The notes under the pieces: model-generated
Told to the model about the DNA's origin: nothing
Databases searched by the model: none
Seen by the model: only the letters and a program-made list of their open reading frames with translations
Assembly: GCF_002869745.1 (NCBI RefSeq)
Contig: NZ_PNOS01000011.1
Coordinates: 1-64,000, forward strand
Source of the DNA: Oceaniglobus roseus
GTDB lineage: Bacteria; Pseudomonadota; Alphaproteobacteria; Rhodobacterales; Rhodobacteraceae
DNA: 64,000 nucleotides
Reading direction: 5' to 3'
Position numbers and translations under genes: made by a program
Shown here: one piece after another, positions 1 to 64,000 of the stretch
Layout of the letters: every line of letters starts with the position of its first letter
How positions within the stretch are numbered: the first letter of the stretch is position 1

Positions 1-1
1 C

Positions 2-463
2 GGAGCCCCGGTCGTGCTGGACCCGCGCGGCGATCCACGGGCGCCTTGGCGCAAGCGGGCGGCCTTCGCGGCGGCGGATGTCGCGATGGCGGCCTCGGGA
101 ACCGTGTCGCTCGAGCTTGCGGCGGCGGACACGCCCATGGTCATCGGCTACGATTTCGGCTGGATCAGCCGCCAGATCGCGAACCGCGTGGTGAGGATCG
201 ACACGGTGACGCTGGTCACCCTCGTCTCCGGGACCCGTGTGGTGCCCGAGTTCCTGGGCGACGCCTGCCGCCCCGCGCCCGTCGCCGCCGCCGTCCTCGA
301 CCAGCTCGCCCGCCCCGGTGCGCAGCGCGCCGCGCTGGCGCTGACCATGGAGCGGCTCGGCCGCGGCGGCGAAGCGCCGGGGGTGCGGGCGGCGCGGGCG
401 GTGCTCGACGGTATGGCCGCGGCGCAGGCGGAGGATGCGGGAGCCTCCGGCGGGGATATTTAG
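2..463 (+). CDS. lpxB: Lipid-A-disaccharide synthase, C-terminal part (partial)
   Basis: Only the last 153 codons are present; the gene enters from the left edge. LpxB is a peripheral inner-membrane glycosyltransferase that condenses UDP-2,3-diacylglucosamine with lipid X to make the lipid A disaccharide. The visible part has the family's nucleotide-sugar binding segment (AMAASGTVSLELAAADTPMV, with the conserved SGT and LE residues) followed by the W-x-S-R-x-x-A-N-R segment and a typical tail. The TAG stop lies inside a dispersed repeat, so the last residues (ASGGDI) are encoded by that repeat and look acquired. It converges with mnmA on the other strand. Confidence 0.93.
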   Translation, partial: GAPVVLDPRGDPRAPWRKRAAFAAADVAMAASGTVSLELAAADTPMVIGYDFGWISRQIANRVVRIDTVTLVTLVSGTRVVPEFLGDACRPAPVAAAVLDQLARPGAQRAALALTMERLGRGGEAPGVRAARAVLDGMAAAQAEDAGASGGDI

Positions 464-476
464 AAAAGCAAAGATG
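441..476 (+). repeat. Dispersed ~35 bp repeat, copy 1
   Basis: The core begins GAGCCTCCGGCGGGGATATT and ends AAAGCAAAGATG. It overlaps the 3' end of lpxB and supplies its stop codon. It is nearly identical to the inverted copy at 561-596 and to a third copy at 8844-8876. The copies differ mainly in the 3-4 bases between the ATATTT and the AAGCAAAGATG blocks. Confidence 0.85.
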
Positions 477-560
477 GGGCGATGCGTGCCCCTTCGGGTT
501 CAGCGCCACAGGCCGCTGCCGGAACCGCAGATCGGGCAGACGAGGCCGGGGATGACCCTG

Positions 561-596
561 TCATCTTTGCTTCACAAATATCCCCGCCGGAGGCTC
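561..596 (-). repeat. Dispersed ~35 bp repeat, copy 2 (inverted)
   Basis: This is the reverse complement of the copy at 441-476 and lies between the convergent genes lpxB and mnmA. With copy 1 it forms an inverted pair separated by about 84 bases, which could fold into a long hairpin in either transcript. This paired layout resembles bacterial REP/BIME elements, but no transposase is near. Confidence 0.85.
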
Positions 597-652
597 CGAC
601 CCCTCGGTAAGAACCGCCCGACGAGGGTGCGCAGCACCTGCGCGCGACGGGT

Positions 653-1795
653 TCAGCCGCGCCAGATCCAGCCGCCGCCCAACACGCGGGTGCTGTCGGG
701 ATCGTAGAACACGCAGGCCTGGCCGGGGGAAACGCCTTCCTCGGGGGTCAGCAGCTCCACCGTCGCCTCGGTGTCCGAGATCGGCCGCAGCAGAGCGGCG
801 CGGGGCGGGCGGGTGGAGCGGACGCGGACTTCGACCTCCCAGCTGTCGCGGGAGGCGAGGGGGGCGTCGCCGAGCCAGTTGATCTCGCGCAGCGGCACGC
901 TGCGGGTGGCAAGCAGGGCCTTCGGGCCGACGACCACGTGGCGGCGATCCACGTCGAGCTTCACGACGTACAGCGGTTCGTCCAGCCCGCCGATGCCGAG
1001 GCCGCGGCGCTGGCCGACCGTGTAGTGGATCACCCCGCGGTGCTGGCCGAGCACGCGGCCCTCGGTGTCGACAATGTCGCCCGGATCGGCGGCGCCGGGG
1101 CGCAGCTTCTCGATCACCGCGGCGTAGTTGCCGTTCGGCACGAAGCAGATGTCCTGGCTGTCCGGCTTGTCGGCGACCGAGAGCCCGTATTTCGCGGCAA
1201 GCGCCCGGGTTTCCGCCTTGCTGGCCAGGTGGCCGAGGGGGAAGCGGAGGTAGGAGAGCTGTTCGGGCGTGGTCGAGAACAGGAAATAGGACTGGTCGCG
1301 GTTCGCGTCGGCGGCGGAATGCAGCTCGGGCCCCGCCGCGCCCACGCGGCGCCGGATGTAGTGGCCCGTCGCCATGCAGTCGGCGTCGAGGTCCCTGGCG
1401 GTTTCCAGCAGGTCCTTGAACTTCACCCGCTCGTTGCAGCGGATGCAGGGCACCGGCGTCGCCCCGGCGAGGTAGCTGTCGGCGAATTCGTCGATCACCG
1501 CCTCGCGGAAGGTGTTCTCGTAATCGAGGACGTAGTGGGGGAAGCCCATGGCCTCGGCCACGCGGCGGGCGTCGTGGATGTCGCGCCCCGCGCAGCAGGC
1601 GCCCTTCTTCGCCAGAGCCGCCCCGTGATCGTAGAGCTGGAGCGTGACTCCGACGACGTCATAGCCCTCTTCGGCCAGCATCGCGGCGACCACCGAGCTG
1701 TCCACGCCCCCCGACATCGCGACAACCACGCGGGTTTCTGCCGGGGGCTTTGCGAAGCCCAGGGAATTGAGCGGCATCTTGGTGTCGAGCGGCAT
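653..1795 (-). CDS. mnmA: tRNA-specific 2-thiouridylase MnmA
   Basis: A 380-residue cytoplasmic enzyme that thiolates U34 in the wobble position of tRNA-Lys, -Glu and -Gln, using ATP and persulfide sulfur. The PP-loop motif SGGVDSS lies at about residues 28-34. The two catalytic cysteines are seen in the contexts RCNERVKF and DICFV, and [10 protein letters not shown] is typical of the central domain. The start at 1795 is preferred because AAAGGAGGG lies about six bases upstream; an in-frame start 22 codons earlier lacks this. It is divergent from sciP with about 120 bases between them. Confidence 0.96.
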
Positions 1796-1918
1796 GGTGT
1801 CCCTCCTTTCGGACCCGCGCAATATAGGAAAATTGGCGATACTCTCAAGGCGGCGTTTCACCCCCGATTAAGCGGCTCGTCCTAGTCTTTCCCGCGTGGG
1901 GAAGGAAAGGGGTGAACG

Positions 1919-2197
1919 ATGTATCTGAAGAAACTCGACGGTCCGCGCGCCGTCAGGCTGCCGGGAGGAAAGATCATGACGCGGGCGGATCTTCCGGACA
2001 GGACCACGAAACGATGGGTGGCAAGCCGGAAGGCGGCCGTCGTCCGGGCCGTTGCCGCAGGTCTGATCACAGAGGAGGAGGCGATGGAGACCTACGCCCT
2101 GACGCGGGAGGAATTGCAGTCCTGGGCGCAGGCCGTCGACCGCCATGGCGAAGCCGCCCTGAAGACGACCCGCCTGCAAAAATACCGACAACTTTAG
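1919..2197 (+). CDS. sciP: CtrA inhibitor SciP (DUF1153)
   Basis: A 92-residue DUF1153 protein. In Caulobacter, SciP is a small helix-turn-helix protein that binds CtrA at its target promoters and blocks transcription in S phase/G1. The family signature is complete: an N-terminal segment with RAVRLPGGKIMTRADLP, the phrase TKRWVASRKAAVVRAV and then GLITEEEAMETYALTREEL, which forms the helix-turn-helix. A ribosome site (AAAGGGG) precedes the ATG. It lies directly upstream of ctrA, an arrangement known from Caulobacter, so regulator and inhibitor are genetically linked. Confidence 0.93.
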   Translation: MYLKKLDGPRAVRLPGGKIMTRADLPDRTTKRWVASRKAAVVRAVAAGLITEEEAMETYALTREELQSWAQAVDRHGEAALKTTRLQKYRQL

Positions 2198-2285
2198 GAG
2201 GTAGCCGGAGATTGCGTTAACGAGTAATGATAGATTAACGAATTGCTGTGAACGTGGCCGGAGAAGCCGTCAAGAGGAGAGTCAC
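2198..2285 (+). promoter_or_regulatory. ctrA upstream region with TTAACGA direct repeat
   Basis: The 88-base gap between sciP and ctrA holds two identical TTAACGA heptamers at 2217-2223 and 2235-2241, 18 bases apart start to start. TTAAC is a half-site of the CtrA box (TTAA-N7-TTAA), but the 18-base period differs from the usual 11. A GANTC site (GAGTC, 2279-2283), the CcrM methylation target, overlaps the ribosome binding site AGGAGA. Autoregulation is inferred, not shown. Confidence 0.5.
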
Positions 2286-2999
2286 ATGCGCGTTCTGCTG
2301 GTGGAAGATGATCCCACGACCTCGCGCAGCATCGAATTGATGCTCACGCATGCCAACCTGAACGTGTATTGTACGGACCTCGGGGAAGAAGGGGTCGATC
2401 TCGCAAAGCTCTACGATTACGATCTTATTCTGCTAGACCTGAACCTTCCGGACATGAACGGGCACGAGGTTCTGCGGCAGGTGCGCATGGCGCGTATCGA
2501 CACGCCGATCCTGATCCTCTCCGGCGCGGACGATACCGAAAGCAAGATCAAGGGATTCGGTTTCGGCGCCGACGATTACCTGACCAAGCCCTTTCACCGC
2601 GAGGAATTGGTGGCGCGGATCCATGCGATCATCCGGCGATCGAAGGGCCACGCCCAATCGGTAATTCACACCGGAAAGTTCTCGGTAAACCTGGATACGA
2701 AGACCGTCGAGGTGGAGGGAAAGCCGGTGCACCTGACCGGGAAGGAATACCAGATGCTGGAACTCCTTTCCCTGCGCAAGGGCACGACGCTGACCAAGGA
2801 GATGTTCCTCAACCACCTTTACGGCGGCATGGATGAACCGGAGTTGAAGATTATCGACGTGTTCATCTGCAAGTTGCGCAAGAAGCTGAGCCAGGCGACC
2901 GACGGCGACAACTACATCGAGACGGTCTGGGGCCGCGGTTACGTCCTGCGCGATCCCGATCAGAAGGAAGATCCGCAGCGGATGGTGGCGAGCGCCTGA
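2286..2999 (+). CDS. ctrA: Cell-cycle response regulator CtrA
   Basis: A 237-residue OmpR-type response regulator, the master cell-cycle and motility/gene-transfer regulator of alphaproteobacteria, phosphorylated through the CckA-ChpT relay. The receiver domain (about 1-115) has the acidic pocket EDD at residues 7-9, phospho-acceptor Asp51 in [11 protein letters not shown] and Lys101 in DDYLTKPF. The C-terminal winged helix includes [12 protein letters not shown] and the recognition stretch [12 protein letters not shown], all very close to known CtrA. The protein ends in ...ASA, reminiscent of the non-polar tail that ClpXP recognises in Caulobacter CtrA (family knowledge). Confidence 0.97.
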
Positions 3000-8370
<5,371 letters not shown>

Positions 8371-8397
8371 CGGGCGCGTTCCGTTTTGTTCGCGAAT

Positions 8398-8412
8398 GTT
8401 CTCAAAAAGTTC
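8398..8412 (+). promoter_or_regulatory. LexA (SOS) box, alphaproteobacterial type
   Basis: The sequence GTTCTCAAAAAGTTC matches the alphaproteobacterial LexA operator GTTC-N7-GTTC exactly. A third GTTC lies at 8388-8391. It sits about 65 bases before the start of the 39-codon ORF at 8477 and after the recG stop, so that ORF, not recG, is the likely target. Confidence 0.8.
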
Positions 8413-8476
8413 TTTACTTTGGTGAACGGCTGTGAGAACAAAGGGGCAACGGAAACGCGGTGAGGAGGATCGCAGG

Positions 8477-8596
8477 ATGTTGCAACAGATCGTATCGGTG
8501 CTGAAGCGCTCGGAAACGCTGATGCAGGACTTTGCAGGCGCCTCCGCCCTAGCCGTGCTTCTCGTCGCCGGGCTGTACCTCCCCGGCCTTTTCTGA
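8477..8596 (+). CDS. 39-residue single-helix membrane protein, putative SOS-induced
   Basis: The ORF is ATG to TGA, 39 codons, with GAGGAGG about nine bases upstream. The product has an amphipathic N-terminal stretch (about residues 1-20, with LKRSETLMQDF) and one membrane segment (about 22-37: ASALAVLLVAGLYLPGLF). A LexA box lies upstream and a strong terminator follows at 8725-8757, so it looks like an independent SOS gene. In Caulobacter the SOS-induced 29-residue inner-membrane protein SidA inhibits division by contacting the divisome. Size, membrane segment and LexA control are similar here, but homology is not claimed. The function is an inference. Confidence 0.7.
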   Translation: MLQQIVSVLKRSETLMQDFAGASALAVLLVAGLYLPGLF

Positions 8597-8724
8597 GGTC
8601 TTTCTGCCTGCTCTCCGCTCTGCCGGTCACGCATCCCCTTTCCCCAAGCCTGGATGCACCTGACTGTCCCCAGTCGCCGGGTCGCCTGCCCGGATCGACC
8701 GGCCCTCGTTCGGATTGCCACTGA

Positions 8725-8757
8725 CGCCGCCATCTCCGGATGCGCGGCGTTTTTTTT
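8725..8757 (+). terminator. Rho-independent terminator after the small SOS gene
   Basis: A GC-rich hairpin with stem CGCCGC/GCGGCG, an inner pair CATC/GATG around a TCCG loop and one bulged C is followed by eight T residues (8750-8757). It ends the transcript of the 39-codon ORF and possibly of ligA-recG. Confidence 0.85.
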
Positions 8758-8759
8758 GC

Positions 8760-8790
8760 GGCGCCGCTTTCCGGGGGAAAGCGGGGCGCC
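8760..8790. other. Strong stem-loop beside the terminator
   Basis: A near-perfect inverted repeat: GGCGCC (8760-8765) pairs with GGCGCC (8785-8790) and GCTTTCC (8766-8772) with GGAAAGC (8776-8782) around a GGG loop. There is no T-run on the plus strand. It may block read-through or be a protein-binding site. Confidence 0.6.
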
Positions 8791-8843
8791 CGTGGCGGGG
8801 GCGGGGCGATATCGCGACCGTCGTTCCGGTTGCGAGGTCGGAT

Positions 8844-8876
8844 GCCTCCGGCGGGGATATTTGGAAAGCAAAGATG
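8844..8876 (+). repeat. Dispersed ~33 bp repeat, copy 3
   Basis: The same element as at 441-476 (GCCTCCGGCGGGGATATTT then AAAGCAAAGATG), here alone in the gap before mprF. The gap 8791-9097 otherwise shows no convincing gene; an open frame runs through it into mprF but its translation is low-complexity. Confidence 0.85.
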
Positions 8877-9097
8877 ACGGGGCGGGGGAAGGCCCGGGCG
8901 TGGTCGCGCCTCGGGCCGGGTGGGCAGGGACCCATGGCCAGCCGGTCGGGACGGCAACCGGGACAGGCTGCGGGCGTGCCGGTCCGGCGGTGGAGGGAGG
9001 TGCGGCGGTGCCGCAGGCGCGGGAAGATGGTCGGCCCGCTCGCAGGAAACGGTTTCGTCTCGCCGCGGCTTTGCTTACGCAGGGGGCGGAGGATCTC

Positions 9098-11713
9098 ATG
9101 GACGCGGAGACGGGGCAGAGGGTGCGGGCGCGGCTGAACCTGCAGGTGCTGCGGGGGGCGTTTCCCGTGCTGCTGGGGGTCGGGCTGTTCGCGCTCGGGC
9201 TCTATGCGCTCTACCACCTGCTGCGGCCGGTCGATCCGGCGGATGTCGCGGCGCAGATCCGGGCCACCCCCGTCGGTGTGCTGCTGGCGGCGCTCGGGGC
9301 CACTGTCGCGGGCTATGCGGCGCTGATCTTCTACGACTGGTTCGGGCTGCGCTTCATCAACCGGCGTCTCAGCCCCGGGGTCGTCGCGCTTGGCGGTTTC
9401 CTCGGCTATGCCTTCGGCAACACGATCGGGATCAGCGTCGTGTCGGGCGGCGCGGTGCGCTATCGCATCTATTCCGCCGCGGGGCTGAATGCGTTCGAGG
9501 TGGCGGCGGTGTCGGGATACATCGCGCTGGCGCTCGGTACCGGGCTGACGCTGGTGGGGCTCGGGGCCGTGGCGGTGCATCCCGGCCCGGCCTCGGCCTA
9601 TCTGCCCTACGGTCCCGGGACGATCCGGGCCGTGGCGGGGGCGGTGCTGGCGCTGTCGGTGGGGCTGATCCTCTACCTGTCTGTCAGCCAGCGGCAGCTG
9701 CGGGTCTGGAGCTATGACCTGCACCTACCGCCGCCCGGCGATGTCGGCGGGCAGCTGATCGTCACGCTGATCGACGTCTTCGCCGCGGCCTTCGCGCTGT
9801 GGGTCCTGCTGCCGGCGGGCAAGCCCGACTTCGCCACCTTCGTCGCGATCTATGCGGCGGCGATGATGATCGGGGTCCTGTCCCACGTGCCGGGGGGCGT
9901 CGGCGTGTTCGAGACGGTGGTGATCGGCACGCTGCCCGCCTCGGTCGCGGTCGGGGACGCGGCGGCGGCGCTGCTGCTGTTCCGGCTGATCTACTACCTT
10001 CTGCCCTTCGCCCTGGCCTTCGCCATCGTGGCGCTGAACGAGGCGCGGCTGGCGAGCGGGTTCGGCAGCCGGTTGCTGGCGCGGATGCCGGGGATGCAGG
10101 CGGCGCTTGGCACGCTGCACGGGATCGCGCCGGCGCTGGCGGCGGCGGTGGCCTTCGGCTTCGGGGTCTACCTGATGCTCGTCACCATGGTGCCCTCGGT
10201 CCGGAGCGGCGCCATCGCCGACGGCGACCTCGTGGGCTGGCTGCTGCTGGAAGGCGGCACCATCGGTTCGGCCATCGCGAGCGTGGCGCTGCTGATCGTG
10301 TCCCACGGGCTCGCGCAACGGGTGTCCTCGGCCTACTGGGTGGCGATCTTCGCGCTGGTGGGCGGCGCCGCGGGGCTGCTGCTGAACGACCTCGACATCG
10401 AAAACGCGCTGGTGCTCTGCCTCGGGGCCGTGTCGCTGTTGCCGTTCCGCCGGGCCTTCAACCGGCCCGGGCGGCTGACCGAGGGGGTGTTCGAGGCGCG
10501 CTGGTTCGCCACCGTCTTCGGCGTCGGGATCGCCACGGCGGCCTTCTTCTTCTTCGTGCACAAGGCGGTGCCCTATTCCAACGACCTGATGTCCGAGTTC
10601 TCGCGCGCCTCGACCACGCCACGGGCGCTTCGGGGCGGGCTGGCGGCGTCGGCGGTGCTGTTCTTCTTCAGCATCTACCTGCTGATCCGGCCCGTGCGGC
10701 GGACGCTGCCGGTGGATGCCGATCCGGCCACCATGGCGCGGGCGGCGGTGCTGGCGGAGGGATCGGCGGATCCCCAGAGCTGGTTGAGCCAGACCGGGGA
10801 CAAGCGGTTCCTGTTCTCCGATTCGGGGCGGGCCGTCATCATGTACGCGGTGCGCGGGGGGTCCTGGATCGCGCTCGGTGATCCGGTGGGCGATGCGGAC
10901 GAGTTCGAGGATCTGTGCTGGTCCTTCGCCGAGCAGGCGGCGGCGGCCAATGCGCGCCCCGTCTTTTACGAGGTCAGCGGGCGCAACCTGCCGCTCTGGG
11001 TGGAGCTCGGGCTGTCGCTGAACAAGATCGGCGAGGAGGCGGTGGTGCGGCTGCCGGAGTTCAGCCTGGCGGGCGGGCGGTTCAAGACCATGCGCGCGAC
11101 GCTGAACAAGCGGCAGCGCGAAGGCTACGAGATCGCGCTCCTGTCGCCGCCCCATGCGCACGGGCTGATGGAGGAGCTGAAGGCGATCTCGGACCTCTGG
11201 CTGGGGGGCAAGACGGGGCGCGAGAAGGGGTTCTCGGTGGGGCGGTTCGATCCCGTCTACCTGGGGCATTTCGACATCGCCGTCGCGCGCAAGGACGGGC
11301 GGATCGTCGCCTTCGCCAACATCATGGCCTCGTCGGGCGGGCGGTTCGTGGCGGTCGACCTGATGCGCTATCTGCCGGAGGAGGCGTCGGGGCTGATGGA
11401 GTACATGTTCCTGAGCCTGATCGAGCATTACAAGACCGCGGGGGCGGAGGAGCTGAGCCTTGGCTCGGCGCCGCTGGCGGGGCTGTCGGAGCGGTCTGTG
11501 GCGCGGTCCTGGAACAGGTTCGGGCGGCTGATCTACCGGCACGGCGGGGCGTTCTACAACTTCGCGGGGCTCAGGGCCTTCAAGCAGAAGTTCCAGCCCG
11601 AATGGCGGCCGCGCTACCTCGCGGTGCCGCCGAAGGTCTCTCCGGTCTTCGCGATGCGCGACGTGGCGCTGCTGATCGCGGGCTCTCCGCGGGGACTGGT
11701 CGGGAAGGGGTAG
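9098..11713 (+). CDS. mprF: Bifunctional phosphatidylglycerol lysyltransferase/flippase MprF
   Basis: An 871-residue inner-membrane protein. The N-terminal two thirds (about 1-520) carry over ten hydrophobic segments and the MprF flippase fold, including GGFLGYAFGNTIGISVVSGG and the SHVPGGVGVFE motif. The C-terminal DUF2156/GNAT-like domain (about 540-850) transfers an amino acid from aminoacyl-tRNA to phosphatidylglycerol, with typical phrases such as GDPVGDADEFEDLCW and the late SLGSAPLAGL. It lowers surface charge and protects against cationic peptides. GGAGG six bases before the ATG supports this start over a much longer upstream frame. It is apparently a single-gene unit. Confidence 0.93.
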   Translation: MDAETGQRVRARLNLQVLRGAFPVLLGVGLFALGLYALYHLLRPVDPADVAAQIRATPVGVLLAALGATVAGYAALIFYDWFGLRFINRRLSPGVVALGGFLGYAFGNTIGISVVSGGAVRYRIYSAAGLNAFEVAAVSGYIALALGTGLTLVGLGAVAVHPGPASAYLPYGPGTIRAVAGAVLALSVGLILYLSVSQRQLRVWSYDLHLPPPGDVGGQLIVTLIDVFAAAFALWVLLPAGKPDFATFVAIYAAAMMIGVLSHVPGGVGVFETVVIGTLPASVAVGDAAAALLLFRLIYYLLPFALAFAIVALNEARLASGFGSRLLARMPGMQAALGTLHGIAPALAAAVAFGFGVYLMLVTMVPSVRSGAIADGDLVGWLLLEGGTIGSAIASVALLIVSHGLAQRVSSAYWVAIFALVGGAAGLLLNDLDIENALVLCLGAVSLLPFRRAFNRPGRLTEGVFEARWFATVFGVGIATAAFFFFVHKAVPYSNDLMSEFSRASTTPRALRGGLAASAVLFFFSIYLLIRPVRRTLPVDADPATMARAAVLAEGSADPQSWLSQTGDKRFLFSDSGRAVIMYAVRGGSWIALGDPVGDADEFEDLCWSFAEQAAAANARPVFYEVSGRNLPLWVELGLSLNKIGEEAVVRLPEFSLAGGRFKTMRATLNKRQREGYEIALLSPPHAHGLMEELKAISDLWLGGKTGREKGFSVGRFDPVYLGHFDIAVARKDGRIVAFANIMASSGGRFVAVDLMRYLPEEASGLMEYMFLSLIEHYKTAGAEELSLGSAPLAGLSERSVARSWNRFGRLIYRHGGAFYNFAGLRAFKQKFQPEWRPRYLAVPPKVSPVFAMRDVALLIAGSPRGLVGKG

Positions 11714-11742
11714 GGCGTTACGCGCGACGGGGCAATTCGGAA

Positions 11743-11756
11743 TGAATACGTTTGCA
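11743..11756 (+). promoter_or_regulatory. LacI-type operator 1
   Basis: TGAATACGTTTGCA, a CG-centred LacI-family palindrome, 65 bases before the start of the HisD-family gene. It is nearly the same 14-mer as at 28069-28082 and 29203-29216. Confidence 0.7.
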
Positions 11757-11820
11757 AAAATCGGAGCGGGTGCTAGGCTCGCGCGACTCCCGCTGCGTGC
11801 TGACATCGAAAGGATCTGCC

Positions 11821-13116
11821 GTGCCGTCCGACTCCCATCCCTTCCCCGGCGTGACCCATCACCGGCAGCCGAAGCCGCCCGCCGCCTCGGAAACCTCCGG
11901 TATCGAGGACGCCGTGACCTCCATCTTGGCTGCCGTGCGCGCACGAGGTGACGCGGCGGTGCGCGAGTTCGGGAAGAAGTTCGACAAGAGCGACCTCGAC
12001 GCATTCGAGGTCACGCCCGAGGCGCGGCGGCAGGCGGTGGACGCGCTGGATCCGCAGACGCGGAAGGACACCGAGTTCGCCATTGCAAACGTAACCAGAT
12101 TTGCCGAGGCGCAGTCCGCCACCATGCTGCCGCTCGAGGTCGAGATCCTGCCGGGCGTCCATCTCGGCCACCGCGTGATCCCGGTGGAACGCGTGGGCTG
12201 CTACGTGCCCGGCGGGCGCTACCCGCTGCTCTCGGCGCCGGTGATGACCATCGTTCCGGCGAAGGTCGCGGGGGTGTCCGAGATCGTCGCCTGCCTGCCG
12301 CCGAACGCACATCCGGCGATGATCGCGGGCTGTCATCTGTCGGGCGCCGACCGGATCTTCCGCATCGGCGGGGCGCAGGCGATCGCCGCCATGGCCTTCG
12401 GGACCGAGACGGTTCCGGCGGTGAACAAGATCGTCGGGCCCGGCAATGCCTACGTGAACGAGGCGAAGCGGCAGGTCTTCGGGCCGGTCGGCATCGACCA
12501 GCTGGCGGGACCTTCGGAAATCTACATCCTCGCCGACGCCACGGGCGATGCCGAGATGATCGCGACCGACCTTCTGGCGCAGGCCGAGCATGACGTGCAC
12601 ACCCGCGTCGGACTCATCACCACGGATGCGGCGCTGGCCAAGGCGGTGGAGCAGGAGGTGGCGCGCCAGCTCTCCACGCTCTCGACCGCCTCGACGGCGG
12701 GGCAGGCCTGGGAGGCCTTCGGCGAGATCGCGATCTGCGAGGACGAGGCGGCGCTGATCGCCTATTCCGACCACATCGCGGCCGAGCATCTGCAGATCCA
12801 CACCGCCGACCCGAAAGGGCTGGCGAAGAGGCTCAGGAACTACGGCTCGCTCTTCATCGGCGAGAACGCGAGCGTGGTCTATTCCGACAAGTGCTGCGGC
12901 ACGAACCACACGCTGCCGACCATGGCGGCGGGGCGCTATACCGGGGGGCTGTGGGTCGGGGCCTATTTGAAGGTCGCGACGCACCAGTGGCTTACGGCGG
13001 AGGGCATCCGCGCCGTCGCCCCCCCGGCCGTGCGCCAGAGCGCGAGCGAGGGGCTGGAAGGGCACCGGCGGGCGGCGCAGCTTCGGCTCGACCGGCTTCA
13101 GCAGCCCGCGGGCTGA
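11821..13116 (+). CDS. HisD-family NAD-dependent dehydrogenase (region A)
   Basis: A 431-residue protein of the histidinol dehydrogenase fold. Zinc and catalytic residues of the family are present: Gln/His in LLAQAEHDVH, Glu-His in AAEHLQIHT, and the late His in GLEGHRRAA; the loop GTNHTLPT is also seen. It probably oxidises an alcohol in two steps to an acid, as HisD and the sulfopropanediol dehydrogenase HpsN do. A second paralogue lies at 21823-23151, and a LacI operator upstream links both to the same catabolic regulon, so a role in histidine synthesis is unlikely. The GTG start has AAGGA about seven bases upstream. Its 3' end overlaps the convergent amidase gene by 19 bases. Confidence 0.85.
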   Translation: MPSDSHPFPGVTHHRQPKPPAASETSGIEDAVTSILAAVRARGDAAVREFGKKFDKSDLDAFEVTPEARRQAVDALDPQTRKDTEFAIANVTRFAEAQSATMLPLEVEILPGVHLGHRVIPVERVGCYVPGGRYPLLSAPVMTIVPAKVAGVSEIVACLPPNAHPAMIAGCHLSGADRIFRIGGAQAIAAMAFGTETVPAVNKIVGPGNAYVNEAKRQVFGPVGIDQLAGPSEIYILADATGDAEMIATDLLAQAEHDVHTRVGLITTDAALAKAVEQEVARQLSTLSTASTAGQAWEAFGEIAICEDEAALIAYSDHIAAEHLQIHTADPKGLAKRLRNYGSLFIGENASVVYSDKCCGTNHTLPTMAAGRYTGGLWVGAYLKVATHQWLTAEGIRAVAPPAVRQSASEGLEGHRRAAQLRLDRLQQPAG

Positions 13117-14444
13117 ACCGCGCCGTGATCCGTCGCCGCCTCGAAGGCGGCGGCGATGCTCAGCACCGTGGCCTCGTCCCCGTGCCGCCCGACGATCTGG
13201 AGGCCGAGGGGCAGGCCTCCGGCAAATCCCATGGGCACCGAGATCGCCGGGTGGCCGGTCAGGTTGAACGGGATCGTGCGCATGGGGGTCCAGAGCGGCT
13301 TGCCGGGCTGGAAGGCCGCGAAGGGCGGCGCCGGGGTGAGGGTCGTCGGCAGGATCAGCGCGGCGTGTTCCGTCAGCAGGGCGTCGACGAGGTGGCGCAG
13401 GTCTGCGGCAGCGGCGCGGGCGGATTCGATCCGCCCGGGCGGAATGTCGGCGCCCCCGGCGAGGCTGGCGCGGGCCATCGGGCCGCAGGCGGCGGGGTCC
13501 ACGGCGATGGCGGCACCGTGCAGCAGGTATCCCTCGGACAGGATCAGGTCTGAACCGGCGGCTTCGAGCGGCGCATAGTCCGGCAGGTCGACGATGCGCA
13601 CCGCCGCGCCGCAGAGGCTGAGCGCGGAGGCGGCCTCGTCCAGCAGCGGCACCAGCGCCCCGTCCGCAGCGTCGTCCCCGGCCCAGCCGCGCCCATAGGC
13701 GAGGGCGAGACCTGCGATCCCGCCGGGCTCTGCCCGATCCCGCCCCGCGAGCACGGCGAAGGCCGTCGCCGCATCGCCCACCGTGCGCGCGATCACCCCG
13801 GCGTGGTCGAGCGTGGGTGAGAGCGGCATCACGTCGTCGAGCGGGAGCGCGCCGAAGGACGGCTTCAACCCCACGACGCCGCAATAAGCGGCGGGGCTGC
13901 GCACCGAGCCGCCGGTGTCGGTGCCGAGCGCGAAACGGACCATTCCCGCGGCCACGGCAGCGGCAGAGCCGGAGGAAGAGCCGCCGGTGACGTGGGCCGC
14001 GTTCCAGGGATTGACCGGCTGCGGATAGAGCGCACCGGTGTCCGGGCCCACCGTCGCAAGCTCGTAGGTGGCGACGAGGCCGAGGGGGATCGCCCCCGCG
14101 GCACGCAGCCGCGCGACCAGGGTGCAGTCGGCGGCGGCGATGCGCGCGCCATGGAGACGGGAGCCGAAGCGCACCGGACAGCCGGCCACGTCCATCAGGT
14201 CCTTCACCGCGAAGGGGATGCCATGGAGCGGCCCGAGTTCGTCGCCGTCCGCCATCTGGCGGTCGGCCAGGGCGGCCGCGTCCAGCGCCTCCTCCCGCGC
14301 GAGGTGGACGAAGGCGCCGATGCGCGGATCCCGCTCGGCGATGCGCTCCAGCTGGGCGGTGACAAGCGCCGTGGCGGTCAGGGTGCCGTCGCGCAGCCGC
14401 GCCCCCGCCTCGGCCAGCGACAGGTCGGCGGGGTGGCGGATCAC
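13098..14444 (-). CDS. Amidase (amidase signature family)
   Basis: A 448-residue AS-family amidohydrolase. The Ser-cis-Ser-Lys catalytic set is seen as Lys at about residue 81 in FAVKDLMD, the serine loop GGSSSGSAAAVAAG, and the acylated serine in GTDTGGSVRSPAAYCG. Such enzymes hydrolyse amides or carbamates; the substrate cannot be read from sequence. It is the last gene of the long minus-strand catabolic run. Its GTG start overlaps the stop of the RraA-like gene by four bases, which implies translational coupling. Confidence 0.88.
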   Translation of the reverse strand: MIRHPADLSLAEAGARLRDGTLTATALVTAQLERIAERDPRIGAFVHLAREEALDAAALADRQMADGDELGPLHGIPFAVKDLMDVAGCPVRFGSRLHGARIAAADCTLVARLRAAGAIPLGLVATYELATVGPDTGALYPQPVNPWNAAHVTGGSSSGSAAAVAAGMVRFALGTDTGGSVRSPAAYCGVVGLKPSFGALPLDDVMPLSPTLDHAGVIARTVGDAATAFAVLAGRDRAEPGGIAGLALAYGRGWAGDDAADGALVPLLDEAASALSLCGAAVRIVDLPDYAPLEAAGSDLILSEGYLLHGAAIAVDPAACGPMARASLAGGADIPPGRIESARAAAADLRHLVDALLTEHAALILPTTLTPAPPFAAFQPGKPLWTPMRTIPFNLTGHPAISVPMGFAGGLPLGLQIVGRHGDEATVLSIAAAFEAATDHGAVQPAGC

Positions 14445-15136
14445 GTGCGCGCCTTCTCGAAGGCCGCCCAGGCCGCCTCGAACGCCGCGAAATCGAAACC
14501 CTCGGCGCGGGCCGGGCCGAGGACCAGCAGCTCGGTCCGCTGCATCTTCTCGACGGCGCCCGCCAGCCCGTCGGCCACCTCGGGCGGGATCACCACGGCG
14601 CCGTGGCGGTCGGCGTGGACCAGATCGCCCGGCGCGACGCTCAGCCCGAAGACCTTCACCGGCACGTCGAGCGCGGTGACATGGACGAAGCCGTGGCTGG
14701 GTCCGACCGAACCCGCGATCACCGGGAAGTCCGGCGCCAGGTCGCCGAGGTCGCGCATGACGCCGTTGGTCAGCGCGCCCGACAGACCGAAGCCCTTGTG
14801 GATCGTCGTGTTCACCTCGCCCCAGAAGGCGCCGATCGCGTTCGGGAAATCCTCGTCCTCGACCACTGCGACGGAGGGCCTCGGCGCCTCGGCCATTGCC
14901 TTGTAATAGGCCATGCGGCGGGCGCGGATGGCGTCGGGCGCCTCCTGCGGCGGGGCGAGGGCGGCGATGCGGGCGGTGACGGCATAGCCGACGATTGCCG
15001 GTGCGGAGGGGTCGGAGGACAGCATCGTGCCGCGGGTGAAGCGGTTGAAGCCGCGCTTTCCCTGCGCCACCTCGATGGCGTTGCACACGGTGGGGGTGTC
15101 GACGCTTCGCAGCAGCGTCAGAAGGGCGTCATCCAT
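14441..15136 (-). CDS. RraA-like aldolase/decarboxylase family protein
   Basis: A 231-residue protein of the RraA/HMG-aldolase fold. Family features are GYAVTARI near residue 50, FWGEVNTTIHKGFGLSGALTNG with the Gly-rich metal-binding stretch, the segment NGVMRDLGDL, and GDLVHADRHGAVVIPPEVAD. Members are 4-hydroxy-4-methyl-2-oxoglutarate aldolases, oxaloacetate decarboxylases or RNase E regulators. In this operon a lyase step on a keto acid is more likely. The start overlaps the upstream hydrolase gene by eight bases. Confidence 0.8.
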   Translation of the reverse strand: MDDALLTLLRSVDTPTVCNAIEVAQGKRGFNRFTRGTMLSSDPSAPAIVGYAVTARIAALAPPQEAPDAIRARRMAYYKAMAEAPRPSVAVVEDEDFPNAIGAFWGEVNTTIHKGFGLSGALTNGVMRDLGDLAPDFPVIAGSVGPSHGFVHVTALDVPVKVFGLSVAPGDLVHADRHGAVVIPPEVADGLAGAVEKMQRTELLVLGPARAEGFDFAAFEAAWAAFEKART

Positions 15137-15830
15137 CCAGTCTCTCCAGCCAGTCCGCCAGCGCGGCGGTGGTTTCTTCGGGGTTTTCGAGGGTCGGCAT
15201 GTGCCCGGCGTTTTCGATCACCACCAAGCGGCTGCCGGGGATCAGGCCGTGCATCATCTCGTGCCGCGCCACGGGGCAGAGCGCGTCGTCGCGGCCGCAG
15301 AGGACGAGGGTCGGGCAGGCGATGCGGCTCAGATGCTCGCTCTGGTCGATGCGGTTCTGAAGGGCGTGGGACTGGGCGATGAAGGTCCCGGGGCCGAGCG
15401 CGCGGGCCATGTCCATGCAGAGGTCGAGGATCGCGGCGCGGTGCGGGCTGTCGGTCAGGTAGTTCGGCTTCATCTCGTCCCGCATCACCGCGGTGAGCCC
15501 GCCCGCCTGCACCCGCGCGATCTGCGCGTCGCGGGTGCGGCTCGTGGCCTCGGGTTCGGCCAGGGGGTTGGTGTCGAGCAGGGCAAGGCCCGCGATCCGC
15601 CCGGGTGCGAGGCGCGCCATGGCCATCGCCACGATGCCGCCCATGCTGAGGCCCGCCAGCGCGAAGCGGGGCGGCGCGTGGGCAAGCACCGCCTCGGCCA
15701 GAGCGTCGATCCGGTCGGCGCCGGTGAGCGGCGCGCAATGGACGGCGCGGCGGGCCGAGAAGGCGGCGATCTGCGGCGCGAAGAGGCGCGCGTCGCACAT
15801 CATGCCGGGCAGGAGGACGAGGGGGATCAT
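15129..15830 (-). CDS. Alpha/beta hydrolase
   Basis: A 233-residue cytoplasmic serine hydrolase. The nucleophile elbow GLSMGG is at about residue 61, the acid lies in the CGRDDALCP stretch, and the catalytic His is in ENAGHMP near the C-terminus. The short lid and length match esterases and lactonases of carboxylic ester/enol-lactone type. The ATG overlaps the stop of the MetE-like gene (ATGA). The substrate is unknown; an ester or lactone intermediate of the region A pathway is inferred. Confidence 0.85.
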   Translation of the reverse strand: MIPLVLLPGMMCDARLFAPQIAAFSARRAVHCAPLTGADRIDALAEAVLAHAPPRFALAGLSMGGIVAMAMARLAPGRIAGLALLDTNPLAEPEATSRTRDAQIARVQAGGLTAVMRDEMKPNYLTDSPHRAAILDLCMDMARALGPGTFIAQSHALQNRIDQSEHLSRIACPTLVLCGRDDALCPVARHEMMHGLIPGSRLVVIENAGHMPTLENPEETTAALADWLERLDG

Positions 15831-16948
15831 GCCGTCTTCTTCGCGCCTTCCGAAAGCGCCGCGAGCTTGGCATAGGCGATGTCGGGATCGACCGCGCCGA
15901 AGCCCGCGAAGGTGCCGAAGCCGCAGTCCGACCCGCCGATCACCCGGTCCTGCCCGACGATATCGGCGAAATTGGCGAGGCGCTGCGCGATCAGGTCGGG
16001 GTGTTCGACGAAGTTCGTCGTGGTGTCGAGCACGCCGGGCACCAGGATGCGGTCCTCGGGAATGTCGGCCTTGCGGTCGCGGAACACGGTCCATTCGTGG
16101 CCGTGGCGGGGGTTGGAGGTTTCGAACAGGACGTAACGCGCCTTCGCGCCCATCAGCGTGTCGAACATCTTCGCCATGGGTATGTCGCAGACGTGGGGGC
16201 CTTCGTAGTTGCCCCAGCAGATGTGGATGCGCACCTTCTCCTGCGGCACGTCCGACAGCGCGTGGTTCAGCGCCTCGACGTGGGAGGCGGCGACCTTCAC
16301 GAAATCCTCGTCCGAAAGGTCGGTGAACAGCATGTGGCGGGAGAGCGCGAGGTCGGGGCAGTCGATCTGGAGGTCGAGCCCCGCGGCGACGATGGTCTCG
16401 TACTCCGCCTTCATCGCGTCGGCCAGGGCGGCGAGATAGGCCTCCCGCGTGGGGTAGAAGTCGTTCTGCAGGAACAGCGAGATCACGCCGGGGGAGGCCG
16501 CGTTCATGAAACCGCGCTGTGCCCCGTGTTCGGCTATGGCGGCCTTGAGGTTGGCGATGTCCTTCTCCAACTCGCCCTGGCCCTTCGAGCGGACCTCGCC
16601 CACGCACATCGGTCGGGCGTACTGCGGGGTGCCGCCGGATTTGGCGATGCGCTCGAGGAAGGAGGGGAACAGCTTCAGGTCGGCCGGCGCGCGGCGCGGG
16701 CTGTCGCCGTCGAAGCCGGTGTAGCGGTCCTTGACATAGGTGGCGTAGCTGATCTTCGAGGTCTCGCCGTCCGAGACGATGTCGACCCCGGCCTCGACCT
16801 GGCGGCGCACGGTTTCCGAGACGGCGGCGGTCATGCAGGCGTCGAAGGCGGCCTCGTCGTGGGGCTCCCGCCGCTCGCGGGCGAAGATGAAGTCGACCAC
16901 CTCCTGGCTGCGGGGCAGGGAGCCGACATGGGTCGTCAGGTGGGGCAT
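15827..16948 (-). CDS. Cobalamin-independent methionine synthase-like protein (MetE C-terminal family)
   Basis: A 373-residue protein of the MetE C-terminal/UROD barrel. It begins with THVGSLPRS and contains the zinc-site elements ICWGNYEGPHVCD and GGSDCGFGTFAG. Short MetE-like proteins include core methionine synthases and zinc-dependent thiol alkyltransferases such as epoxyalkane:CoM transferase. Because it lies inside a catabolic run, a demethylation or thiol-transfer step is possible; this is inference. AAAGGA precedes the ATG. Confidence 0.8.
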   Translation of the reverse strand: MPHLTTHVGSLPRSQEVVDFIFARERREPHDEAAFDACMTAAVSETVRRQVEAGVDIVSDGETSKISYATYVKDRYTGFDGDSPRRAPADLKLFPSFLERIAKSGGTPQYARPMCVGEVRSKGQGELEKDIANLKAAIAEHGAQRGFMNAASPGVISLFLQNDFYPTREAYLAALADAMKAEYETIVAAGLDLQIDCPDLALSRHMLFTDLSDEDFVKVAASHVEALNHALSDVPQEKVRIHICWGNYEGPHVCDIPMAKMFDTLMGAKARYVLFETSNPRHGHEWTVFRDRKADIPEDRILVPGVLDTTTNFVEHPDLIAQRLANFADIVGQDRVIGGSDCGFGTFAGFGAVDPDIAYAKLAALSEGAKKTA

Positions 16949-16964
16949 GGTGTGGTCCTTTCGG

Positions 16965-17933
16965 TCATGGCTTGAGCTGCACGAGACGGTTGCCGCTCCA
17001 GACGAAGGGGGCGTCGCAGTCCGTCTCGCCGCAGATGCTGTAGGTGCCGTCGAGCTTCAGGCCCAGGCCTCCGGAAGGCAGCGCCACGAAGGTCAGGGCC
17101 GTGCCCAGCATGTGAATCGGGTCGCCATAGCCGCGGGAGGAGGCGAAGACGTCGAGCGAACAGTTCGCGGCGCCGCAGAAAAGGCGGCTCGTTCGGCCCG
17201 CGCACTGGACGCCGCCCCAGTCCATCACCACGTCCGGCGCGCCGTCGCCGTCGAGATCGCCTGCCTGCAGCGCATCGGGGGAAATCGTGGCGCGGCCCTC
17301 GCATTTCGCATCGGCGTGGGCCTGGATCTGGGACGGCAGGGCGAAGGCTCCGCCTTGCGGAGAGGGGAGCGCAGGCGGTGCGGCCGGTGGGGCGGCGATG
17401 CCCGGAGGTGGCGCCTCTCCGGCCGCGACCCAGGCCGCGCCGCAGTAGGCCTGCGCCGCGTCCAGCGCCGCCCCGAGGCCCGCGACTGGGATCTCCCAGG
17501 CGGCCTCGGTGCCGACCTGCATCACCAGCCGGGATGCGGACCGCAGGGCGGCGAGCATGGGGTCGCCCATGCTAAGCGCGACCTGCCAGGCCTCGTCCAT
17601 TCCGTTCCAGCGAAGGGGCGGCAGGCGATAGCCGGTCTGGTCCACGAGCAGCAGGATATCCGCACGCTCCGCCCCCGACGCGCGCACGAGCGCATCGCCG
17701 GCGCCGATCAGGACCTGCCAGGGCGGCGCGTGGGTATAGTCGGGCCACATCCGGTCCGCCGGAAGTGGGTTCTGCACCGAACGCGCCGCGCAGTCGAAGA
17801 CCAGGGGAAGCCCGGAATAGAGAGCCGTGCCGATCGCATAGCCGCCGTCGTCGGACAGCTCGGCCTGCCAGCCCTGCGCCGCGAGCCGCCCTGCCGCAGT
17901 CAGCAGCAGGGCGAAAAGGAGGCTCCCCCGCAC
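16965..17933 (-). CDS. Secreted protein of unknown function
   Basis: 322 residues with a signal peptide (hydrophobic stretch SLLFALLLTAAG, cleavage near LAA-QG). I do not recognise a family. There is a Pro/Ala-rich linker at about 170-195 and a segment GDLDGDGAPDVVMDWGG like an FG-GAP/calcium-binding DxDGDG repeat. Several cysteines (VQCAG, LFCGAANC, CGETDCD) suggest disulfides in the periplasm. The GTG start lies one base after the bicupin stop, so it is in the same transcript although it looks unlike a catabolic enzyme. Confidence 0.7.
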   Translation of the reverse strand: MRGSLLFALLLTAAGRLAAQGWQAELSDDGGYAIGTALYSGLPLVFDCAARSVQNPLPADRMWPDYTHAPPWQVLIGAGDALVRASGAERADILLLVDQTGYRLPPLRWNGMDEAWQVALSMGDPMLAALRSASRLVMQVGTEAAWEIPVAGLGAALDAAQAYCGAAWVAAGEAPPPGIAAPPAAPPALPSPQGGAFALPSQIQAHADAKCEGRATISPDALQAGDLDGDGAPDVVMDWGGVQCAGRTSRLFCGAANCSLDVFASSRGYGDPIHMLGTALTFVALPSGGLGLKLDGTYSICGETDCDAPFVWSGNRLVQLKP

Positions 17934-17934
17934 C

Positions 17935-18900
17935 TCAGCCCTTCCAGGTCGGACCGGCGGGATCGTCGGTGGCGACGACGTGGAACAGCGAGGCGTGGCC
18001 GGTCATCGCGGGCAGGGCGTTGTGGGGCAGGTCGGCGGGCACCGACATGGTGTCGCCGGGATTGAGCACGGCCGAGCCGTCGGGCCAGCTGACCCGCCAG
18101 TGGCCTTTTACCGGCATCAGCACCGAGGGGCGGTCGTGGCTGTGCATCTCCTCCGTGGCCGAGGCGCGGGTAAGGAAGTCGACCTCGAAACCGGGGCGGT
18201 CGCGCAGCATGCCGTTCTCGCCGATCACCTTGACCGGGCGCTTGCCCGCGAGCGAGACCATGTCCTGGTAGCGGGCGACGTGGTTCGGCACAACCTCGGC
18301 CGGTTCCGGCTCGGGGAAGGCCTTCAGCTCCTCCTCGCTCAGCACCGGCATCGGGCCGACCCCCTCGGGCAGCTGCTGGCCCTTCCGCGTGTCGTAAAGC
18401 TTCTGGTTCGCCCCCAGCACCAGGCCGTGGGCTTTCGCATCCTCGATCACCTGCGGCGCCCAGATGACGCCGCCCCCGGCATCGTCGCCGCCGAGGATCG
18501 CCATGATCATCCCGTAATCGGTTCCGATGTTCTCGAACCCGCGGAAGATGCCAGTGGGGATGTTGATGATGTCGCCTTCCTCCAGCACCACCTCGCCCGC
18601 GGTGCCCCAGCGGCCCCAGAAGAAGCGCCAGCGCCCCGAGAGCACGAAGAACACCTCGGCCGTGCGATGGGAGTGGAGCGAGTTGCGGCACTTCGGCGGC
18701 TGGCCCGCGGCGCCGATGTTGAAGCCGTGGGGCAGGGCGATGTGGACGTGCTGGTCGGCGGATTCCGAGACGCCGCCGCCGATGATGGTGAAGTTCTCCT
18801 TCTGGTCCGAGCCCGGGGTGTGGGCGTCGATGAAGGCGGTCTTGCAGGGCTGAAGGTCGCCGTAGCGGACGATGCGGGCTTCCATTTCTGCGGGGGTCAT
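17935..18900 (-). CDS. Bicupin domain protein
   Basis: 321 residues with two cupin barrels. The first (about 50-140) has the metal-binding pattern NSLHSHRTAEVFFVLSG followed by GDIINIPTGIFRGFEN. The second (about 235-315) has EEMHSHDRPSVLMPVKG and GDTMSVPADLPHNA. The histidines and glutamates expected to bind Fe or Mn are present in the first barrel. Bicupins include gentisate-type dioxygenases and isomerases; which applies is unknown. It is co-directional with the tandem SnoaL gene upstream (46-base gap). Confidence 0.8.
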   Translation of the reverse strand: MTPAEMEARIVRYGDLQPCKTAFIDAHTPGSDQKENFTIIGGGVSESADQHVHIALPHGFNIGAAGQPPKCRNSLHSHRTAEVFFVLSGRWRFFWGRWGTAGEVVLEEGDIINIPTGIFRGFENIGTDYGMIMAILGGDDAGGGVIWAPQVIEDAKAHGLVLGANQKLYDTRKGQQLPEGVGPMPVLSEEELKAFPEPEPAEVVPNHVARYQDMVSLAGKRPVKVIGENGMLRDRPGFEVDFLTRASATEEMHSHDRPSVLMPVKGHWRVSWPDGSAVLNPGDTMSVPADLPHNALPAMTGHASLFHVVATDDPAGPTWKG

Positions 18901-18946
18901 TCCGGTCCTCGATCCTGTGTCCTGAGGGTGTGCCTGGCGCCGCGGG

Positions 18947-19924
18947 TCAGTCCGCGGCGCCGGTGTGAAGGTGGATCTGCTTCCAGATCGCCACCTCGTC
19001 GATCAGCGTGAATTCGCGCCGGAGGCCCCATGGCCCCCATTCGGCGTGTGTGATGCCCATGACGTGCACCTCGGCTCCGGTGGGCGCGCCGAAATGGCCC
19101 GGCCCCGCATGGGGCCCGGTCAGCGACCAGCGGACGGCGGCGCGGTGGGGCGTGCCGGGGTCGACGCGGCCGATGCGGTGGTGCACGGCGAAGCGCGCGG
19201 TCGGGAAGGAGGAGCGCAGCCGCATCCAGTCGGTCTCGGCGAAGTCCCAGGACCAGCCGCCGCGCGACCCCCAGTGTTCGGTCCTCACGGCACGGTCGTA
19301 TTCGGCGCGGATGACCGAGAACTCCTTGTCCATCATCCGGGTCAGGATGTCGGCCAGCCGCCGGCCCCATTCGTTGTCGTTGCCGGTGCCGCTGTAGGGC
19401 CCCTGCACGTCGTGGTCGGGGTGGAAGGGGCGGACGCATCTTTCCGGCCCGCCCTCGGCGCGGATCTGGCTCCGCGCGTGGTCGGACGGGTCGATGCCAA
19501 GCTGGCGCGCGATGCCGCCGACGTCGCGGATCAGCCATTCGTCGTCGATCACGTCGTTCCGGGCCGCGCAGTCGGCGATGGCGCGGATCTCGAACCGTTT
19601 GCCGGTCGGCGCGCCGAAGGCGCCGTGGCCGGTGTGGGTGCCGGTGGTAAGGATCCGGTGGGAAGACAGGAAGCCCTCGTCCTCGTTACCCGACCAGATC
19701 ACGTCCTCGCCCAGAAGCTGGCGGTCGGGAAACTCGGCCAGGGTGGCAAGCGTGCCGTCGATCACGCCCGCGTTGCCGCGCACGAGGCCCGAGGGAAAGC
19801 GCATCGGGATGTCGGGCGCGTAGTAGTGGTGCAGGGTGTCGAGCCCGCGATCCTCCCAGATCTCCTTCGTGATCTTCAGGATATAGTCCGGCAGGTCGGT
19901 GAACCGGTTCGAAAAGCCCTTCAT
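18947..19924 (-). CDS. Tandem SnoaL-like (NTF2-fold) protein
   Basis: 325 residues forming two SnoaL-like ester-cyclase/NTF2 domains. Domain 1 (about 15-150) has VIWSGNEDEGF, the family loop GAPTGKRFEIRA and the catalytic-type DDEWLIRDV. Domain 2 (about 185-320) repeats the loop as GAPTGAEVHVMG. It is a paralogue of the protein at 29268-30431, with which it shares IWSGNED and a GIDPSDHA/GLDPHGFA segment. SnoaL folds catalyse cyclisations, isomerisations or hydrolyses on small pockets; no substrate is known here. Confidence 0.8.
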   Translation of the reverse strand: MKGFSNRFTDLPDYILKITKEIWEDRGLDTLHHYYAPDIPMRFPSGLVRGNAGVIDGTLATLAEFPDRQLLGEDVIWSGNEDEGFLSSHRILTTGTHTGHGAFGAPTGKRFEIRAIADCAARNDVIDDEWLIRDVGGIARQLGIDPSDHARSQIRAEGGPERCVRPFHPDHDVQGPYSGTGNDNEWGRRLADILTRMMDKEFSVIRAEYDRAVRTEHWGSRGGWSWDFAETDWMRLRSSFPTARFAVHHRIGRVDPGTPHRAAVRWSLTGPHAGPGHFGAPTGAEVHVMGITHAEWGPWGLRREFTLIDEVAIWKQIHLHTGAAD

Positions 19925-20054
19925 GGCTGCTGTCCCGTCTGGAGTGGTGTCCGCTTGCGGCGGCCCGGCGCGGCCGGGCGGCCGGGGGTGGTCACGGTGC
20001 GTGCCGCGTGCCGGCCAACGGCGGGACGCGGCGGAACGAGGGCGAGACCGTCCA

Positions 20055-21071
20055 TCACGCGCCCTCCGCCTTCCGGGAGGAGCGGCGGACGATCAGCGCG
20101 CCGTCCAGCACCACGCGTTCGGGCGCCGCGTCGCGGTCGTCGATCCGGCGCAGCAGGGTCTCCACCGTCTGGGCGATCATCCGGTCGAGCGGCTGGCGAT
20201 AGCTCGTCAGGTCGTAGGCCGGCCATGCGGCGATGGGGGTGTCGTCGAAGCCCGCCACGGCCACGTCCTCGGGGATGCGCAGGCCCAGCTTGAAACGGAT
20301 CGCGTCCATCACCGCGAAGGCCATGTGGTCGTTGCAGACGAAGACGGCCTCGGGGCGGTCGGCGCCCGCGAACATCTCCAGCGCCGCGGCCCGGGCGCCG
20401 CCGTATTCGAAGTTGCCGACCTCGCGGGCGGCGGGGGTCAGTCCCGCCTCCCGCAGCCCTTCGCGGAACCCCGCCTCGCGGTCGATCTGGGTCGAGGCCT
20501 CTTCCATCCCGGCGATATAGCCAATCCGCCGCAGGCCCTGCGCGGTCAGGTGGCGCGCGATCTCGCGCCCGCCCTGCCGGTTGTCGGTCGTGACCGAGCA
20601 CATGCGCGCGTCGTCCTGTTCGCGGTTGAACAGCACCACCGGGATGCCGCTTTCGTGGCAGCGCTTCGCCAGCACCGAGGAGAGCGACACCGAGGCCAGC
20701 ACGAGGCCGTCCACCTGGTAGTCGAGGATCTCCTTCATCACGTCCTCCACGTCGCCCACGGTGGGGGCCGACATGAAGACGAGCACGTGGTAGCCCTCGC
20801 GCTGGAGCGCGACCGACAGCGCCTCGACCGCGTGGGGATAGAACTGGTTGTCGAGATAGGCGACGACGAGGCCGATGATGCGGCTCCGGCCCGTGATCAT
20901 CGCGCGGGCCAGCACGTTCGGGCGATAGCCGAGCTCTTCCGCCGCGCGGTGCACCTTCTCGCGCGTCGCCTTCGACACGCTCGCGCCCGGCGTGAACACC
21001 CGGCTGACCGCCGACTGGCTGACCCCGGCGCGCCGCGCGACCTCCAGCGATGTGACCCGTTCCCCCGCCAT
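20055..21071 (-). CDS. LacI-family transcriptional regulator
   Basis: A 338-residue repressor. The N-terminal helix-turn-helix (about 6-26) reads VTSLEVARRAGVSQSAVSRV, followed by the hinge segment with GYRPNVLARAM. The periplasmic-binding-type effector domain (about 60-330) includes GLVVAYLDNQFYP and DVAVAGFDDTP. It lies inside the catabolic run, its ATG touching the SDR stop. Three LacI-type palindromes in this window (11743, 28069, 29203) are its likely operators, with an early pathway compound as inducer. The gap 19925-20054 shows no gene. Confidence 0.9.
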   Translation of the reverse strand: MAGERVTSLEVARRAGVSQSAVSRVFTPGASVSKATREKVHRAAEELGYRPNVLARAMITGRSRIIGLVVAYLDNQFYPHAVEALSVALQREGYHVLVFMSAPTVGDVEDVMKEILDYQVDGLVLASVSLSSVLAKRCHESGIPVVLFNREQDDARMCSVTTDNRQGGREIARHLTAQGLRRIGYIAGMEEASTQIDREAGFREGLREAGLTPAAREVGNFEYGGARAAALEMFAGADRPEAVFVCNDHMAFAVMDAIRFKLGLRIPEDVAVAGFDDTPIAAWPAYDLTSYRQPLDRMIAQTVETLLRRIDDRDAAPERVVLDGALIVRRSSRKAEGA

Positions 21072-21826
21072 CAGTCGGCTGTCCAGCCCCCGTCGATCAG
21101 CAGCGACGTGCCCGTGACCAGCGCCGCGGCGTCGGAGGCGAGGTAGAGCACGCCACCCATTATGTCCTCGACCTCGCCCGTGCGTCCGAGCTTGATCTTC
21201 TCCGAGATCCAGGCGACGCGCTCGGGGTTGTCGAAGGTGGCCTCGGTCAGCGGCGTGCGGATGAAGGTGGGGCAGAGGGTGTTGATGCGGATCCGGCGCG
21301 GGCCCCATTCGATCGCCATGGCCTTCACCATGCCTTCGAGCCCGTGCTTCGAGGCGCAGTAGACCGCGCGGTCGATCCCGCCGACATGGCCCATCTGGCT
21401 GCTGATGTGGATGATGGACCCGCCCCGTTCCGGCATCCGCTTCGCCGCCTCGACCGAGAGGAAGAAGGCCGCGCGCAGGTTCACGTCCATGACCGCGTCG
21501 TAGTCCGCGGGCTTCGTGTCGAGCGCCGCGGAATGGCGGGCGAGGCCCGCGGCGTTCACGAGGACGTCGAGCCTGCGCTCGCCCAGCGCGGCGGGCAGGG
21601 CGTCGATGTCGGCGATGTCGAGCGGCAGCGCCTCGGCCGACCAGCCCTCGGCCTGCATCTCGGCCACCGTGCCCTCCAGCCGCCCGGCGCCGCGGGCGGC
21701 GCAGATCACGTGCGCCCCCGCCTCGGCCAGCGCCACGGCACAGCCGAGCCCGATCCCGGACGAGGCCCCGGTGACGAGCGCGGTGCGCCCGTCGAGCCGG
21801 AAGGAGGGAGGCTTCGGCAGCGTCAT
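21071..21826 (-). CDS. Short-chain dehydrogenase/reductase (region A)
   Basis: A 251-residue classical SDR. The cofactor motif TGASSGIG is at about 19-26, NAAG at about 90, the catalytic Ser in IIHISSQMG and the YCASKHG catalytic Tyr-Lys pair near 155-160; it ends with the usual [13 protein letters not shown]. It probably oxidises or reduces a hydroxyl of the substrate with NAD(P). It overlaps the HisD-family gene by four bases upstream and touches the LacI gene downstream, so all three are translationally linked. Confidence 0.9.
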
Positions 21827-23151
21827 TCGGCCGCCTCGGGCAGCCGCGCGCCTTCGCCGTAGGGCACGTTCACCCCGCCGTAGCGGCGGACGCGGAGGTT
21901 GCACTGCTCGGCATGGCCGACGAAGCCCTCGAGCATGCAGAGCCGCGAGCCGTAGGCGCCGATCCGCGCCGCCGCCTCGTCCGTCAGGATCCGCTGGTAG
22001 CTGTGGGTCTTCAGGAACTTGCCGACCCAGAGCCCGCCGGTATAGCGCCCCGCCTTCTTCGTCGGCAGGGTGTGGTTGGTGCCGATCACCTTGTCGCCGT
22101 TCGCCACGTTGGTGCGGGGCCCGAGGAACAGCGCGCCGTAGCTCGTCATGTTCTGAAGATACCAGTCGTCGCGGTCGGTCATCACCTGCACGTGCTCGCT
22201 GGCGATGTCGTTGGCGACGGCCAGCATCTCGTCGTGGCCGGCGCACAGGATCACCTCGCCGTAGTCGCGCCAGGACACCGCGGCGGTGTCGGCGGTCGGC
22301 AGGATCTTCAGGATGCGGTCGATCTCGGCCAGGGTGGAGCGGGCGAGGGTTTCGGAGTTCGTGACCAGCACCGCGGGCGAGTTGTAGCCGTGTTCGGCCT
22401 GGCCCAAGAGGTCGGTCGCGCACATCTCGCCATCCACGGTATCGTCGGCGATCACCATGGTCTCGGTCGGCCCGGCGAAGAGGTCGATCCCGACGCGCCC
22501 GAAAAGCTGCCGCTTGGCCTCGGCCACGAAGGCGTTGCCGGGGCCGACCAGCATGTGCACCGGCTCGATCGTCTCGGTGCCGATGGCCATGGCGCCGATC
22601 GCCTGGACGCCGCCGATGACGTGGATCTCGTGCGCGCCGCCAAGGTGCATGGCGGCGATCACCGCCGGGTTCGGCTTGCCCTTGAAGGGCGGCGTGCAGG
22701 CGACGATGCGCGGCACCCCGGCGACGGCGGCGGTCAGCACCGACATGTGGGCCGAGGCGACCATGGGGAACTTGCCCGCCGGGACATAGCATCCGACGGA
22801 CTGCACCGGAATCGTCCGGTGGCCGAGGATCACGCCCGGCTGGGTCTCGATCTCGATGTCGGTCATCGAGGCGCGCTGGGCCTCGGCGAAGGCGCGCACC
22901 TGGTCCTGGGCGAAGCGGATGTCGTCCAGATCGCTCTGCGACACCTCGGAGATCAGCGCCGCGATCTCGTCTTCGCTCAGGCGGAAGCTCGCCGGGGCGT
23001 AGCCGTCGAACTTCTCCGACAGCTCGCGCACGGCGGCGTCGCCGCGGGCCTCGATGTCGGCAAGGATCGATTCCACGGTCGCGCGGACCTTGGCATCGTC
23101 CTCGGCCCGCTCGCCGGTGGACTTGCCCTGCTTCAGGTAGGTGATGGTCAT
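21823..23151 (-). CDS. HisD-family dehydrogenase, HpsN-like (region A)
   Basis: 442 residues of the histidinol dehydrogenase fold, closer in look to sulfopropanediol 3-dehydrogenase (HpsN) than to HisD: it opens MTITYLK, then has [41 protein letters not shown] and GFVGHAEQC. These keep the zinc and Glu-His catalytic residues. It is expected to oxidise a terminal alcohol to the acid with NAD+. The cytoplasmic enzyme sits between a SnoaL-like protein and an SDR. Because the transporter is of the carbohydrate type, a polyol-like substrate is plausible but unproven. Confidence 0.85.
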
Positions 23152-23159
23152 GTTGTTCC

Positions 23160-23645
23160 TCAGTCGGGTTTCGGGGGGACGGCGCGGCCGTCGTCGAAGG
23201 CTTCCCAGCCGTGACCGTCGAAGACGTCACGGCCGAGCTGCCAGAGAACGTGGGCGAAGTCGACCGAAACCCAGTTGTCGGCGATCCGTCCGTCCTTCAG
23301 TTCCCAGAAGTCCATGTACGGGATCTCGACCCGCTTGCCGGTGGGTGCGATGCCCATGAAGGGGCCGCTGTGGGTCGCCTCGATCAGGCCGAAGCAGGAG
23401 GCCCAGTCGCCTTCGCAGATCAGCCGGTCGGTCCTGTATTCCCGCTCGGTGAAGGCGGCGCGCAGAGGCAGCTGCCAATTCGCGCGGAAGGCGGCAAGGC
23501 CCACCTTGGTGCCGCAGCCGCGGTTGCCGAGCCAGCGGAAATCCTCGTGGAAATGCGCCGCCATGTCGTTCGAGTTGGCGGCCAGCGCCGCCTCCATCCT
23601 GAGGATCGCCTGCCGGGTCGCCTCGGCCTTCTGTTCCGCGTTCAT
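23160..23645 (-). CDS. Single-domain SnoaL-like protein
   Basis: 161 residues, one NTF2-like SnoaL domain. Family marks are [28 protein letters not shown], the loop [18 protein letters not shown] and [12 protein letters not shown]. The ATG overlaps the stop of the ABC ATPase (ATGA), and the next gene follows after eight bases. It is one of four SnoaL-type proteins in this regulon. The reaction is unknown. Confidence 0.8.
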
Positions 23646-24697
23646 TTCGTGTCGATCCTCTGGCCCGTGGCCGTGTCGAAGAGGTGGCAGATGCGCGCCG
23701 GGATGCGGGCGCGGACGGTGTCGCCGATCTCGGCCCGGAAGTCCTTGGCGGTCTTGACCGAGACCAGCGCGCCGCCGAGCCGCCAGGTGATCATCGACGC
23801 CTCGCCGAGGAGTTCGATGGAATACATCGGCGCCGCGATCTCGCCGCCCTCCGGCACGATCTCGGCATCCTCGGCGCGGAAGCCCAGCGTGACCTTGCCC
23901 GAGGTGGCCGTCGGCAGCCCCTCGACCCGGATCCCGTCGCCGGTGAAGGTGCCGCCGTCCAGCCGCCCCTCGACGAGGTTCATGGCGGGCGAGCCGATGA
24001 AGCTCGCCACGAAGGTGTTGGCGGGCCAGTCGTAGATCTCGGTCGGGGTGCCGACCTGCTGGATCCGGCCCCTGTTCATCACCACCACCCGGTCGGCCAG
24101 CGTCATCGCCTCGATCTGGTCGTGGGTGACGTAGACGGTGGTGGTCTTCAGCTTCGATTGCAGGTTCTTGATCTGCGCCCGGGTCGAGACGCGCAGCTTG
24201 GCGTCGAGGTTCGACAGCGGCTCGTCCATCAGGAACACGGTGGGCTTGCGGACGATGGCGCGCCCGAGCGCCACGCGCTGGCGCTGCCCGCCGGAGAGTT
24301 CGGCGGGGCGGCGGTCCATGAAATCGGCGAGTTCCACCATCTCGACCGCCTTCATCACCATCTCGTGGTGCTTCTCCTTCGGCACCTTGCGGACGCGCAG
24401 GGGGAAGCGGATGTTCTCGTAGACCGAGAGGTTGGGGTAAAGCCCGTAGGACTGGAACACCATCGAGATGTCGCGGTCCTTCGGTTCCAGGTCGTTCACC
24501 ATCCGGTCGCCGAGCCAGATCTCGCCGTCGGTCACGTCCTCCAGTCCCGCGATCATCCGCATGGTGGTGGACTTGCCGCAGCCCGACGGGCCGAGCAGGA
24601 CGAGAAACTCCTGGTCCGCGATGTCGAGGTCGAAGTTGTCGACGCCCACGAAGGAGCCCCAGCGCTTGTTGACGTTCTTCAGTTGCAGTCTGGCCAT
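23642..24697 (-). CDS. ABC transporter ATP-binding protein (MalK/UgpC type)
   Basis: A 351-residue ATPase of the carbohydrate-uptake CUT1 type. Walker A is GPSGCGKST (about 38-46), signature LSGGQRQRVALGRA, Walker B VFLMDEPLSNLD and switch His in VYVTHDQ. The C-terminal third (about 240-351) is the TOBE regulatory domain. With the two permeases and the binding protein it forms one importer at the inner membrane. A clear GGAGGT site precedes the ATG. Confidence 0.93.
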   Translation of the reverse strand: MARLQLKNVNKRWGSFVGVDNFDLDIADQEFLVLLGPSGCGKSTTMRMIAGLEDVTDGEIWLGDRMVNDLEPKDRDISMVFQSYGLYPNLSVYENIRFPLRVRKVPKEKHHEMVMKAVEMVELADFMDRRPAELSGGQRQRVALGRAIVRKPTVFLMDEPLSNLDAKLRVSTRAQIKNLQSKLKTTTVYVTHDQIEAMTLADRVVVMNRGRIQQVGTPTEIYDWPANTFVASFIGSPAMNLVEGRLDGGTFTGDGIRVEGLPTATSGKVTLGFRAEDAEIVPEGGEIAAPMYSIELLGEASMITWRLGGALVSVKTAKDFRAEIGDTVRARIPARICHLFDTATGQRIDTK

Positions 24698-24706
24698 GAC
24701 GACCTC

Positions 24707-25588
24707 CTATCCCTTGACCGCGCCGGCGGTCAGGCCGCTGACGATCTGGCGCTGGAAGAAAAGAATGAGCACGAAAAGCGGCACGATGGCCGAGACCACG
24801 GCGGCCACCGCATACATCACCTTGCCCTCTTCCTGGGTCGAGCCGAGGAAGCTGTTGATCTTGGGGATCATCGTCGCGTTCTCCTGGCTGAGAAGCATCG
24901 AGGTCACGGTGAAATCGTTGTAGGCGAGCAGGAAGCTGAACAGCCCCGTGGTGACGACGCCCGGCCACATCACCGGGATGATCGCCAGCCGGAACGCCTG
25001 GAACCGGGTGCAGCCGTCGACCATCGCCGCCTCGTCCAGGTCCTTCGGGATCGACAGGAAGAACGAGTGCAGCATCCAGAGCGTGAAGGGCTGGTTGATC
25101 GCCACCAGCACGATGATCGTCGTCGGCAGGTATCCCCAGACGTTCAGCTGGAAGAACGGCAGCAGGTAGCCCGAGACGAGCGTCACATGGGGCATGGCGC
25201 GGAACACCAGCGCCGCCATCAGAAGCCAGAAGGTGTAGCGGAACCCCGAGCGGGCCAGGGCATAGCCGCCGAGCGTGCCGAGGGTCAGCGAGATCAGCAC
25301 GACGAAGACCGTCACGATGGCGGTGTTCACGACCGCGCGCCAGAACTCCTGCTGGACCCAGGCGCCCTCGTAGCCCGCAAGGGTGAAGGGGCTGCCGTAC
25401 TGGCGTTCGGTCACGGGGCCGGTGATCGCGTTCATCCAGTCGGCGCGCGAGAAGAAGTCGCCCTCGACCTTAAACGAGCCCCACATGGTCCAGAGGAACG
25501 GGAAGGCCGCGATGACCAGCCAGCAGAGCACGAAGACCGCGGACAGAAGCGCCAGCGGCAGTGGCTTGCGGTTTGCGAGATCCGACAT
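24707..25588 (-). CDS. ABC transporter permease (MalG type)
   Basis: A 293-residue inner-membrane protein with six predicted segments. The EAA loop that docks on the ATPase reads DLDEAAMVDGCTRFQAF, typical of MalG/UgpE permeases. The ORF lies between the ATPase gene (9-base gap) and the partner permease (10-base gap). Confidence 0.9.
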   Translation of the reverse strand: MSDLANRKPLPLALLSAVFVLCWLVIAAFPFLWTMWGSFKVEGDFFSRADWMNAITGPVTERQYGSPFTLAGYEGAWVQQEFWRAVVNTAIVTVFVVLISLTLGTLGGYALARSGFRYTFWLLMAALVFRAMPHVTLVSGYLLPFFQLNVWGYLPTTIIVLVAINQPFTLWMLHSFFLSIPKDLDEAAMVDGCTRFQAFRLAIIPVMWPGVVTTGLFSFLLAYNDFTVTSMLLSQENATMIPKINSFLGSTQEEGKVMYAVAAVVSAIVPLFVLILFFQRQIVSGLTAGAVKG

Positions 25589-25598
25589 CGGCGCCTCC

Positions 25599-26627
25599 TC
25601 AGGTCTTGCGGTTGAATTCGCGCCAGTTGCGGCGCAGGACGGGCAGAAGCAGGATGATCACCCCGATGATCGTCAGCATCGACGTGGCGGCGGCCGAGCC
25701 GAACAGCGGCGATTCCGCGGCGCGCAGGTCGTTGTAGATCAGGTAGCTGAGCGAGGTGGCCGAGGCGGCGGCGGAGAAGCCGATGATCGGCTCGAACACC
25801 CGGAAATTGTCCATCAGCTGCATCAGCGCGATGAAGGTGGCGAGCGGCGCGAGATAGGGGATGGTGACGAAGCGCACCCGTTCCCACCGGCTTGCCCCGT
25901 CCACCATCGCGGATTCCAGCGTGTCCTTCGGCACCGTCTGAAGGCCTGCGTAGAATACCACGAAGGCGAAGGGGGCCGAGTGCCAGACGCCGTAGGTGAA
26001 CAGCGTGAGCCAGGTCAGCGTCGGCGAGGCCTTGAGCGACAGCGTGGGATCGTTGAACAGCGATTGCAGCATCGCCCCGATGATCCCGCGCGAGTCGATC
26101 ATCCAGAACAGCACCAGCGAGCCGACGAGCGGTGTCACCAGCATCGGCAGCAGCGAGAAGAAGATCACCGGCCCCTTCAAGAGCTTCGGCACCGAGTTTA
26201 CGACGACCGCGATGATGAAGCCGAGGATGATGACCAGCGGCGTCACGATGAAGGTATAGGCCAAGGTGAAGATCAGCGCCTTGTAGAAGGGCAGGTTCAT
26301 GATCCGGCTGCGGATCTCGCCAAAGTTCTTCGAGGTCGCGACGATGTCGGCGATCTCGTCCGTGGCGAGGTGGGTGGGGTTGGTGTAGGTGCCAAGCCCG
26401 TTGAACCGACCGGCGGGCTGCTCGGCGCGCAGCCGCGCCATCGCCTCGGCGTCGACGCTGACCTGCGAGGTGCAGCCAAAGGGGCCGCAGTTCTTCGCCT
26501 CGATCAGGATCTTCTCGTGCTCGATGAACAGCGACTGGTAGGCGACCGATCCGATGGGCAGCGCGATGAACAGGATCATCGCCAGCAGGGACGGCCAGAT
26601 GAAGAACAGGAACGTCTTGTGCGGCAT
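25599..26627 (-). CDS. ABC transporter permease (MalF type)
   Basis: A 342-residue inner-membrane protein with about six segments plus a soluble loop after the first (residues about 40-100), as in many MalF/UgpA permeases. The EAA loop reads DTLESAMVDGASRWERV. The start at 26627 is chosen because GGGAGG lies six bases upstream; an in-frame start seven codons earlier is weaker. Confidence 0.9.
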   Translation of the reverse strand: MPHKTFLFFIWPSLLAMILFIALPIGSVAYQSLFIEHEKILIEAKNCGPFGCTSQVSVDAEAMARLRAEQPAGRFNGLGTYTNPTHLATDEIADIVATSKNFGEIRSRIMNLPFYKALIFTLAYTFIVTPLVIILGFIIAVVVNSVPKLLKGPVIFFSLLPMLVTPLVGSLVLFWMIDSRGIIGAMLQSLFNDPTLSLKASPTLTWLTLFTYGVWHSAPFAFVVFYAGLQTVPKDTLESAMVDGASRWERVRFVTIPYLAPLATFIALMQLMDNFRVFEPIIGFSAAASATSLSYLIYNDLRAAESPLFGSAAATSMLTIIGVIILLLPVLRRNWREFNRKT

Positions 26628-26718
26628 GGCGGCCTCCCTGCCGTGCACGACCCGCGTGCACGGATGATCCGGGGTGTCGGAGAGAGAGGGGGCCGCGCGG
26701 GGCGGCCCCGGCGGGGTG

Positions 26719-27957
26719 TCAGTTCAGGTAGCCCGCTTCCTTCGCCGCGGTGTTGTAGGCGGCGGTGACGTCGGACAGCGCCTGCTCGGCGCTTTCCTTG
26801 CCCTGCAGGAACTCGGCCAGGTTGTCGCCGAGCGCGGTGTGCAGCATGCCCATGTAGGGCAGCATCGGGTAGGGCCGGGCGCCGCCCTGCAGGTCGGCGA
26901 TCACCCCGACGGCGGCGGGGGTCGGCTGGTAGCCCTCGATCAGCCAGACGGCGGCGTCGGGGTTCTCGGCCATCATCTCGGGCGAGATGCCGTTCATCAT
27001 CGCGCGGAACGACGCCTCGGCATCCTCGTCGGAGATGTTCTTGGCGATGGTGAAGCCGTCCCACCACAGCGCCGCGGTGGGAATGTTGCCGCCGCCGATG
27101 GCGGGCGAGGCGGCGAAGGCGGTGCCGGCCGCGATCTCGGGCGAGGGGTTGTCGGCGGCAATGTAGGCCCCGGCGCGCGAGCCCCAGTTGATCGAGAGCG
27201 CCGCCTCACCCGCGTCCCAGACCGGCTTCTGGGCGTTGGCGTCGTAGGTCGCCCAGTCCTGGTTCATGTATTCGGTCATCTTCTTCATCGCCTCGAGCAC
27301 CTTGATCGCGGCGTCCTGGTCCATGGCGAGCTTGGCGGTGCCGGGTTCGAAGAAGTCCTTGCCGGTGCCGAGGTAGGTGTTCACGAACTCGGCGGCGAGG
27401 TTCCAGCCGGGCATGTAGCTCGACGTGATCGGGGTCTGCATCACGCCCGCCTCGCGCAGCTTCTCGGCGGCGGCGAACATCTCGTCGTAGGTCTTCGGCA
27501 CCTCGATCCCGTTCTCCTCCAGCACGTCCTTGCGGTAGAACAGGTGCTGGGCGTTGGCCATGAAGGCGATCGCCATGATCTTGCCGTCGACATAGACCTT
27601 CTGGCTGTCCTGGAGCTGCTGGCCCCATTTCGCCACGTATTCGTCGAGCGGGCGGATCAGGTTGTCGTTCATCAGCGGCACGATGGAGTTCGTGGCGACG
27701 ACGGCGACGGTATAGGTGGCCGGGTTGGTGGTGAGCGCGGGCACCTGGATGTTCTTGTGCTCCTCGGTCTCGTTCTTCGTGACCTCGACCTTGTCGGTGG
27801 CGCATTTCTGCGCCCAGTCGTTGACGGCGTGCAGCGCCGAGAAGTCGTTGGACAGGATGCGGACCGAGCCGCTCTCGATCCCGCAGTCGGCCGAGGCGAG
27901 CCCGGCGGAGGCGATCAGCGCCGTCGCGGCAACCGATGCTTTCAGTGTGAAGGTCAT
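26719..27957 (-). CDS. ABC transporter solute-binding protein (family 1)
   Basis: 412 residues with a signal peptide (cleavage near LASA-DCG) and a two-lobed family 1 solute-binding fold (MalE/UgpB-like). The ligand is not readable, but family 1 proteins mostly bind sugars, polyols or glycerophosphodiesters. It is the first gene of the minus-strand run and is divergent from the 28125 gene; the shared intergenic region carries LacI operator 2. Confidence 0.9.
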   Translation of the reverse strand: MTFTLKASVAATALIASAGLASADCGIESGSVRILSNDFSALHAVNDWAQKCATDKVEVTKNETEEHKNIQVPALTTNPATYTVAVVATNSIVPLMNDNLIRPLDEYVAKWGQQLQDSQKVYVDGKIMAIAFMANAQHLFYRKDVLEENGIEVPKTYDEMFAAAEKLREAGVMQTPITSSYMPGWNLAAEFVNTYLGTGKDFFEPGTAKLAMDQDAAIKVLEAMKKMTEYMNQDWATYDANAQKPVWDAGEAALSINWGSRAGAYIAADNPSPEIAAGTAFAASPAIGGGNIPTAALWWDGFTIAKNISDEDAEASFRAMMNGISPEMMAENPDAAVWLIEGYQPTPAAVGVIADLQGGARPYPMLPYMGMLHTALGDNLAEFLQGKESAEQALSDVTAAYNTAAKEAGYLN

Positions 27958-28068
27958 TCCAGTCTCCCGTCAGAGAATTGCACCGTGCCGCTCACCCGGA
28001 CGGGTGGCGCATCTTGTCGTTGCAGGCACCCCGGTCGCACCGCGGGCACGAGTCACGTTAGCGGCGAG

Positions 28069-28082
28069 TGAATACGCTTGCA
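28069..28082 (+). promoter_or_regulatory. LacI-type operator 2 (divergent promoter)
   Basis: TGAATACGCTTGCA, one mismatch to operator 1. It lies 42 bases before the 28125 start and 111 bases from the binding-protein start on the other strand, so one site can control both directions. Confidence 0.75.
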
Positions 28083-28124
28083 ATAATTTTCTGTCCGCGC
28101 TTTCTGGAGCTGAAGGAGATCGCG

Positions 28125-29198
28125 ATGGCAGACGACATTCTCACCCTCAAACTGAAATTACACGCAGGCCTCGCGGCACTGTGCGACGGGGGGGCAGGCG
28201 GGCTGGACGCCGCTATGTCCGACCTCTACGCGCCCGACGTGGAGGTGCGCGCCGCCCACCCGATGAACGAGGGGCGCGGCCACGGCTTCCTGCGCGACGT
28301 CCTCTGGGGGCCACTGATGGCGGCGCTGCCGGATCTGGAGCGGCGCGATTCGATCCTGGTCGGCGGCAGCTACGAAGGGCGCGATTACGTCGCCATGGTC
28401 GGCCATTACTGCGGCACGTTCCGGCGGGACTGGCTCGGGATCCCGGCGACCGGGCGGCCCGTCTACCTGCGTTACGGCGAGGTGCACGAGTTGCGCGAGG
28501 GGCGGATCGTGCAGACGAACTGCCTGTGGGACGTGCTGGACCTGATCCGGCAGGCGGGATTCTGGCCCATCGCGCCCAGTCTCGGCACCGAAGGCATGTG
28601 GCCCGGGCCGCTGACCGCCGACGGCATCGTGCTGAGCCCGCAGGACGCAACCCAAGGGGCTGCCAGCCTTGCCCAGACGCTGGCGATGCACGCCACGCTC
28701 GGCGCCTACCGCGACGAGGCGGAGGCGGGGCGCGAGGGGCTTCTGTCCATGCCGCAGAAGGAACACTGGCATCCGAAGATGATGTGGTACGGGCCGTCCG
28801 GCATCGGCACGACGCGGGGGCTTCAGGGCTTCGTGGACTATCACCAGCTGCCGTTCCGCACCGCCTTTCCGGGGCGCAAGGGCGGCGGGCAGTGGGACGA
28901 GATTTCCGACCTGAAGGCGAAGCACGGCGGCGGCCATTACATCCGCATCGGCGACGGGCCCTATTCCGTCACCGGCGGCTGGCCCAGCGTCTTTGCCGTG
29001 CACAAGGGCAACGATTTCCTGGGGGTCGGTGCCACCAACCGGCCCGTGACCATGCGGGTGATGGACTTCTACCTGCACCACGAGGGGCTGATTCGCGAGA
29101 ACTGGGTGCCGCTCGACATCCTCGACCTGCTGAAGCAGATGGGCGTCGACGTGCTGGCGCGGATGCGCCCGCACTTCTCGCGCGGCCGGCTCGACTAA
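28125..29198 (+). CDS. SnoaL-like protein, probably two-domain
   Basis: 357 residues with features of two NTF2/SnoaL-type domains: domain 1 (about 15-150, with HCG-like core FRRDWLGIPATGRPVYLRYG and HELREGRIVQTN) and domain 2 (about 200-350, with HWHPKMMWYGPSGIG and DFYLHHEGLIRENWVPLDIL). The GRI-x-x-N/ENW pattern after the loop is typical of the ester-cyclase branch. AAGGAGAT precedes the ATG by six bases. A LacI operator lies upstream. The reaction is unknown. Confidence 0.8.
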   Translation: MADDILTLKLKLHAGLAALCDGGAGGLDAAMSDLYAPDVEVRAAHPMNEGRGHGFLRDVLWGPLMAALPDLERRDSILVGGSYEGRDYVAMVGHYCGTFRRDWLGIPATGRPVYLRYGEVHELREGRIVQTNCLWDVLDLIRQAGFWPIAPSLGTEGMWPGPLTADGIVLSPQDATQGAASLAQTLAMHATLGAYRDEAEAGREGLLSMPQKEHWHPKMMWYGPSGIGTTRGLQGFVDYHQLPFRTAFPGRKGGGQWDEISDLKAKHGGGHYIRIGDGPYSVTGGWPSVFAVHKGNDFLGVGATNRPVTMRVMDFYLHHEGLIRENWVPLDILDLLKQMGVDVLARMRPHFSRGRLD

Positions 29199-29202
29199 TT
29201 CT

Positions 29203-29216
29203 TGCAAGCGTATGCA
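29203..29216 (+). promoter_or_regulatory. LacI-type operator 3
   Basis: TGCAAGCGTATGCA; read on the other strand it is TGCATACGCTTGCA, one mismatch to operator 2. It is the most symmetrical of the three and lies 51 bases before the 29268 start. Confidence 0.75.
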
Positions 29217-29267
29217 TATCGTGCTTCGGTGAAGCGCGAACGGGACACCAGAACACGGGGACGGGTC

Positions 29268-30431
29268 ATGGCGGTGAAGGACCAGGCGGCAGGCGGGGCG
29301 GACGGGAAGGCGGGCAGGGCGGCGACGGGGCAGGTGCTCCAGGCAGAGCGGCGGGACTTCGTCGATCTCGTCCCCGAGAACCGCGGGCGGGTGCAGCCGA
29401 TGCGCGGGTTCGACCCGATCTACACCGACATCGTCGACTACATCATCCGCTGCACCCACCGCATCTGGGACGAGCGCGACGTCGGCCTGATCTATACCCA
29501 CTACACCCACGACTGCGTCGTCTACAGCGCGCTCGGCACCTCCTACACGCGCGAGGAGGTGGTGCAGAACACCATCCAGCGGATGTTCATGCTGCCCGAG
29601 CGGCGCGGCATGGCGACCCAGGTGATCTGGAGCGGCAACGAGGACGACGGCTTCTATACCTCGCATCTCGTCACCGGCACCGGCCGTCACACCCAGCCCG
29701 GCCCCTACGGCCCGCCGACCGGGCGCACCTTCGTCGCGCGCACCGTGGCCGACTGCATGATCTACGAGAACATGATCTTCCGCGAGTGGCTGGTGGTCGA
29801 CACCATGGCGCAGGTGCAGCAGATCGGGCTCGACCCCCACGGCTTCGCCGAGGCGATGGCGAAGGCCTCCTTCGACAAGGGCCTCCTTGCCGTCGACATC
29901 GGCGAGAACCGGCGGATGATCGGGCAGTACCCGCCGACCAGCGCGCCCGACCTGGAGATCGCGAAGAACGACCTCGAGCGCGAGGTGCTGGGCTGGCTGC
30001 ACGAGATCCACAACCGCCGCATGTTCGGCAAGATCCGCGATGTCTATGCGCCGACGGTCCAGTACCACGGGCCGCTGATGAAGGAACTCTACGGCCACGG
30101 CGCGGTCACGCACCAGACCGTCGGCCTCTATGCGAACTTCCCCGACGGCTTCTTCATGCCGCAGCACATCTGCTCGGTGCCCTGCGATGAGGGCGGGTAC
30201 AAGGTCGCCGTGCGCTGGATCGTCGAGGGGCACCACCTGGGCTGGGGCGTGCTCGAGTCGCTCGGCGCGCCGACGGGCAAGCGAGTGCAGCTGATGGGGA
30301 TGACCCACCTCCACGTGAAGAACGGACGGATCGTCGACGACTGGACCACCTACGACGAGATGTCGGCGCTGATGCAGGTGAAGCTGGCGCAGATGGCCGA
30401 CCGGAAGGCGGCTTTCGGCGAAGGGTTCTGA
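29268..30431 (+). CDS. Tandem SnoaL-like protein, paralogue of the 18947 gene
   Basis: 387 residues with a low-complexity start (about 1-30) and two SnoaL/NTF2 domains. Domain 1 has VIWSGNEDDGFYTSHLVTG and the loop YGPPTGRTFVAR; domain 2 has HHLGWGVLESLGAPTGKR and HLHVKNGRIVDDWTTYDE. The match to the 18947-19924 protein in the IWSGNED segment and in domain order shows duplication. The ATG at 29268 is the first plausible start; an upstream frame overlaps the operator. The role in the regulon is unknown. Confidence 0.8.
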   Translation: MAVKDQAAGGADGKAGRAATGQVLQAERRDFVDLVPENRGRVQPMRGFDPIYTDIVDYIIRCTHRIWDERDVGLIYTHYTHDCVVYSALGTSYTREEVVQNTIQRMFMLPERRGMATQVIWSGNEDDGFYTSHLVTGTGRHTQPGPYGPPTGRTFVARTVADCMIYENMIFREWLVVDTMAQVQQIGLDPHGFAEAMAKASFDKGLLAVDIGENRRMIGQYPPTSAPDLEIAKNDLEREVLGWLHEIHNRRMFGKIRDVYAPTVQYHGPLMKELYGHGAVTHQTVGLYANFPDGFFMPQHICSVPCDEGGYKVAVRWIVEGHHLGWGVLESLGAPTGKRVQLMGMTHLHVKNGRIVDDWTTYDEMSALMQVKLAQMADRKAAFGEGF

Positions 30432-30454
30432 CGCCGCGGCGCCTTCGCGCGGCC

Positions 30455-30525
30455 GGAAAATCTGCAATGTCGGGCCGGTAAACGCATCCTGTGCAGGGGT
30501 GCGGTTACCGGTCCTTGCATTTTCC
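30455..30525. promoter_or_regulatory. Extended inverted repeat before the tungstate transporter
   Basis: Arms GGAAAAT/TGCAA/CCGGTAAACGCA (30455-30486) face TGCGGTTACCGG/TTGCA/TTTTCC (30500-30525). The arms match with a few gaps over about 30 bases each. A possible -35 TTGCAT (30515-30520) overlaps the right arm. This is a plausible operator for the regulator at 32945-33844, or a 5' leader hairpin. No T-run follows. Confidence 0.55.
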
Positions 30526-30580
30526 CGCCCGGCCTGCATAGCTGTCCCCGCTGCGGAAATCATGCAGGCGGGGGGAAATC

Positions 30581-31288
30581 TTGCACAGCATCGGCGACTC
30601 CTTCGCCCTGGCGCTTCAGCTGGTCCTCTCTGGGGATGCCGACCTGCTGGCGATCGTGCTGCTGTCGCTCCGGGTCAGCCTGACCGCCACGGCGCTGGCC
30701 TGCCTGATCGGGCTGCCCGTCGGGGCGCTTGTCGCCATTTCCCGGTTCCGCGGGCGCAATGGCGTGCTGATCCTGATGAACGCGCTGATGGGGCTGCCCC
30801 CGGTGGTCGTCGGCCTGCTTCTGTACCTCCAGTTCTCCCGCTCCGGTCCGCTCGGGTTTCTCGGCCTGCTCTACACGCCGACCGCGATGATCGTCGCCCA
30901 GACGGTGCTGATCGCCCCCATCGTCGCCGCGCTGTCGCGGCAGGTGCTGGAGGATCTGCACACCGAATACGCCGAGCAGTTCCGCTCGCTCTGCCTGACG
31001 CGCCTCCAGACGGTGCGGGCGCTGCTGTGGGACGCGCGCTATTCGCTGCTGACCGTGGGGCTCGCCGGTTTCGGGCGGGCGGTGGCCGAGGTCGGGGCGG
31101 TGATCATCGTCGGCGGCAACATCGACCACCTGACGCGGGTGATGACGACGGCGATCGCGCTGGAGACGTCGAAGGGCGACCTGGCGCTGGCGCTGGCGCT
31201 CGGCATCATCCTGCTGACCATCGCCCTCGGGGTGAACGCGGCGGTGCAGTCGGTGCGCATGACCGCGGCGCGGTATGCCTATGTCTGA
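30581..31288 (+). CDS. tupB: Tungstate ABC transporter permease TupB
   Basis: A 235-residue inner-membrane permease with about five segments. The conserved pattern GLPPVVVGLLLYL, the QTVLIAPIVAALSRQ segment and AEVGAVIIVGGNIDHLTRVMTT are typical of TupB/WtpB-type oxyanion permeases. The start is TTG with GGGGGAA upstream; no ATG fits. It overlaps tupC by 14 bases. Tungstate feeds tungsten enzymes such as W-dependent formate dehydrogenase; no such enzyme is in the window. Confidence 0.88.
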   Translation: MHSIGDSFALALQLVLSGDADLLAIVLLSLRVSLTATALACLIGLPVGALVAISRFRGRNGVLILMNALMGLPPVVVGLLLYLQFSRSGPLGFLGLLYTPTAMIVAQTVLIAPIVAALSRQVLEDLHTEYAEQFRSLCLTRLQTVRALLWDARYSLLTVGLAGFGRAVAEVGAVIIVGGNIDHLTRVMTTAIALETSKGDLALALALGIILLTIALGVNAAVQSVRMTAARYAYV

Positions 31289-32048
31289 CGCCGCGATCTT
31301 CGGGTCCGTCGCACCGGCGGCGCAGACCCTGCGGGCCGACATCCGCGCCTGCGAGGTGCAGGATCTGGTCCTGCGGCTGGGCGGGGCGACCGTGCTGGAC
31401 GGGCTCTCCTTCGCGCTGGAGAAGAGCGGCTGCACCATGGTCCTCGGCGCGAACGGGGCGGGGAAGAGCCTGCTGCTGAAGCTCCTGCACGGGCTGATGC
31501 AGCCCACCGCGGGGCGGATCGCTTGGGGCGGGCAGGGGCCGGGCGCGGTGACGGCGCGCCAGGCGCTTGTGTTCCAGAAGCCCGTGCTGCTGCGCCGCTC
31601 GGTCGCGGCGAACCTCGACTTCGTGCTGAAGGCGCGCGGCGCGGGGCGCGGCGACGTGACGGCCCGTCGCGACGCCCTGCTCGACCATGTCGGGCTCGCG
31701 CACAAGGCCGGCCAGCCCGCGCGCCTGCTTTCGGGCGGAGAGGCGCAGCGGCTGGCGCTGGCCCGCGCGCTCGCCACCGATCCCGAGGTGCTGTTCCTGG
31801 ACGAACCCACCGCCAGCCTCGACCCCGCCTCGGTCCTTGCCATCGAGCGCATCGTCGCCGGGGCGCGGGAGCGGGGCGTGAAGATCGTCTTCGTCACCCA
31901 CGACACCGGACAGGCGCGCCGACTGGCCGACGACGTGCTGTTCCTGCACCGCGGACGGGTCGCCGAGCACAGCCCCGCCGCCACCTTCTTCCCGACCCCG
32001 AAAAGTGCGGCGGCGCGGGATTACCTGAACGGCAAACTTGTCGTCTGA
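31275..32048 (+). CDS. tupC: Tungstate ABC transporter ATP-binding protein TupC
   Basis: A 257-residue ATPase with Walker A GANGAGKS, signature LLSGGEAQRLALARA, Walker B VLFLDEPTASLD and switch VFVTHDTGQ. A second ATG two codons downstream (31281) may be the real start. The order tupB-tupC-tupA differs from the common tupABC, but all three are close-packed (26-base gap before tupA). Confidence 0.9.
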   Translation: MPMSDAAIFGSVAPAAQTLRADIRACEVQDLVLRLGGATVLDGLSFALEKSGCTMVLGANGAGKSLLLKLLHGLMQPTAGRIAWGGQGPGAVTARQALVFQKPVLLRRSVAANLDFVLKARGAGRGDVTARRDALLDHVGLAHKAGQPARLLSGGEAQRLALARALATDPEVLFLDEPTASLDPASVLAIERIVAGARERGVKIVFVTHDTGQARRLADDVLFLHRGRVAEHSPAATFFPTPKSAAARDYLNGKLVV

Positions 32049-32073
32049 CCTGAACTTCAAGGGAGAAACCACC

Positions 32074-32892
32074 ATGCTTGCACGCACTTTCGCCGCGACC
32101 GCCGTCGCGCTGACCCTCGGGGGCGCGGGGCTGGCGCAGGATCAGTCGATCCTCGTCCAGTCCACGACCTCGACCGCCAACTCGGGCCTCTACGACTATC
32201 TCCTGCCGATTTTCGAGGGCAAGACCGGGATCAAGGTGAACGTCGTCGCCGTGGGCACCGGCCAGGCGATCAAGAACGCCGAGAACTGCGACGGCGATCT
32301 GCTGCTGGTCCATGCGAAGCCGGCCGAGGAGAAGTTCGTCGCCGACGGCTACGGCACCATGCGCACCGATCTGATGTACAACGATTTCGTCGTCGTCGGC
32401 CCCGAAGCGGATCCGGCCGGGGTCGCGGGCATGAATGACGTGGAAGGCGCGCTGAAGAAGATCGCCGAGGCCAAGGCGCCCTTCGCCTCGCGCGGGGACG
32501 ACAGCGGCACCCACAAGGCCGAGAAGGCGCTGTGGAAGAAGGCGGGCGTCGATCCGGCGGAAGGCTCGGGCGACTGGTACCGCGAGACCGGCTCGGGCAT
32601 GGGGGCGACGCTGAATGCCGGGATCGGCATGGGCGCCTATGTCCTGACCGACCGGGCGACCTGGATCAGCTTCGACAACAAGCAGGATTACCGGATCGAG
32701 GTCGAGGGCGACGAGGACATGTTCAACCAGTACGGCGTGATCCCGGTGAACCCCGAGAAATGCCCGAGCGTGAAGGCCGAGGCGGCGCAGACCTTCGCCG
32801 ACTGGCTGCTGTCGGACGAGGGGCAGGAGGCCATCGCGGGCTACAAGGTCGACGGTCAGCAGCTGTTCTTCCCCAACGCGCCCGACAAGTGA
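32074..32892 (+). CDS. tupA: Tungstate-binding protein TupA
   Basis: A 272-residue periplasmic binding protein. The signal peptide runs to about residue 21 (LGGAGLAQ). The mature start has the TupA motif VQSTTSTANSGL that binds the oxyanion, and further GTGQAIKNAENCDGDLLLVH and SRGDDSGTHKAE, both characteristic of TupA rather than ModA. The ATG at 32074 is chosen for AAGGGAG upstream; an in-frame start 12 codons earlier would spoil the signal peptide. Confidence 0.93.
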   Translation: MLARTFAATAVALTLGGAGLAQDQSILVQSTTSTANSGLYDYLLPIFEGKTGIKVNVVAVGTGQAIKNAENCDGDLLLVHAKPAEEKFVADGYGTMRTDLMYNDFVVVGPEADPAGVAGMNDVEGALKKIAEAKAPFASRGDDSGTHKAEKALWKKAGVDPAEGSGDWYRETGSGMGATLNAGIGMGAYVLTDRATWISFDNKQDYRIEVEGDEDMFNQYGVIPVNPEKCPSVKAEAAQTFADWLLSDEGQEAIAGYKVDGQQLFFPNAPDK

Positions 32893-32944
32893 TAGGAAGG
32901 GCGGGGCGGCGGCGCTGCCGCCCTGCCACACCGGACGGAGCGCG

Positions 32945-33844
32945 ATGACAGAGACGGCCTTTCCCGACCACGAATACCTGACGGTCAAGGAGATGGCCGC
33001 GCTGCTGCGGCTGAAGGAGCGCAAGATCTACGACCTTGCCGCCACCGGCGCCGTGCCCTGTTCGCGCGCCACCGGGCGGCTGCTGTTTCCCGCCGACGAG
33101 GTCCGCGCCTGGATCGCGCGGGCCAAGTCGGGCGGCGAGGGCGGGAGCGAGCGGGTGTCGGCGCAGCGCCCGCCGATCGTGCTCGGCAGCCACGCCCCGC
33201 TGCTCGACTGGGCGATCCGCCAGTCCCGCTGCGGGCTCGCCAGCTATTTCGACGGCTCGCTCGACGGGCTGCGCCGCTTCGCGCAGGGCGAGGGCGTGGC
33301 GGCGGGGCTGCACATCCACGATGCCGAGACCGACCGCTGGAACGTGCCCGCCGTGGCGGAGGTGGCGGCGGGGCAGGACGCGGTGCTGGTGATCTTCGCG
33401 ACGCGTCGCCGGGGGCTGGTGTTCCGCCCCGGCGCGGACGCGCCCGGCGGCATCGCCGACCTGGCCGGGCGGCGCATCGTGCCGCGGCAGGCGGAGTCCG
33501 GCACCGACACGCTGTTCCGCGAGCTCGCCGCGAAGGAGGGGCTGTCGCTGTCCGACCTGAGCTTTGCCGAGGTCGCCCGCACCGAGGACGAGGCGGTGGA
33601 GGCGGTGCGCCGCGGCGCCGCCGACGTCGCCTTCGGCCTCGCCGCCGTCGCGCAGTCCTACGGGCTCGAGTTCCGGCCGGTGCTGGAGGAGGAGTTCGCG
33701 CTGCTGGTCCATCGCCGCTCGTGGTTCGAGCCGGGGATGCAGGCGCTGCTGGAGTTCTGCGGCTCCGCCGCCTTCGCCCGTCGCGCCGAGGAATACGGCG
33801 GCTACGACATCGCGGGATTCGGCCGCGTGCTCTGGAACGGCTGA
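32945..33844 (+). CDS. Excisionase-type HTH regulator with substrate-binding-like domain, probably tungstate/molybdate responsive
   Basis: 299 residues. The N-terminal 11-58 segment is an excisionase/MerR-like winged helix (YLTVKEMAALLRLKERKIYD and then TGRLLFPADEVRAWI). The rest (about 80-295) is a periplasmic-binding-like domain (PBP-like of the MoeA/ModE-associated type) with GSHAPLLDWAI, VPRQAESGTDTLFREL and GAADVAFGLAAVAQSYGL. Proteins of this kind often sit with molybdate or tungstate transporters and sense the oxyanion. It follows tupA after 52 bases. Confidence 0.82.
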   Translation: MTETAFPDHEYLTVKEMAALLRLKERKIYDLAATGAVPCSRATGRLLFPADEVRAWIARAKSGGEGGSERVSAQRPPIVLGSHAPLLDWAIRQSRCGLASYFDGSLDGLRRFAQGEGVAAGLHIHDAETDRWNVPAVAEVAAGQDAVLVIFATRRRGLVFRPGADAPGGIADLAGRRIVPRQAESGTDTLFRELAAKEGLSLSDLSFAEVARTEDEAVEAVRRGAADVAFGLAAVAQSYGLEFRPVLEEEFALLVHRRSWFEPGMQALLEFCGSAAFARRAEEYGGYDIAGFGRVLWNG

Positions 33845-33892
33845 GCCGGCCGCGCCCGGCCGACCCCCGACCTTCGGAAGCTTGGCAGAAAT

Positions 33893-33909
33893 AGGTACAT
33901 GCTATACCT
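33893..33909 (+). promoter_or_regulatory. Candidate MarR operator before the TRAP operon
   Basis: An inverted repeat AGGTA-N7-TACCT sits 58 bases before the dctP start, with TTGACG at 33911-33916 as a possible -35 box. The MarR gene at 38674 is inside the same operon, so autoregulation through this site is a reasonable guess. Confidence 0.5.
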
Positions 33910-33966
33910 GTTGACGGAATCGGCAGGGACCGGAAGCGTCCTACCCGATCACATGGGAGGATACAC

Positions 33967-35001
33967 ATGATCAATCGCAAGAGGTTCCTGCGGCTCTGCG
34001 CCGCGGCGCTGTCGCTCGGGCTGGTGACGGAGGCGGCACAGGCGCAGGAGTTCACCTTCCGCCTGCACCATTTCCTGCCGTCGCAGGCCACCCTCTGGAC
34101 CCACGTGCTGGACCCCTGGGCGGCCGAGGTCGAGGAGAAGTCGGGCGGACGGATCGCCATCCAGAAGTTTCCGGCGATGCAGCTTGGCGGCACCCCGCCC
34201 GAGCTGATCGACCAGGCCATCGACGGCACCGCCGACATCGTCCTGACCATCGCGGGCTATACCCCCGGCCGCTTTCCGCGCACCGAGGTGTTCGAGCTGC
34301 CGTTCATGATGGAGAACTCCAACGCCGAGGCGACCTCGCGCGCCTACTGGAAGCTGGCGCAGGAGACGATGCAGGAGGACTTCTCGCAGTTCCACCTTCT
34401 CGGCACCTGGGTCCACGGCCCCGGCCTGATCCATTCCAAGTCCCCGATCGAGGAGGTCGCGGACCTGAACGGCGTCAAGCTGCGCGCGCCCACCCGGACG
34501 ACGAACATGCTGTTCTCCTCGCTCGGCGCGACGCCCATCGGGATGCCCGTTCCGGCCGTGCCCGAAGCGCTGAGCCAGGGCGTGATCGACGCCACCGTGA
34601 TCCCGTGGGAGGTCACCGCGTCGCTGCGCATCGCCGAGCTGGTGGACAACCACACCGAGTTCGGGGACGAGTCGCTCTATACCACCGCCTTCCTCTTCGC
34701 GATGAACAAGGACGCCTACGACAAGCTGCCCGACGACCTGAAGAAGGTGATCGACGACGCCTCGGGGCTCGAGTTCTCGGCACGCTCGGGCCGGGCGATG
34801 CAGGAGCAGGACGCGCCCGCCCGCATCATCGCCGAGGATCGCGGCAACAACATCATCGAGCTGACGCCCGAGCAGGTCGCCTCGTGGAAGGAGGCCTCGC
34901 AGCCGACCATCGACGCCTGGGTGGCCGAGATGGACGGCAAGGGTCTGGACGGGACCGGCCTGTTGGCCCGCGCCCGCGAGCTGATCTCCGAGAACCAGTG
35001 A
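33967..35001 (+). CDS. TRAP transporter solute-binding protein (DctP family)
   Basis: 344 residues with a signal peptide (cleavage near AQA-QEF). It has the DctP fold with LHHFLPSQA near the mature start, QLGGTPPELIDQAIDGTADIV, and LNGVKLRAPTRTTNMLFSSLG around the arginine that clamps the carboxylate. TRAP systems use ion gradients. The co-located CoA ligase suggests a hydroxycinnamate or similar aromatic acid as ligand. Confidence 0.92.
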   Translation: MINRKRFLRLCAAALSLGLVTEAAQAQEFTFRLHHFLPSQATLWTHVLDPWAAEVEEKSGGRIAIQKFPAMQLGGTPPELIDQAIDGTADIVLTIAGYTPGRFPRTEVFELPFMMENSNAEATSRAYWKLAQETMQEDFSQFHLLGTWVHGPGLIHSKSPIEEVADLNGVKLRAPTRTTNMLFSSLGATPIGMPVPAVPEALSQGVIDATVIPWEVTASLRIAELVDNHTEFGDESLYTTAFLFAMNKDAYDKLPDDLKKVIDDASGLEFSARSGRAMQEQDAPARIIAEDRGNNIIELTPEQVASWKEASQPTIDAWVAEMDGKGLDGTGLLARARELISENQ

Positions 35002-35053
35002 ACCCGGCCGTCCCGGGGCTGCCATGCGGCCCCGGGGCAGCGGAGCGCGCAGG

Positions 35054-35629
35054 ATGGCGTCCATGCACCGCATGATCGAACGGCTGGCCCGGCTGATGGC
35101 GCTTCTCGGCGGACTCGTGCTGGTCGCGCTGGTCCTGCTGACCGTGGTCAGCGTGGCGGGCCGGGGGCTGAACACGCTGGGTCACAGCGCCTTTCTCGAG
35201 CAGGCGGCGCCGGGTCTTGCCGCCTGGCTGCTCGGGCTCGGCGTCGGGCCGGTGAACGGCGATTTCGAGATCGTCGAGGCCGGCATCGCCTTCGCCATCT
35301 TCGCCTTCCTGCCGCTCTGCCAGCTGCGCTCGGAACATGCCACCGTGGACGTCTTCACCAACCTTCTGCCCGCCCCCGCGACCCGGGCGCTCGCCGCCTT
35401 CTGGGAGATGCTGCTGGCCCTCGTGATCCTCGTCATCGCCTGGCGCCTCGGCGTCGGCTTCTCCGAGAAGCTGGCGAACGGCCAGACCACCTTCCTGCTC
35501 CAGTTCCCGCTCTGGTGGGCCTACGGGGCGAGCCTCCTTGCCGCCGCCGTCGCCGCGCTGGTCGCGGCCTGGTGCGCCGCCGCGCGCCTTCTCGGCCGGT
35601 TGCCCGCGGGCGGGGGGGCCGGTCAGTGA
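35054..35629 (+). CDS. TRAP transporter small permease (DctQ family)
   Basis: About 191 residues with four membrane segments. Typical marks are VVSVAGRGLNTLG after the first segment and HATVDVFTNLLP in the middle. The start at 35054 is a choice; an ATG three codons later also fits. Its stop overlaps the GTG start of the large permease (GTGA). Confidence 0.88.
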   Translation: MASMHRMIERLARLMALLGGLVLVALVLLTVVSVAGRGLNTLGHSAFLEQAAPGLAAWLLGLGVGPVNGDFEIVEAGIAFAIFAFLPLCQLRSEHATVDVFTNLLPAPATRALAAFWEMLLALVILVIAWRLGVGFSEKLANGQTTFLLQFPLWWAYGASLLAAAVAALVAAWCAAARLLGRLPAGGGAGQ

Positions 35630-37119
35630 CGCCGCTCGCCCTCGGCTTCTGGTCCTTCCCGGTCCTGCTGCTGCTGATCTTCCTGCGCGCGCCGATCGGC
35701 ATGGCGATGTTCGTCACCGGCGGCGTCGGGCTGTGGCTCGCCACCGGATCGAGCGACATGGCGCTGAACCTGCTGAAGGCGGAGAGCTATTCCACCTTCT
35801 CGAGCTACTCGCTCACCATCATCCCGATGTTCCTGCTGATGGGGCAGTTCGCCACCCTGTCGGGCATGTCGGCCGCCCTGTTCCGCGCCGCCGAGGGCTG
35901 GCTCGGGCACCGGAAGGGAGGGGTCGCCATGGCGTCGGTCGGGGCCTGCGCGGGGTTCGGGGCGATCTGCGGCTCCTCTCTCGCCACCGCCGCCACCATG
36001 TCGCGCGTCGCGCTGCCCGAGCTGCGCCGCTACGGCTATTCCGGCGGCTTCGCGACGGCCACTCTGGCGGCGGGCGGCACGCTCGGCATCCTGATCCCGC
36101 CTTCGGTGGTGCTGGTGATCTACGCCATCCTGACCGAGCAGAACATCGCCTCGCTGTTCCTCGCCGCCTTCGTGCCCGGCATCCTCGCCGCCATCGGCTA
36201 CATGCTCACGATCTCGGTCTACGTCCGCGTCAATCCCGGCGGCGCGGGGGTGCGCGAGCGTGTGCCCTACGCGCGGCGCATCGCGGCGCTGCTCGAGGTC
36301 TGGCCGGTCGTCGTCGTCTTCGGCCTCGTCGTCGGCGGCATCTACCTCGGCTGGTTCACGCCCACCGAGGGCGCGGCGGTCGGCGCCTTCGGCACAGGCG
36401 TGCTGGCGCTGCTGTCGGGCAACATGACCTGGGCGCTGTTCCGCGAGAGCATCCTCGTCACCGCCACCTCCACGGCGATGATCTTCTTCATCATCCTCGG
36501 CGCCAAGCTCTACAACATCTTCCTCGCCGTCACGCAGATGCCGCAGGAGCTGTCGTCCTGGGTCGTCGGCCAGGGCTACGCGCCGCTGACGGTGCTGCTC
36601 CTGATCCTGGTCTTCTACCTTGTCATGGGCTGCCTGATGGACAGCCTGTCGATGATCCTGCTGACCATCCCGATCTTCTGGCCGGTGATGCAGCACATGG
36701 ACTTCGGCCTGGTCTCGCTCCTCGACATGCAGAGCGCGCGGCTGGACGAGGCGCTGGCGGCGGGCATCGACGCGGCGAACCCGCTGCTCGAAGCCGCGCG
36801 GGCCAGCCTCGCCGAGGGCGTGGCGCTGACCCGCGACCAGTTCCGCGAGCTGGGCCTGCGCCCGGTGACCGAGGCGATGCACGCCGATTTCAGCTCGACC
36901 CTGACGGCGATCTGGTTCGGCATCCTGGTGCTGATCGTGGTCGAGGTCGGGCTGATCACGCCGCCGGTGGGCATGAACCTGTTCATCATCAACTCCATGG
37001 ACCGCGAGACGCCGATGGCGGCGACCTATCGCGCGGTGCTGTGGTTCGTGACCTCGGACATCCTGCGGGTGGCGCTTCTGGTCGCCTTCCCGGGCATCAC
37101 GCTGTTCCTGCTGCGGTAG
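35626..37119 (+). CDS. TRAP transporter large permease (DctM family) with an insertion
   Basis: A 497-residue inner-membrane protein, starting at GTG overlapping the small permease. Family motifs are FLRAPIGMAMFVTGGVG, GFGAICGSSLATAATMSRVA, GGTLGILIPPSVVL and LITPPVGMNLFIINSM. DctM proteins are usually about 425-440 residues. About 55 extra residues lie at about 365-420 (from LDMQSARLDEAL to VTEAMHAD), a soluble helical stretch in the loop before the IWFGILVLIVVEVGLITPP helix. Confidence 0.92.
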   Translation: MTPLALGFWSFPVLLLLIFLRAPIGMAMFVTGGVGLWLATGSSDMALNLLKAESYSTFSSYSLTIIPMFLLMGQFATLSGMSAALFRAAEGWLGHRKGGVAMASVGACAGFGAICGSSLATAATMSRVALPELRRYGYSGGFATATLAAGGTLGILIPPSVVLVIYAILTEQNIASLFLAAFVPGILAAIGYMLTISVYVRVNPGGAGVRERVPYARRIAALLEVWPVVVVFGLVVGGIYLGWFTPTEGAAVGAFGTGVLALLSGNMTWALFRESILVTATSTAMIFFIILGAKLYNIFLAVTQMPQELSSWVVGQGYAPLTVLLLILVFYLVMGCLMDSLSMILLTIPIFWPVMQHMDFGLVSLLDMQSARLDEALAAGIDAANPLLEAARASLAEGVALTRDQFRELGLRPVTEAMHADFSSTLTAIWFGILVLIVVEVGLITPPVGMNLFIINSMDRETPMAATYRAVLWFVTSDILRVALLVAFPGITLFLLR

Positions 37120-37155
37120 AGGGCAACGAGCGCAAAGTTACGAAAGGGGACGGCC

Positions 37156-37917
37156 ATGCAGATCGAAGGACAGGGCGCCATCGTCACCGGCGGGGGCAGC
37201 GGCCTTGGCGCCGCCACGGCACGGCTGCTGGCGGCGCGCGGCGCGCGCGTCGCGATCCTCGACTTCGACGAGGGCCGCGCGCGGGCGGTGGCCGAGGGGA
37301 TCGGGGCGACGGCGATCCGCGTCGATGTCGGCGACGCCGATGCGGTGGGCGCAGCGGTCGAACGGGCCGCGGGCGCGGTCGGCACGCTGCGCATCGCGGT
37401 CAGCTGCGCGGGCGTGGGCCTTGCCGGGCGGATCGTCGGCCGCGAGGGCAAGCTGTCGCTCGACGTCTTCGAACGGGTGCTGCGGGTGAACCTCTTCGGC
37501 ACCTACAACGTCATGTCCCACGCCGCCCGCCTGATGATGGAGACCGATCCGACCGACACGGGCGAGCGCGGGGTGATCGTCAATACCGCCTCCGTCGCCT
37601 GGCAGGACGGGCAGGTGGGGCAGGCGGCCTATGCCGCCTCGAAGGGCGGGGTCGCGGCCATGTCGCTGCCGGCGGCGCGGGAATTCGCGCGCGCGGGCAT
37701 CCGCGTGGTCGCCATCGCGCCGGGCCTGTTCCACACGCCGATGATGGAGGGGCTGCCCGAGGAGGTGACGGCGAAGATCGTCTCCGACATCCAGTTCCCC
37801 GCCCGCCTGGGCGCGCCCGAGGAATATGCGCTGATGGCCGCGCAGATCGTCGAGAATCCCTATCTGAACGGCACGACGATCCGGCTCGACGCCGCGACGC
37901 GCCTGCCGCCGCGGTGA
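37156..37917 (+). CDS. SDR dehydrogenase, 3-hydroxyacyl-CoA dehydrogenase type II-like
   Basis: A 253-residue SDR with cofactor motif TGGGSGLG (about 11-18), NLFGTYNV, catalytic Ser in VIVNTASVA and YAASKGG. The long GERGVIVNTASVAWQDGQ segment is typical of type II (HSD10-like) 3-hydroxyacyl-CoA dehydrogenases. It probably oxidises the 3-hydroxyacyl-CoA that the neighbouring hydratase makes. Confidence 0.88.
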   Translation: MQIEGQGAIVTGGGSGLGAATARLLAARGARVAILDFDEGRARAVAEGIGATAIRVDVGDADAVGAAVERAAGAVGTLRIAVSCAGVGLAGRIVGREGKLSLDVFERVLRVNLFGTYNVMSHAARLMMETDPTDTGERGVIVNTASVAWQDGQVGQAAYAASKGGVAAMSLPAAREFARAGIRVVAIAPGLFHTPMMEGLPEEVTAKIVSDIQFPARLGAPEEYALMAAQIVENPYLNGTTIRLDAATRLPPR

Positions 37918-37921
37918 TCGC

Positions 37922-38677
37922 ATGCTGAGCATCGACATCGACGGCCCCGTCGCCCTGGTGACCCTGAACCGCCCCGAGAAGCGCAACGCCATGAGCGATG
38001 CGCTGCTCGACGCCATCGACGGCTTCTTCCGCGCCCCGCCCGAGGGCGTGCGGGTGGCCGTGCTGACCGGCGCCGGGGGCCACTTCTGCGCGGGGCTCGA
38101 CCTCGCCGAACACGTCGCCCGCGACGCCGAGGGGACGATGCGCCACTCGCGCGGCTGGCACATGGTGATGGACCGGATCCAGTTCGGCGGCCTGCCCGTG
38201 GTCTCGGCACTTGCGGGCGCGGTGATCGGCGGCGGGCTGGAGCTGGCGGCGGCGACCCACGTGCGCGTGGCCGACCCCTCGACCGTGTTCCAGCTGCCCG
38301 AGGGGCGGCGCGGGATCTTCGTGGGCGGCGGCGCCTCGGTGCGGATCGGGCGCATCCTCGGCGCCGACCGGATGATCGAGATGATGCTGACCGGCCGGAA
38401 GTACGGCGCCGAGGAGGGGGAGCGCCTGGGCCTCGCCCACTACGCGGTCGGCGCGGGCGAGGCGCTGCCGCGGGCGCTGGAGCTGGCGCGGGGGATCGCG
38501 CAGAACGCGCCGCTTTCGAACTACGTCATGATCCAGGCGCTGTCGCGGATCGAGGACATGTCGAAGGCCGACGGGCTGTTCACCGAAAGCCTCTGCGCCG
38601 CGCTGACCCAGACCAGCCCCGACGCGCGGGAGGGCCTGGCCGCCTTCCTGGAAAAGCGCCCGCCGAGCTTCCGATGA
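37922..38677 (+). CDS. Enoyl-CoA hydratase/isomerase family protein
   Basis: A 251-residue crotonase. The oxyanion hole is formed by GAGGHFCAGLDL and GAVIGGGLELAAA; the catalytic Glu lies in QLPEGRRGIFVGGG. It follows the SDR by four bases and its stop overlaps the MarR start. In hydroxycinnamate pathways this enzyme hydrates cinnamoyl-CoA; whether it also cleaves to the aldehyde cannot be told. Confidence 0.88.
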   Translation: MLSIDIDGPVALVTLNRPEKRNAMSDALLDAIDGFFRAPPEGVRVAVLTGAGGHFCAGLDLAEHVARDAEGTMRHSRGWHMVMDRIQFGGLPVVSALAGAVIGGGLELAAATHVRVADPSTVFQLPEGRRGIFVGGGASVRIGRILGADRMIEMMLTGRKYGAEEGERLGLAHYAVGAGEALPRALELARGIAQNAPLSNYVMIQALSRIEDMSKADGLFTESLCAALTQTSPDAREGLAAFLEKRPPSFR

Positions 38678-39117
38678 CCGCCGCGACCGGCCTTTCCGAC
38701 AGCCCGCTCCGCAGCCTGCTCGGCTATCGGCTGCGGCGGGCCTGGATCGGCATCCGCGCCGACCTGGCCGAAACGCTGCGCCCGCTGGACCTCAGGATGC
38801 TGACCTATACCGCGCTGGTGCTGATCGAGGCGAATCCGGGCCTGTCGCAGGCGCGCCTCGCGGGGCTGATGACGGTCGAGCGGCCGAACGTGGTGGCCAT
38901 CGTCGACGAACTGGCGCGGCGCGGGCTGGTCTGCCGCCGCCGCGATCCCGGCGACCGCCGCGCCTATGCGCTGGACCTCACGCCGCGCGGGCGCGCCCTC
39001 AGCCGCGCCGCGACCGAGGCGGTCGAGCGGCACGAGGCGCGGCTGTTCGGCGCCCTATCCGCGGCCGAGCGCCGGGCCATCGACGCCGCGCTCGAACGCC
39101 TGTCGGAGCGGTTGTGA
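38674..39117 (+). CDS. MarR-family regulator
   Basis: 147 residues with the MarR winged helix: LSQARLAGLMTVERPNVVAIV (helix-turn-helix, about 58-78) and RRGLVCRRRDPGDRRAYALDLTPRG (wing; only part quoted here as DPGDRRAYAL). Hydroxycinnamate clusters are often controlled by MarR repressors that bind the CoA thioester, such as CouR of Rhodopseudomonas. Its position between hydratase and ligase genes fits that role. Confidence 0.87.
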   Translation: MTAATGLSDSPLRSLLGYRLRRAWIGIRADLAETLRPLDLRMLTYTALVLIEANPGLSQARLAGLMTVERPNVVAIVDELARRGLVCRRRDPGDRRAYALDLTPRGRALSRAATEAVERHEARLFGALSAAERRAIDAALERLSERL

Positions 39118-39118
39118 C

Positions 39119-40918
39119 ATGCCGAGACGCACCGCCCGCTTCCGCCCCCATGCCGCCACCGTCACCCGCCGCGCCGACGGCTGCCTGCTGATGCAGTCGT
39201 CAGACGCCCTCGGCCCCGTGGTGGCACGGACCGGTGACTGGCTGCACCGCTGGGCCGCCGCCGCGCCCGAGCGGCTGTTCCTGGCCGAGCGTTCGGGCGC
39301 GGGCTGGCGGGGCGAGAGCTATGGCGCGGCGCTGGAGAAGGTGCGCGCCATCGCCTCGGCGCTGCTGGCGCGCGGCATGGGCGCCGGAACGCCGATCCTG
39401 GTGCTGTCGGGCAACGGCGTGGACCACGGCCTGCTGGCGCTTGCCGCGCAGTACGTGGGCGTCCCGCTGACCCCGGTGGCCGAGCAGTACGCGCTGGTCG
39501 AGGCCGCCCATCCCCGCCTGGCCGAGGTCGCGCGGATCGTCCGCCCCCGGATGGTCTTCGCCGCGGATGCGGGCCGCCATGCCCGCGCCCTTGCCCTGCC
39601 GGACCTCGCCGGGGCCGAGATCGTCGCCTCGGACACCGCGGGGCAGGACCGGGTCACGCCCTTCGCCGACCTGCTGAGGGGCGGTGGCGGCGCGCCCGAT
39701 GCCGCCCACGCCCTGACCGGGCCTGACACCGTGGCGAAGATCCTGATGACCTCGGGATCCACCTCGGCCCCCAAGGGGGTGCTGACGACCCAGCGGATGA
39801 TGTGCGTGAACCAGGCGCAGCTGGCCCATGCGCTGCCCATGCTGACGGACCGCCCGCCGGTGCTGGTCGACTGGCTGCCCTGGAACCACGTCTTCGGCGG
39901 CTCGCACAACTTCAACATGGCGCTGGCCCATGGCGGAACGCTCTACATCGACGACGGCAAGCCCGCGCCGGGCCTGTTCGACCGCACGCTCGAGAACCTG
40001 CGCCTTGCCGCGGGCACCCTGTCGTTCAACGTGCCGCTCGGCTACGCGATGCTGGTCGCGGCGCTGGAGAAGGACGCCACGCTGCGCCGCCGCTTCTTCG
40101 GCGACCTCGACCTGATGTTCTACGCCGGTGCCTCGCTGCCGCAGGACGTCTGGCAGGCGCTGGAGCGGATGGCGATGGAGGTTCGCGGCGAGGTGCCGCT
40201 GATGACCACCTCCTGGGGGCTGACCGAGACGGCCCCGGCCTGCGTGCTCCAGCAGGAGCCGACGGACCGTTCGGGGGTGGTCGGCGTGCCGCTGCCCGGC
40301 GTGACGGTGAAGCTTGTGCCCGACCACGACATGCGCTGCGAGATCCGGGTGAAGGGGCCGAACGTGACGCCGGGCTATTTCGGCGATTCCGACCGGACGG
40401 CGCAGGCCTTCGACGACGAGGGCTTCCTTGTCACCGGTGACGCGATGCGGTTCGTCGATCCGGACGATCCTGCCCGCGGCCTGCGCTTCGACGGCCGCCT
40501 GTCCGAGGATTTCAAGCTGCTCTCGGGGACCTGGGTGCGGGCCACGCAGCTGCGGCTCGAGCTTCTGGCCTGCCTCGCGCCGCTCGCCTCGGACCTGGTG
40601 CTGACCGGCGCCGACCGGGACGAGATCGGCGTGCTGATCTTCCCGAACCCCGCCGCCGTCCGTGGCGCGCCGGACGGCGAGGGGGCGCTTCTCGATCCGG
40701 AATTGCTGGCCGAGATCCGCCGCCGCCTCGCCGCGCGCCCCGGCACCGCCTCTTCGACCCGCGTCGCGCGCGCGCTCGTGCTGGCCGAGCCGCCTTCGAT
40801 GCCGGAGGGCGAGGTGACGGCGAAAGGCAACCTCAACATCCGCCGCGTCCTCGCCCGCCGTGCCGCGCTTCTGGACCGGCTCCATGCCGACGACGACCCT
40901 GCCGTGACAAGGATCTGA
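39119..40918 (+). CDS. Feruloyl/coumaroyl-CoA synthetase-like AMP-forming ligase
   Basis: A 599-residue ANL-superfamily ligase. The AMP-binding P-loop is MTSGSTSAPKG, followed by VDWLPWNHVFGGSHNFNMAL and TTSWGLTETAPA, all typical of the FerA/CouB feruloyl-CoA synthetase subfamily with its long C-terminal part. It activates the imported aromatic acid to its CoA thioester. The start ATG lies one base after the MarR stop. Confidence 0.88.
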   Translation: MPRRTARFRPHAATVTRRADGCLLMQSSDALGPVVARTGDWLHRWAAAAPERLFLAERSGAGWRGESYGAALEKVRAIASALLARGMGAGTPILVLSGNGVDHGLLALAAQYVGVPLTPVAEQYALVEAAHPRLAEVARIVRPRMVFAADAGRHARALALPDLAGAEIVASDTAGQDRVTPFADLLRGGGGAPDAAHALTGPDTVAKILMTSGSTSAPKGVLTTQRMMCVNQAQLAHALPMLTDRPPVLVDWLPWNHVFGGSHNFNMALAHGGTLYIDDGKPAPGLFDRTLENLRLAAGTLSFNVPLGYAMLVAALEKDATLRRRFFGDLDLMFYAGASLPQDVWQALERMAMEVRGEVPLMTTSWGLTETAPACVLQQEPTDRSGVVGVPLPGVTVKLVPDHDMRCEIRVKGPNVTPGYFGDSDRTAQAFDDEGFLVTGDAMRFVDPDDPARGLRFDGRLSEDFKLLSGTWVRATQLRLELLACLAPLASDLVLTGADRDEIGVLIFPNPAAVRGAPDGEGALLDPELLAEIRRRLAARPGTASSTRVARALVLAEPPSMPEGEVTAKGNLNIRRVLARRAALLDRLHADDDPAVTRI

Positions 40919-40922
40919 CCCC

Positions 40923-41795
40923 ATGATCGACCTCGCCAAGGTCCGCGCCATCGACATCCACACCCACGCCGAAGAGCCCTGCGGCCACCACGCCGACGAC
41001 GGCTATGACGAGTTGCAGTCGACGATGGCGAAGTATTTCCGCGCACCCTGGACCCATCCCCCGACCATTCCCGAGACCGCGCGGCACTACCGCGACCAGA
41101 ACATCGCCGCCGTGATCTTCCCCGTCGATGCCGAGCGCGAGACGGGCTATCGCCGCTACCGCAACGAGGAGGTGGCCGAACTCGCCGCCGGGAACGCCGA
41201 CGTGCTGATCCCCTTCGCCTCCGTCGACCCCTGGAAGGGCAAGATGGGCGTGCGCGAGGCGCGGCGGCTGATCCGCGACTTCGGCATCCGCGGCTTCAAG
41301 TTCCACCCGACGATGCAGGGCTTCTTCCCGAACGATCCCATGGCCTATCCGCTTTACGAGGCGATCGAGGAGGAGGGGGGCATCGCGCTGTTCCACACCG
41401 GGCAGACCGGGGTCGGGTCGGGGATGCGCGGCGGCAACGGGATGCGGCTGAAGTATTCGAACCCGATGCACGTGGACGACGTGGCCGTCGATTTTCCCGA
41501 CCTGAAGATCATCCTCGCCCACCCCTCCTTTCCCTGGCAGGAGGAGAGCCTCGCCGTGGCGCAGCACAAGCCCAACGTCTACATCGACCTGTCGGGCTGG
41601 TCGCCCCGCTATTTTCCCGAGATCCTGGTGAAATACTGCAACTCGATCCTGAAGAAGAAGGTCCTGTTCGGCTCGGACTGGCCGATGATCGCGCCGGAAC
41701 GCTGGCTGGCGGATTTCGAGAAGATCGCGATCCGGGACGACCTGCGCCCGGACATCCTGAAGGGCAACGCGGCGCGCCTGCTGGGCCTCGCCTGA
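40923..41795 (+). CDS. Amidohydrolase family 2 protein, likely aryl-beta-ketoacyl-CoA hydrolase
   Basis: A 290-residue TIM-barrel metal hydrolase: HTH metal pair in DIHTHAEEP, then GFKFHPTMQG, ILAHPSFPW and FGSDWPMI for the remaining ligands. Proteins of this family in p-coumarate clusters are assigned as 4-hydroxyphenyl-beta-ketoacyl-CoA hydrolases (family knowledge). That fits with the SDR and hydratase here to give a beta-oxidation-like route. It is the last gene of the operon. Confidence 0.82.
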   Translation: MIDLAKVRAIDIHTHAEEPCGHHADDGYDELQSTMAKYFRAPWTHPPTIPETARHYRDQNIAAVIFPVDAERETGYRRYRNEEVAELAAGNADVLIPFASVDPWKGKMGVREARRLIRDFGIRGFKFHPTMQGFFPNDPMAYPLYEAIEEEGGIALFHTGQTGVGSGMRGGNGMRLKYSNPMHVDDVAVDFPDLKIILAHPSFPWQEESLAVAQHKPNVYIDLSGWSPRYFPEILVKYCNSILKKKVLFGSDWPMIAPERWLADFEKIAIRDDLRPDILKGNAARLLGLA

Positions 41796-41822
41796 GGGAG
41801 GGTGCAAGGATCGGCCCCGCTT

Positions 41823-41836
41823 CGGTCTTCGGACCG
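41823..41836 (+). other. CGGTC-TTCG-GACCG hairpin after the operon
   Basis: A perfect five-pair stem with a UUCG loop lies 28 bases after the amidohydrolase stop, without a T-run. The gap 41796-41987 between the convergent genes holds no clear gene. The hairpin may be a weak or Rho-assisted terminator. Confidence 0.45.
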
Positions 41837-41987
41837 CCTCGAACTGCGGGAAGCCTCGCGGAACGGGCGCGCTGGATCACGAGACCATCTTCGGCGGCTG
41901 GCCGCAGGAACCGCCCGCACTCCCGAAGGCCGCGACCGGATGTCCCGAGTGCATAGGTGGACAGGCGCAATCCGTCGCCTTCCCGCG

Positions 41988-44603
41988 TCATGCCACCGGC
42001 TCCACCGATTCCCGCGCGGCGAGGCGCAGCGTCTGTCCGCCGAGCTCGCGGAAGGCGCGCTGGCGGCAGGTGAAGACGATGATCTGGAGATCGCCGGCCT
42101 GCCGGTGGAGGGCGTCGAACATGCGCTCGATGCGGTCGTCGTCGGTGAAGACCAGCGCGTCGTCGAGCAGGACAGGTGCGTGGCGGCCGTCCTTCGCCAG
42201 CATCCGCGCGAAGGCGAGGCGCACGAGCAGCGCGACCTGTTCCTGCGTACCGCCCGAAAGGATGTCGATCGGCTCGGCCTGGCCGTTGCGGGTCAGCGCC
42301 TCGGGCAGGAGGGTGTCCTGGGTCCAGGTCAGTTCGGCATCCGGCCAGAGAAGTTGCAGCAGCGGCTTCAGCTCGGCCGCGACCGGCGCGAAGTAGCGTT
42401 CGCGCGCCTCGGTGCGGGCGTGGGTCAGAGCGGCTTCGAGACGGCGCAGAACGGCGACCTCGTGGGCGTAACGGGCGAGCTCCGCCTCTGCGGCCGCCAG
42501 TTCCTGCTCGCACTCCGCCAACCGTTCCTCGACCGCCTCGCCCGAACCGCGGGCGATGCGTTCGTCCAGCGTCGCGATCTCGGGGCGCAGACGGGCGATG
42601 TCGGCGCGGGCCGCCTCGTCCACCGACCGCGCGCGCCGCAGGGTGGCTTCGGCGGCGGCCAGGTCGGGGGCGGCGCGCAGCTTCTCTGCGTGGATGGCCT
42701 CTGCCGCCTCGAGTTCCTGGACGGCCTGCCTCATGGCCGCGTCGAGCGCCGCGACCGTGGCATCGCCGAGCGCGGCGAGGGCGGTTTCTGCACGGCCCAG
42801 GCGCTCGCGGGCCCCGCACTCCGCCGCGTCGGTGCGGGCCAGCGCCTCGCGCGCCTTTGCCATCGCTTCGGCTGCACTGGCCTGGGTCGACTGGGCGGCG
42901 GTCATTGCCGACCCGGCCGCGCCGAGGCTCGCCTCGGTGGCGGCCGGGTCGAGCGGTTCGGCGTCCTCCTCGGCCTCCGGGATGCGCGCCAGCACTTCGC
43001 GAAGCTTCTCTATGCCCGCGGGCGCCAGCGCCTCGAACCGCGCCTGCGCCTCGCGCGCCTGTGCCGCCGCACGGGTTCGGGCCTCGGCGGCGGTCCGGGC
43101 GGCGGCCAGGTCGGGAAGGCCCAGCCTGTCCAGCTCTTTCGCCAGCGCCTGCTCGGCCCGCTCGACGGCGTCGTCGTCCTGGGCCCCGGCGCCGGGGCGG
43201 ATCTCGATCTCGCCGAGCCCGTCGATCGCCAGCCGCGCGCCGCGCGGGATGGGGTAGGGGGTTCCGCCATCCAAGGCGGCTCCGTCGAGCATCACCGCCC
43301 CGTCGCGTCCTGCCGCGTAGGTGACGACAAGCTGCGTCGCCATCGCGTCGCGGGTCGCCCGCGCCGTGGCGAGGGCCATCGACAGGGTCTCCAGCCTGCG
43401 CAGCGCCGCCTGGTCGGGGCCGGTGCGTGCAGCTGCCTCGGCTTCCTCCCTCAGCTTGCGCGCGGCCTCGGCCTCGGCGATGCTCTGGACCAGCTCGGCG
43501 CGGCGCTGCGCGCCCTCCCGGGCGGCCTGCTGGCGCCCGGCCCTGCGGTGGTTTTCCTCCGCCTGTCTCAGTGCGGCCTTCGCCTGGTCCAGCGTCGTCT
43601 CGGCGGCGGTGAGGGCGGTGCGGGCCGCGGCATGGTCCGCCTGCGCGGCGGCTTTCGCGGCGGCGGCGCCGGTCGCGAGCCCGGCTGCTTCGTCGCGTTC
43701 GGCGAGCGCGACGCGCAGGGCTTCCAGCCGGGACTGCGCCGCGGTGACGGCCATGCGGGCGGTGGTCACCTTGCGCGCTTCGACCTCGACGCTCTCGGCA
43801 TGGCGCTCGGCCATGGTGTGGGCCTTGGTCGCATCGTCGAGACGCTTCTTCCGCGCGGTCACAGCGTCCGGTGCCTCGATCTCGGCCAGTTCGCGCCGCT
43901 TGCGCTTGCGCCGGTCCAGCGCGTCGTGCAGCGCCGCCGCCGTGGTCGAAAGCTCCGCCCGGCGCAGGCGCAGCGCCTCGACCCGGTCCGACGCCGCCTT
44001 CCACGGCCCGCCCGTCTTCTCGCGCCCCGTCGCGGTGGCAAGCACCGACAGCTCTTCGCGGCAGCGCGCCAGGGCCATGTCCATGCGCCGGCCGCCGGTC
44101 ATCGCCTCGACCTCTTCCGAGACCGAGGACATCAGGTCGCGCCGGGCCTCCAGCGCCGCCGCCTGCTCCCGGTTCGAGCCGCCGGTGAGGCCGGTCATGC
44201 CCTGGCGCACCCAGACCAGCCCCGAGGGGCCACCCGAGGTGCCGCCGACCAGCCGGGCGATCCAGGCCTCGGCCTCGTCGGCCTGGGCGACCAGGCGGCC
44301 GGCCTGGCGGACCGTCGCCGCGGGGCGCGAGGTCCAGCGCTTGGCGATGGTGAAGGTGCCGGCATCGGTCTCGACCTCGACCGTCACCTCGGGCGCGCCG
44401 CCGGCATGGGGCTTCAGCGCCTTGATCTCCTTGTCGTTGGCGCCGTGGGCCTTGAAGAACAGCGCCTGGACGGCGTCGAACAGGGTCGACTTGCCATGCT
44501 CGTTCGGCTCGCAGAGGACGTTCAGCCCGTCGCCGATGCCGGTGAGGCCCGTCGGCGCGGTGAAGCGGCGGACGTTGTTCAGGGTGATGGCGCGGAGCTT
44601 CAT
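41988..44603 (-). CDS. SMC/SbcC-like AAA ATPase (YhaN type)
   Basis: 871 residues with the ABC-ATPase head split by a long coiled coil. Walker A is EPNEHGKST (about 33-41); the middle 180-700 is Ala/Glu/Arg-rich heptad sequence; the C-terminal head has the signature ILSGGTQEQVALLVRLAF and Walker B HAPVLLDDALVF. I see no CxxC zinc hook, unlike Rad50/SbcC. Its ATG overlaps the stop of the nuclease gene (ATGA), so both are made together and probably form an SbcCD/Mre11-Rad50-like complex acting on DNA ends. Confidence 0.85.
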   Translation of the reverse strand: MKLRAITLNNVRRFTAPTGLTGIGDGLNVLCEPNEHGKSTLFDAVQALFFKAHGANDKEIKALKPHAGGAPEVTVEVETDAGTFTIAKRWTSRPAATVRQAGRLVAQADEAEAWIARLVGGTSGGPSGLVWVRQGMTGLTGGSNREQAAALEARRDLMSSVSEEVEAMTGGRRMDMALARCREELSVLATATGREKTGGPWKAASDRVEALRLRRAELSTTAAALHDALDRRKRKRRELAEIEAPDAVTARKKRLDDATKAHTMAERHAESVEVEARKVTTARMAVTAAQSRLEALRVALAERDEAAGLATGAAAAKAAAQADHAAARTALTAAETTLDQAKAALRQAEENHRRAGRQQAAREGAQRRAELVQSIAEAEAARKLREEAEAAARTGPDQAALRRLETLSMALATARATRDAMATQLVVTYAAGRDGAVMLDGAALDGGTPYPIPRGARLAIDGLGEIEIRPGAGAQDDDAVERAEQALAKELDRLGLPDLAAARTAAEARTRAAAQAREAQARFEALAPAGIEKLREVLARIPEAEEDAEPLDPAATEASLGAAGSAMTAAQSTQASAAEAMAKAREALARTDAAECGARERLGRAETALAALGDATVAALDAAMRQAVQELEAAEAIHAEKLRAAPDLAAAEATLRRARSVDEAARADIARLRPEIATLDERIARGSGEAVEERLAECEQELAAAEAELARYAHEVAVLRRLEAALTHARTEARERYFAPVAAELKPLLQLLWPDAELTWTQDTLLPEALTRNGQAEPIDILSGGTQEQVALLVRLAFARMLAKDGRHAPVLLDDALVFTDDDRIERMFDALHRQAGDLQIIVFTCRQRAFRELGGQTLRLAARESVEPVA

Positions 44604-45730
44604 TGACGGGCCTCCTTCACATAGGCGTAGAGCCGGGCGAGCGCGTCGGCCGCCACCTCGCGGTCCTCGCGCGACAGGGTCTCGCCCCCGGCTTCGGTCA
44701 TCAGCGCGTCGGCGGCGAGCCGCAGGGCACCGCCGCGGTCGATCTCGTCGAGATCGGCCAGTTCGTACTGTGTCTGGAGCGCGCCCGTCCGCAACTCGAA
44801 GTGCGCGAACTCGGGGCCGATGCGGTCGGCCGCGCGTTTCAGTTCGGCCTGTTCGGGCAGGCCCGCCCAACCCGTCGCGTTGACCCGCACCAGCCGGTCC
44901 CGGCGGGCCTCGGCCGGCAGCAGGTCCAGCAGCGCCGCGGCGGCGTCCTGGCGGGGCGTGAGCGGCAGGTCGAGGTCCTGCCAGAGGAAGCTGCCCGTCT
45001 CGATCTCCTCGACCCGGGGCGCGGCGCCGAGGCCGTCGATGCCGACCGCAAGGCAGACGCCGCGCCGACCATGCTTGAAGCGATCCTGTTCCGGGCTGCC
45101 CGGGTAGTGCACCCGTGGCCCGATCTGCATCCGGCCGTGCCAGTCGCCGAGCGCCAGGTAGTCGAGCCGCGCCGACCGGTCGCGATCCGGCGGGACGTTG
45201 GCGCCCTCGTCCGTGAAGTCCGTCACCGCGCCATGGGCCAGCCCGATGCGCAGCGTTCCCTCGTCCGAGGGCATCGTCACCAGCGCCTCGGTGGCGTCGG
45301 CGCCGGAGGAGCGCCATTCGACGGGGCAGGGCAGGAGGGTCGCCTCGGGCGAGAGGCTCACCGGCTCGGGCGCGGTGAGGCAGCGGACGTTGCCCGGCGC
45401 CTCGCGCGCGATCATGTCCCAGAGCGGCTCGGCCTCGCGCAGGTTGTCGTGGTTGCCGGGCAGCAGCCACCAGCGCAGGCCGGAATCCTCGGCCATCGCC
45501 GCGATCGCCTGGCGCACGACGGGCAGCGAGGGCGTCGGGGTGTCGAAGGTGTCCCCCGCGACCAGGATGTCGGCCGCGCCCTGGGCGCGCGCGGCGGCGG
45601 CGATCCGGGCGATGGCACCGTGGCGGGCTTCGCGCAGCCGGCCGCGGATGCTGCCATCCGGCGGCTCGGGGATGTTGGCGAACTTGGTGCCGAGGTGCAG
45701 GTCGGAGGTGTGGATGAAACGGAAGGTCAT
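44600..45730 (-). CDS. SbcD/Mre11-like metallophosphoesterase (YhaO type)
   Basis: A 376-residue calcineurin-like phosphoesterase. Metal motifs are FIHTSDLHLG (about 5-14), VAGDTFDTP, LLPGNHDNL and LAHGAV with LALGDWHGRM. The C-terminal part (about 260-376) is the capping region. It is the nuclease partner of the SMC-like ATPase. The upstream WYL gene is in the same direction with a 142-base gap that shows no other gene. Confidence 0.88.
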   Translation of the reverse strand: MTFRFIHTSDLHLGTKFANIPEPPDGSIRGRLREARHGAIARIAAAARAQGAADILVAGDTFDTPTPSLPVVRQAIAAMAEDSGLRWWLLPGNHDNLREAEPLWDMIAREAPGNVRCLTAPEPVSLSPEATLLPCPVEWRSSGADATEALVTMPSDEGTLRIGLAHGAVTDFTDEGANVPPDRDRSARLDYLALGDWHGRMQIGPRVHYPGSPEQDRFKHGRRGVCLAVGIDGLGAAPRVEEIETGSFLWQDLDLPLTPRQDAAAALLDLLPAEARRDRLVRVNATGWAGLPEQAELKRAADRIGPEFAHFELRTGALQTQYELADLDEIDRGGALRLAADALMTEAGGETLSREDREVAADALARLYAYVKEARQ

Positions 45731-45872
45731 GGATTACTCCTGAACGGCAAGCAGGGCCGGCGGGCGGGCCGGATGTATCGAGCCTTGAGGGACGGGCACG
45801 ACAGATGCTGTCGTGCAGGGGGCAGACCTGACCGGCTTTGCAGTTGATCTCCGTGAACGCATGCGGAACATC

Positions 45873-46823
45873 TCAGGGCAGAACGTCCCCGTTGCGCTGC
45901 GGATCGGCGAGCAGCCTGCGCAGACCTTCGGGAGACACCACCTCGACCGAATCGCCCCAGCTCAGAAGGTGCCAGGCCATCTCGAGCCAGCCCGAGGCGG
46001 TGAATCGCACCTCCAGCCGCCCGTCCGCAAGGGGCCGGCTGCTCTGCGTCGGGTGAAACCGCCACTCTGCGGCACGGTCCGCCGCCTGCTGCGAGAACCG
46101 CAGCACGACCTCGCCGTATTCCTCCTCGGCCTGGTACGAGCCAAAGGCGCGCGCCGCATGTTCGGACAGGCTGAAGCCCGGGTCGCGGGCGAAGGGCGTC
46201 CGCGTCGGCAGGACATCGGTCATCCTGTCCAGCCGGAAATGGCGCAGCACCGTGCCGTCGTCCGTCTGCTTCGCGACGAGGTAGCGACGCGCGCCGATCA
46301 GGATGCCATAGGGCTCCACCTCGCGCGCCTTCCCGGAATAGGAGAAGCGCAGCAGCCAAGGCCCCTTCAGCGCCTGCGCCACGGCGTCCGCCGTGCCCGG
46401 GTCGATCTGGACGAAGGGCCCGGGCCGCGCTGCGACCCCGTGCGCCTCGAGCATCGCGTCGGCATCGGCCTCGGCCGCCCGCGCCGCGGTCGGGGGAAGC
46501 GCCGCCAGAAGCCGGTCGCGCAGGCTGGAGAGCGCATCGGCCTCGCGCCGGTCGCCCTGCGCCTCGAGCGCAGCGATGCCGCCCTCCAGCGCCTCCAGCT
46601 CCTCGGCCCCCCGCAGGCGCATCCGCGCGACCGGCATCTCCTTCAGTCGCCACCGTCTCTTGCGGTCTGCACCGTCGTGGACCTCGACCGCGTGGGGAAA
46701 GATCTGGACGAGCGCGCGGACCATGCGTTGAGCGGTGCGTTCATGGACATGGAATTCCCCCGCGATTTCCTCGAGGGAGACGCCGGAATAGCGGGAGGCC
46801 GCCAGATCCGCGAGACGCAGCAA
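45873..46823 (-). CDS. WYL-domain transcriptional regulator
   Basis: At least 316 residues. An N-terminal winged helix (about 18-42: LEEIAGEFHVHERTAQRMV) is followed by a WYL domain (about 150-230, with LLRFSYSGKAREVEPYGIL and LVAKQ) and a WCX-like C-terminal part (DGRLEVRFTASGWLEMAWHL). The only standard start before the nearest upstream stop is the TTG at 46823, but it lacks a ribosome site; see the finding on its start. WYL regulators often control DNA-damage or defence genes, which fits the SbcCD-like pair downstream. Confidence 0.85.
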   Translation of the reverse strand: MLRLADLAASRYSGVSLEEIAGEFHVHERTAQRMVRALVQIFPHAVEVHDGADRKRRWRLKEMPVARMRLRGAEELEALEGGIAALEAQGDRREADALSSLRDRLLAALPPTAARAAEADADAMLEAHGVAARPGPFVQIDPGTADAVAQALKGPWLLRFSYSGKAREVEPYGILIGARRYLVAKQTDDGTVLRHFRLDRMTDVLPTRTPFARDPGFSLSEHAARAFGSYQAEEEYGEVVLRFSQQAADRAAEWRFHPTQSSRPLADGRLEVRFTASGWLEMAWHLLSWGDSVEVVSPEGLRRLLADPQRNGDVLP

Positions 46824-46849
46824 TTCTATGGCATTGGAATACGAGATGG

Positions 46850-47117
46850 GTGATCCTCCCTTTGCCCCAGACAGGAGCTTGGTCCTCCCCGAGGGTGGAG
46901 TATCCGAACGCCAATATCCAGCCGCACAAACTCGATGAACCTCTTGCCGAAAGAACCCGCGCCTTCATGTCGGCTGAACGGAGTCGGACCCGATGTTCCG
47001 GTCGGCGGGTGTGCCGCACTCCGGCAGATGGAAGCAAGAGGGGGAGAGCCGTCCTTCGGGAGAGTGTAGAGGCAAGCCCTGTCACCGGGTCGTGGAAAAT
47101 TGCCTTGGCCTTACAAC
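46850..47117. other. Gap between WYL gene and tctE
   Basis: About 270 bases hold the WYL leader (ribosome site GGGAGG near 46855) and the downstream end of tctE. No gene, clear terminator or RNA was seen. Confidence 0.5.
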
Positions 47118-48518
47118 TCAGGAAGCGGGCTGGTCCGCCCTGTCTGTTTGCCGCGCAAGGGGGAGGCGGATCTCGACGGCGCCGCCGCCGGTGGAGTCGG
47201 CAACGCGGGCCGATCCGCCGTGGACTTCCGCGACCTGTCTGACGATGGAAAGGCCAAGACCGCACCCGCCCGATGCATCGTCGCTCATCCGGAAGAACCG
47301 GTCGAAAACGCGCTCTCGCTGGTCGTCGGGAATACCCGGTCCCGAATCCGCCACGCGGACGACGACATCGGTCTCGTCGAACCTCACTTCCAGTCCGACC
47401 TCGCCCCCGTCGGGACAGCCGTACCTGCTGGCATTGTCCAGCAGGTTCTCGATCGCTTCGGACAGCATGACGGGATCGCCCGGAACCGGGCGTTCCTCGC
47501 CGCTCACCTGAAACGAGACGGACACGTCGCGCCGCAGTTCACGCTCGGCGAACCGCTTCACGAGGTCCTCCGCCAGCGCCCGGACATTCACGGCCTCCAG
47601 CTTTCTGGTGGCGGCGCGACCACGGGCCTTTTCCATCGACAGGAGCTGCTGCGTCAGGCGGCCGGTGCGCCGTGCCGTCTCGGCAAGGTCGCGGACGCGG
47701 ACGCGCAATTCTCCCTCGTCCGGTGCGGTGGTGGCCGCCTCGGCCTGCGCCTGAATGGCGGCGACCGGATTGCGCAGCTGATGCGCCGCGTCCGAGATGA
47801 AGGCATCGCGCACCGTGAAGGCCTCGGACAGCCGGGCGAACAGCGAGTTCATGGCCGCGACGAGACTGCGGACCTCTTTCGGAACCGCCTGCCTGATGGG
47901 ACCGAGATCGGCGGGCGACCGCTGGGCGACGGCATTGCGCAGGTCCAGAAGCGGCCTGAGCCCGAGGTTGATCCCGAACCACACGAGCAGCGCGGCCGTC
48001 GCCACCACGATCGTCATCAGGATGATGGACTGCATCAACAGCGACAGGCTGAGGGCGTTGCGCTGCTCGACGGTCTGCCAGACGTCGACCGTGACCCAGC
48101 CGCCGAATTGCGGTTCGGAGATGAATTCGCGCAAGGCCACGACGCGGACCGGTTCGCCGAGGCTTACCGCATCATAGAAATATGGAATGCCGGACGGGAC
48201 TTCGCCCCCCTCTGGGCGCTCGGGCGCATCCGAATAGCCGGTCACGAACCGCCCGTCGGGTCCCTCGACGCGATAGTAGACCGGATCCCCGAGGGCCCGG
48301 GTCAGGGCGTCGAGCAGCTGTTCGGTCAGCAGGTCGCCTTCGCTGAGCACCACGTCGCGCGAAATCGTCAGGGCGACCGCCAGCAGCGTATTGTCGTAGA
48401 GGCGCCGAGACGTCTGTTCCGCCATGATGTAGCGCGCGACAGCCGCCAGGGCGGCGACGGCGACAAGGGGCAGTATGATCAGGACGAAGAGCCGGCTGCG
48501 CAGCGACCAGCGGTTCAT
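47118..48518 (-). CDS. tctE: Sensor histidine kinase TctE-type
   Basis: A 466-residue inner-membrane kinase. A first membrane segment (about 10-30) and a second (about 165-190) frame a periplasmic sensor domain; HAMP follows. The H box is FISDAAHQLRNPVAAIQAQAE (phosphorylated His in AAHQLRNP), N box NLLDNASRYG, G boxes DSGPGIP and GCGLGLSIV. Its ATG overlaps the tctD stop. The neighbouring divergent TctC/TctA genes suggest it senses a tricarboxylate. Confidence 0.88.
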   Translation of the reverse strand: MNRWSLRSRLFVLIILPLVAVAALAAVARYIMAEQTSRRLYDNTLLAVALTISRDVVLSEGDLLTEQLLDALTRALGDPVYYRVEGPDGRFVTGYSDAPERPEGGEVPSGIPYFYDAVSLGEPVRVVALREFISEPQFGGWVTVDVWQTVEQRNALSLSLLMQSIILMTIVVATAALLVWFGINLGLRPLLDLRNAVAQRSPADLGPIRQAVPKEVRSLVAAMNSLFARLSEAFTVRDAFISDAAHQLRNPVAAIQAQAEAATTAPDEGELRVRVRDLAETARRTGRLTQQLLSMEKARGRAATRKLEAVNVRALAEDLVKRFAERELRRDVSVSFQVSGEERPVPGDPVMLSEAIENLLDNASRYGCPDGGEVGLEVRFDETDVVVRVADSGPGIPDDQRERVFDRFFRMSDDASGGCGLGLSIVRQVAEVHGGSARVADSTGGGAVEIRLPLARQTDRADQPAS

Positions 48519-49186
48519 CTGGTGTCGTCGTCCAGGAGATATCCCAGGCCGCGTGCCGTGCGGATCGTTGCTCCGGTCCCGGACAGCTTTCGCCGCAGGC
48601 GGGAGACCAGCAGTTCCACGGCGTTCGCCTCGATATCCGCTCCCACCCCGTAGAGCTTGTCGCAGATGCGGTCCTTGGAGACGATCCGGCCGCAGTGGTC
48701 CAGGAGGCATTCGAACAGGGCGAGTTCGCGGCGGGGCAGGTCGATCGGTCCGTCGGGGCCGGTCAGGCTGCGCGACACGCGGTCGAAGCGCAGGCGGCCG
48801 ATCTTCGTCTCGCCTGTCTGGATGTCGGGTTTGCGCCGCGACAACGCCCGTATCCGGGCGGCAAGCTCGGCCATCTCGAAGGGTTTGCCGAGGTAATCGT
48901 CGGCACCGGCATCCAGTCCCGTGATCCGGTCGCCGAGTTCGGTGCGCGCCGTGAGCATGATCACCGGGATGTGGCTTCCGCGCGCGCGCAGCGCGCGCAC
49001 GATCTCGAAACCGCCCAAACCGGGCAGGTTGACGTCTATGATCGCGAGGTCGGCGCCCTCTGCCTCGAGGAACCTGCTGCCCTCGGTTCCGTCCGGCAGC
49101 CAGTCCACGGCGTGGCCCTGATCGTGCAGCGCGTTCACGATCCCCTTGGCGAGCCTCTCGCTGTCTTCGATCAGGACGATCCGCAT
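48515..49186 (-). CDS. tctD: OmpR-type response regulator TctD-type
   Basis: 223 residues. The receiver has phospho-acceptor Asp51 in IIDVNLPG, acidic pair near EDS and Lys in DDYLGKPF; the C-terminal winged helix includes RRELALFECLLDH and NAVELLVSRLRRKL. The start at 49186 gives a family-like MRIVLIEDSERLAKG; a longer upstream frame is unlikely. It probably activates the divergent tctC operon in response to the substrate, as TctDE does in Salmonella. Confidence 0.9.
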   Translation of the reverse strand: MRIVLIEDSERLAKGIVNALHDQGHAVDWLPDGTEGSRFLEAEGADLAIIDVNLPGLGGFEIVRALRARGSHIPVIMLTARTELGDRITGLDAGADDYLGKPFEMAELAARIRALSRRKPDIQTGETKIGRLRFDRVSRSLTGPDGPIDLPRRELALFECLLDHCGRIVSKDRICDKLYGVGADIEANAVELLVSRLRRKLSGTGATIRTARGLGYLLDDDTR

Positions 49187-49366
49187 TTCTTTCAGCCTGA
49201 CAGGTTCTGGACAGGATGCGACATTATTGTGCTGCTTATCAAGGCGCCCGGGCACGAGGACACCCGGTCGTCTCGTGTACGGGAGGAGCACGGGAGGCTG
49301 GTGTCATCCGCGATGACGCCTTTGCTGCAAATCCAGAACAAGAAGTCGCAACGGGGAGGAACCCAA
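49187..49366. promoter_or_regulatory. Divergent tctD/tctC promoter region with inverted repeat
   Basis: The 180-base gap holds an inverted repeat CACGAG (49253-49258) and CTCGTG (49272-49277), 13 bases apart. This is a candidate TctD or other regulator site. GGGGAGGA precedes tctC by about six bases. Confidence 0.5.
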
Positions 49367-50476
49367 ATGAAAGCACTGTTCAACACCACGCGCCGTGGCG
49401 CGATCGCCATGACATTCGGCGCGGCAGCATCCTTCATGCTGGCCGGGGCCGCATCGGCCGAAGTGTCGTTCGAGGGCAAGACCATCGAATGGATCATTCC
49501 GTTCTCCGCCGGCGGCGGGTCCGACACCTGGGCGCGGTTCAACGCGCCGCTTCTGGGCAAGTACCTGCCGGGCCAGCCGACCGTGGTTGTCGTCAACGAA
49601 CCCGGCGGCGGCTCGACCAAGGGCACCAACCTTTTCGCCGCCCGCGCCAAGCCGGACGGGCTGACCATCCTCGGCACGTCGGGATCCACGCAGTTTCCCT
49701 ACCTGCTGGGCGATCCCCGGGTGCGCTACGAATACGCCGACTGGAAGATCGTCATGGCCTCGCCGACCGGCGGCGTCGTCTACACCTCTCCGTCCACCGG
49801 CGTCACCAGCCCCGAGGAGATCGGCAAGCTGGCAGACCAGAAGCTGATCTACGCGAGCCAGGGCGCCACCTCGCTGGACCTCGTGCCGCTGCTCGGGTTC
49901 AAGCTGATGGGCCTCGACGTGCAGCACGTGTTCGGCTTCAAGGGGCGCGGCGATGGCCGTCTCGCCTTCGAGCGGGGAGAGACCAACATCGATTACCAGA
50001 CCTCGTCCGCCTACATCAAGAACGTGCAGCCGCTGGTCGAGGCGGGCACCGCGGTGCCGCTGTTCAGCTGGGGCGTTCTGGACGAGAACGGCAACCTGAC
50101 CCGCGACCCGACCTTCCCGGACCTGCCGCATTTCGGCGAAGCCTATGAAATGATCACCGGCAAGGCGCCGGAGGGTCCGGAATACGACGCCTACTTCGCC
50201 TTCTTCACCGCCGGTTTCCCGGCCCAGAAGATGGTGTTCCTGCCCGCAGGCACGCCGCAGGAGATCGTCGACGCCTACCAGGCTGCGGTCGAGGCGATGA
50301 AGGCCGATCCGGAGTACCAGGCCAACAAGGAAGCCGTCCTCGGCACCTACGAGCAGGTGACCGGCCAGGCTGCTCAGGCGCTGTTCGAGAAGGGCACGCA
50401 GATCACCCCCGAACTGCGCAAGCAGGTCGTGGACATGCTGGCGGCCGACTACGGCGTCCAGCTCGGCTCGGACTGA
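49367..50476 (+). CDS. tctC: Tripartite tricarboxylate transporter substrate-binding protein TctC
   Basis: A 369-residue periplasmic Bug-family protein. The signal peptide is cleaved near GAASA-EVS. The Bug motif is seen as VPFSAGGG-like IIPFSAGGGSDTWARF, and KGTNLFAARAKPDGLTI and GAAEAM-like late FLPAGTPQEIV follow. TTT systems import citrate, tartrate, tricarballylate and similar acids with low-affinity permeases and high-affinity binding proteins. Confidence 0.92.
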   Translation: MKALFNTTRRGAIAMTFGAAASFMLAGAASAEVSFEGKTIEWIIPFSAGGGSDTWARFNAPLLGKYLPGQPTVVVVNEPGGGSTKGTNLFAARAKPDGLTILGTSGSTQFPYLLGDPRVRYEYADWKIVMASPTGGVVYTSPSTGVTSPEEIGKLADQKLIYASQGATSLDLVPLLGFKLMGLDVQHVFGFKGRGDGRLAFERGETNIDYQTSSAYIKNVQPLVEAGTAVPLFSWGVLDENGNLTRDPTFPDLPHFGEAYEMITGKAPEGPEYDAYFAFFTAGFPAQKMVFLPAGTPQEIVDAYQAAVEAMKADPEYQANKEAVLGTYEQVTGQAAQALFEKGTQITPELRKQVVDMLAADYGVQLGSD

Positions 50477-50512
50477 GCCCGCGCGGCTCCGCCGACCCCA
50501 TCCGGGTACCCC

Positions 50513-50546
50513 GCGTGGCCTGCCGCATCCCGTGAGCAGGCCACGC
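50513..50546 (+). other. Intercistronic stem-loop between tctC and tctA
   Basis: An 11-base perfect stem GCGTGGCCTGC (50513-50523) and GCAGGCCACGC (50536-50546) with a 12-base loop, no T-run. Such structures often protect the 3' end of a highly expressed binding-protein mRNA and lower expression of the permease downstream. Confidence 0.7.
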
Positions 50547-50616
50547 TGACACCCTCTCGACATTCCCACGCCCATATTGCCCGGTGCCGCGCTGCGCCGG
50601 GCCGGAGGACACCGTC

Positions 50617-52596
50617 ATGATGGACACTCTACTTGCCGCCCTGGCTGCATTGCTCACTCTGCAGCACCTGGCCTACATGCTGCTCGGTGTCTCCCTGGGG
50701 CTGGTGATCGGCATCATCCCCGGTCTCGGGGGCATTGCCGGGCTCTCGCTGCTGGTGCCGTTCCTCTACGGGATGGACCCGATCTCGGCCCTCGGGATGC
50801 TCATCGGCCTTGTCGCCGTGATCCCGACATCCGACACGTTCTCCTCGGTTCTGATGGGCATCCCCGGATCGAGCGCCAGCCAGGCCACCGTGCTTGACGG
50901 CTTTCCGATGGCGAAGCAGGGCCAGGCCGCGCGCGCGCTGTCGGCGGCCTTCATCTCGTCGCTCTTCGGCGGCGTGGTCGGTGCCGTCATCCTGACCGGC
51001 TTCGTGCTGATCGCGCGGCCGCTGATCCTTCTGTTCGGGTCGGCCGAGCTCTTCATGCTGGCGCTCTTCGGCCTCTCCATGGTCGCCGTGCTGGCGGGCC
51101 GCAGCCTGCCCAAGGGGCTCGCGGCCTGTGCCGTCGGCCTTCTGATCGGGTCGATCGGCGGCGCCCCGGCGACCGGTGAATTCCGCATGATCTTCGGCAC
51201 CGAATACCTCTACGACGGCATCCCGCTGGTCATCATCGGCCTGGGTCTCTTCGCCGTCCCGGAGATCTCGGACCTTCTGCGCAAGAACAGCTCGATCGCC
51301 GAGGGCAACACGCTCGGCTCCGGCTGGGGCATGGGCTTCCGGGACTGGTGGAAGAACATCTTCCTGTCGATCCGCTGCTCGGGCTTCGGCTGCATGATCG
51401 GCGCCATCCCCGGCCTCGGGGGATCGGTCGTCGACTGGATCGCCTACGGCCATGCGGTGCAGACCGCGAAGGACACCTCGCAGTTCGGCAAGGGCGACCC
51501 CCGTGGCGTCGTGGCCCCGGAAAGCGCCAACAACGCGATGCAGGGCGGTGCCCTCCTGCCCACGATGCTCTTCGGCATCCCCGGTTCGGGGTCGATGGCG
51601 GTGTTCCTGGGCGGCATGGTGCTGATCGGGATCGAGCCGGGCCCCTCGATGGTCGGACCCGACCTCAACGTGACCTATTCGATCATCTGGTCCCTGGCGC
51701 TGGCCAACATCATGGGTGCCGGCATCTGCCTTGCCCTTGCCCGTCCGATCTCGAAGCTGACCGCGATCCCGTTCCAGCTGCTCGCCCCCTGCATGATCGC
51801 GCTGATCTGCTTCGCGGCCTTCCAGGCGACCCGCGACCTGGCCGACCTCGTGGCGCTCCTGGTCATCGGCCTTGTCGGCATCCTGATGAAGCGCTTCGGC
51901 TGGCCGCGTCCCGCGCTGCTGATCGGCTACGTGCTCGCTCCGCAGGCCGAGACCTTCTTCTACCAGGCGCTGCAGTTCAACGGCTGGGAATTCCTGGTCC
52001 GTCCCGGCGTGCTGATCATCGCCGCCCTGACGCTGGCCTCGATCTACTTCGGCCTGAAGAACCGCGTGGACGACACCGGCCCGACCGGCGAGGTCGTGCA
52101 GACCTCGCGGGCCAGCCGCAACATCCAGATCGCCTTTGCCCTGGCCATGATGGTGTTCTTCGGCCTGGCGCTCTGGGATGCGTCGCAGCACACGATGCTG
52201 GGCGCGGTCTTCCCGATGGGTGTCGGGATCGTCGGCGTGGTCTTCGGCGCGATCCTTCTTGTCCACCTGTGGATGGGACACGAGGACCACCCGGCCTTCT
52301 TCGACTACGAGATCGTGGGCGACCATGTCGGCAAGGAAGGCAACAGCTGGTTCTGGACCGGCCCCGCCTGGATCGCCGGACTTGTCGCGGCGACGGCGCT
52401 TCTGGGTTTCTACATCGCGATGATCCTCTTCTTCATCGCATTCCTGCAACTGCGGGCGAAGGCCTCCTGGTTCACGACGATCGTGATGACGGCTTGCGCG
52501 GCGGGTTTCATCCTGGGCCTTGCCTACATGCTCAGCCTGAACTTCCCGTCCGGATGGCTGCAGAGCGCCTACGACCTGCCCTGGCCGATCCGCTGA
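50617..52596 (+). CDS. Tricarboxylate transporter permease, TctA-TctB fusion
   Basis: 659 residues. Residues about 1-500 are TctA, with GIIPGLGGIAGLSLL, GIPGSSASQATVLDGFPMA and the second-half repeats GAIPGLGGSVVDWIAYGHA and FGIPGSGSMAVFLGG. Residues about 505-659 add four membrane segments like TctB, normally a separate 150-residue subunit. No separate tctB is nearby, so the fusion completes the transporter. Two adjacent ATGs (50617, 50620) could start it. Confidence 0.9.
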   Translation: MMDTLLAALAALLTLQHLAYMLLGVSLGLVIGIIPGLGGIAGLSLLVPFLYGMDPISALGMLIGLVAVIPTSDTFSSVLMGIPGSSASQATVLDGFPMAKQGQAARALSAAFISSLFGGVVGAVILTGFVLIARPLILLFGSAELFMLALFGLSMVAVLAGRSLPKGLAACAVGLLIGSIGGAPATGEFRMIFGTEYLYDGIPLVIIGLGLFAVPEISDLLRKNSSIAEGNTLGSGWGMGFRDWWKNIFLSIRCSGFGCMIGAIPGLGGSVVDWIAYGHAVQTAKDTSQFGKGDPRGVVAPESANNAMQGGALLPTMLFGIPGSGSMAVFLGGMVLIGIEPGPSMVGPDLNVTYSIIWSLALANIMGAGICLALARPISKLTAIPFQLLAPCMIALICFAAFQATRDLADLVALLVIGLVGILMKRFGWPRPALLIGYVLAPQAETFFYQALQFNGWEFLVRPGVLIIAALTLASIYFGLKNRVDDTGPTGEVVQTSRASRNIQIAFALAMMVFFGLALWDASQHTMLGAVFPMGVGIVGVVFGAILLVHLWMGHEDHPAFFDYEIVGDHVGKEGNSWFWTGPAWIAGLVAATALLGFYIAMILFFIAFLQLRAKASWFTTIVMTACAAGFILGLAYMLSLNFPSGWLQSAYDLPWPIR

Positions 52597-52607
52597 GGAG
52601 TCCTGCG

Positions 52608-53699
52608 ATGACACAGACCGCCATTCCCTACCACTTCCTGCGCGGCGGCACGTCGCGCGGGCCCTACTTCAACCGGGCCGATCTGCCCGAGGACCGCGAG
52701 ACGCTGGCGGAGGTGCTGCTGGCGGTCCTGGGCTCGGGCCATCCGCTCAACATCGACGGGCTCGGCGGCGGGGCGGCGGTGACGACCAAGGTCGTGATGC
52801 TGTCGCGCTCGACCGATCCGGGCGCGGACGTCGACTACTTCTTTGCCCAAGTCTCGGTCGAGGGCCGGACCGTCGACTTCAAGCCCACCTGCGGGAACAT
52901 GCTGTCAGGTGTCGGGCCGGCTGCGCTGGAAATGGGGCTGGTCGAGGCGACGGGCGACGTCACCCGTATCCGGGTTCTGTCGGTCAACACCGGCGCCCGG
53001 GTCGAGGCGGTGGTCGAGACGCCGGGCGGCAAGGTGCGCTATGACGGCGGCGCCGCCATCGACGGGGTGCCGGGGACGGCCGCGCCGATCTACCTGAACT
53101 TCATGGATGTCGTCGGCTCCGGCACCGGGGCGCTGCTGCCGACCGGGTCGGTCCGCGACGTGATCGACGGGATCGAGGTGACCTGCATGGATGTCGCCAT
53201 GCCGGTGGTCATCGCCCGCGCGGCGGATTTCGGTCTCACCGGCCATGAAACCGCCGCCGAGCTCGACGCCAACCGCGCCTTCTACGCCGGGATGGAGCCA
53301 ATCCGCATCGAGGCGGGCAGGCGCATGGGCATGGGCGACGTATCGGGCTCTGTGACGCCGAAGTTCGGGCTGCTGGCCGAACCGCGCGCCGGCGGCACCG
53401 TCGCGGCGCGCTACTTCATGCCGAAGAACTGTCACCCGACGATGGCGGTGACGGGGGCGCAATGTCTCGCCTCCTGCGTGCTGACACCGGGAACGGTCGC
53501 CGAGGGGCTGTTCACGCCGCCCCAGGGCAAACCGGCGCTGGTGGTGATCGAACATCCGTCGGGCAGCATCGACGTGACGGTCGATTACGACACCGGGCCG
53601 GGCGGTTTCCAACTGCGATCCGCGGGTCTGCTGCGCACGGCGCGGTTGCTGGCGCGCGGCGAGGTCTTTGTGCCGGAACGCATCTGGAAAGGGCTTTAA
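52608..53699 (+). CDS. PrpF-family isomerase
   Basis: A 363-residue protein of the diaminopimelate-epimerase-like PrpF fold. The N-terminal RGGTSRGPYF, the catalytic Cys in FKPTCGNML and the second half CLASCVLTPG are family marks. Members include 2-methylaconitate isomerase PrpF, aconitate isomerase and 4-oxalomesaconate tautomerase GalD. The transporter and TcuAB context favours cis/trans-aconitate or a related tricarboxylate; GalD activity cannot be excluded. GAGGAG precedes the ATG. Confidence 0.85.
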   Translation: MTQTAIPYHFLRGGTSRGPYFNRADLPEDRETLAEVLLAVLGSGHPLNIDGLGGGAAVTTKVVMLSRSTDPGADVDYFFAQVSVEGRTVDFKPTCGNMLSGVGPAALEMGLVEATGDVTRIRVLSVNTGARVEAVVETPGGKVRYDGGAAIDGVPGTAAPIYLNFMDVVGSGTGALLPTGSVRDVIDGIEVTCMDVAMPVVIARAADFGLTGHETAAELDANRAFYAGMEPIRIEAGRRMGMGDVSGSVTPKFGLLAEPRAGGTVAARYFMPKNCHPTMAVTGAQCLASCVLTPGTVAEGLFTPPQGKPALVVIEHPSGSIDVTVDYDTGPGGFQLRSAGLLRTARLLARGEVFVPERIWKGL

Positions 53700-53719
53700 C
53701 CCGCACCGGAGCGGGTATA

Positions 53720-53735
53720 GTATACTGTAGTATAC
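53720..53735 (+). promoter_or_regulatory. Palindromic GTATAC-TGTA-GTATAC site
   Basis: A perfect inverted repeat 16 bases before the small ORF, extended by AA to TTGTATAC on the minus strand. The same TTGTAT core is doubled before the GntR gene (55085-55102). It also contains possible -10 boxes (TATAGT, TATACT). It is a likely operator/promoter of the 53751 gene. Confidence 0.6.
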
Positions 53736-53750
53736 AATGGAGCATCCAAG

Positions 53751-53963
53751 ATGAATGCCGACATTTCCGAATGCATCACGCTCGCCAAGGCCGAGCTTCA
53801 GGCGGCCCGGCAGAAGATCGCGACCGAGATCTCAGAGTATCCGACCCCGATTTCAGGATGCGATGCGCAGTTCAACCACCTGCTGGCACAACGCCAGCAG
53901 GTGAGTGCCGCCCTCGAGGCGCTGACATCGCTCCCCCACGTGCCCACGCCGCGACAGCCCTAG
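53751..53963 (+). CDS. Small hypothetical protein (70 residues)
   Basis: 70 residues, soluble, mostly helical and rich in Gln/Glu/Ala (LAKAELQAARQKIATEIS, then HLLAQRQQVSAALEALTSL) with two Cys. I do not recognise a family. GGAG lies about ten bases before the ATG and a strong palindromic promoter lies upstream, so it is probably a real gene. It converges on the AbrB-type gene with a 31-base gap. Confidence 0.6.
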   Translation: MNADISECITLAKAELQAARQKIATEISEYPTPISGCDAQFNHLLAQRQQVSAALEALTSLPHVPTPRQP

Positions 53964-53994
53964 GCGGCGGATTCAAGCGGCGCGGGACCGGTCC

Positions 53995-55053
53995 TCAGGA
54001 TCGGTCGCGCGCGCCCTTGCGCACGCCCAGCATCTTCGCGGCGATCGGCGCGCCGGTGATCACCAGGATGATCCGCGTCAGGTGATGCGTGATGACAAAG
54101 CCGAGGTCCGCGCCCGCAACGATGGCCAGCACCGTCATCTCGGCCTGGCCGCCGGGGGCATAGGACAGGAAGGCCTCGACCGGCCGGGCAAAGCCCGTCA
54201 GCGTCACGATCTCGGTAAAGGCGGCGGCAAGCATTGCGAGGACAAGGACGAAGGCGACGCCCGCGACGACGACCTGCCTCAGTTCGCGCAGGGTGACGCC
54301 GACGTAGAACACGCCGATTCCCATGCCGATGAAATACTGCGCCGCAAGGATCGCCTCCTTCGGCGGGCGCATGTGGATCCACCCGGCGAGCGAGAACACC
54401 GCCGCCACGATCATCGGCCCGAGGATCGAGGCGCCGAAGAGCCCGATGCGCTCGCCCCCCTTCCAGCCGACGAGGGCGGCGACGGCCATCAGGGCAAGCT
54501 CCTTCAGGGGGATCGTCGTGGCCGGCGCACCGATCGGGTTGGTCAGCGTCACGCCGTAAAGCTGCGTCAGCAGGACGGGCGCGATGGTGACGATGATCAG
54601 GACCCGCGTCGCATGGACGAGCGACAGGGTCCGCACGTTGCCGCCCGCGGCTTCGCCGAAGATGACCATGTCCTGCAATCCCCCCGGCATGGCGGCATAG
54701 AAGGACGTGACCGGATCGAAGCCGAAGAGACGGTTGAAGAAGGGCACGCCGATCAGCGCGATGACGGTGATGTAGACGGGGATCAGTGCCACCGACCCCA
54801 CCATCAGGGGCAGCTGGTGCAGCAGCGCGGGCGTGATCGACGCGCCGACGGCAACGCCGAGGATCGTCCGCGCGCCGACCGAGACCTGGCCCAGCCCCTT
54901 CAACGGCGCGCCGAGCAGGGCGGCGATCAGGCAGGCGGCCATCGGTCCGAAAAGGAAGGGCAGGGGGAGCCCGAAGAGCGTGAAGGCAAGCGTTCCCAGT
55001 GCCGCCACGAGCAACGTCAGCAGCCGGGGAGGGGTGCGCCGCAACAGGTTCAT
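53995..55053 (-). CDS. AbrB-family membrane protein (putative transporter)
   Basis: A 352-residue AbrB-type protein (the family once called ammonia monooxygenase-like regulators) with about ten hydrophobic segments in two similar halves. Marks are LPFLFGPMAACLIAALLG, AAMPGGLQDMVIFGEAAGG in the first half and LSYAPGGQAEMTVLA in the second, each with a PGG motif. These proteins often lie beside TTT systems and dicarboxylate genes; a transport or export role is inferred. It is divergent from the GntR gene. Confidence 0.82.
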   Translation of the reverse strand: MNLLRRTPPRLLTLLVAALGTLAFTLFGLPLPFLFGPMAACLIAALLGAPLKGLGQVSVGARTILGVAVGASITPALLHQLPLMVGSVALIPVYITVIALIGVPFFNRLFGFDPVTSFYAAMPGGLQDMVIFGEAAGGNVRTLSLVHATRVLIIVTIAPVLLTQLYGVTLTNPIGAPATTIPLKELALMAVAALVGWKGGERIGLFGASILGPMIVAAVFSLAGWIHMRPPKEAILAAQYFIGMGIGVFYVGVTLRELRQVVVAGVAFVLVLAMLAAAFTEIVTLTGFARPVEAFLSYAPGGQAEMTVLAIVAGADLGFVITHHLTRIILVITGAPIAAKMLGVRKGARDRS

Positions 55054-55084
55054 CTTCGCACCTTTCCTTCGAGCTTGACGAGAA

Positions 55085-55102
55085 TTGTATCCTCTTGTAT
55101 CC
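55085..55102 (+). promoter_or_regulatory. TTGTATCC direct repeat in the AbrB/GntR divergent promoter
   Basis: TTGTATCC occurs at 55085-55092 and 55095-55102, one helical turn apart. FCD-type GntR regulators commonly bind TTGTATACAA-like sites. It lies 31 bases before the AbrB start and 41 bases before the GntR start, so it may control both. Confidence 0.55.
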
Positions 55103-55143
55103 AGCTGCATGCAATATGGCAAGGGACGTATCGGGCGCGGCAC

Positions 55144-55818
55144 ATGATCGACACGACGGACATCGAGGACGGCCCGCAGGGGAACGGCGCGTACCGGCGT
55201 CTGCTGGAGGAGATCAGCCGCGGCGACCTGCTGCCCGGCGCGCGGCTGCGGGAAACCGAACTGGCCGAGCGGCTGGGGATCAGCCGCACGCCGGTCCGCG
55301 AAGCGATCCGGCAGCTCGAGGCGGACGGCCTTGTCGCCCATGTGCCCCGGCAGGGCGCCACGATCCGGGTGCTCGACTACACCGAGGTGATGGAGCTTTA
55401 CGAGATGCGCGCCGTGCTCGAAGGCACCGCAGCGCGCCTTGCGGCCCGGGCGGCGTCGGACCTCGAGCTCGACGAGCTTGCCGCGCTGAACGAGGAGCTG
55501 GCCGCGACGGGGGATCTGCGCCTGGCCTACGATCTCAACCGCCAGTTCCACCTGACGCTGCTCGACGCGGCCAAGAACCGCTACCTGATCAGGTCCGTGA
55601 ACGCGCTGCAGAAGACGCTGCTGATCCTGGGACCCTCGACCCTGGCCGAGGCCGACCGGGCGAAACAGGCGGTCGAAGAGCATGCCGCGCTGCTGGACGC
55701 GCTGAAGGCCCGTGACGGGACGCGGGCCGAGGCGCTGATGCGGGCGCATATCGAGGCCGCGCACCGCGTCAGGCTCAAGGCCCTGCGCGGTCGCGAACGC
55801 CCCATCGATGCGGTTTGA
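55144..55818 (+). CDS. GntR-family regulator, FCD type
   Basis: 224 residues. The winged helix (about 15-75) includes GARLRETELAERLGISRTPV and LEADGLVAHVPRQGATI; the FCD ligand domain (about 90-215) contains LYEMRAVLEGTAARLAA and the metal-site histidines in FHLTLLDAAKN and EEHAALLDAL. It is upstream of tcuA by 12 bases, in the place of TcuR (an LysR type in Salmonella), and probably controls the tricarballylate genes. Confidence 0.88.
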   Translation: MIDTTDIEDGPQGNGAYRRLLEEISRGDLLPGARLRETELAERLGISRTPVREAIRQLEADGLVAHVPRQGATIRVLDYTEVMELYEMRAVLEGTAARLAARAASDLELDELAALNEELAATGDLRLAYDLNRQFHLTLLDAAKNRYLIRSVNALQKTLLILGPSTLAEADRAKQAVEEHAALLDALKARDGTRAEALMRAHIEAAHRVRLKALRGRERPIDAV

Positions 55819-55830
55819 GGAGTGACCACG

Positions 55831-57228
55831 ATGAATGCCATGCTCTCGAAGAACACCTGGGATATCGTCGTCATCGGCGGCGGCAATGCGGCCCTCTGCG
55901 CCGCGATCACCGCCTCCGAGGCGGGCGCGCGCGTGCTGATCCTCGAATCCGCGCCCAAGACCTATCGCGGCGGCAACAGCCGCCACACGCGCAATTTCCG
56001 CTGCATGCACCGGGGCCCGCTCTCGGTGCTGACGGGCAGCTACGGCGAGGACGAGTATTTCGACGACCTGATGCTCGTCACCAAGGGCAAGACCGACGAG
56101 CCGCTGGCGCGTCTCGCGATCCGGTCCTCCGAGGACTGCCTGCCCTGGATGGAGGCGCACGGCGTGCGGTTTCAGCCCTCGCTCTCCGGCACCCTGTCGC
56201 TGTCGCGCACGAACGCCTTCTTCCTCGGCGGCGGCAAGGCCCTGGTGAACGCCTACTACAACACCGCCGAGGACCTGGGCGTGACGGTCGCCTACGACGC
56301 CGAGATGACGCATGTGCATCTGGACGGCGACCGCGTCACGCATCTCGACGCGCGGATCGGCGGCGAGACGCACCGGATCGCGGCGCGCGCGGCGGTCCTG
56401 GCCTCGGGCGGTTTCCAGTCCGACCTCGACTGGCTGACCCGGGCCTGGGGACCGGCGGCGGCGAATTTCCTGATCCGGGGCACGCCCTACAACCGCGGCG
56501 TCGTGCTGCGCGACATGCTCGACCAGGGCTGCGAGAGCGTGGGCGACCCGACCCAGTGCCACGCCGTCGCCATCGACGGGCGCGCGCCGAAATTCGACGG
56601 CGGCATCGTTACCCGTCTGGACTGCGTGCCCTTCTCCGTCGTCGTCAACCGCGACGGCGAACGGTTCTACGACGAGGGCGAGGATGTCTGGCCCAAGCGT
56701 TATGCGATATGGGGGCGGCTGGTCGCGGCGCAGCCAGACCAGGTGGGCTATGCGATCATAGACGCCAAGTCGATCGACCTCTTCATGCCCTCGGTCTTTC
56801 CGCCCAACCGCGCCGACACGATCGAGGAACTCGGTACGCAGATGGGTCTCGACGGCGCAAGACTCGCCGCGACGGTGGCGGCATTCAACGCCGCCTGCCG
56901 TCCGGGGACCTTCCACCCGACCGAACTCGACCGGCTTGCCACCGTGGGGCTGTCCCCGGCAAAGACCAACTGGGCACGCCCGCTCGATACGCCGCCCTAT
57001 TACGGATACCAGCTGCGCCCCGGTGTCACCTTCACCTATCTCGGGCTCAAGGTCTCGGACAGCGCGCAAGTCCACACGGCGCAGGGCCCGGTGCGGAATC
57101 TCTGGGCCGCGGGCGAGATCATGGCCGGATCGATCCTGGGCCAGGGCTACCTTGCCGGGTTCGGCATGACCATCGGAACCGTCTTCGGACGCATCGCGGG
57201 CCGGGAGGCCGCAGCCCATGTCAATTGA
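55831..57228 (+). CDS. tcuA: FAD-dependent tricarballylate dehydrogenase TcuA
   Basis: A 465-residue flavoprotein of the fumarate reductase/succinate dehydrogenase family. The FAD dinucleotide motif is VVIGGGNAALCAA (about 9-21), then RGGNSRHTRNFRCMH, and the C-terminal LWAAGEIMAGSILGQGYLAG, typical of TcuA. It oxidises tricarballylate to cis-aconitate and passes electrons to TcuB. The ATG at 55831 has GAGGAG eight bases upstream; a GTG at 55822 is too close to it. Confidence 0.92.
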   Translation: MNAMLSKNTWDIVVIGGGNAALCAAITASEAGARVLILESAPKTYRGGNSRHTRNFRCMHRGPLSVLTGSYGEDEYFDDLMLVTKGKTDEPLARLAIRSSEDCLPWMEAHGVRFQPSLSGTLSLSRTNAFFLGGGKALVNAYYNTAEDLGVTVAYDAEMTHVHLDGDRVTHLDARIGGETHRIAARAAVLASGGFQSDLDWLTRAWGPAAANFLIRGTPYNRGVVLRDMLDQGCESVGDPTQCHAVAIDGRAPKFDGGIVTRLDCVPFSVVVNRDGERFYDEGEDVWPKRYAIWGRLVAAQPDQVGYAIIDAKSIDLFMPSVFPPNRADTIEELGTQMGLDGARLAATVAAFNAACRPGTFHPTELDRLATVGLSPAKTNWARPLDTPPYYGYQLRPGVTFTYLGLKVSDSAQVHTAQGPVRNLWAAGEIMAGSILGQGYLAGFGMTIGTVFGRIAGREAAAHVN

Positions 57229-58306
57229 CGTCATCGCAGAAGCCCGCCGCCAGACCGAGATCTGCAACGCCTGCCGTTATTGCGAGGGCTTCTGTTCGGT
57301 CTTTCCGGCGCTGACCCGCAACAAGGCCTTCGCGGACGGCGACATCACCCATCTCGCGAACCTCTGCCACAACTGCCGGGGCTGCTATTATTCCTGCCAG
57401 TACACCGCGCCGCACGAATTCGCGCTGAACTTCCCTGCGGCGCTGGCGGAGGTGCGGCAGGAGAGCTGGGAGCGCCACGCCTGGCCGCGTCCGTTCGCGC
57501 GGCTGTTCCATGAAAGCGGCGTGGCCATCGCGGTGGTCCTCGTCGCGGGCTTCGCGCTGATCCTCGGGATGCTTCAGACCCTGCACTCCGGGGGCGGGTC
57601 GGGCTTCTATGCCTATCTCGCCCATGGCGCGATGGTCGCGCTGTTCCTGCCGGCCTTCCTGCTGCCGCTCGCCTCGGTCGCCGTCAGCCTGCGTGGCTAC
57701 TGGCAGGAAATCGGGGGCGGGTCGCTGCGCTGGCGCGACCTGCTGGGTGCGGGCAGATCCGCGGCACGGCTGAAGAACCTCGACGGCGGGCAGGGGCAGG
57801 GCTGCAACTTCGAGCAGGGCGACCGCTATTCGGACCGGCGGCGCTGGCTGCACCAGACGGTGCTCTACGGGTTCCTGCTGTGTTTCGCGGCGACGTCCTC
57901 CGGCACGGTCCTCCATTACGCGTTCGACATGCAGGCACCCTACGGTTTCTTCAGCCTTCCGAAACTGCTGGGCGTGCCGGGCGGCATCCTGCTGACGGTC
58001 GGCTGCGCGGGCCTCGCCTGGCTCAAGACGCAGGCCGACCCCGCGCTCGGTGCGGTGCGCGTCTGGGGCGGCGAGATGGCGTTCGTCCTGCTGCTGGGCG
58101 CGACAGGTGCCACCGGGCTTGCGCTCTATCTTGCGAGCGGTACGGCCGCGGTTCCGGTGCTGCTGACGATCCATCTCGGGACGGTCCTGGCCTTCTTCCT
58201 GCTGCTGCCCTTCAGCAAGATGGTCCACGGGTTCTACCGGTTTGCCACCCTGGTCGCGGAGGAGCAGAAGAAGGCCGCCGTACGGGACGCCCAGGCCCGG
58301 CCCTGA
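57218..58306 (+). CDS. tcuB: Tricarballylate utilization protein TcuB
   Basis: A 362-residue membrane-anchored Fe-S and heme protein. Two 4Fe-4S-type clusters of cysteines, CNACRYCEGFC (about 17-27) and CHNCRGCYYSC (about 50-60), precede six membrane segments with histidines for heme. It re-oxidises the TcuA flavin and passes electrons to the quinone pool. It overlaps tcuA by 11 bases, which implies coupled translation. No TcuC-type permease is present; the TTT system probably supplies uptake. Confidence 0.92.
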   Translation: MSIDVIAEARRQTEICNACRYCEGFCSVFPALTRNKAFADGDITHLANLCHNCRGCYYSCQYTAPHEFALNFPAALAEVRQESWERHAWPRPFARLFHESGVAIAVVLVAGFALILGMLQTLHSGGGSGFYAYLAHGAMVALFLPAFLLPLASVAVSLRGYWQEIGGGSLRWRDLLGAGRSAARLKNLDGGQGQGCNFEQGDRYSDRRRWLHQTVLYGFLLCFAATSSGTVLHYAFDMQAPYGFFSLPKLLGVPGGILLTVGCAGLAWLKTQADPALGAVRVWGGEMAFVLLLGATGATGLALYLASGTAAVPVLLTIHLGTVLAFFLLLPFSKMVHGFYRFATLVAEEQKKAAVRDAQARP

Positions 58307-58359
58307 TCGGAGCCGGGCCGGGACCCGAGGGAAATTCGTGAGCGCAATCAGAAGCTGGT

Positions 58360-58387
58360 AACATATAAAAGCTATATTATTAGATGT
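58360..58387 (+). promoter_or_regulatory. Candidate GntR/UTRA operator 1
   Basis: The site starts AACATATAA and has ACAT-N19-ATGT spacing, the same as the site before the GntR/UTRA gene at 62464-62491. It lies about 76 bases before the crotonase start in the AT-rich promoter region. Confidence 0.6.
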
Positions 58388-58463
58388 AATGCTTGCGCCC
58401 GTGACTTGCCTGTGCGAGAACGGGCCGCAGTCCGGTCAGTGTCTGCGCTCGGGAAGCACCGCC

Positions 58464-59228
58464 ATGATCCTTGAAACGCTTTCGGTTTCCGTCACCGACC
58501 ATGTCGCCACCGTGACGATCGATCGCCCGCCCGTGAACGCCCAGAACAACAAGCTGCGCGAGGAAATGCAGCTGGTGATGGACAGCCTTGGCGACCGGAC
58601 CGACGTGCGGGCCATCGTGCTGACGGGCGAGGGCAAGGCCTTCTCCGCCGGGGCGGACCTGTCCGAGCGTCCGACGCAGGAGCCGGGTGCCTATACCGCG
58701 CACAACCGGCGGGTCCGTGCCAGTTTCGACTGCATCATGGAGTGCCCCAAGCCCGTGATCGCCGCGGTCAACGGTCCCGCCATCGGAGCGGGCTGCGTGA
58801 CGGCGCTGTGCTGCGACATCCTGGTGTTTTCGGAGAAGGGATATCTTCAGATGACCGAGGTGACCGTCGGCCTGGCCGGCGGGGTAAGCCATGTGCGGCG
58901 TCACCTCGGCGAATCCGACGCGCGGATGATGCTGTTCACGGCGCGTCGCCTCTACGGGCCGGACCTGCTGCGCATGGGGGTGGCCTCGGCCTGCACCGCG
59001 CCCGAGGACCTGATGGAGACGGCCCTGGGCATCGCCCGCGACATCGCCAGGGCCAGTCCTTCGGCCGTGCGCGCTGCGAAGGCGTCCTTCCAGGTGACCG
59101 AGGGCCAGTCGATCTATGAGGGCTACCGGTTCGAGCAGGGCCAGACCAAGGCGCTTTCCACCTCGCAGGACAGCGCAGAAGCGATGGCCGCGTTCCGCGA
59201 AAAGCGGGCGCCGATCTTCAAGCCGTGA
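58464..59228 (+). CDS. Enoyl-CoA hydratase/isomerase family protein (region F)
   Basis: A 254-residue crotonase with oxyanion segments GEGKAFSAGADLSE and GPAIGAGCVTAL. The start at 58464 gives the usual family beginning (MILETLSVSVTDHVATVTID); an ATG 25 codons earlier adds a Cys-rich piece. It heads an operon with a 2-hydroxyacid dehydrogenase and a fumarase-type hydratase. The CoA-transferase at the window end may supply its substrate. The reaction is not identified. Confidence 0.85.
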   Translation: MILETLSVSVTDHVATVTIDRPPVNAQNNKLREEMQLVMDSLGDRTDVRAIVLTGEGKAFSAGADLSERPTQEPGAYTAHNRRVRASFDCIMECPKPVIAAVNGPAIGAGCVTALCCDILVFSEKGYLQMTEVTVGLAGGVSHVRRHLGESDARMMLFTARRLYGPDLLRMGVASACTAPEDLMETALGIARDIARASPSAVRAAKASFQVTEGQSIYEGYRFEQGQTKALSTSQDSAEAMAAFREKRAPIFKP

Positions 59229-59238
59229 CGGCCCCCGC

Positions 59239-60159
59239 ATGACAGGGGTGCCCATGGTTGCGGTCCTGGGACGGATACCGCCGGATGTGCGCGCCGCGCT
59301 GGACGGCGAGGTGTCGCTGTTGGAGGCGGGCGCACTTGCGGCGCTCGACGGGCCGTCGCGTGCCGGAATAGGGCTTGGACTGACCTCGGCCATGGGCGGG
59401 GGGAATGCCGAAACACTGGACAAGCTGCCGGGACTGCGAGCCATTGCCAGCGTCGGTGCCGGGACGGACGCCTTCGATCTCGCCGATCTGTCGCGGCGGG
59501 GCATCGCGCTCTGTCCGACGCCGGACGTGATGACGGAGGACACGGCGGAGTGCGCGGTCGGCCTTGTCATTGCGCTTCTGCGCAACGTCGTCGGGAACGA
59601 CCGCTTCGTGCGGCGGGGTGACTGGGTTGCGGGGCGCGCGCCCCTTGGCTGGCGCGTGTCGGGCCGTCGGATCGGCGTGGTCGGTCTGGGACGGATCGGT
59701 GCGCGCGTGGCGGAGAAGCTCGCCGCGCTCGGCTGCGTGGTCTCGTATACGGGGCGCAGCGCGAAGGCCGCGCCCTGGACGTTCGTCAGCGATGTCGCAC
59801 GCCTGGCCGACGCGGTCGATGTGCTGGTGCTGACCTGCGCGGGCGGGGAAGGCACCAGGGGGCTGGTCGGTGCGGAGGTGCTGGACCGGCTGGGACCGGA
59901 CGGGTTTCTGGTCAACGTCTCGCGCGGGTCTGTGGTGGACGAAGCTGCCCTGATCGCCGCGCTGGAAGAGGGCAGGATCGCGGGCGCGGCGCTCGACGTC
60001 TTCGAGAACGAGCCGACGCCGGACCCCCGGTTCGCGGAACTTCGGACCTGCATCTTGTCGCCCCATGCCGCGACATTCACCCGCGAGAACCGGCGCGACT
60101 TGATTTCGGAGATCAGGCGGCTGTTGGGTCTTGCTACGTCGACGGCCGTTTCAGCATAG
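59239..60159 (+). CDS. D-isomer-specific 2-hydroxyacid dehydrogenase
   Basis: A 306-residue NAD(P)-dependent dehydrogenase. Cofactor motif GVVGLGRIGARVAEK is at about 148-162; the catalytic Arg, Glu and His are seen in NVSRGSVVDEAAL, ENEPTPDP and LSPHAAT. It is related to glyoxylate/hydroxypyruvate reductases and reduces a 2-keto acid or the reverse. An ATG five codons later (59254) has a better ribosome site (AGGGG) and may be the true start. Confidence 0.87.
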   Translation: MTGVPMVAVLGRIPPDVRAALDGEVSLLEAGALAALDGPSRAGIGLGLTSAMGGGNAETLDKLPGLRAIASVGAGTDAFDLADLSRRGIALCPTPDVMTEDTAECAVGLVIALLRNVVGNDRFVRRGDWVAGRAPLGWRVSGRRIGVVGLGRIGARVAEKLAALGCVVSYTGRSAKAAPWTFVSDVARLADAVDVLVLTCAGGEGTRGLVGAEVLDRLGPDGFLVNVSRGSVVDEAALIAALEEGRIAGAALDVFENEPTPDPRFAELRTCILSPHAATFTRENRRDLISEIRRLLGLATSTAVSA

Positions 60160-60171
60160 GGAGGAACCGCA

Positions 60172-61041
60172 ATGGCGATCACGGACGAGATGATCCTCCA
60201 CGCGACGAAGGAGCTTTACTCCCGCGCCCTGCGGAAAGTGCCGGAGGACGCGAAGGCGGCCTTAGCACAGGCGATGACGACCGAGACCGACGAGACCGCG
60301 CGTCACACTCTGGAGCTTCAGTTGCGCAGTGCCGAACTGGCGGAGAAGAAGGACCGCTTTGTGTGTTCGGACAGCGGCGTGCCGGTCTATTTCGTCAAGG
60401 TCGGCGCCGGAGCCGAACTGAAGTGCGACTTCAAGACGTCGATCCGGGCGGGCTACGAAGAACTGGTCGATACCATCGAGCCGCCGATGCTCAAGCACGT
60501 CACGAACCCCCTGACGCTGGAGCGCAGCTATCACGGCAAGGACATGCCCATCGTCAGCTACGATTTCGAAAGCGGCATCGACTACGTCGAGATCATCTGT
60601 TCGCCCAAGGCGCTCGGGTCCGGCCGCTGGGCTGCGATGGAGCTGTTCACCTTCCCGTCGCTCGAGGAGATCGAGACCTACATCCTCGACGTCGCGATCA
60701 AGGCCGGGGCGCAGCACTGTCCGCCCGTCGTCATGGGCGTCGGGATCGGCGGCACGTTCGATCACTGCGCGGGTCTCGCCAAGAAGCAGACGCTGCGCAA
60801 GATCGGCACGACCAATCCGGATCCGGCGCTCGCGGCGATGGAGGAGCGGCTGTTCAGGGCGGTGAATGCCCTTGGCTTCGGCCCGATGGGCACCGGAGGG
60901 GACACGACCGTGCTGGGGGTGCATGTGGACTATGCGAGCGGGCACGGCTTCACCCCCGTGGCCGTGGCGTTCAACTGCTGGATCAACCGGCGGACCAGCG
61001 TGAAGATCTGGGGCGACGGCCGGATGGAGTGGGGCGAATGA
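60172..61041 (+). CDS. Class I fumarase-type hydratase, alpha subunit
   Basis: A 289-residue Fe-S hydro-lyase subunit (FumA N-terminal/TtdA family). The conserved cysteines are in FVCSDSGVP, AGAQHCPPVVMGVGIGG and AFNCWIN, which fit a 4Fe-4S site; GGTFDHCAGLAKK is a family mark. Substrates of the family are fumarate, tartrate, mesaconate or dimethylmaleate. GGAGGAA precedes the ATG, and the stop overlaps the beta subunit start. Confidence 0.88.
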   Translation: MAITDEMILHATKELYSRALRKVPEDAKAALAQAMTTETDETARHTLELQLRSAELAEKKDRFVCSDSGVPVYFVKVGAGAELKCDFKTSIRAGYEELVDTIEPPMLKHVTNPLTLERSYHGKDMPIVSYDFESGIDYVEIICSPKALGSGRWAAMELFTFPSLEEIETYILDVAIKAGAQHCPPVVMGVGIGGTFDHCAGLAKKQTLRKIGTTNPDPALAAMEERLFRAVNALGFGPMGTGGDTTVLGVHVDYASGHGFTPVAVAFNCWINRRTSVKIWGDGRMEWGE

Positions 61042-61661
61042 CGCTGCGCGAACACGACCTCACGCTGCCGCTCACGGAAGACGCCGTCCGTGCGCTGAAC
61101 GTGGGTGATATCGTCTATCTGACGGGCGAGATTTTCGCGACGGCGGGCATGCCGACCCATGACCGCCTGCTGGGCTGCCTCGACGGGGTGGAGGATCTGC
61201 CGTTCGACCTGAAGGGCGGTGCGCTGTTCCACCTCGGAAGCCTGAACGAGGAGGGCGAGGACGGCGCGCTCCGGATCGTCTACATGAACCCGACCACCAG
61301 CACGCGGTTCAACGCCCATATGCCGCGGCTCATTCCGGGCCTCGGTCTGCGGGCCACCGGCGGCAAGGGGGGGCTGAGCGCGGAGAGCGCGAAGGCGATG
61401 GCCGAGGCCGGTTGCGTGTACCTCGCGTTTCTCGGTGGCGGGGCAGAGATCATCACGGCGGGCATCCGGCGGGTGACGGGTATCGGGTGGCCGGAGATGA
61501 TCTCGCATTACCGGATCGCGCGGATCGAGGTCGATCGCCTCGGGCCTCTGACCGTCGGGATAGATGCGCACGGCAACAGCATCTACGACCGGACGACGGC
61601 GGCTGCGTTGGACAAACGGCAAGCCATTCTGGAGGAGATGCGGAAGGCGAGGGGGGCCTGA
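61038..61661 (+). CDS. Class I fumarase-type hydratase, beta subunit
   Basis: A 207-residue partner of the alpha subunit (FumA C-terminal/TtdB family). Typical stretches are LNVGDIVYLTGEIFATAG, DLKGGALFHLG, TTSTRFNAHMPRLI and GGKGGLS. It starts in the alpha stop (ATGA) and ends eight bases before the stop of the opposite GntR gene. The two subunits together make a mononuclear Fe-S dehydratase for a dicarboxylate; which acid is unclear. Confidence 0.88.
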   Translation: MTLREHDLTLPLTEDAVRALNVGDIVYLTGEIFATAGMPTHDRLLGCLDGVEDLPFDLKGGALFHLGSLNEEGEDGALRIVYMNPTTSTRFNAHMPRLIPGLGLRATGGKGGLSAESAKAMAEAGCVYLAFLGGGAEIITAGIRRVTGIGWPEMISHYRIARIEVDRLGPLTVGIDAHGNSIYDRTTAAALDKRQAILEEMRKARGA

Positions 61662-61668
61662 GCGCCCG

Positions 61669-62421
61669 TCAGGTCAGCTTGAACTCGACCCGGACCGTGT
61701 CGCCGCGGTAGATCCCGTTGGCGATAAGGGCCGTTGTTCCGTCTTCGGCAACCGCGACCCTCTGGACATAGGCGATGGGGTCGCCCAGCAGCACGCCCAG
61801 CAGTTCGCTGACTTCGGGGTCCGCCGAGCCGATGGTCAATGTCTGTCGGGCGTCGACGATCTTCAGGCCGGGAATATCCGCAATGAGGCGCATGGACGTC
61901 TTCGTCGTGAAATCCCGCTCATCAATTCTGTCCGCGAGGCGTTCGTCGATGAAGACGTCGGCGAGCAGGAAAGCCTGGCCCTCCCTGCTGTGGCGTCGCC
62001 GAAGGTGCCGGTAGGAGGGCGCAAGCTCACCAGTCCCCGCGGGAATGTCGGTCGGAGTAGCGTCGGCTTCGGAGCCAAGGAGTTCGATCCGGGCATTGGC
62101 CCGCGCCATCAGAAGGCCGTTCCAGTCGGTCTGCACCTCGCACCAGAGATCGCGGCGGTTGTTCTTGCGCACGAAGGTTCCCTTGGCGCGGAACCGCTCG
62201 ATCAGGCCTTCCTGTTCGAGAAGGCTCAGGGCCTGCCGGATGGTCATGTTGGCGACGCCGCATTCCTTGGCCAGTTCCTCGACCGTAGGGATGCGGGAAT
62301 CGACGGGCCATTCGCTGGTCTCGATCCGCCGGCGGAACAGGGCGGCCAGTTGCAGGTAGCGGGCCACGGCGCTTTTCCGGATGGCTGTCGCCGTCGTGGT
62401 TGTCGGTTCGCTGTCGGGCAT
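61669..62421 (-). CDS. GntR-family regulator, HutC/UTRA type
   Basis: A 250-residue repressor. The winged helix (about 20-85) includes RIPTVEELAKECGVANMTIR and LLEQEGLIERFRAKGTF; the UTRA ligand domain fills about 95-245, with FLLADVFIDERLADRI and a C-terminal substrate-pocket strand. The ATG at 62421 has GGAGG five bases upstream; a GTG eight codons earlier is weaker. It faces the hydratase operon and shares ACAT-N19-ATGT sites with it. Confidence 0.85.
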   Translation of the reverse strand: MPDSEPTTTTATAIRKSAVARYLQLAALFRRRIETSEWPVDSRIPTVEELAKECGVANMTIRQALSLLEQEGLIERFRAKGTFVRKNNRRDLWCEVQTDWNGLLMARANARIELLGSEADATPTDIPAGTGELAPSYRHLRRRHSREGQAFLLADVFIDERLADRIDERDFTTKTSMRLIADIPGLKIVDARQTLTIGSADPEVSELLGVLLGDPIAYVQRVAVAEDGTTALIANGIYRGDTVRVEFKLT

Positions 62422-62462
62422 CCGCGCCTCCGCATTCGCACCCACCTCGCACCGGCAAGGTG

Positions 62463-62493
62463 AAACATATAATTGTGCTAGCTTAATATGTTT
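62463..62493 (-). promoter_or_regulatory. Candidate GntR/UTRA operator 2
   Basis: Inverted arms AAACATAT (62463-62470) and ATATGTTT (62486-62493) around a GCTAGC core, 42 bases before the GntR/UTRA start. It matches 58360-58387 in spacing and in AACATATAA. The rest of the gap to 62576 shows no gene. Confidence 0.65.
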
Positions 62494-62576
62494 TCAAGCT
62501 GTCCGGCAAGCCGGATCGACCCGCGCCCGGGCGGCTGTGGCCATGCGATGTTTTCCGGGACGGGATCGCCTGCGGT

Positions 62577-63188
62577 CTATTCGGCGGCGGCGCGCATCGG
62601 GCCGGGGGGGAGCAACGTGCGCGACGTCGCAGCGGAGTTCAGCTGGGCCGGAATGTGATCGGGCAGCGGTATGCCATGGTTGTTCAGCGTCATCGCGACC
62701 ATCGAGTAATAACCGACGACGGCCGACAGCTCGACGGCGCCGACAGCGCCCCAGCGGTCGAGCACGGCGGCATAGGCGGTGTCGCCTGCCTTTCCGTGTT
62801 CAAGAAGTTCCCGGCAGAATTCGTAGATCGCGCGTGCGGCCACATCCGAAAAGTCGGGAACCTTGCAGGTGCGGATTGCCTCGATGACGGTCTCGTCCAG
62901 TCCGGCAGTGCGCGCCGCGTCGGCGTGGATCGTCCACTCGAGCTCGCTGTTCCAGTGCCGGGCCGTGACGAGGATCGCCAGTTCGTTGAGGCTGCGCGGC
63001 AGAGATGTCTCGAACCGCAGGACCTGGCCGAGGGCCTGCCAGGCATCGGCGAGGGACGGGTTGTGGAGCGCTGCGCGCAGCGGCCCGACAAGGGTGCCGC
63101 GCGGGCCGCTGACGATCTTGTCGTAGACGGCCCGCTGGGCCGCGTTCATCTCGTCCGGGCCGGGCAGGGGGATGCGGGGGCCCGTCAT
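62577..63188 (-). CDS. Carboxymuconolactone decarboxylase-like (AhpD-fold) protein
   Basis: A 203-residue CMD/AhpD-fold protein. The family stretch LNELAILVTARHWNSELEWTIH leads to HADAARTAGL, but the CxxC redox motif of AhpD is absent, so a decarboxylase, lactone-opening or binding role is more likely than peroxidase. It overlaps the CoA-transferase stop by four bases (ATGA) and belongs to that minus-strand operon. Confidence 0.82.
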   Translation of the reverse strand: MTGPRIPLPGPDEMNAAQRAVYDKIVSGPRGTLVGPLRAALHNPSLADAWQALGQVLRFETSLPRSLNELAILVTARHWNSELEWTIHADAARTAGLDETVIEAIRTCKVPDFSDVAARAIYEFCRELLEHGKAGDTAYAAVLDRWGAVGAVELSAVVGYYSMVAMTLNNHGIPLPDHIPAQLNSAATSRTLLPPGPMRAAAE

Positions 63189-64000
63189 GTCGTTTCCGCC
63201 TTCAGGCCAAGTGCCTCGAGGACTTCGCTGGTGTGCTCGCCCAGAAGCGGCGGCGGCCGGTCGAAGCTCAGCGCGGCCCGTTCGAACTTCATCGGGCTGA
63301 CCACGGAGGGAACCTTGCCCGACAGCGGATGCGGCAGGTCGCGCAGCATCCGGCGGTGCCTGACCTGCTCCTCGGCAAAGACCATCGGGACGGTGTTGAT
63401 CGGACCGCAGGGCACCTTGTGCTCGCCCAGGATGCGGGTCCAGTCGGCAAGGTCCTTGCCCGCGAACTGCTCCACGATGATCGGGTGCAGGGTGTCGAGG
63501 TTGCGTACACGTTGGCGGTTGGTGGCATAGCGGTCGTCCCCGGCGAGGTCGGGACGGCCGATGGCGTTGGCGAAGCGGGCGAACTGTTCGTCGTTGCCGA
63601 CGGCCAGCACGATGTGACCGTCGCGCACCGGGAACACGTCCTGCGGCTGGATGTTCGGGTGCTTGTTGCCCCGCCGCACCGGCGTCGCGCCGGACACGAG
63701 GTGGTTCATCGCCTGGTTGGCCAGCATCGCCGTCGCCACGTCGAGCATGGCGATGTCGATGGTGTCGCCCTTGCCGCTCTGCCCGCGCTCGGCCAGGGCG
63801 GCCAGCACGGAGATGGCGGCGTACATGCCGGTCATGATGTCGACGATGGGCACGCCCACCTTCTGCGGCCCGCCGCCGGGGGCGTCGTCGGGGGCGCCCG
63901 TGACGCTCATCAACCCGCCCATGGCCTGGATCATGAAGTCGTAGGCCACGTCATGGGCGCGCGGGCCGTCCTTGCCGAAGCCGGTGATGGAACAGAAGAT
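63185..64000 (-). CDS. Family III (CaiB/BaiF) CoA-transferase, 5' end cut off
   Basis: The last 271 residues of a class III CoA-transferase; the gene continues past the right edge, and its first part with the catalytic Asp is outside. Visible family marks are ITGFGKDGP, DFMIQAMGGLMSVTG, KVGVPIVDIMTGMYAA and a GDTIDIAMLD strand. It moves CoA between acids, for example from succinyl-CoA to a dicarboxylate. It is co-translated with the CMD-like gene and faces away from the crotonase-fumarase operon. Confidence 0.9.
   Translation of the reverse strand: MFCSITGFGKDGPRAHDVAYDFMIQAMGGLMSVTGAPDDAPGGGPQKVGVPIVDIMTGMYAAISVLAALAERGQSGKGDTIDIAMLDVATAMLANQAMNHLVSGATPVRRGNKHPNIQPQDVFPVRDGHIVLAVGNDEQFARFANAIGRPDLAGDDRYATNRQRVRNLDTLHPIIVEQFAGKDLADWTRILGEHKVPCGPINTVPMVFAEEQVRHRRMLRDLPHPLSGKVPSVVSPMKFERAALSFDRPPPLLGEHTSEVLEALGLKAETT

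Follow-up and report, generated by a model that had tools for sequence, protein, structure and literature searches.

Comparative sequence analysis of a LexA-boxed gene behind recG in Rhodobacteraceae predicts a membrane peptide and a structured RNA on one transcript

The locus studied here is a tiny unannotated gene just 3' of recG in Oceaniglobus roseus, located in a 64,000-nt stretch of contig NZ_PNOS01000011.1 that was analysed as a whole (hereafter, the window). recG itself spans 6280-8370 on the forward strand (NCBIfam NF008164 RecG, 1101 bits) and is the gene directly upstream of a 39-codon open reading frame (ORF) that begins with ATG and occupies 8477-8596 on the same strand (MLQQIVSVLKRSETLMQDFAGASALAVLLVAGLYLPGLF). 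A ribosome-binding site, GAGGAGGA, lies ahead of the frame at 8462-8469 (+), and a perfect GTTC-N7-GTTC LexA box, GTTCTCAAAAAGTTC, is found at 8398-8412 (+); frame, ribosome site and box had all been claimed by a first-pass annotation of this DNA, and all are present. The frame is followed by a 3' UTR (8597-8757, +) that holds a conserved structured RNA and an intrinsic terminator, and from promoter and terminator we infer a single transcription unit of ~310 nt. Across 150 distinct orthologous loci (163 minus 13 duplicates, the weak and non-homologous matches L025, L026 and L030 having been left out before the count), a co-oriented recG precedes the ORF in 147, with 76-620 nt between the two, and the sequence of the remaining three covers only 400 nt upstream.

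When the single peptide sequence was used as query, 31 of 61 relatives gave a match at E <= 1, and a profile built from 27 peptides (A1) matched 261 of 296 family genomes, almost all of different genera, with two matches each in five of them and one in the rest. Of 387 genomes in a class-wide sample, 27 were matched by the profile at E <= 0.1. Six of these are family genomes, with E <= 2.7e-12; the other 21 all have E >= 5e-4 and owe their matches mostly to pieces of longer frames. Five named loci carry the peptide by profile; they include Rhodobaculum claviforme and MAGs labelled Rhodobacteraceae, Paracoccus and Albidovulum. We also inspected the region behind recG in 21 profile-negative family genomes (20 of the 35 profile misses, and G013), which yielded a RecG-tail match in 17, a true recG in 16 and no match in four. 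An exact LexA box is present in eleven of these 16 recG loci, and in each of those eleven a small hydrophobic ORF is visible by eye, ten of these ORFs being diverged relatives (e.g., those at L224 and L222); at L221, L226, L229, L230 and L231 neither box nor small hydrophobic ORF was seen behind recG. L234, from a distant AT-rich family member, keeps behind recG a GAAC-N7-GAAC box as well as a hydrophobic ORF of 36 residues, which has no visible sequence similarity to the family peptide.

Outside the family, where 89 of 115 recG genomes were examined, a box occurred within 300 nt after recG in 1 of 88 genomes and a box together with a membrane ORF in 0 of 88; the sole box precedes an unrelated larger ORF, and a chance box behind recG was rejected as an explanation. 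An origin in phages or plasmids was likewise rejected: the composite promoter described below is absent from viral contigs, the 27 members of A1 matched 0 families in PHROGs and Pfam, and the consensus peptide had no match in plasmids at E <= 0.01. The window peptide itself had no family match in Pfam or NCBIfam, and among solved structures (PDB) there was no match either. The first-pass annotation had named lack of conservation of the ORF or box in relatives as a finding that would overturn its proposal; both are conserved, and this family-wide conservation strongly supports an unannotated small membrane protein after recG.

The orthologous frames bear the marks of a coding sequence. ATG is the start codon in 149 of the 150 loci, and a G-rich information peak lies at -12 to -9, consistent with the ribosome-binding site. 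The analysis of codons and residues was made on 124 distinct 40-residue orthologues, a set outside which the 39-residue window copy falls. In these, the entropy at the three codon positions is 1.19, 0.74 and 1.57, pN is lower than pS in 7572 of 7626 pairs, and the median dN/dS is 0.54 (2465 pairs with pS of 0.1-0.6). By these codon statistics, the ORF is a real protein under purifying selection.

We turn to the promoter, where counts of the box pattern alone say little: GTTC-N7-GTTC occurs twice in the window (1.46 expected) and 116 times in the 4.41-Mb genome (30 for a reversed control). Rarity was therefore rejected as a measure of significance; the box is significant because it is conserved before the orthologues, with GTTC-N7-GTTC present within 140 nt of the ORF in 148 of the 150 loci (0.1 after base shuffling), the exceptions being L002 and L145. 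The N8 variant precedes the ORF in 2 of the 150 loci, and the reversed control in 0. An extra upstream half-site (8388-8401, +) forms GTTC-N6-GTTC with box 1, the second GTTC being common to both, and 131 of the 150 loci have the full GTTC-N6-GTTC-N7-GTTC array, which occurs in none after shuffling. Abutting box 1 is the hexamer TTTACT (8413-8418, +; columns 15-20 of the promoter map), mostly TTTACA in relatives, which we read as a putative -35 element; a consensus scan reported no sigma-70-like promoter at the locus. Further downstream, at 8436-8450 on the minus strand, lies an imperfect LexA-like box 2, GAAC-N7-CAAC, in the reverse orientation as in recA and lexA promoters. The first-pass annotation, correct about box 1, had missed this second site, which in the form GAAC-N7-NAAC is present in 149 of 150 loci (1.55 after shuffling). 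The geometry is fixed, with GAAC 38 nt after the start of the box in 135 of 148 loci, and the composite pattern is found in 146 of 150 loci (0 after shuffling), once per genome in 17 of 25 family genomes, and 0 times both in 16 other genomes and in the reversed control.

A LexA matrix, built from 36 recA and lexA sites alone, ranked 8395-8415 best of all 21-mers of the window on both strands (18.8 bits; next, 12.2). Box 2 is the third-best site of the window at 9.5 bits, the lowest training site scoring 14.4. That lowest training score is reached in 143 of the 150 loci and in 0 of 147 control windows from recG coding sequence; sites in the reverse orientation, as in box 2, reach it in 110 of 150 loci. 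It could be argued that a different regulator binds the conserved promoter and that the locus lies outside the SOS response, all the more since GTTC-N7-GTTC by itself is frequent in the genome. Against this, the same half-sites with the same spacing (GAAC-N7-GAAC) stand in the recA promoter of 17 of 18 parsed family genomes (a 19th was unparsed) and in the lexA promoter of 13 of 13, and the matrix derived from precisely these sites puts box 1 first in the window, which renders a non-LexA regulator highly improbable. Family-wide conservation of the box and the matrix ranking thus strongly support the proposed LexA control, and judging from these sequence features we consider it very probable that LexA binds the locus and that DNA damage induces it. 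The placement of half-sites on either side of the core promoter suggests that repression is tight, as one would expect where a product has to be kept off. As an observation on the lexA gene of the window genome itself (L253), its promoter has two overlapping GAAC-N7-GAAC boxes with three half-sites, and such an overlapping pair is seen in 6 of the 13 family lexA promoters.

A study of Dinoroseobacter LexA reports sites at recA, lexA, dprA and others, its main text containing no occurrence of recG or sidA (PMC6473078). For some Alphaproteobacteria, a multi-chromosome SOS study predicts that recG is itself under LexA (PMC3323433); such a site is different from the box behind recG described here.

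The AlphaFold2 model of the peptide has two helices, at residues 2-11 and 13-38 (mean pLDDT 86, pTM 0.45), and the codons of the predicted transmembrane helix (residues 19-36) map to 8531-8584 (+). The model fits the single membrane helix claimed at the outset, and the peptide almost certainly inserts into the membrane. In alignment numbering, the most conserved residues of the 124 sequences are D19 (123), G22 (124), L34 (124) and P37 (121), followed by L26 and L30 (117 each) and T15 (114); Lys6 is kept in 103 (Val in the window copy) and Arg11 in 99. One face of the helix is more conserved than the rest (P = 0.009 over positions 19-37; 0.054 over 20-36), and for the N-terminal part amphipathicity is of borderline significance (P = 0.058). 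Positions 19-37 have a mean net charge of -1.0, i.e., the charge of Asp19.

These features bear on what the peptide may do. One possibility is a depolarising type I toxin, like TisB or DinQ, that makes damaged cells dormant: a very short membrane peptide behind several LexA half-sites fits a product that must stay off, and TisB and DinQ of E. coli are themselves LexA-controlled inner-membrane peptides of 29 and 27 residues (PMC8309996). Those systems, however, include an RNA antitoxin (IstR-1 and AgrB, respectively) and, for tisB, an inhibitory leader, whereas here the stretch from box 2 to the frame is short and, apart from the ribosome-binding site, unconserved, and it shows no sign of an antisense site or an inhibitory leader. 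TisB also carries a charged strip along its helix, whereas positions 19-37 here carry on average the Asp19 charge only, and the family-wide conservation of sequence, stronger on one helix face, better suits a protein partner. We regard a toxin as unlikely.

A conserved helix face that suggests a partner is equally what one would look for in an SOS-induced regulator of some other membrane protein, e.g., a protease, a transporter or a respiratory complex, with no part in division. Small membrane proteins often tune enzymes. On the other hand, division inhibition is an established role of small SOS-induced membrane proteins (SidA, YneA, SosA), and no other SOS division inhibitor of Rhodobacteraceae was found among the matches listed in the open-access literature; we hold such a regulator to be rather improbable, if less so than a toxin. 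The closest model for a role in division is SidA of Caulobacter crescentus, likewise a very short, LexA-controlled inner-membrane protein of an alphaproteobacterium (the corresponding properties being predictions at our locus), which blocks division through FtsW/I/N (PMC4211646) and accounts for the filamentation of a Caulobacter lexA deletion (PMC12700426). The likeness considered here is one of build and predicted control; SidA has 29 residues, whereas the peptide here has ~40, is encoded after recG and is carried by an mRNA with a conserved structured RNA. By this analogy, delaying division may well be the peptide's job, and a SidA-like brake is plausible, at slightly under even odds.

The transcript does not end with the peptide. 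The first-pass annotation had given the ORF its own terminator, and folding supports one at 8723-8757 (+), with a 12-bp stem and a run of eight T (folding z -4.5), although a simple scanner reported none at the locus; it sits 126 nt past the stop codon, and the structured RNA between the two, in the same transcription unit, had been overlooked. Among the 58 loci with at least 300 nt of downstream sequence, 56 have a terminator-like stem and T5 within 400 nt after the stop; in 47 of those 56, 133-205 nt separate the stop from the T-run. The stretch between stop and terminator is C-rich (C exceeds G in 140 of 147). In the 53 of the 58 loci whose terminator T-run lies 80-260 nt after the stop, and which supplied the UTR sequences, CTGTCCC occurs in 44 and CTGCCTG in 39, as compared to ~2 after shuffling.

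The conserved structured RNA spans 8602-8724 (+), as delimited by a match of the covariance model R2 and supported by covariation and by the RNA's own fold. In that fold, closing stems pair 8614-8617 with 8711-8714 and 8622-8628 with 8697-8703, and enclose hairpins at 8631-8657, 8661-8676 and 8677-8693 (all +). Individual folds of the UTRs have a closing stem and hairpins in common, giving a shared architecture of closing stem, hairpins with CUGYC-rich loops, and terminator. A pairing test that uses no fitted alignment, made on 47 of the 53 RNAs, gave a summed energy of -1354.8 kcal/mol for closing arms paired with their own partners, the best of 5000 permutations reaching -1124.0; at the level of single RNAs, own-arm pairing outdid all cross pairings in only 3 of the 47, and 95% of the cross pairings in 17. 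The folding energy of the core has a mean z of -2.62, with 32 of 47 below -2, versus a mean of -0.48 and 6 of 47 in control windows downstream.

Aligned directly with MAFFT, the full set of 53 UTRs showed no consensus beyond the terminator, and the covariance model was for this reason started from seven closely alike sequences. Seed and structure of this first model (R1) were hand-picked, and covariance-model alignments lean toward that structure; on the R1 seed alone, the consensus fold has 30 predicted pairs, of which only 6 show compensatory changes. Alignments A2 to A5 were tried as seeds and dropped. Run against 75 loci, R1 produced 43 matches at E <= 1, of which only two fell away from the expected place, and, untrained on the window locus, it found this locus only at E = 0.51. 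In the training alignment A8 (37 rows, including the probably spurious but retained row L004:1821-1934, which lies on the opposite strand inside recG), both partners have changed in 26 of the 28 modelled base pairs, and pairing holds in 90.6% of cells, compared to 70.0% on shuffling (0 of 500 as high) and 31-47% with slid partners. Since covariance-model alignments are fitted to a structure, the slid and permutation controls weigh more. As judged from these alignments, base-pair covariation explains the conservation of the UTR, and we prefer it to a second coding ORF there.

The rebuilt model, R2, has a single match up to E = 1 in the window, at 8602-8724, the same sequence (L001) being in its training set. 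Across the 58 peptide loci it places the RNA correctly in 48 at E <= 0.1, 12 of them outside the training set, and gives no match in place in 10. Scanned with strict filters, 64 of 150 family genomes have the RNA, always once (44 outside the training set, tallied by locus origin), and 86 gave nothing. Wherever both positions were listed (50 of 50 genomes), the RNA follows the peptide in the same orientation at a distance of 3-71 nt; for 14 of the 64 genomes the peptide coordinate was not among the matches listed. In a class sample, R2 matched 3 of 143 genomes, all three members of the family. With filters off, the diverged loci L224, L227, L222 and L225 have a match in place (E of 6e-5 to 0.03), and L220, L233 and L228 weak ones (E of 0.12 to 1.3, off-place matches starting at E = 0.085); in the five recG loci without the ORF, R2 finds nothing or fragments at E > 1. 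Rfam 15 had no match up to E = 1 in 8200-9300 of the window, and none in the 3' UTRs of eight loci. Separately, the Rfam model Ysr141 (Yersinia sRNA 141) gave weak matches in six of eight recG loci (E of 2.8e-6 to 0.76), far below its gathering score, e.g., L004:2751-2987; those in L004 and L001 are on the strand opposite recG, and this model may contain recG-derived sequence.

The loops of the RNA carry a distinct signature. CTG[CT]C occurs 3.81 times per RNA, versus 0.92 after shuffling, and 75% of its bases are unpaired, versus 36% of other non-A bases. The control motif GTC[CT]G occurs 0.47 times, versus 0.40; C[CT]GTC (1.72 versus 0.56) overlaps CTG[CT]C itself and is not valid as a control. 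A simpler reading of the folded 3' region is that it acts only in cis, protecting the mRNA against decay or adjusting translation of the peptide, which would then be the sole effector. The joint occurrence of RNA and peptide in all genomes with both positions listed speaks for it, as does the absence of the RNA from the five recG loci that lack the ORF; moreover, pairing between the ribosome-binding region and the RNA core has a slight species specificity, equalled in 14 of 2000 permutations. Yet pairing of the ribosome-binding region with the leader segment of the RNA has no species specificity (1462 of 2000 equally good), and the conservation of specific unpaired CUGYC loops, 3-4 per RNA, goes beyond the needs of a stability element. 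We consider a purely cis-acting region possible, though clearly short of even odds, and action of the RNA in trans about as probable as its opposite.

Taken together, comparative sequence analysis establishes the conservation of promoter, boxes, frame, RNA fold and terminator, as well as their joint occurrence. A small ORF, a conserved RNA segment and a terminator in one predicted transcription unit are the elements by which dual-function RNAs are recognised. The reading we prefer, to which we assign a probability of roughly 0.5, is that of a LexA-repressed dual-output transcript yielding a peptide and a trans-acting RNA. DNA damage would lift LexA repression and release the ~310-nt transcript with its two products. 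The first would be a 40-residue inner-membrane peptide with a short N-terminal helix, whose Lys6 and Arg11 probably lie on the cytoplasmic side, and then one membrane helix with a conserved face of D19, G22, L26, L30, G33 and P37; it would most likely bind a divisome or envelope membrane partner and delay division until the DNA is repaired. The second would be the 3' multi-hairpin RNA, presenting repeated CUGYC loops and most likely regulatory in trans, either pairing with mRNAs or holding an RNA-binding protein. In its most specific form, which we advance tentatively, this is a family-wide SOS dual-function RNA whose peptide stops division and whose CUGYC loops silence cell-cycle or metabolic mRNAs, or titrate an RNA-binding protein.

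Several known systems resemble the proposed dual-output transcript in part. VcdRP and SgrST similarly open with a small ORF that is followed, on one transcript, by a conserved RNA segment, and in VcdRP a Rho-independent terminator closes the series (PMC8672173); however, theirs is carbon or sugar control, whereas our locus has LexA boxes, a membrane peptide and a multi-hairpin RNA with several CUGYC loops. Pos19 of Rhodobacter sphaeroides, from the same bacterial family, is a stress-induced small coding RNA of 219 nt with a translated small ORF, but it is under RpoE control, and no copy was found outside R. sphaeroides (PMC5036791), unlike the LexA-boxed, family-wide locus. EcpR1 of Sinorhizobium is an alphaproteobacterial stress RNA with a conserved loop, whose overproduction elongates cells (PMC4414408); it differs in being a trans-sRNA of the stringent response, from Rhizobiales, with two hairpins and another loop sequence.

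No published account of this locus or of a LexA-controlled dual-function RNA, and none of a Rhodobacteraceae protein that stops division after DNA damage, was among the matches listed in the open-access literature. The peptide gene is a nearly always single-copy candidate division inhibitor, absent from the family libraries scanned. To us, the structured RNA in the transcription unit of an SOS peptide is a larger surprise than the peptide; it would extend the SOS response by a structured RNA, and a single damage signal might yield both regulators together.

Two other regions of the window merit mention. The second-best LexA-matrix site (45855-45869, minus strand) scores 12.2 bits, less than any training site; a WYL-WCX regulator immediately precedes it, and ~125 nt after it come a calcineurin-like (SbcD-like) nuclease and an SbcC/SMC-like ATPase, the ORFs near the site being 41988-45470, 44600-45730 and 45873-46823 (all minus). 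Because DriD, an SOS-independent damage regulator of Caulobacter, is an HTH-WYL protein (PMC4211646), this region may by analogy be a second damage-response locus. Finally, ligA (3773-6283) contains a patch of ~43% GC at 5300-6050 inside a gene of 70% GC; in its match to the NCBIfam LigA model, the protein covers ~100 residues beyond the length of the model itself, and a long Pfam-free stretch lies between the zinc finger and the helix-hairpin-helix domain, suggesting that 5300-6050 is an imported or inserted segment.
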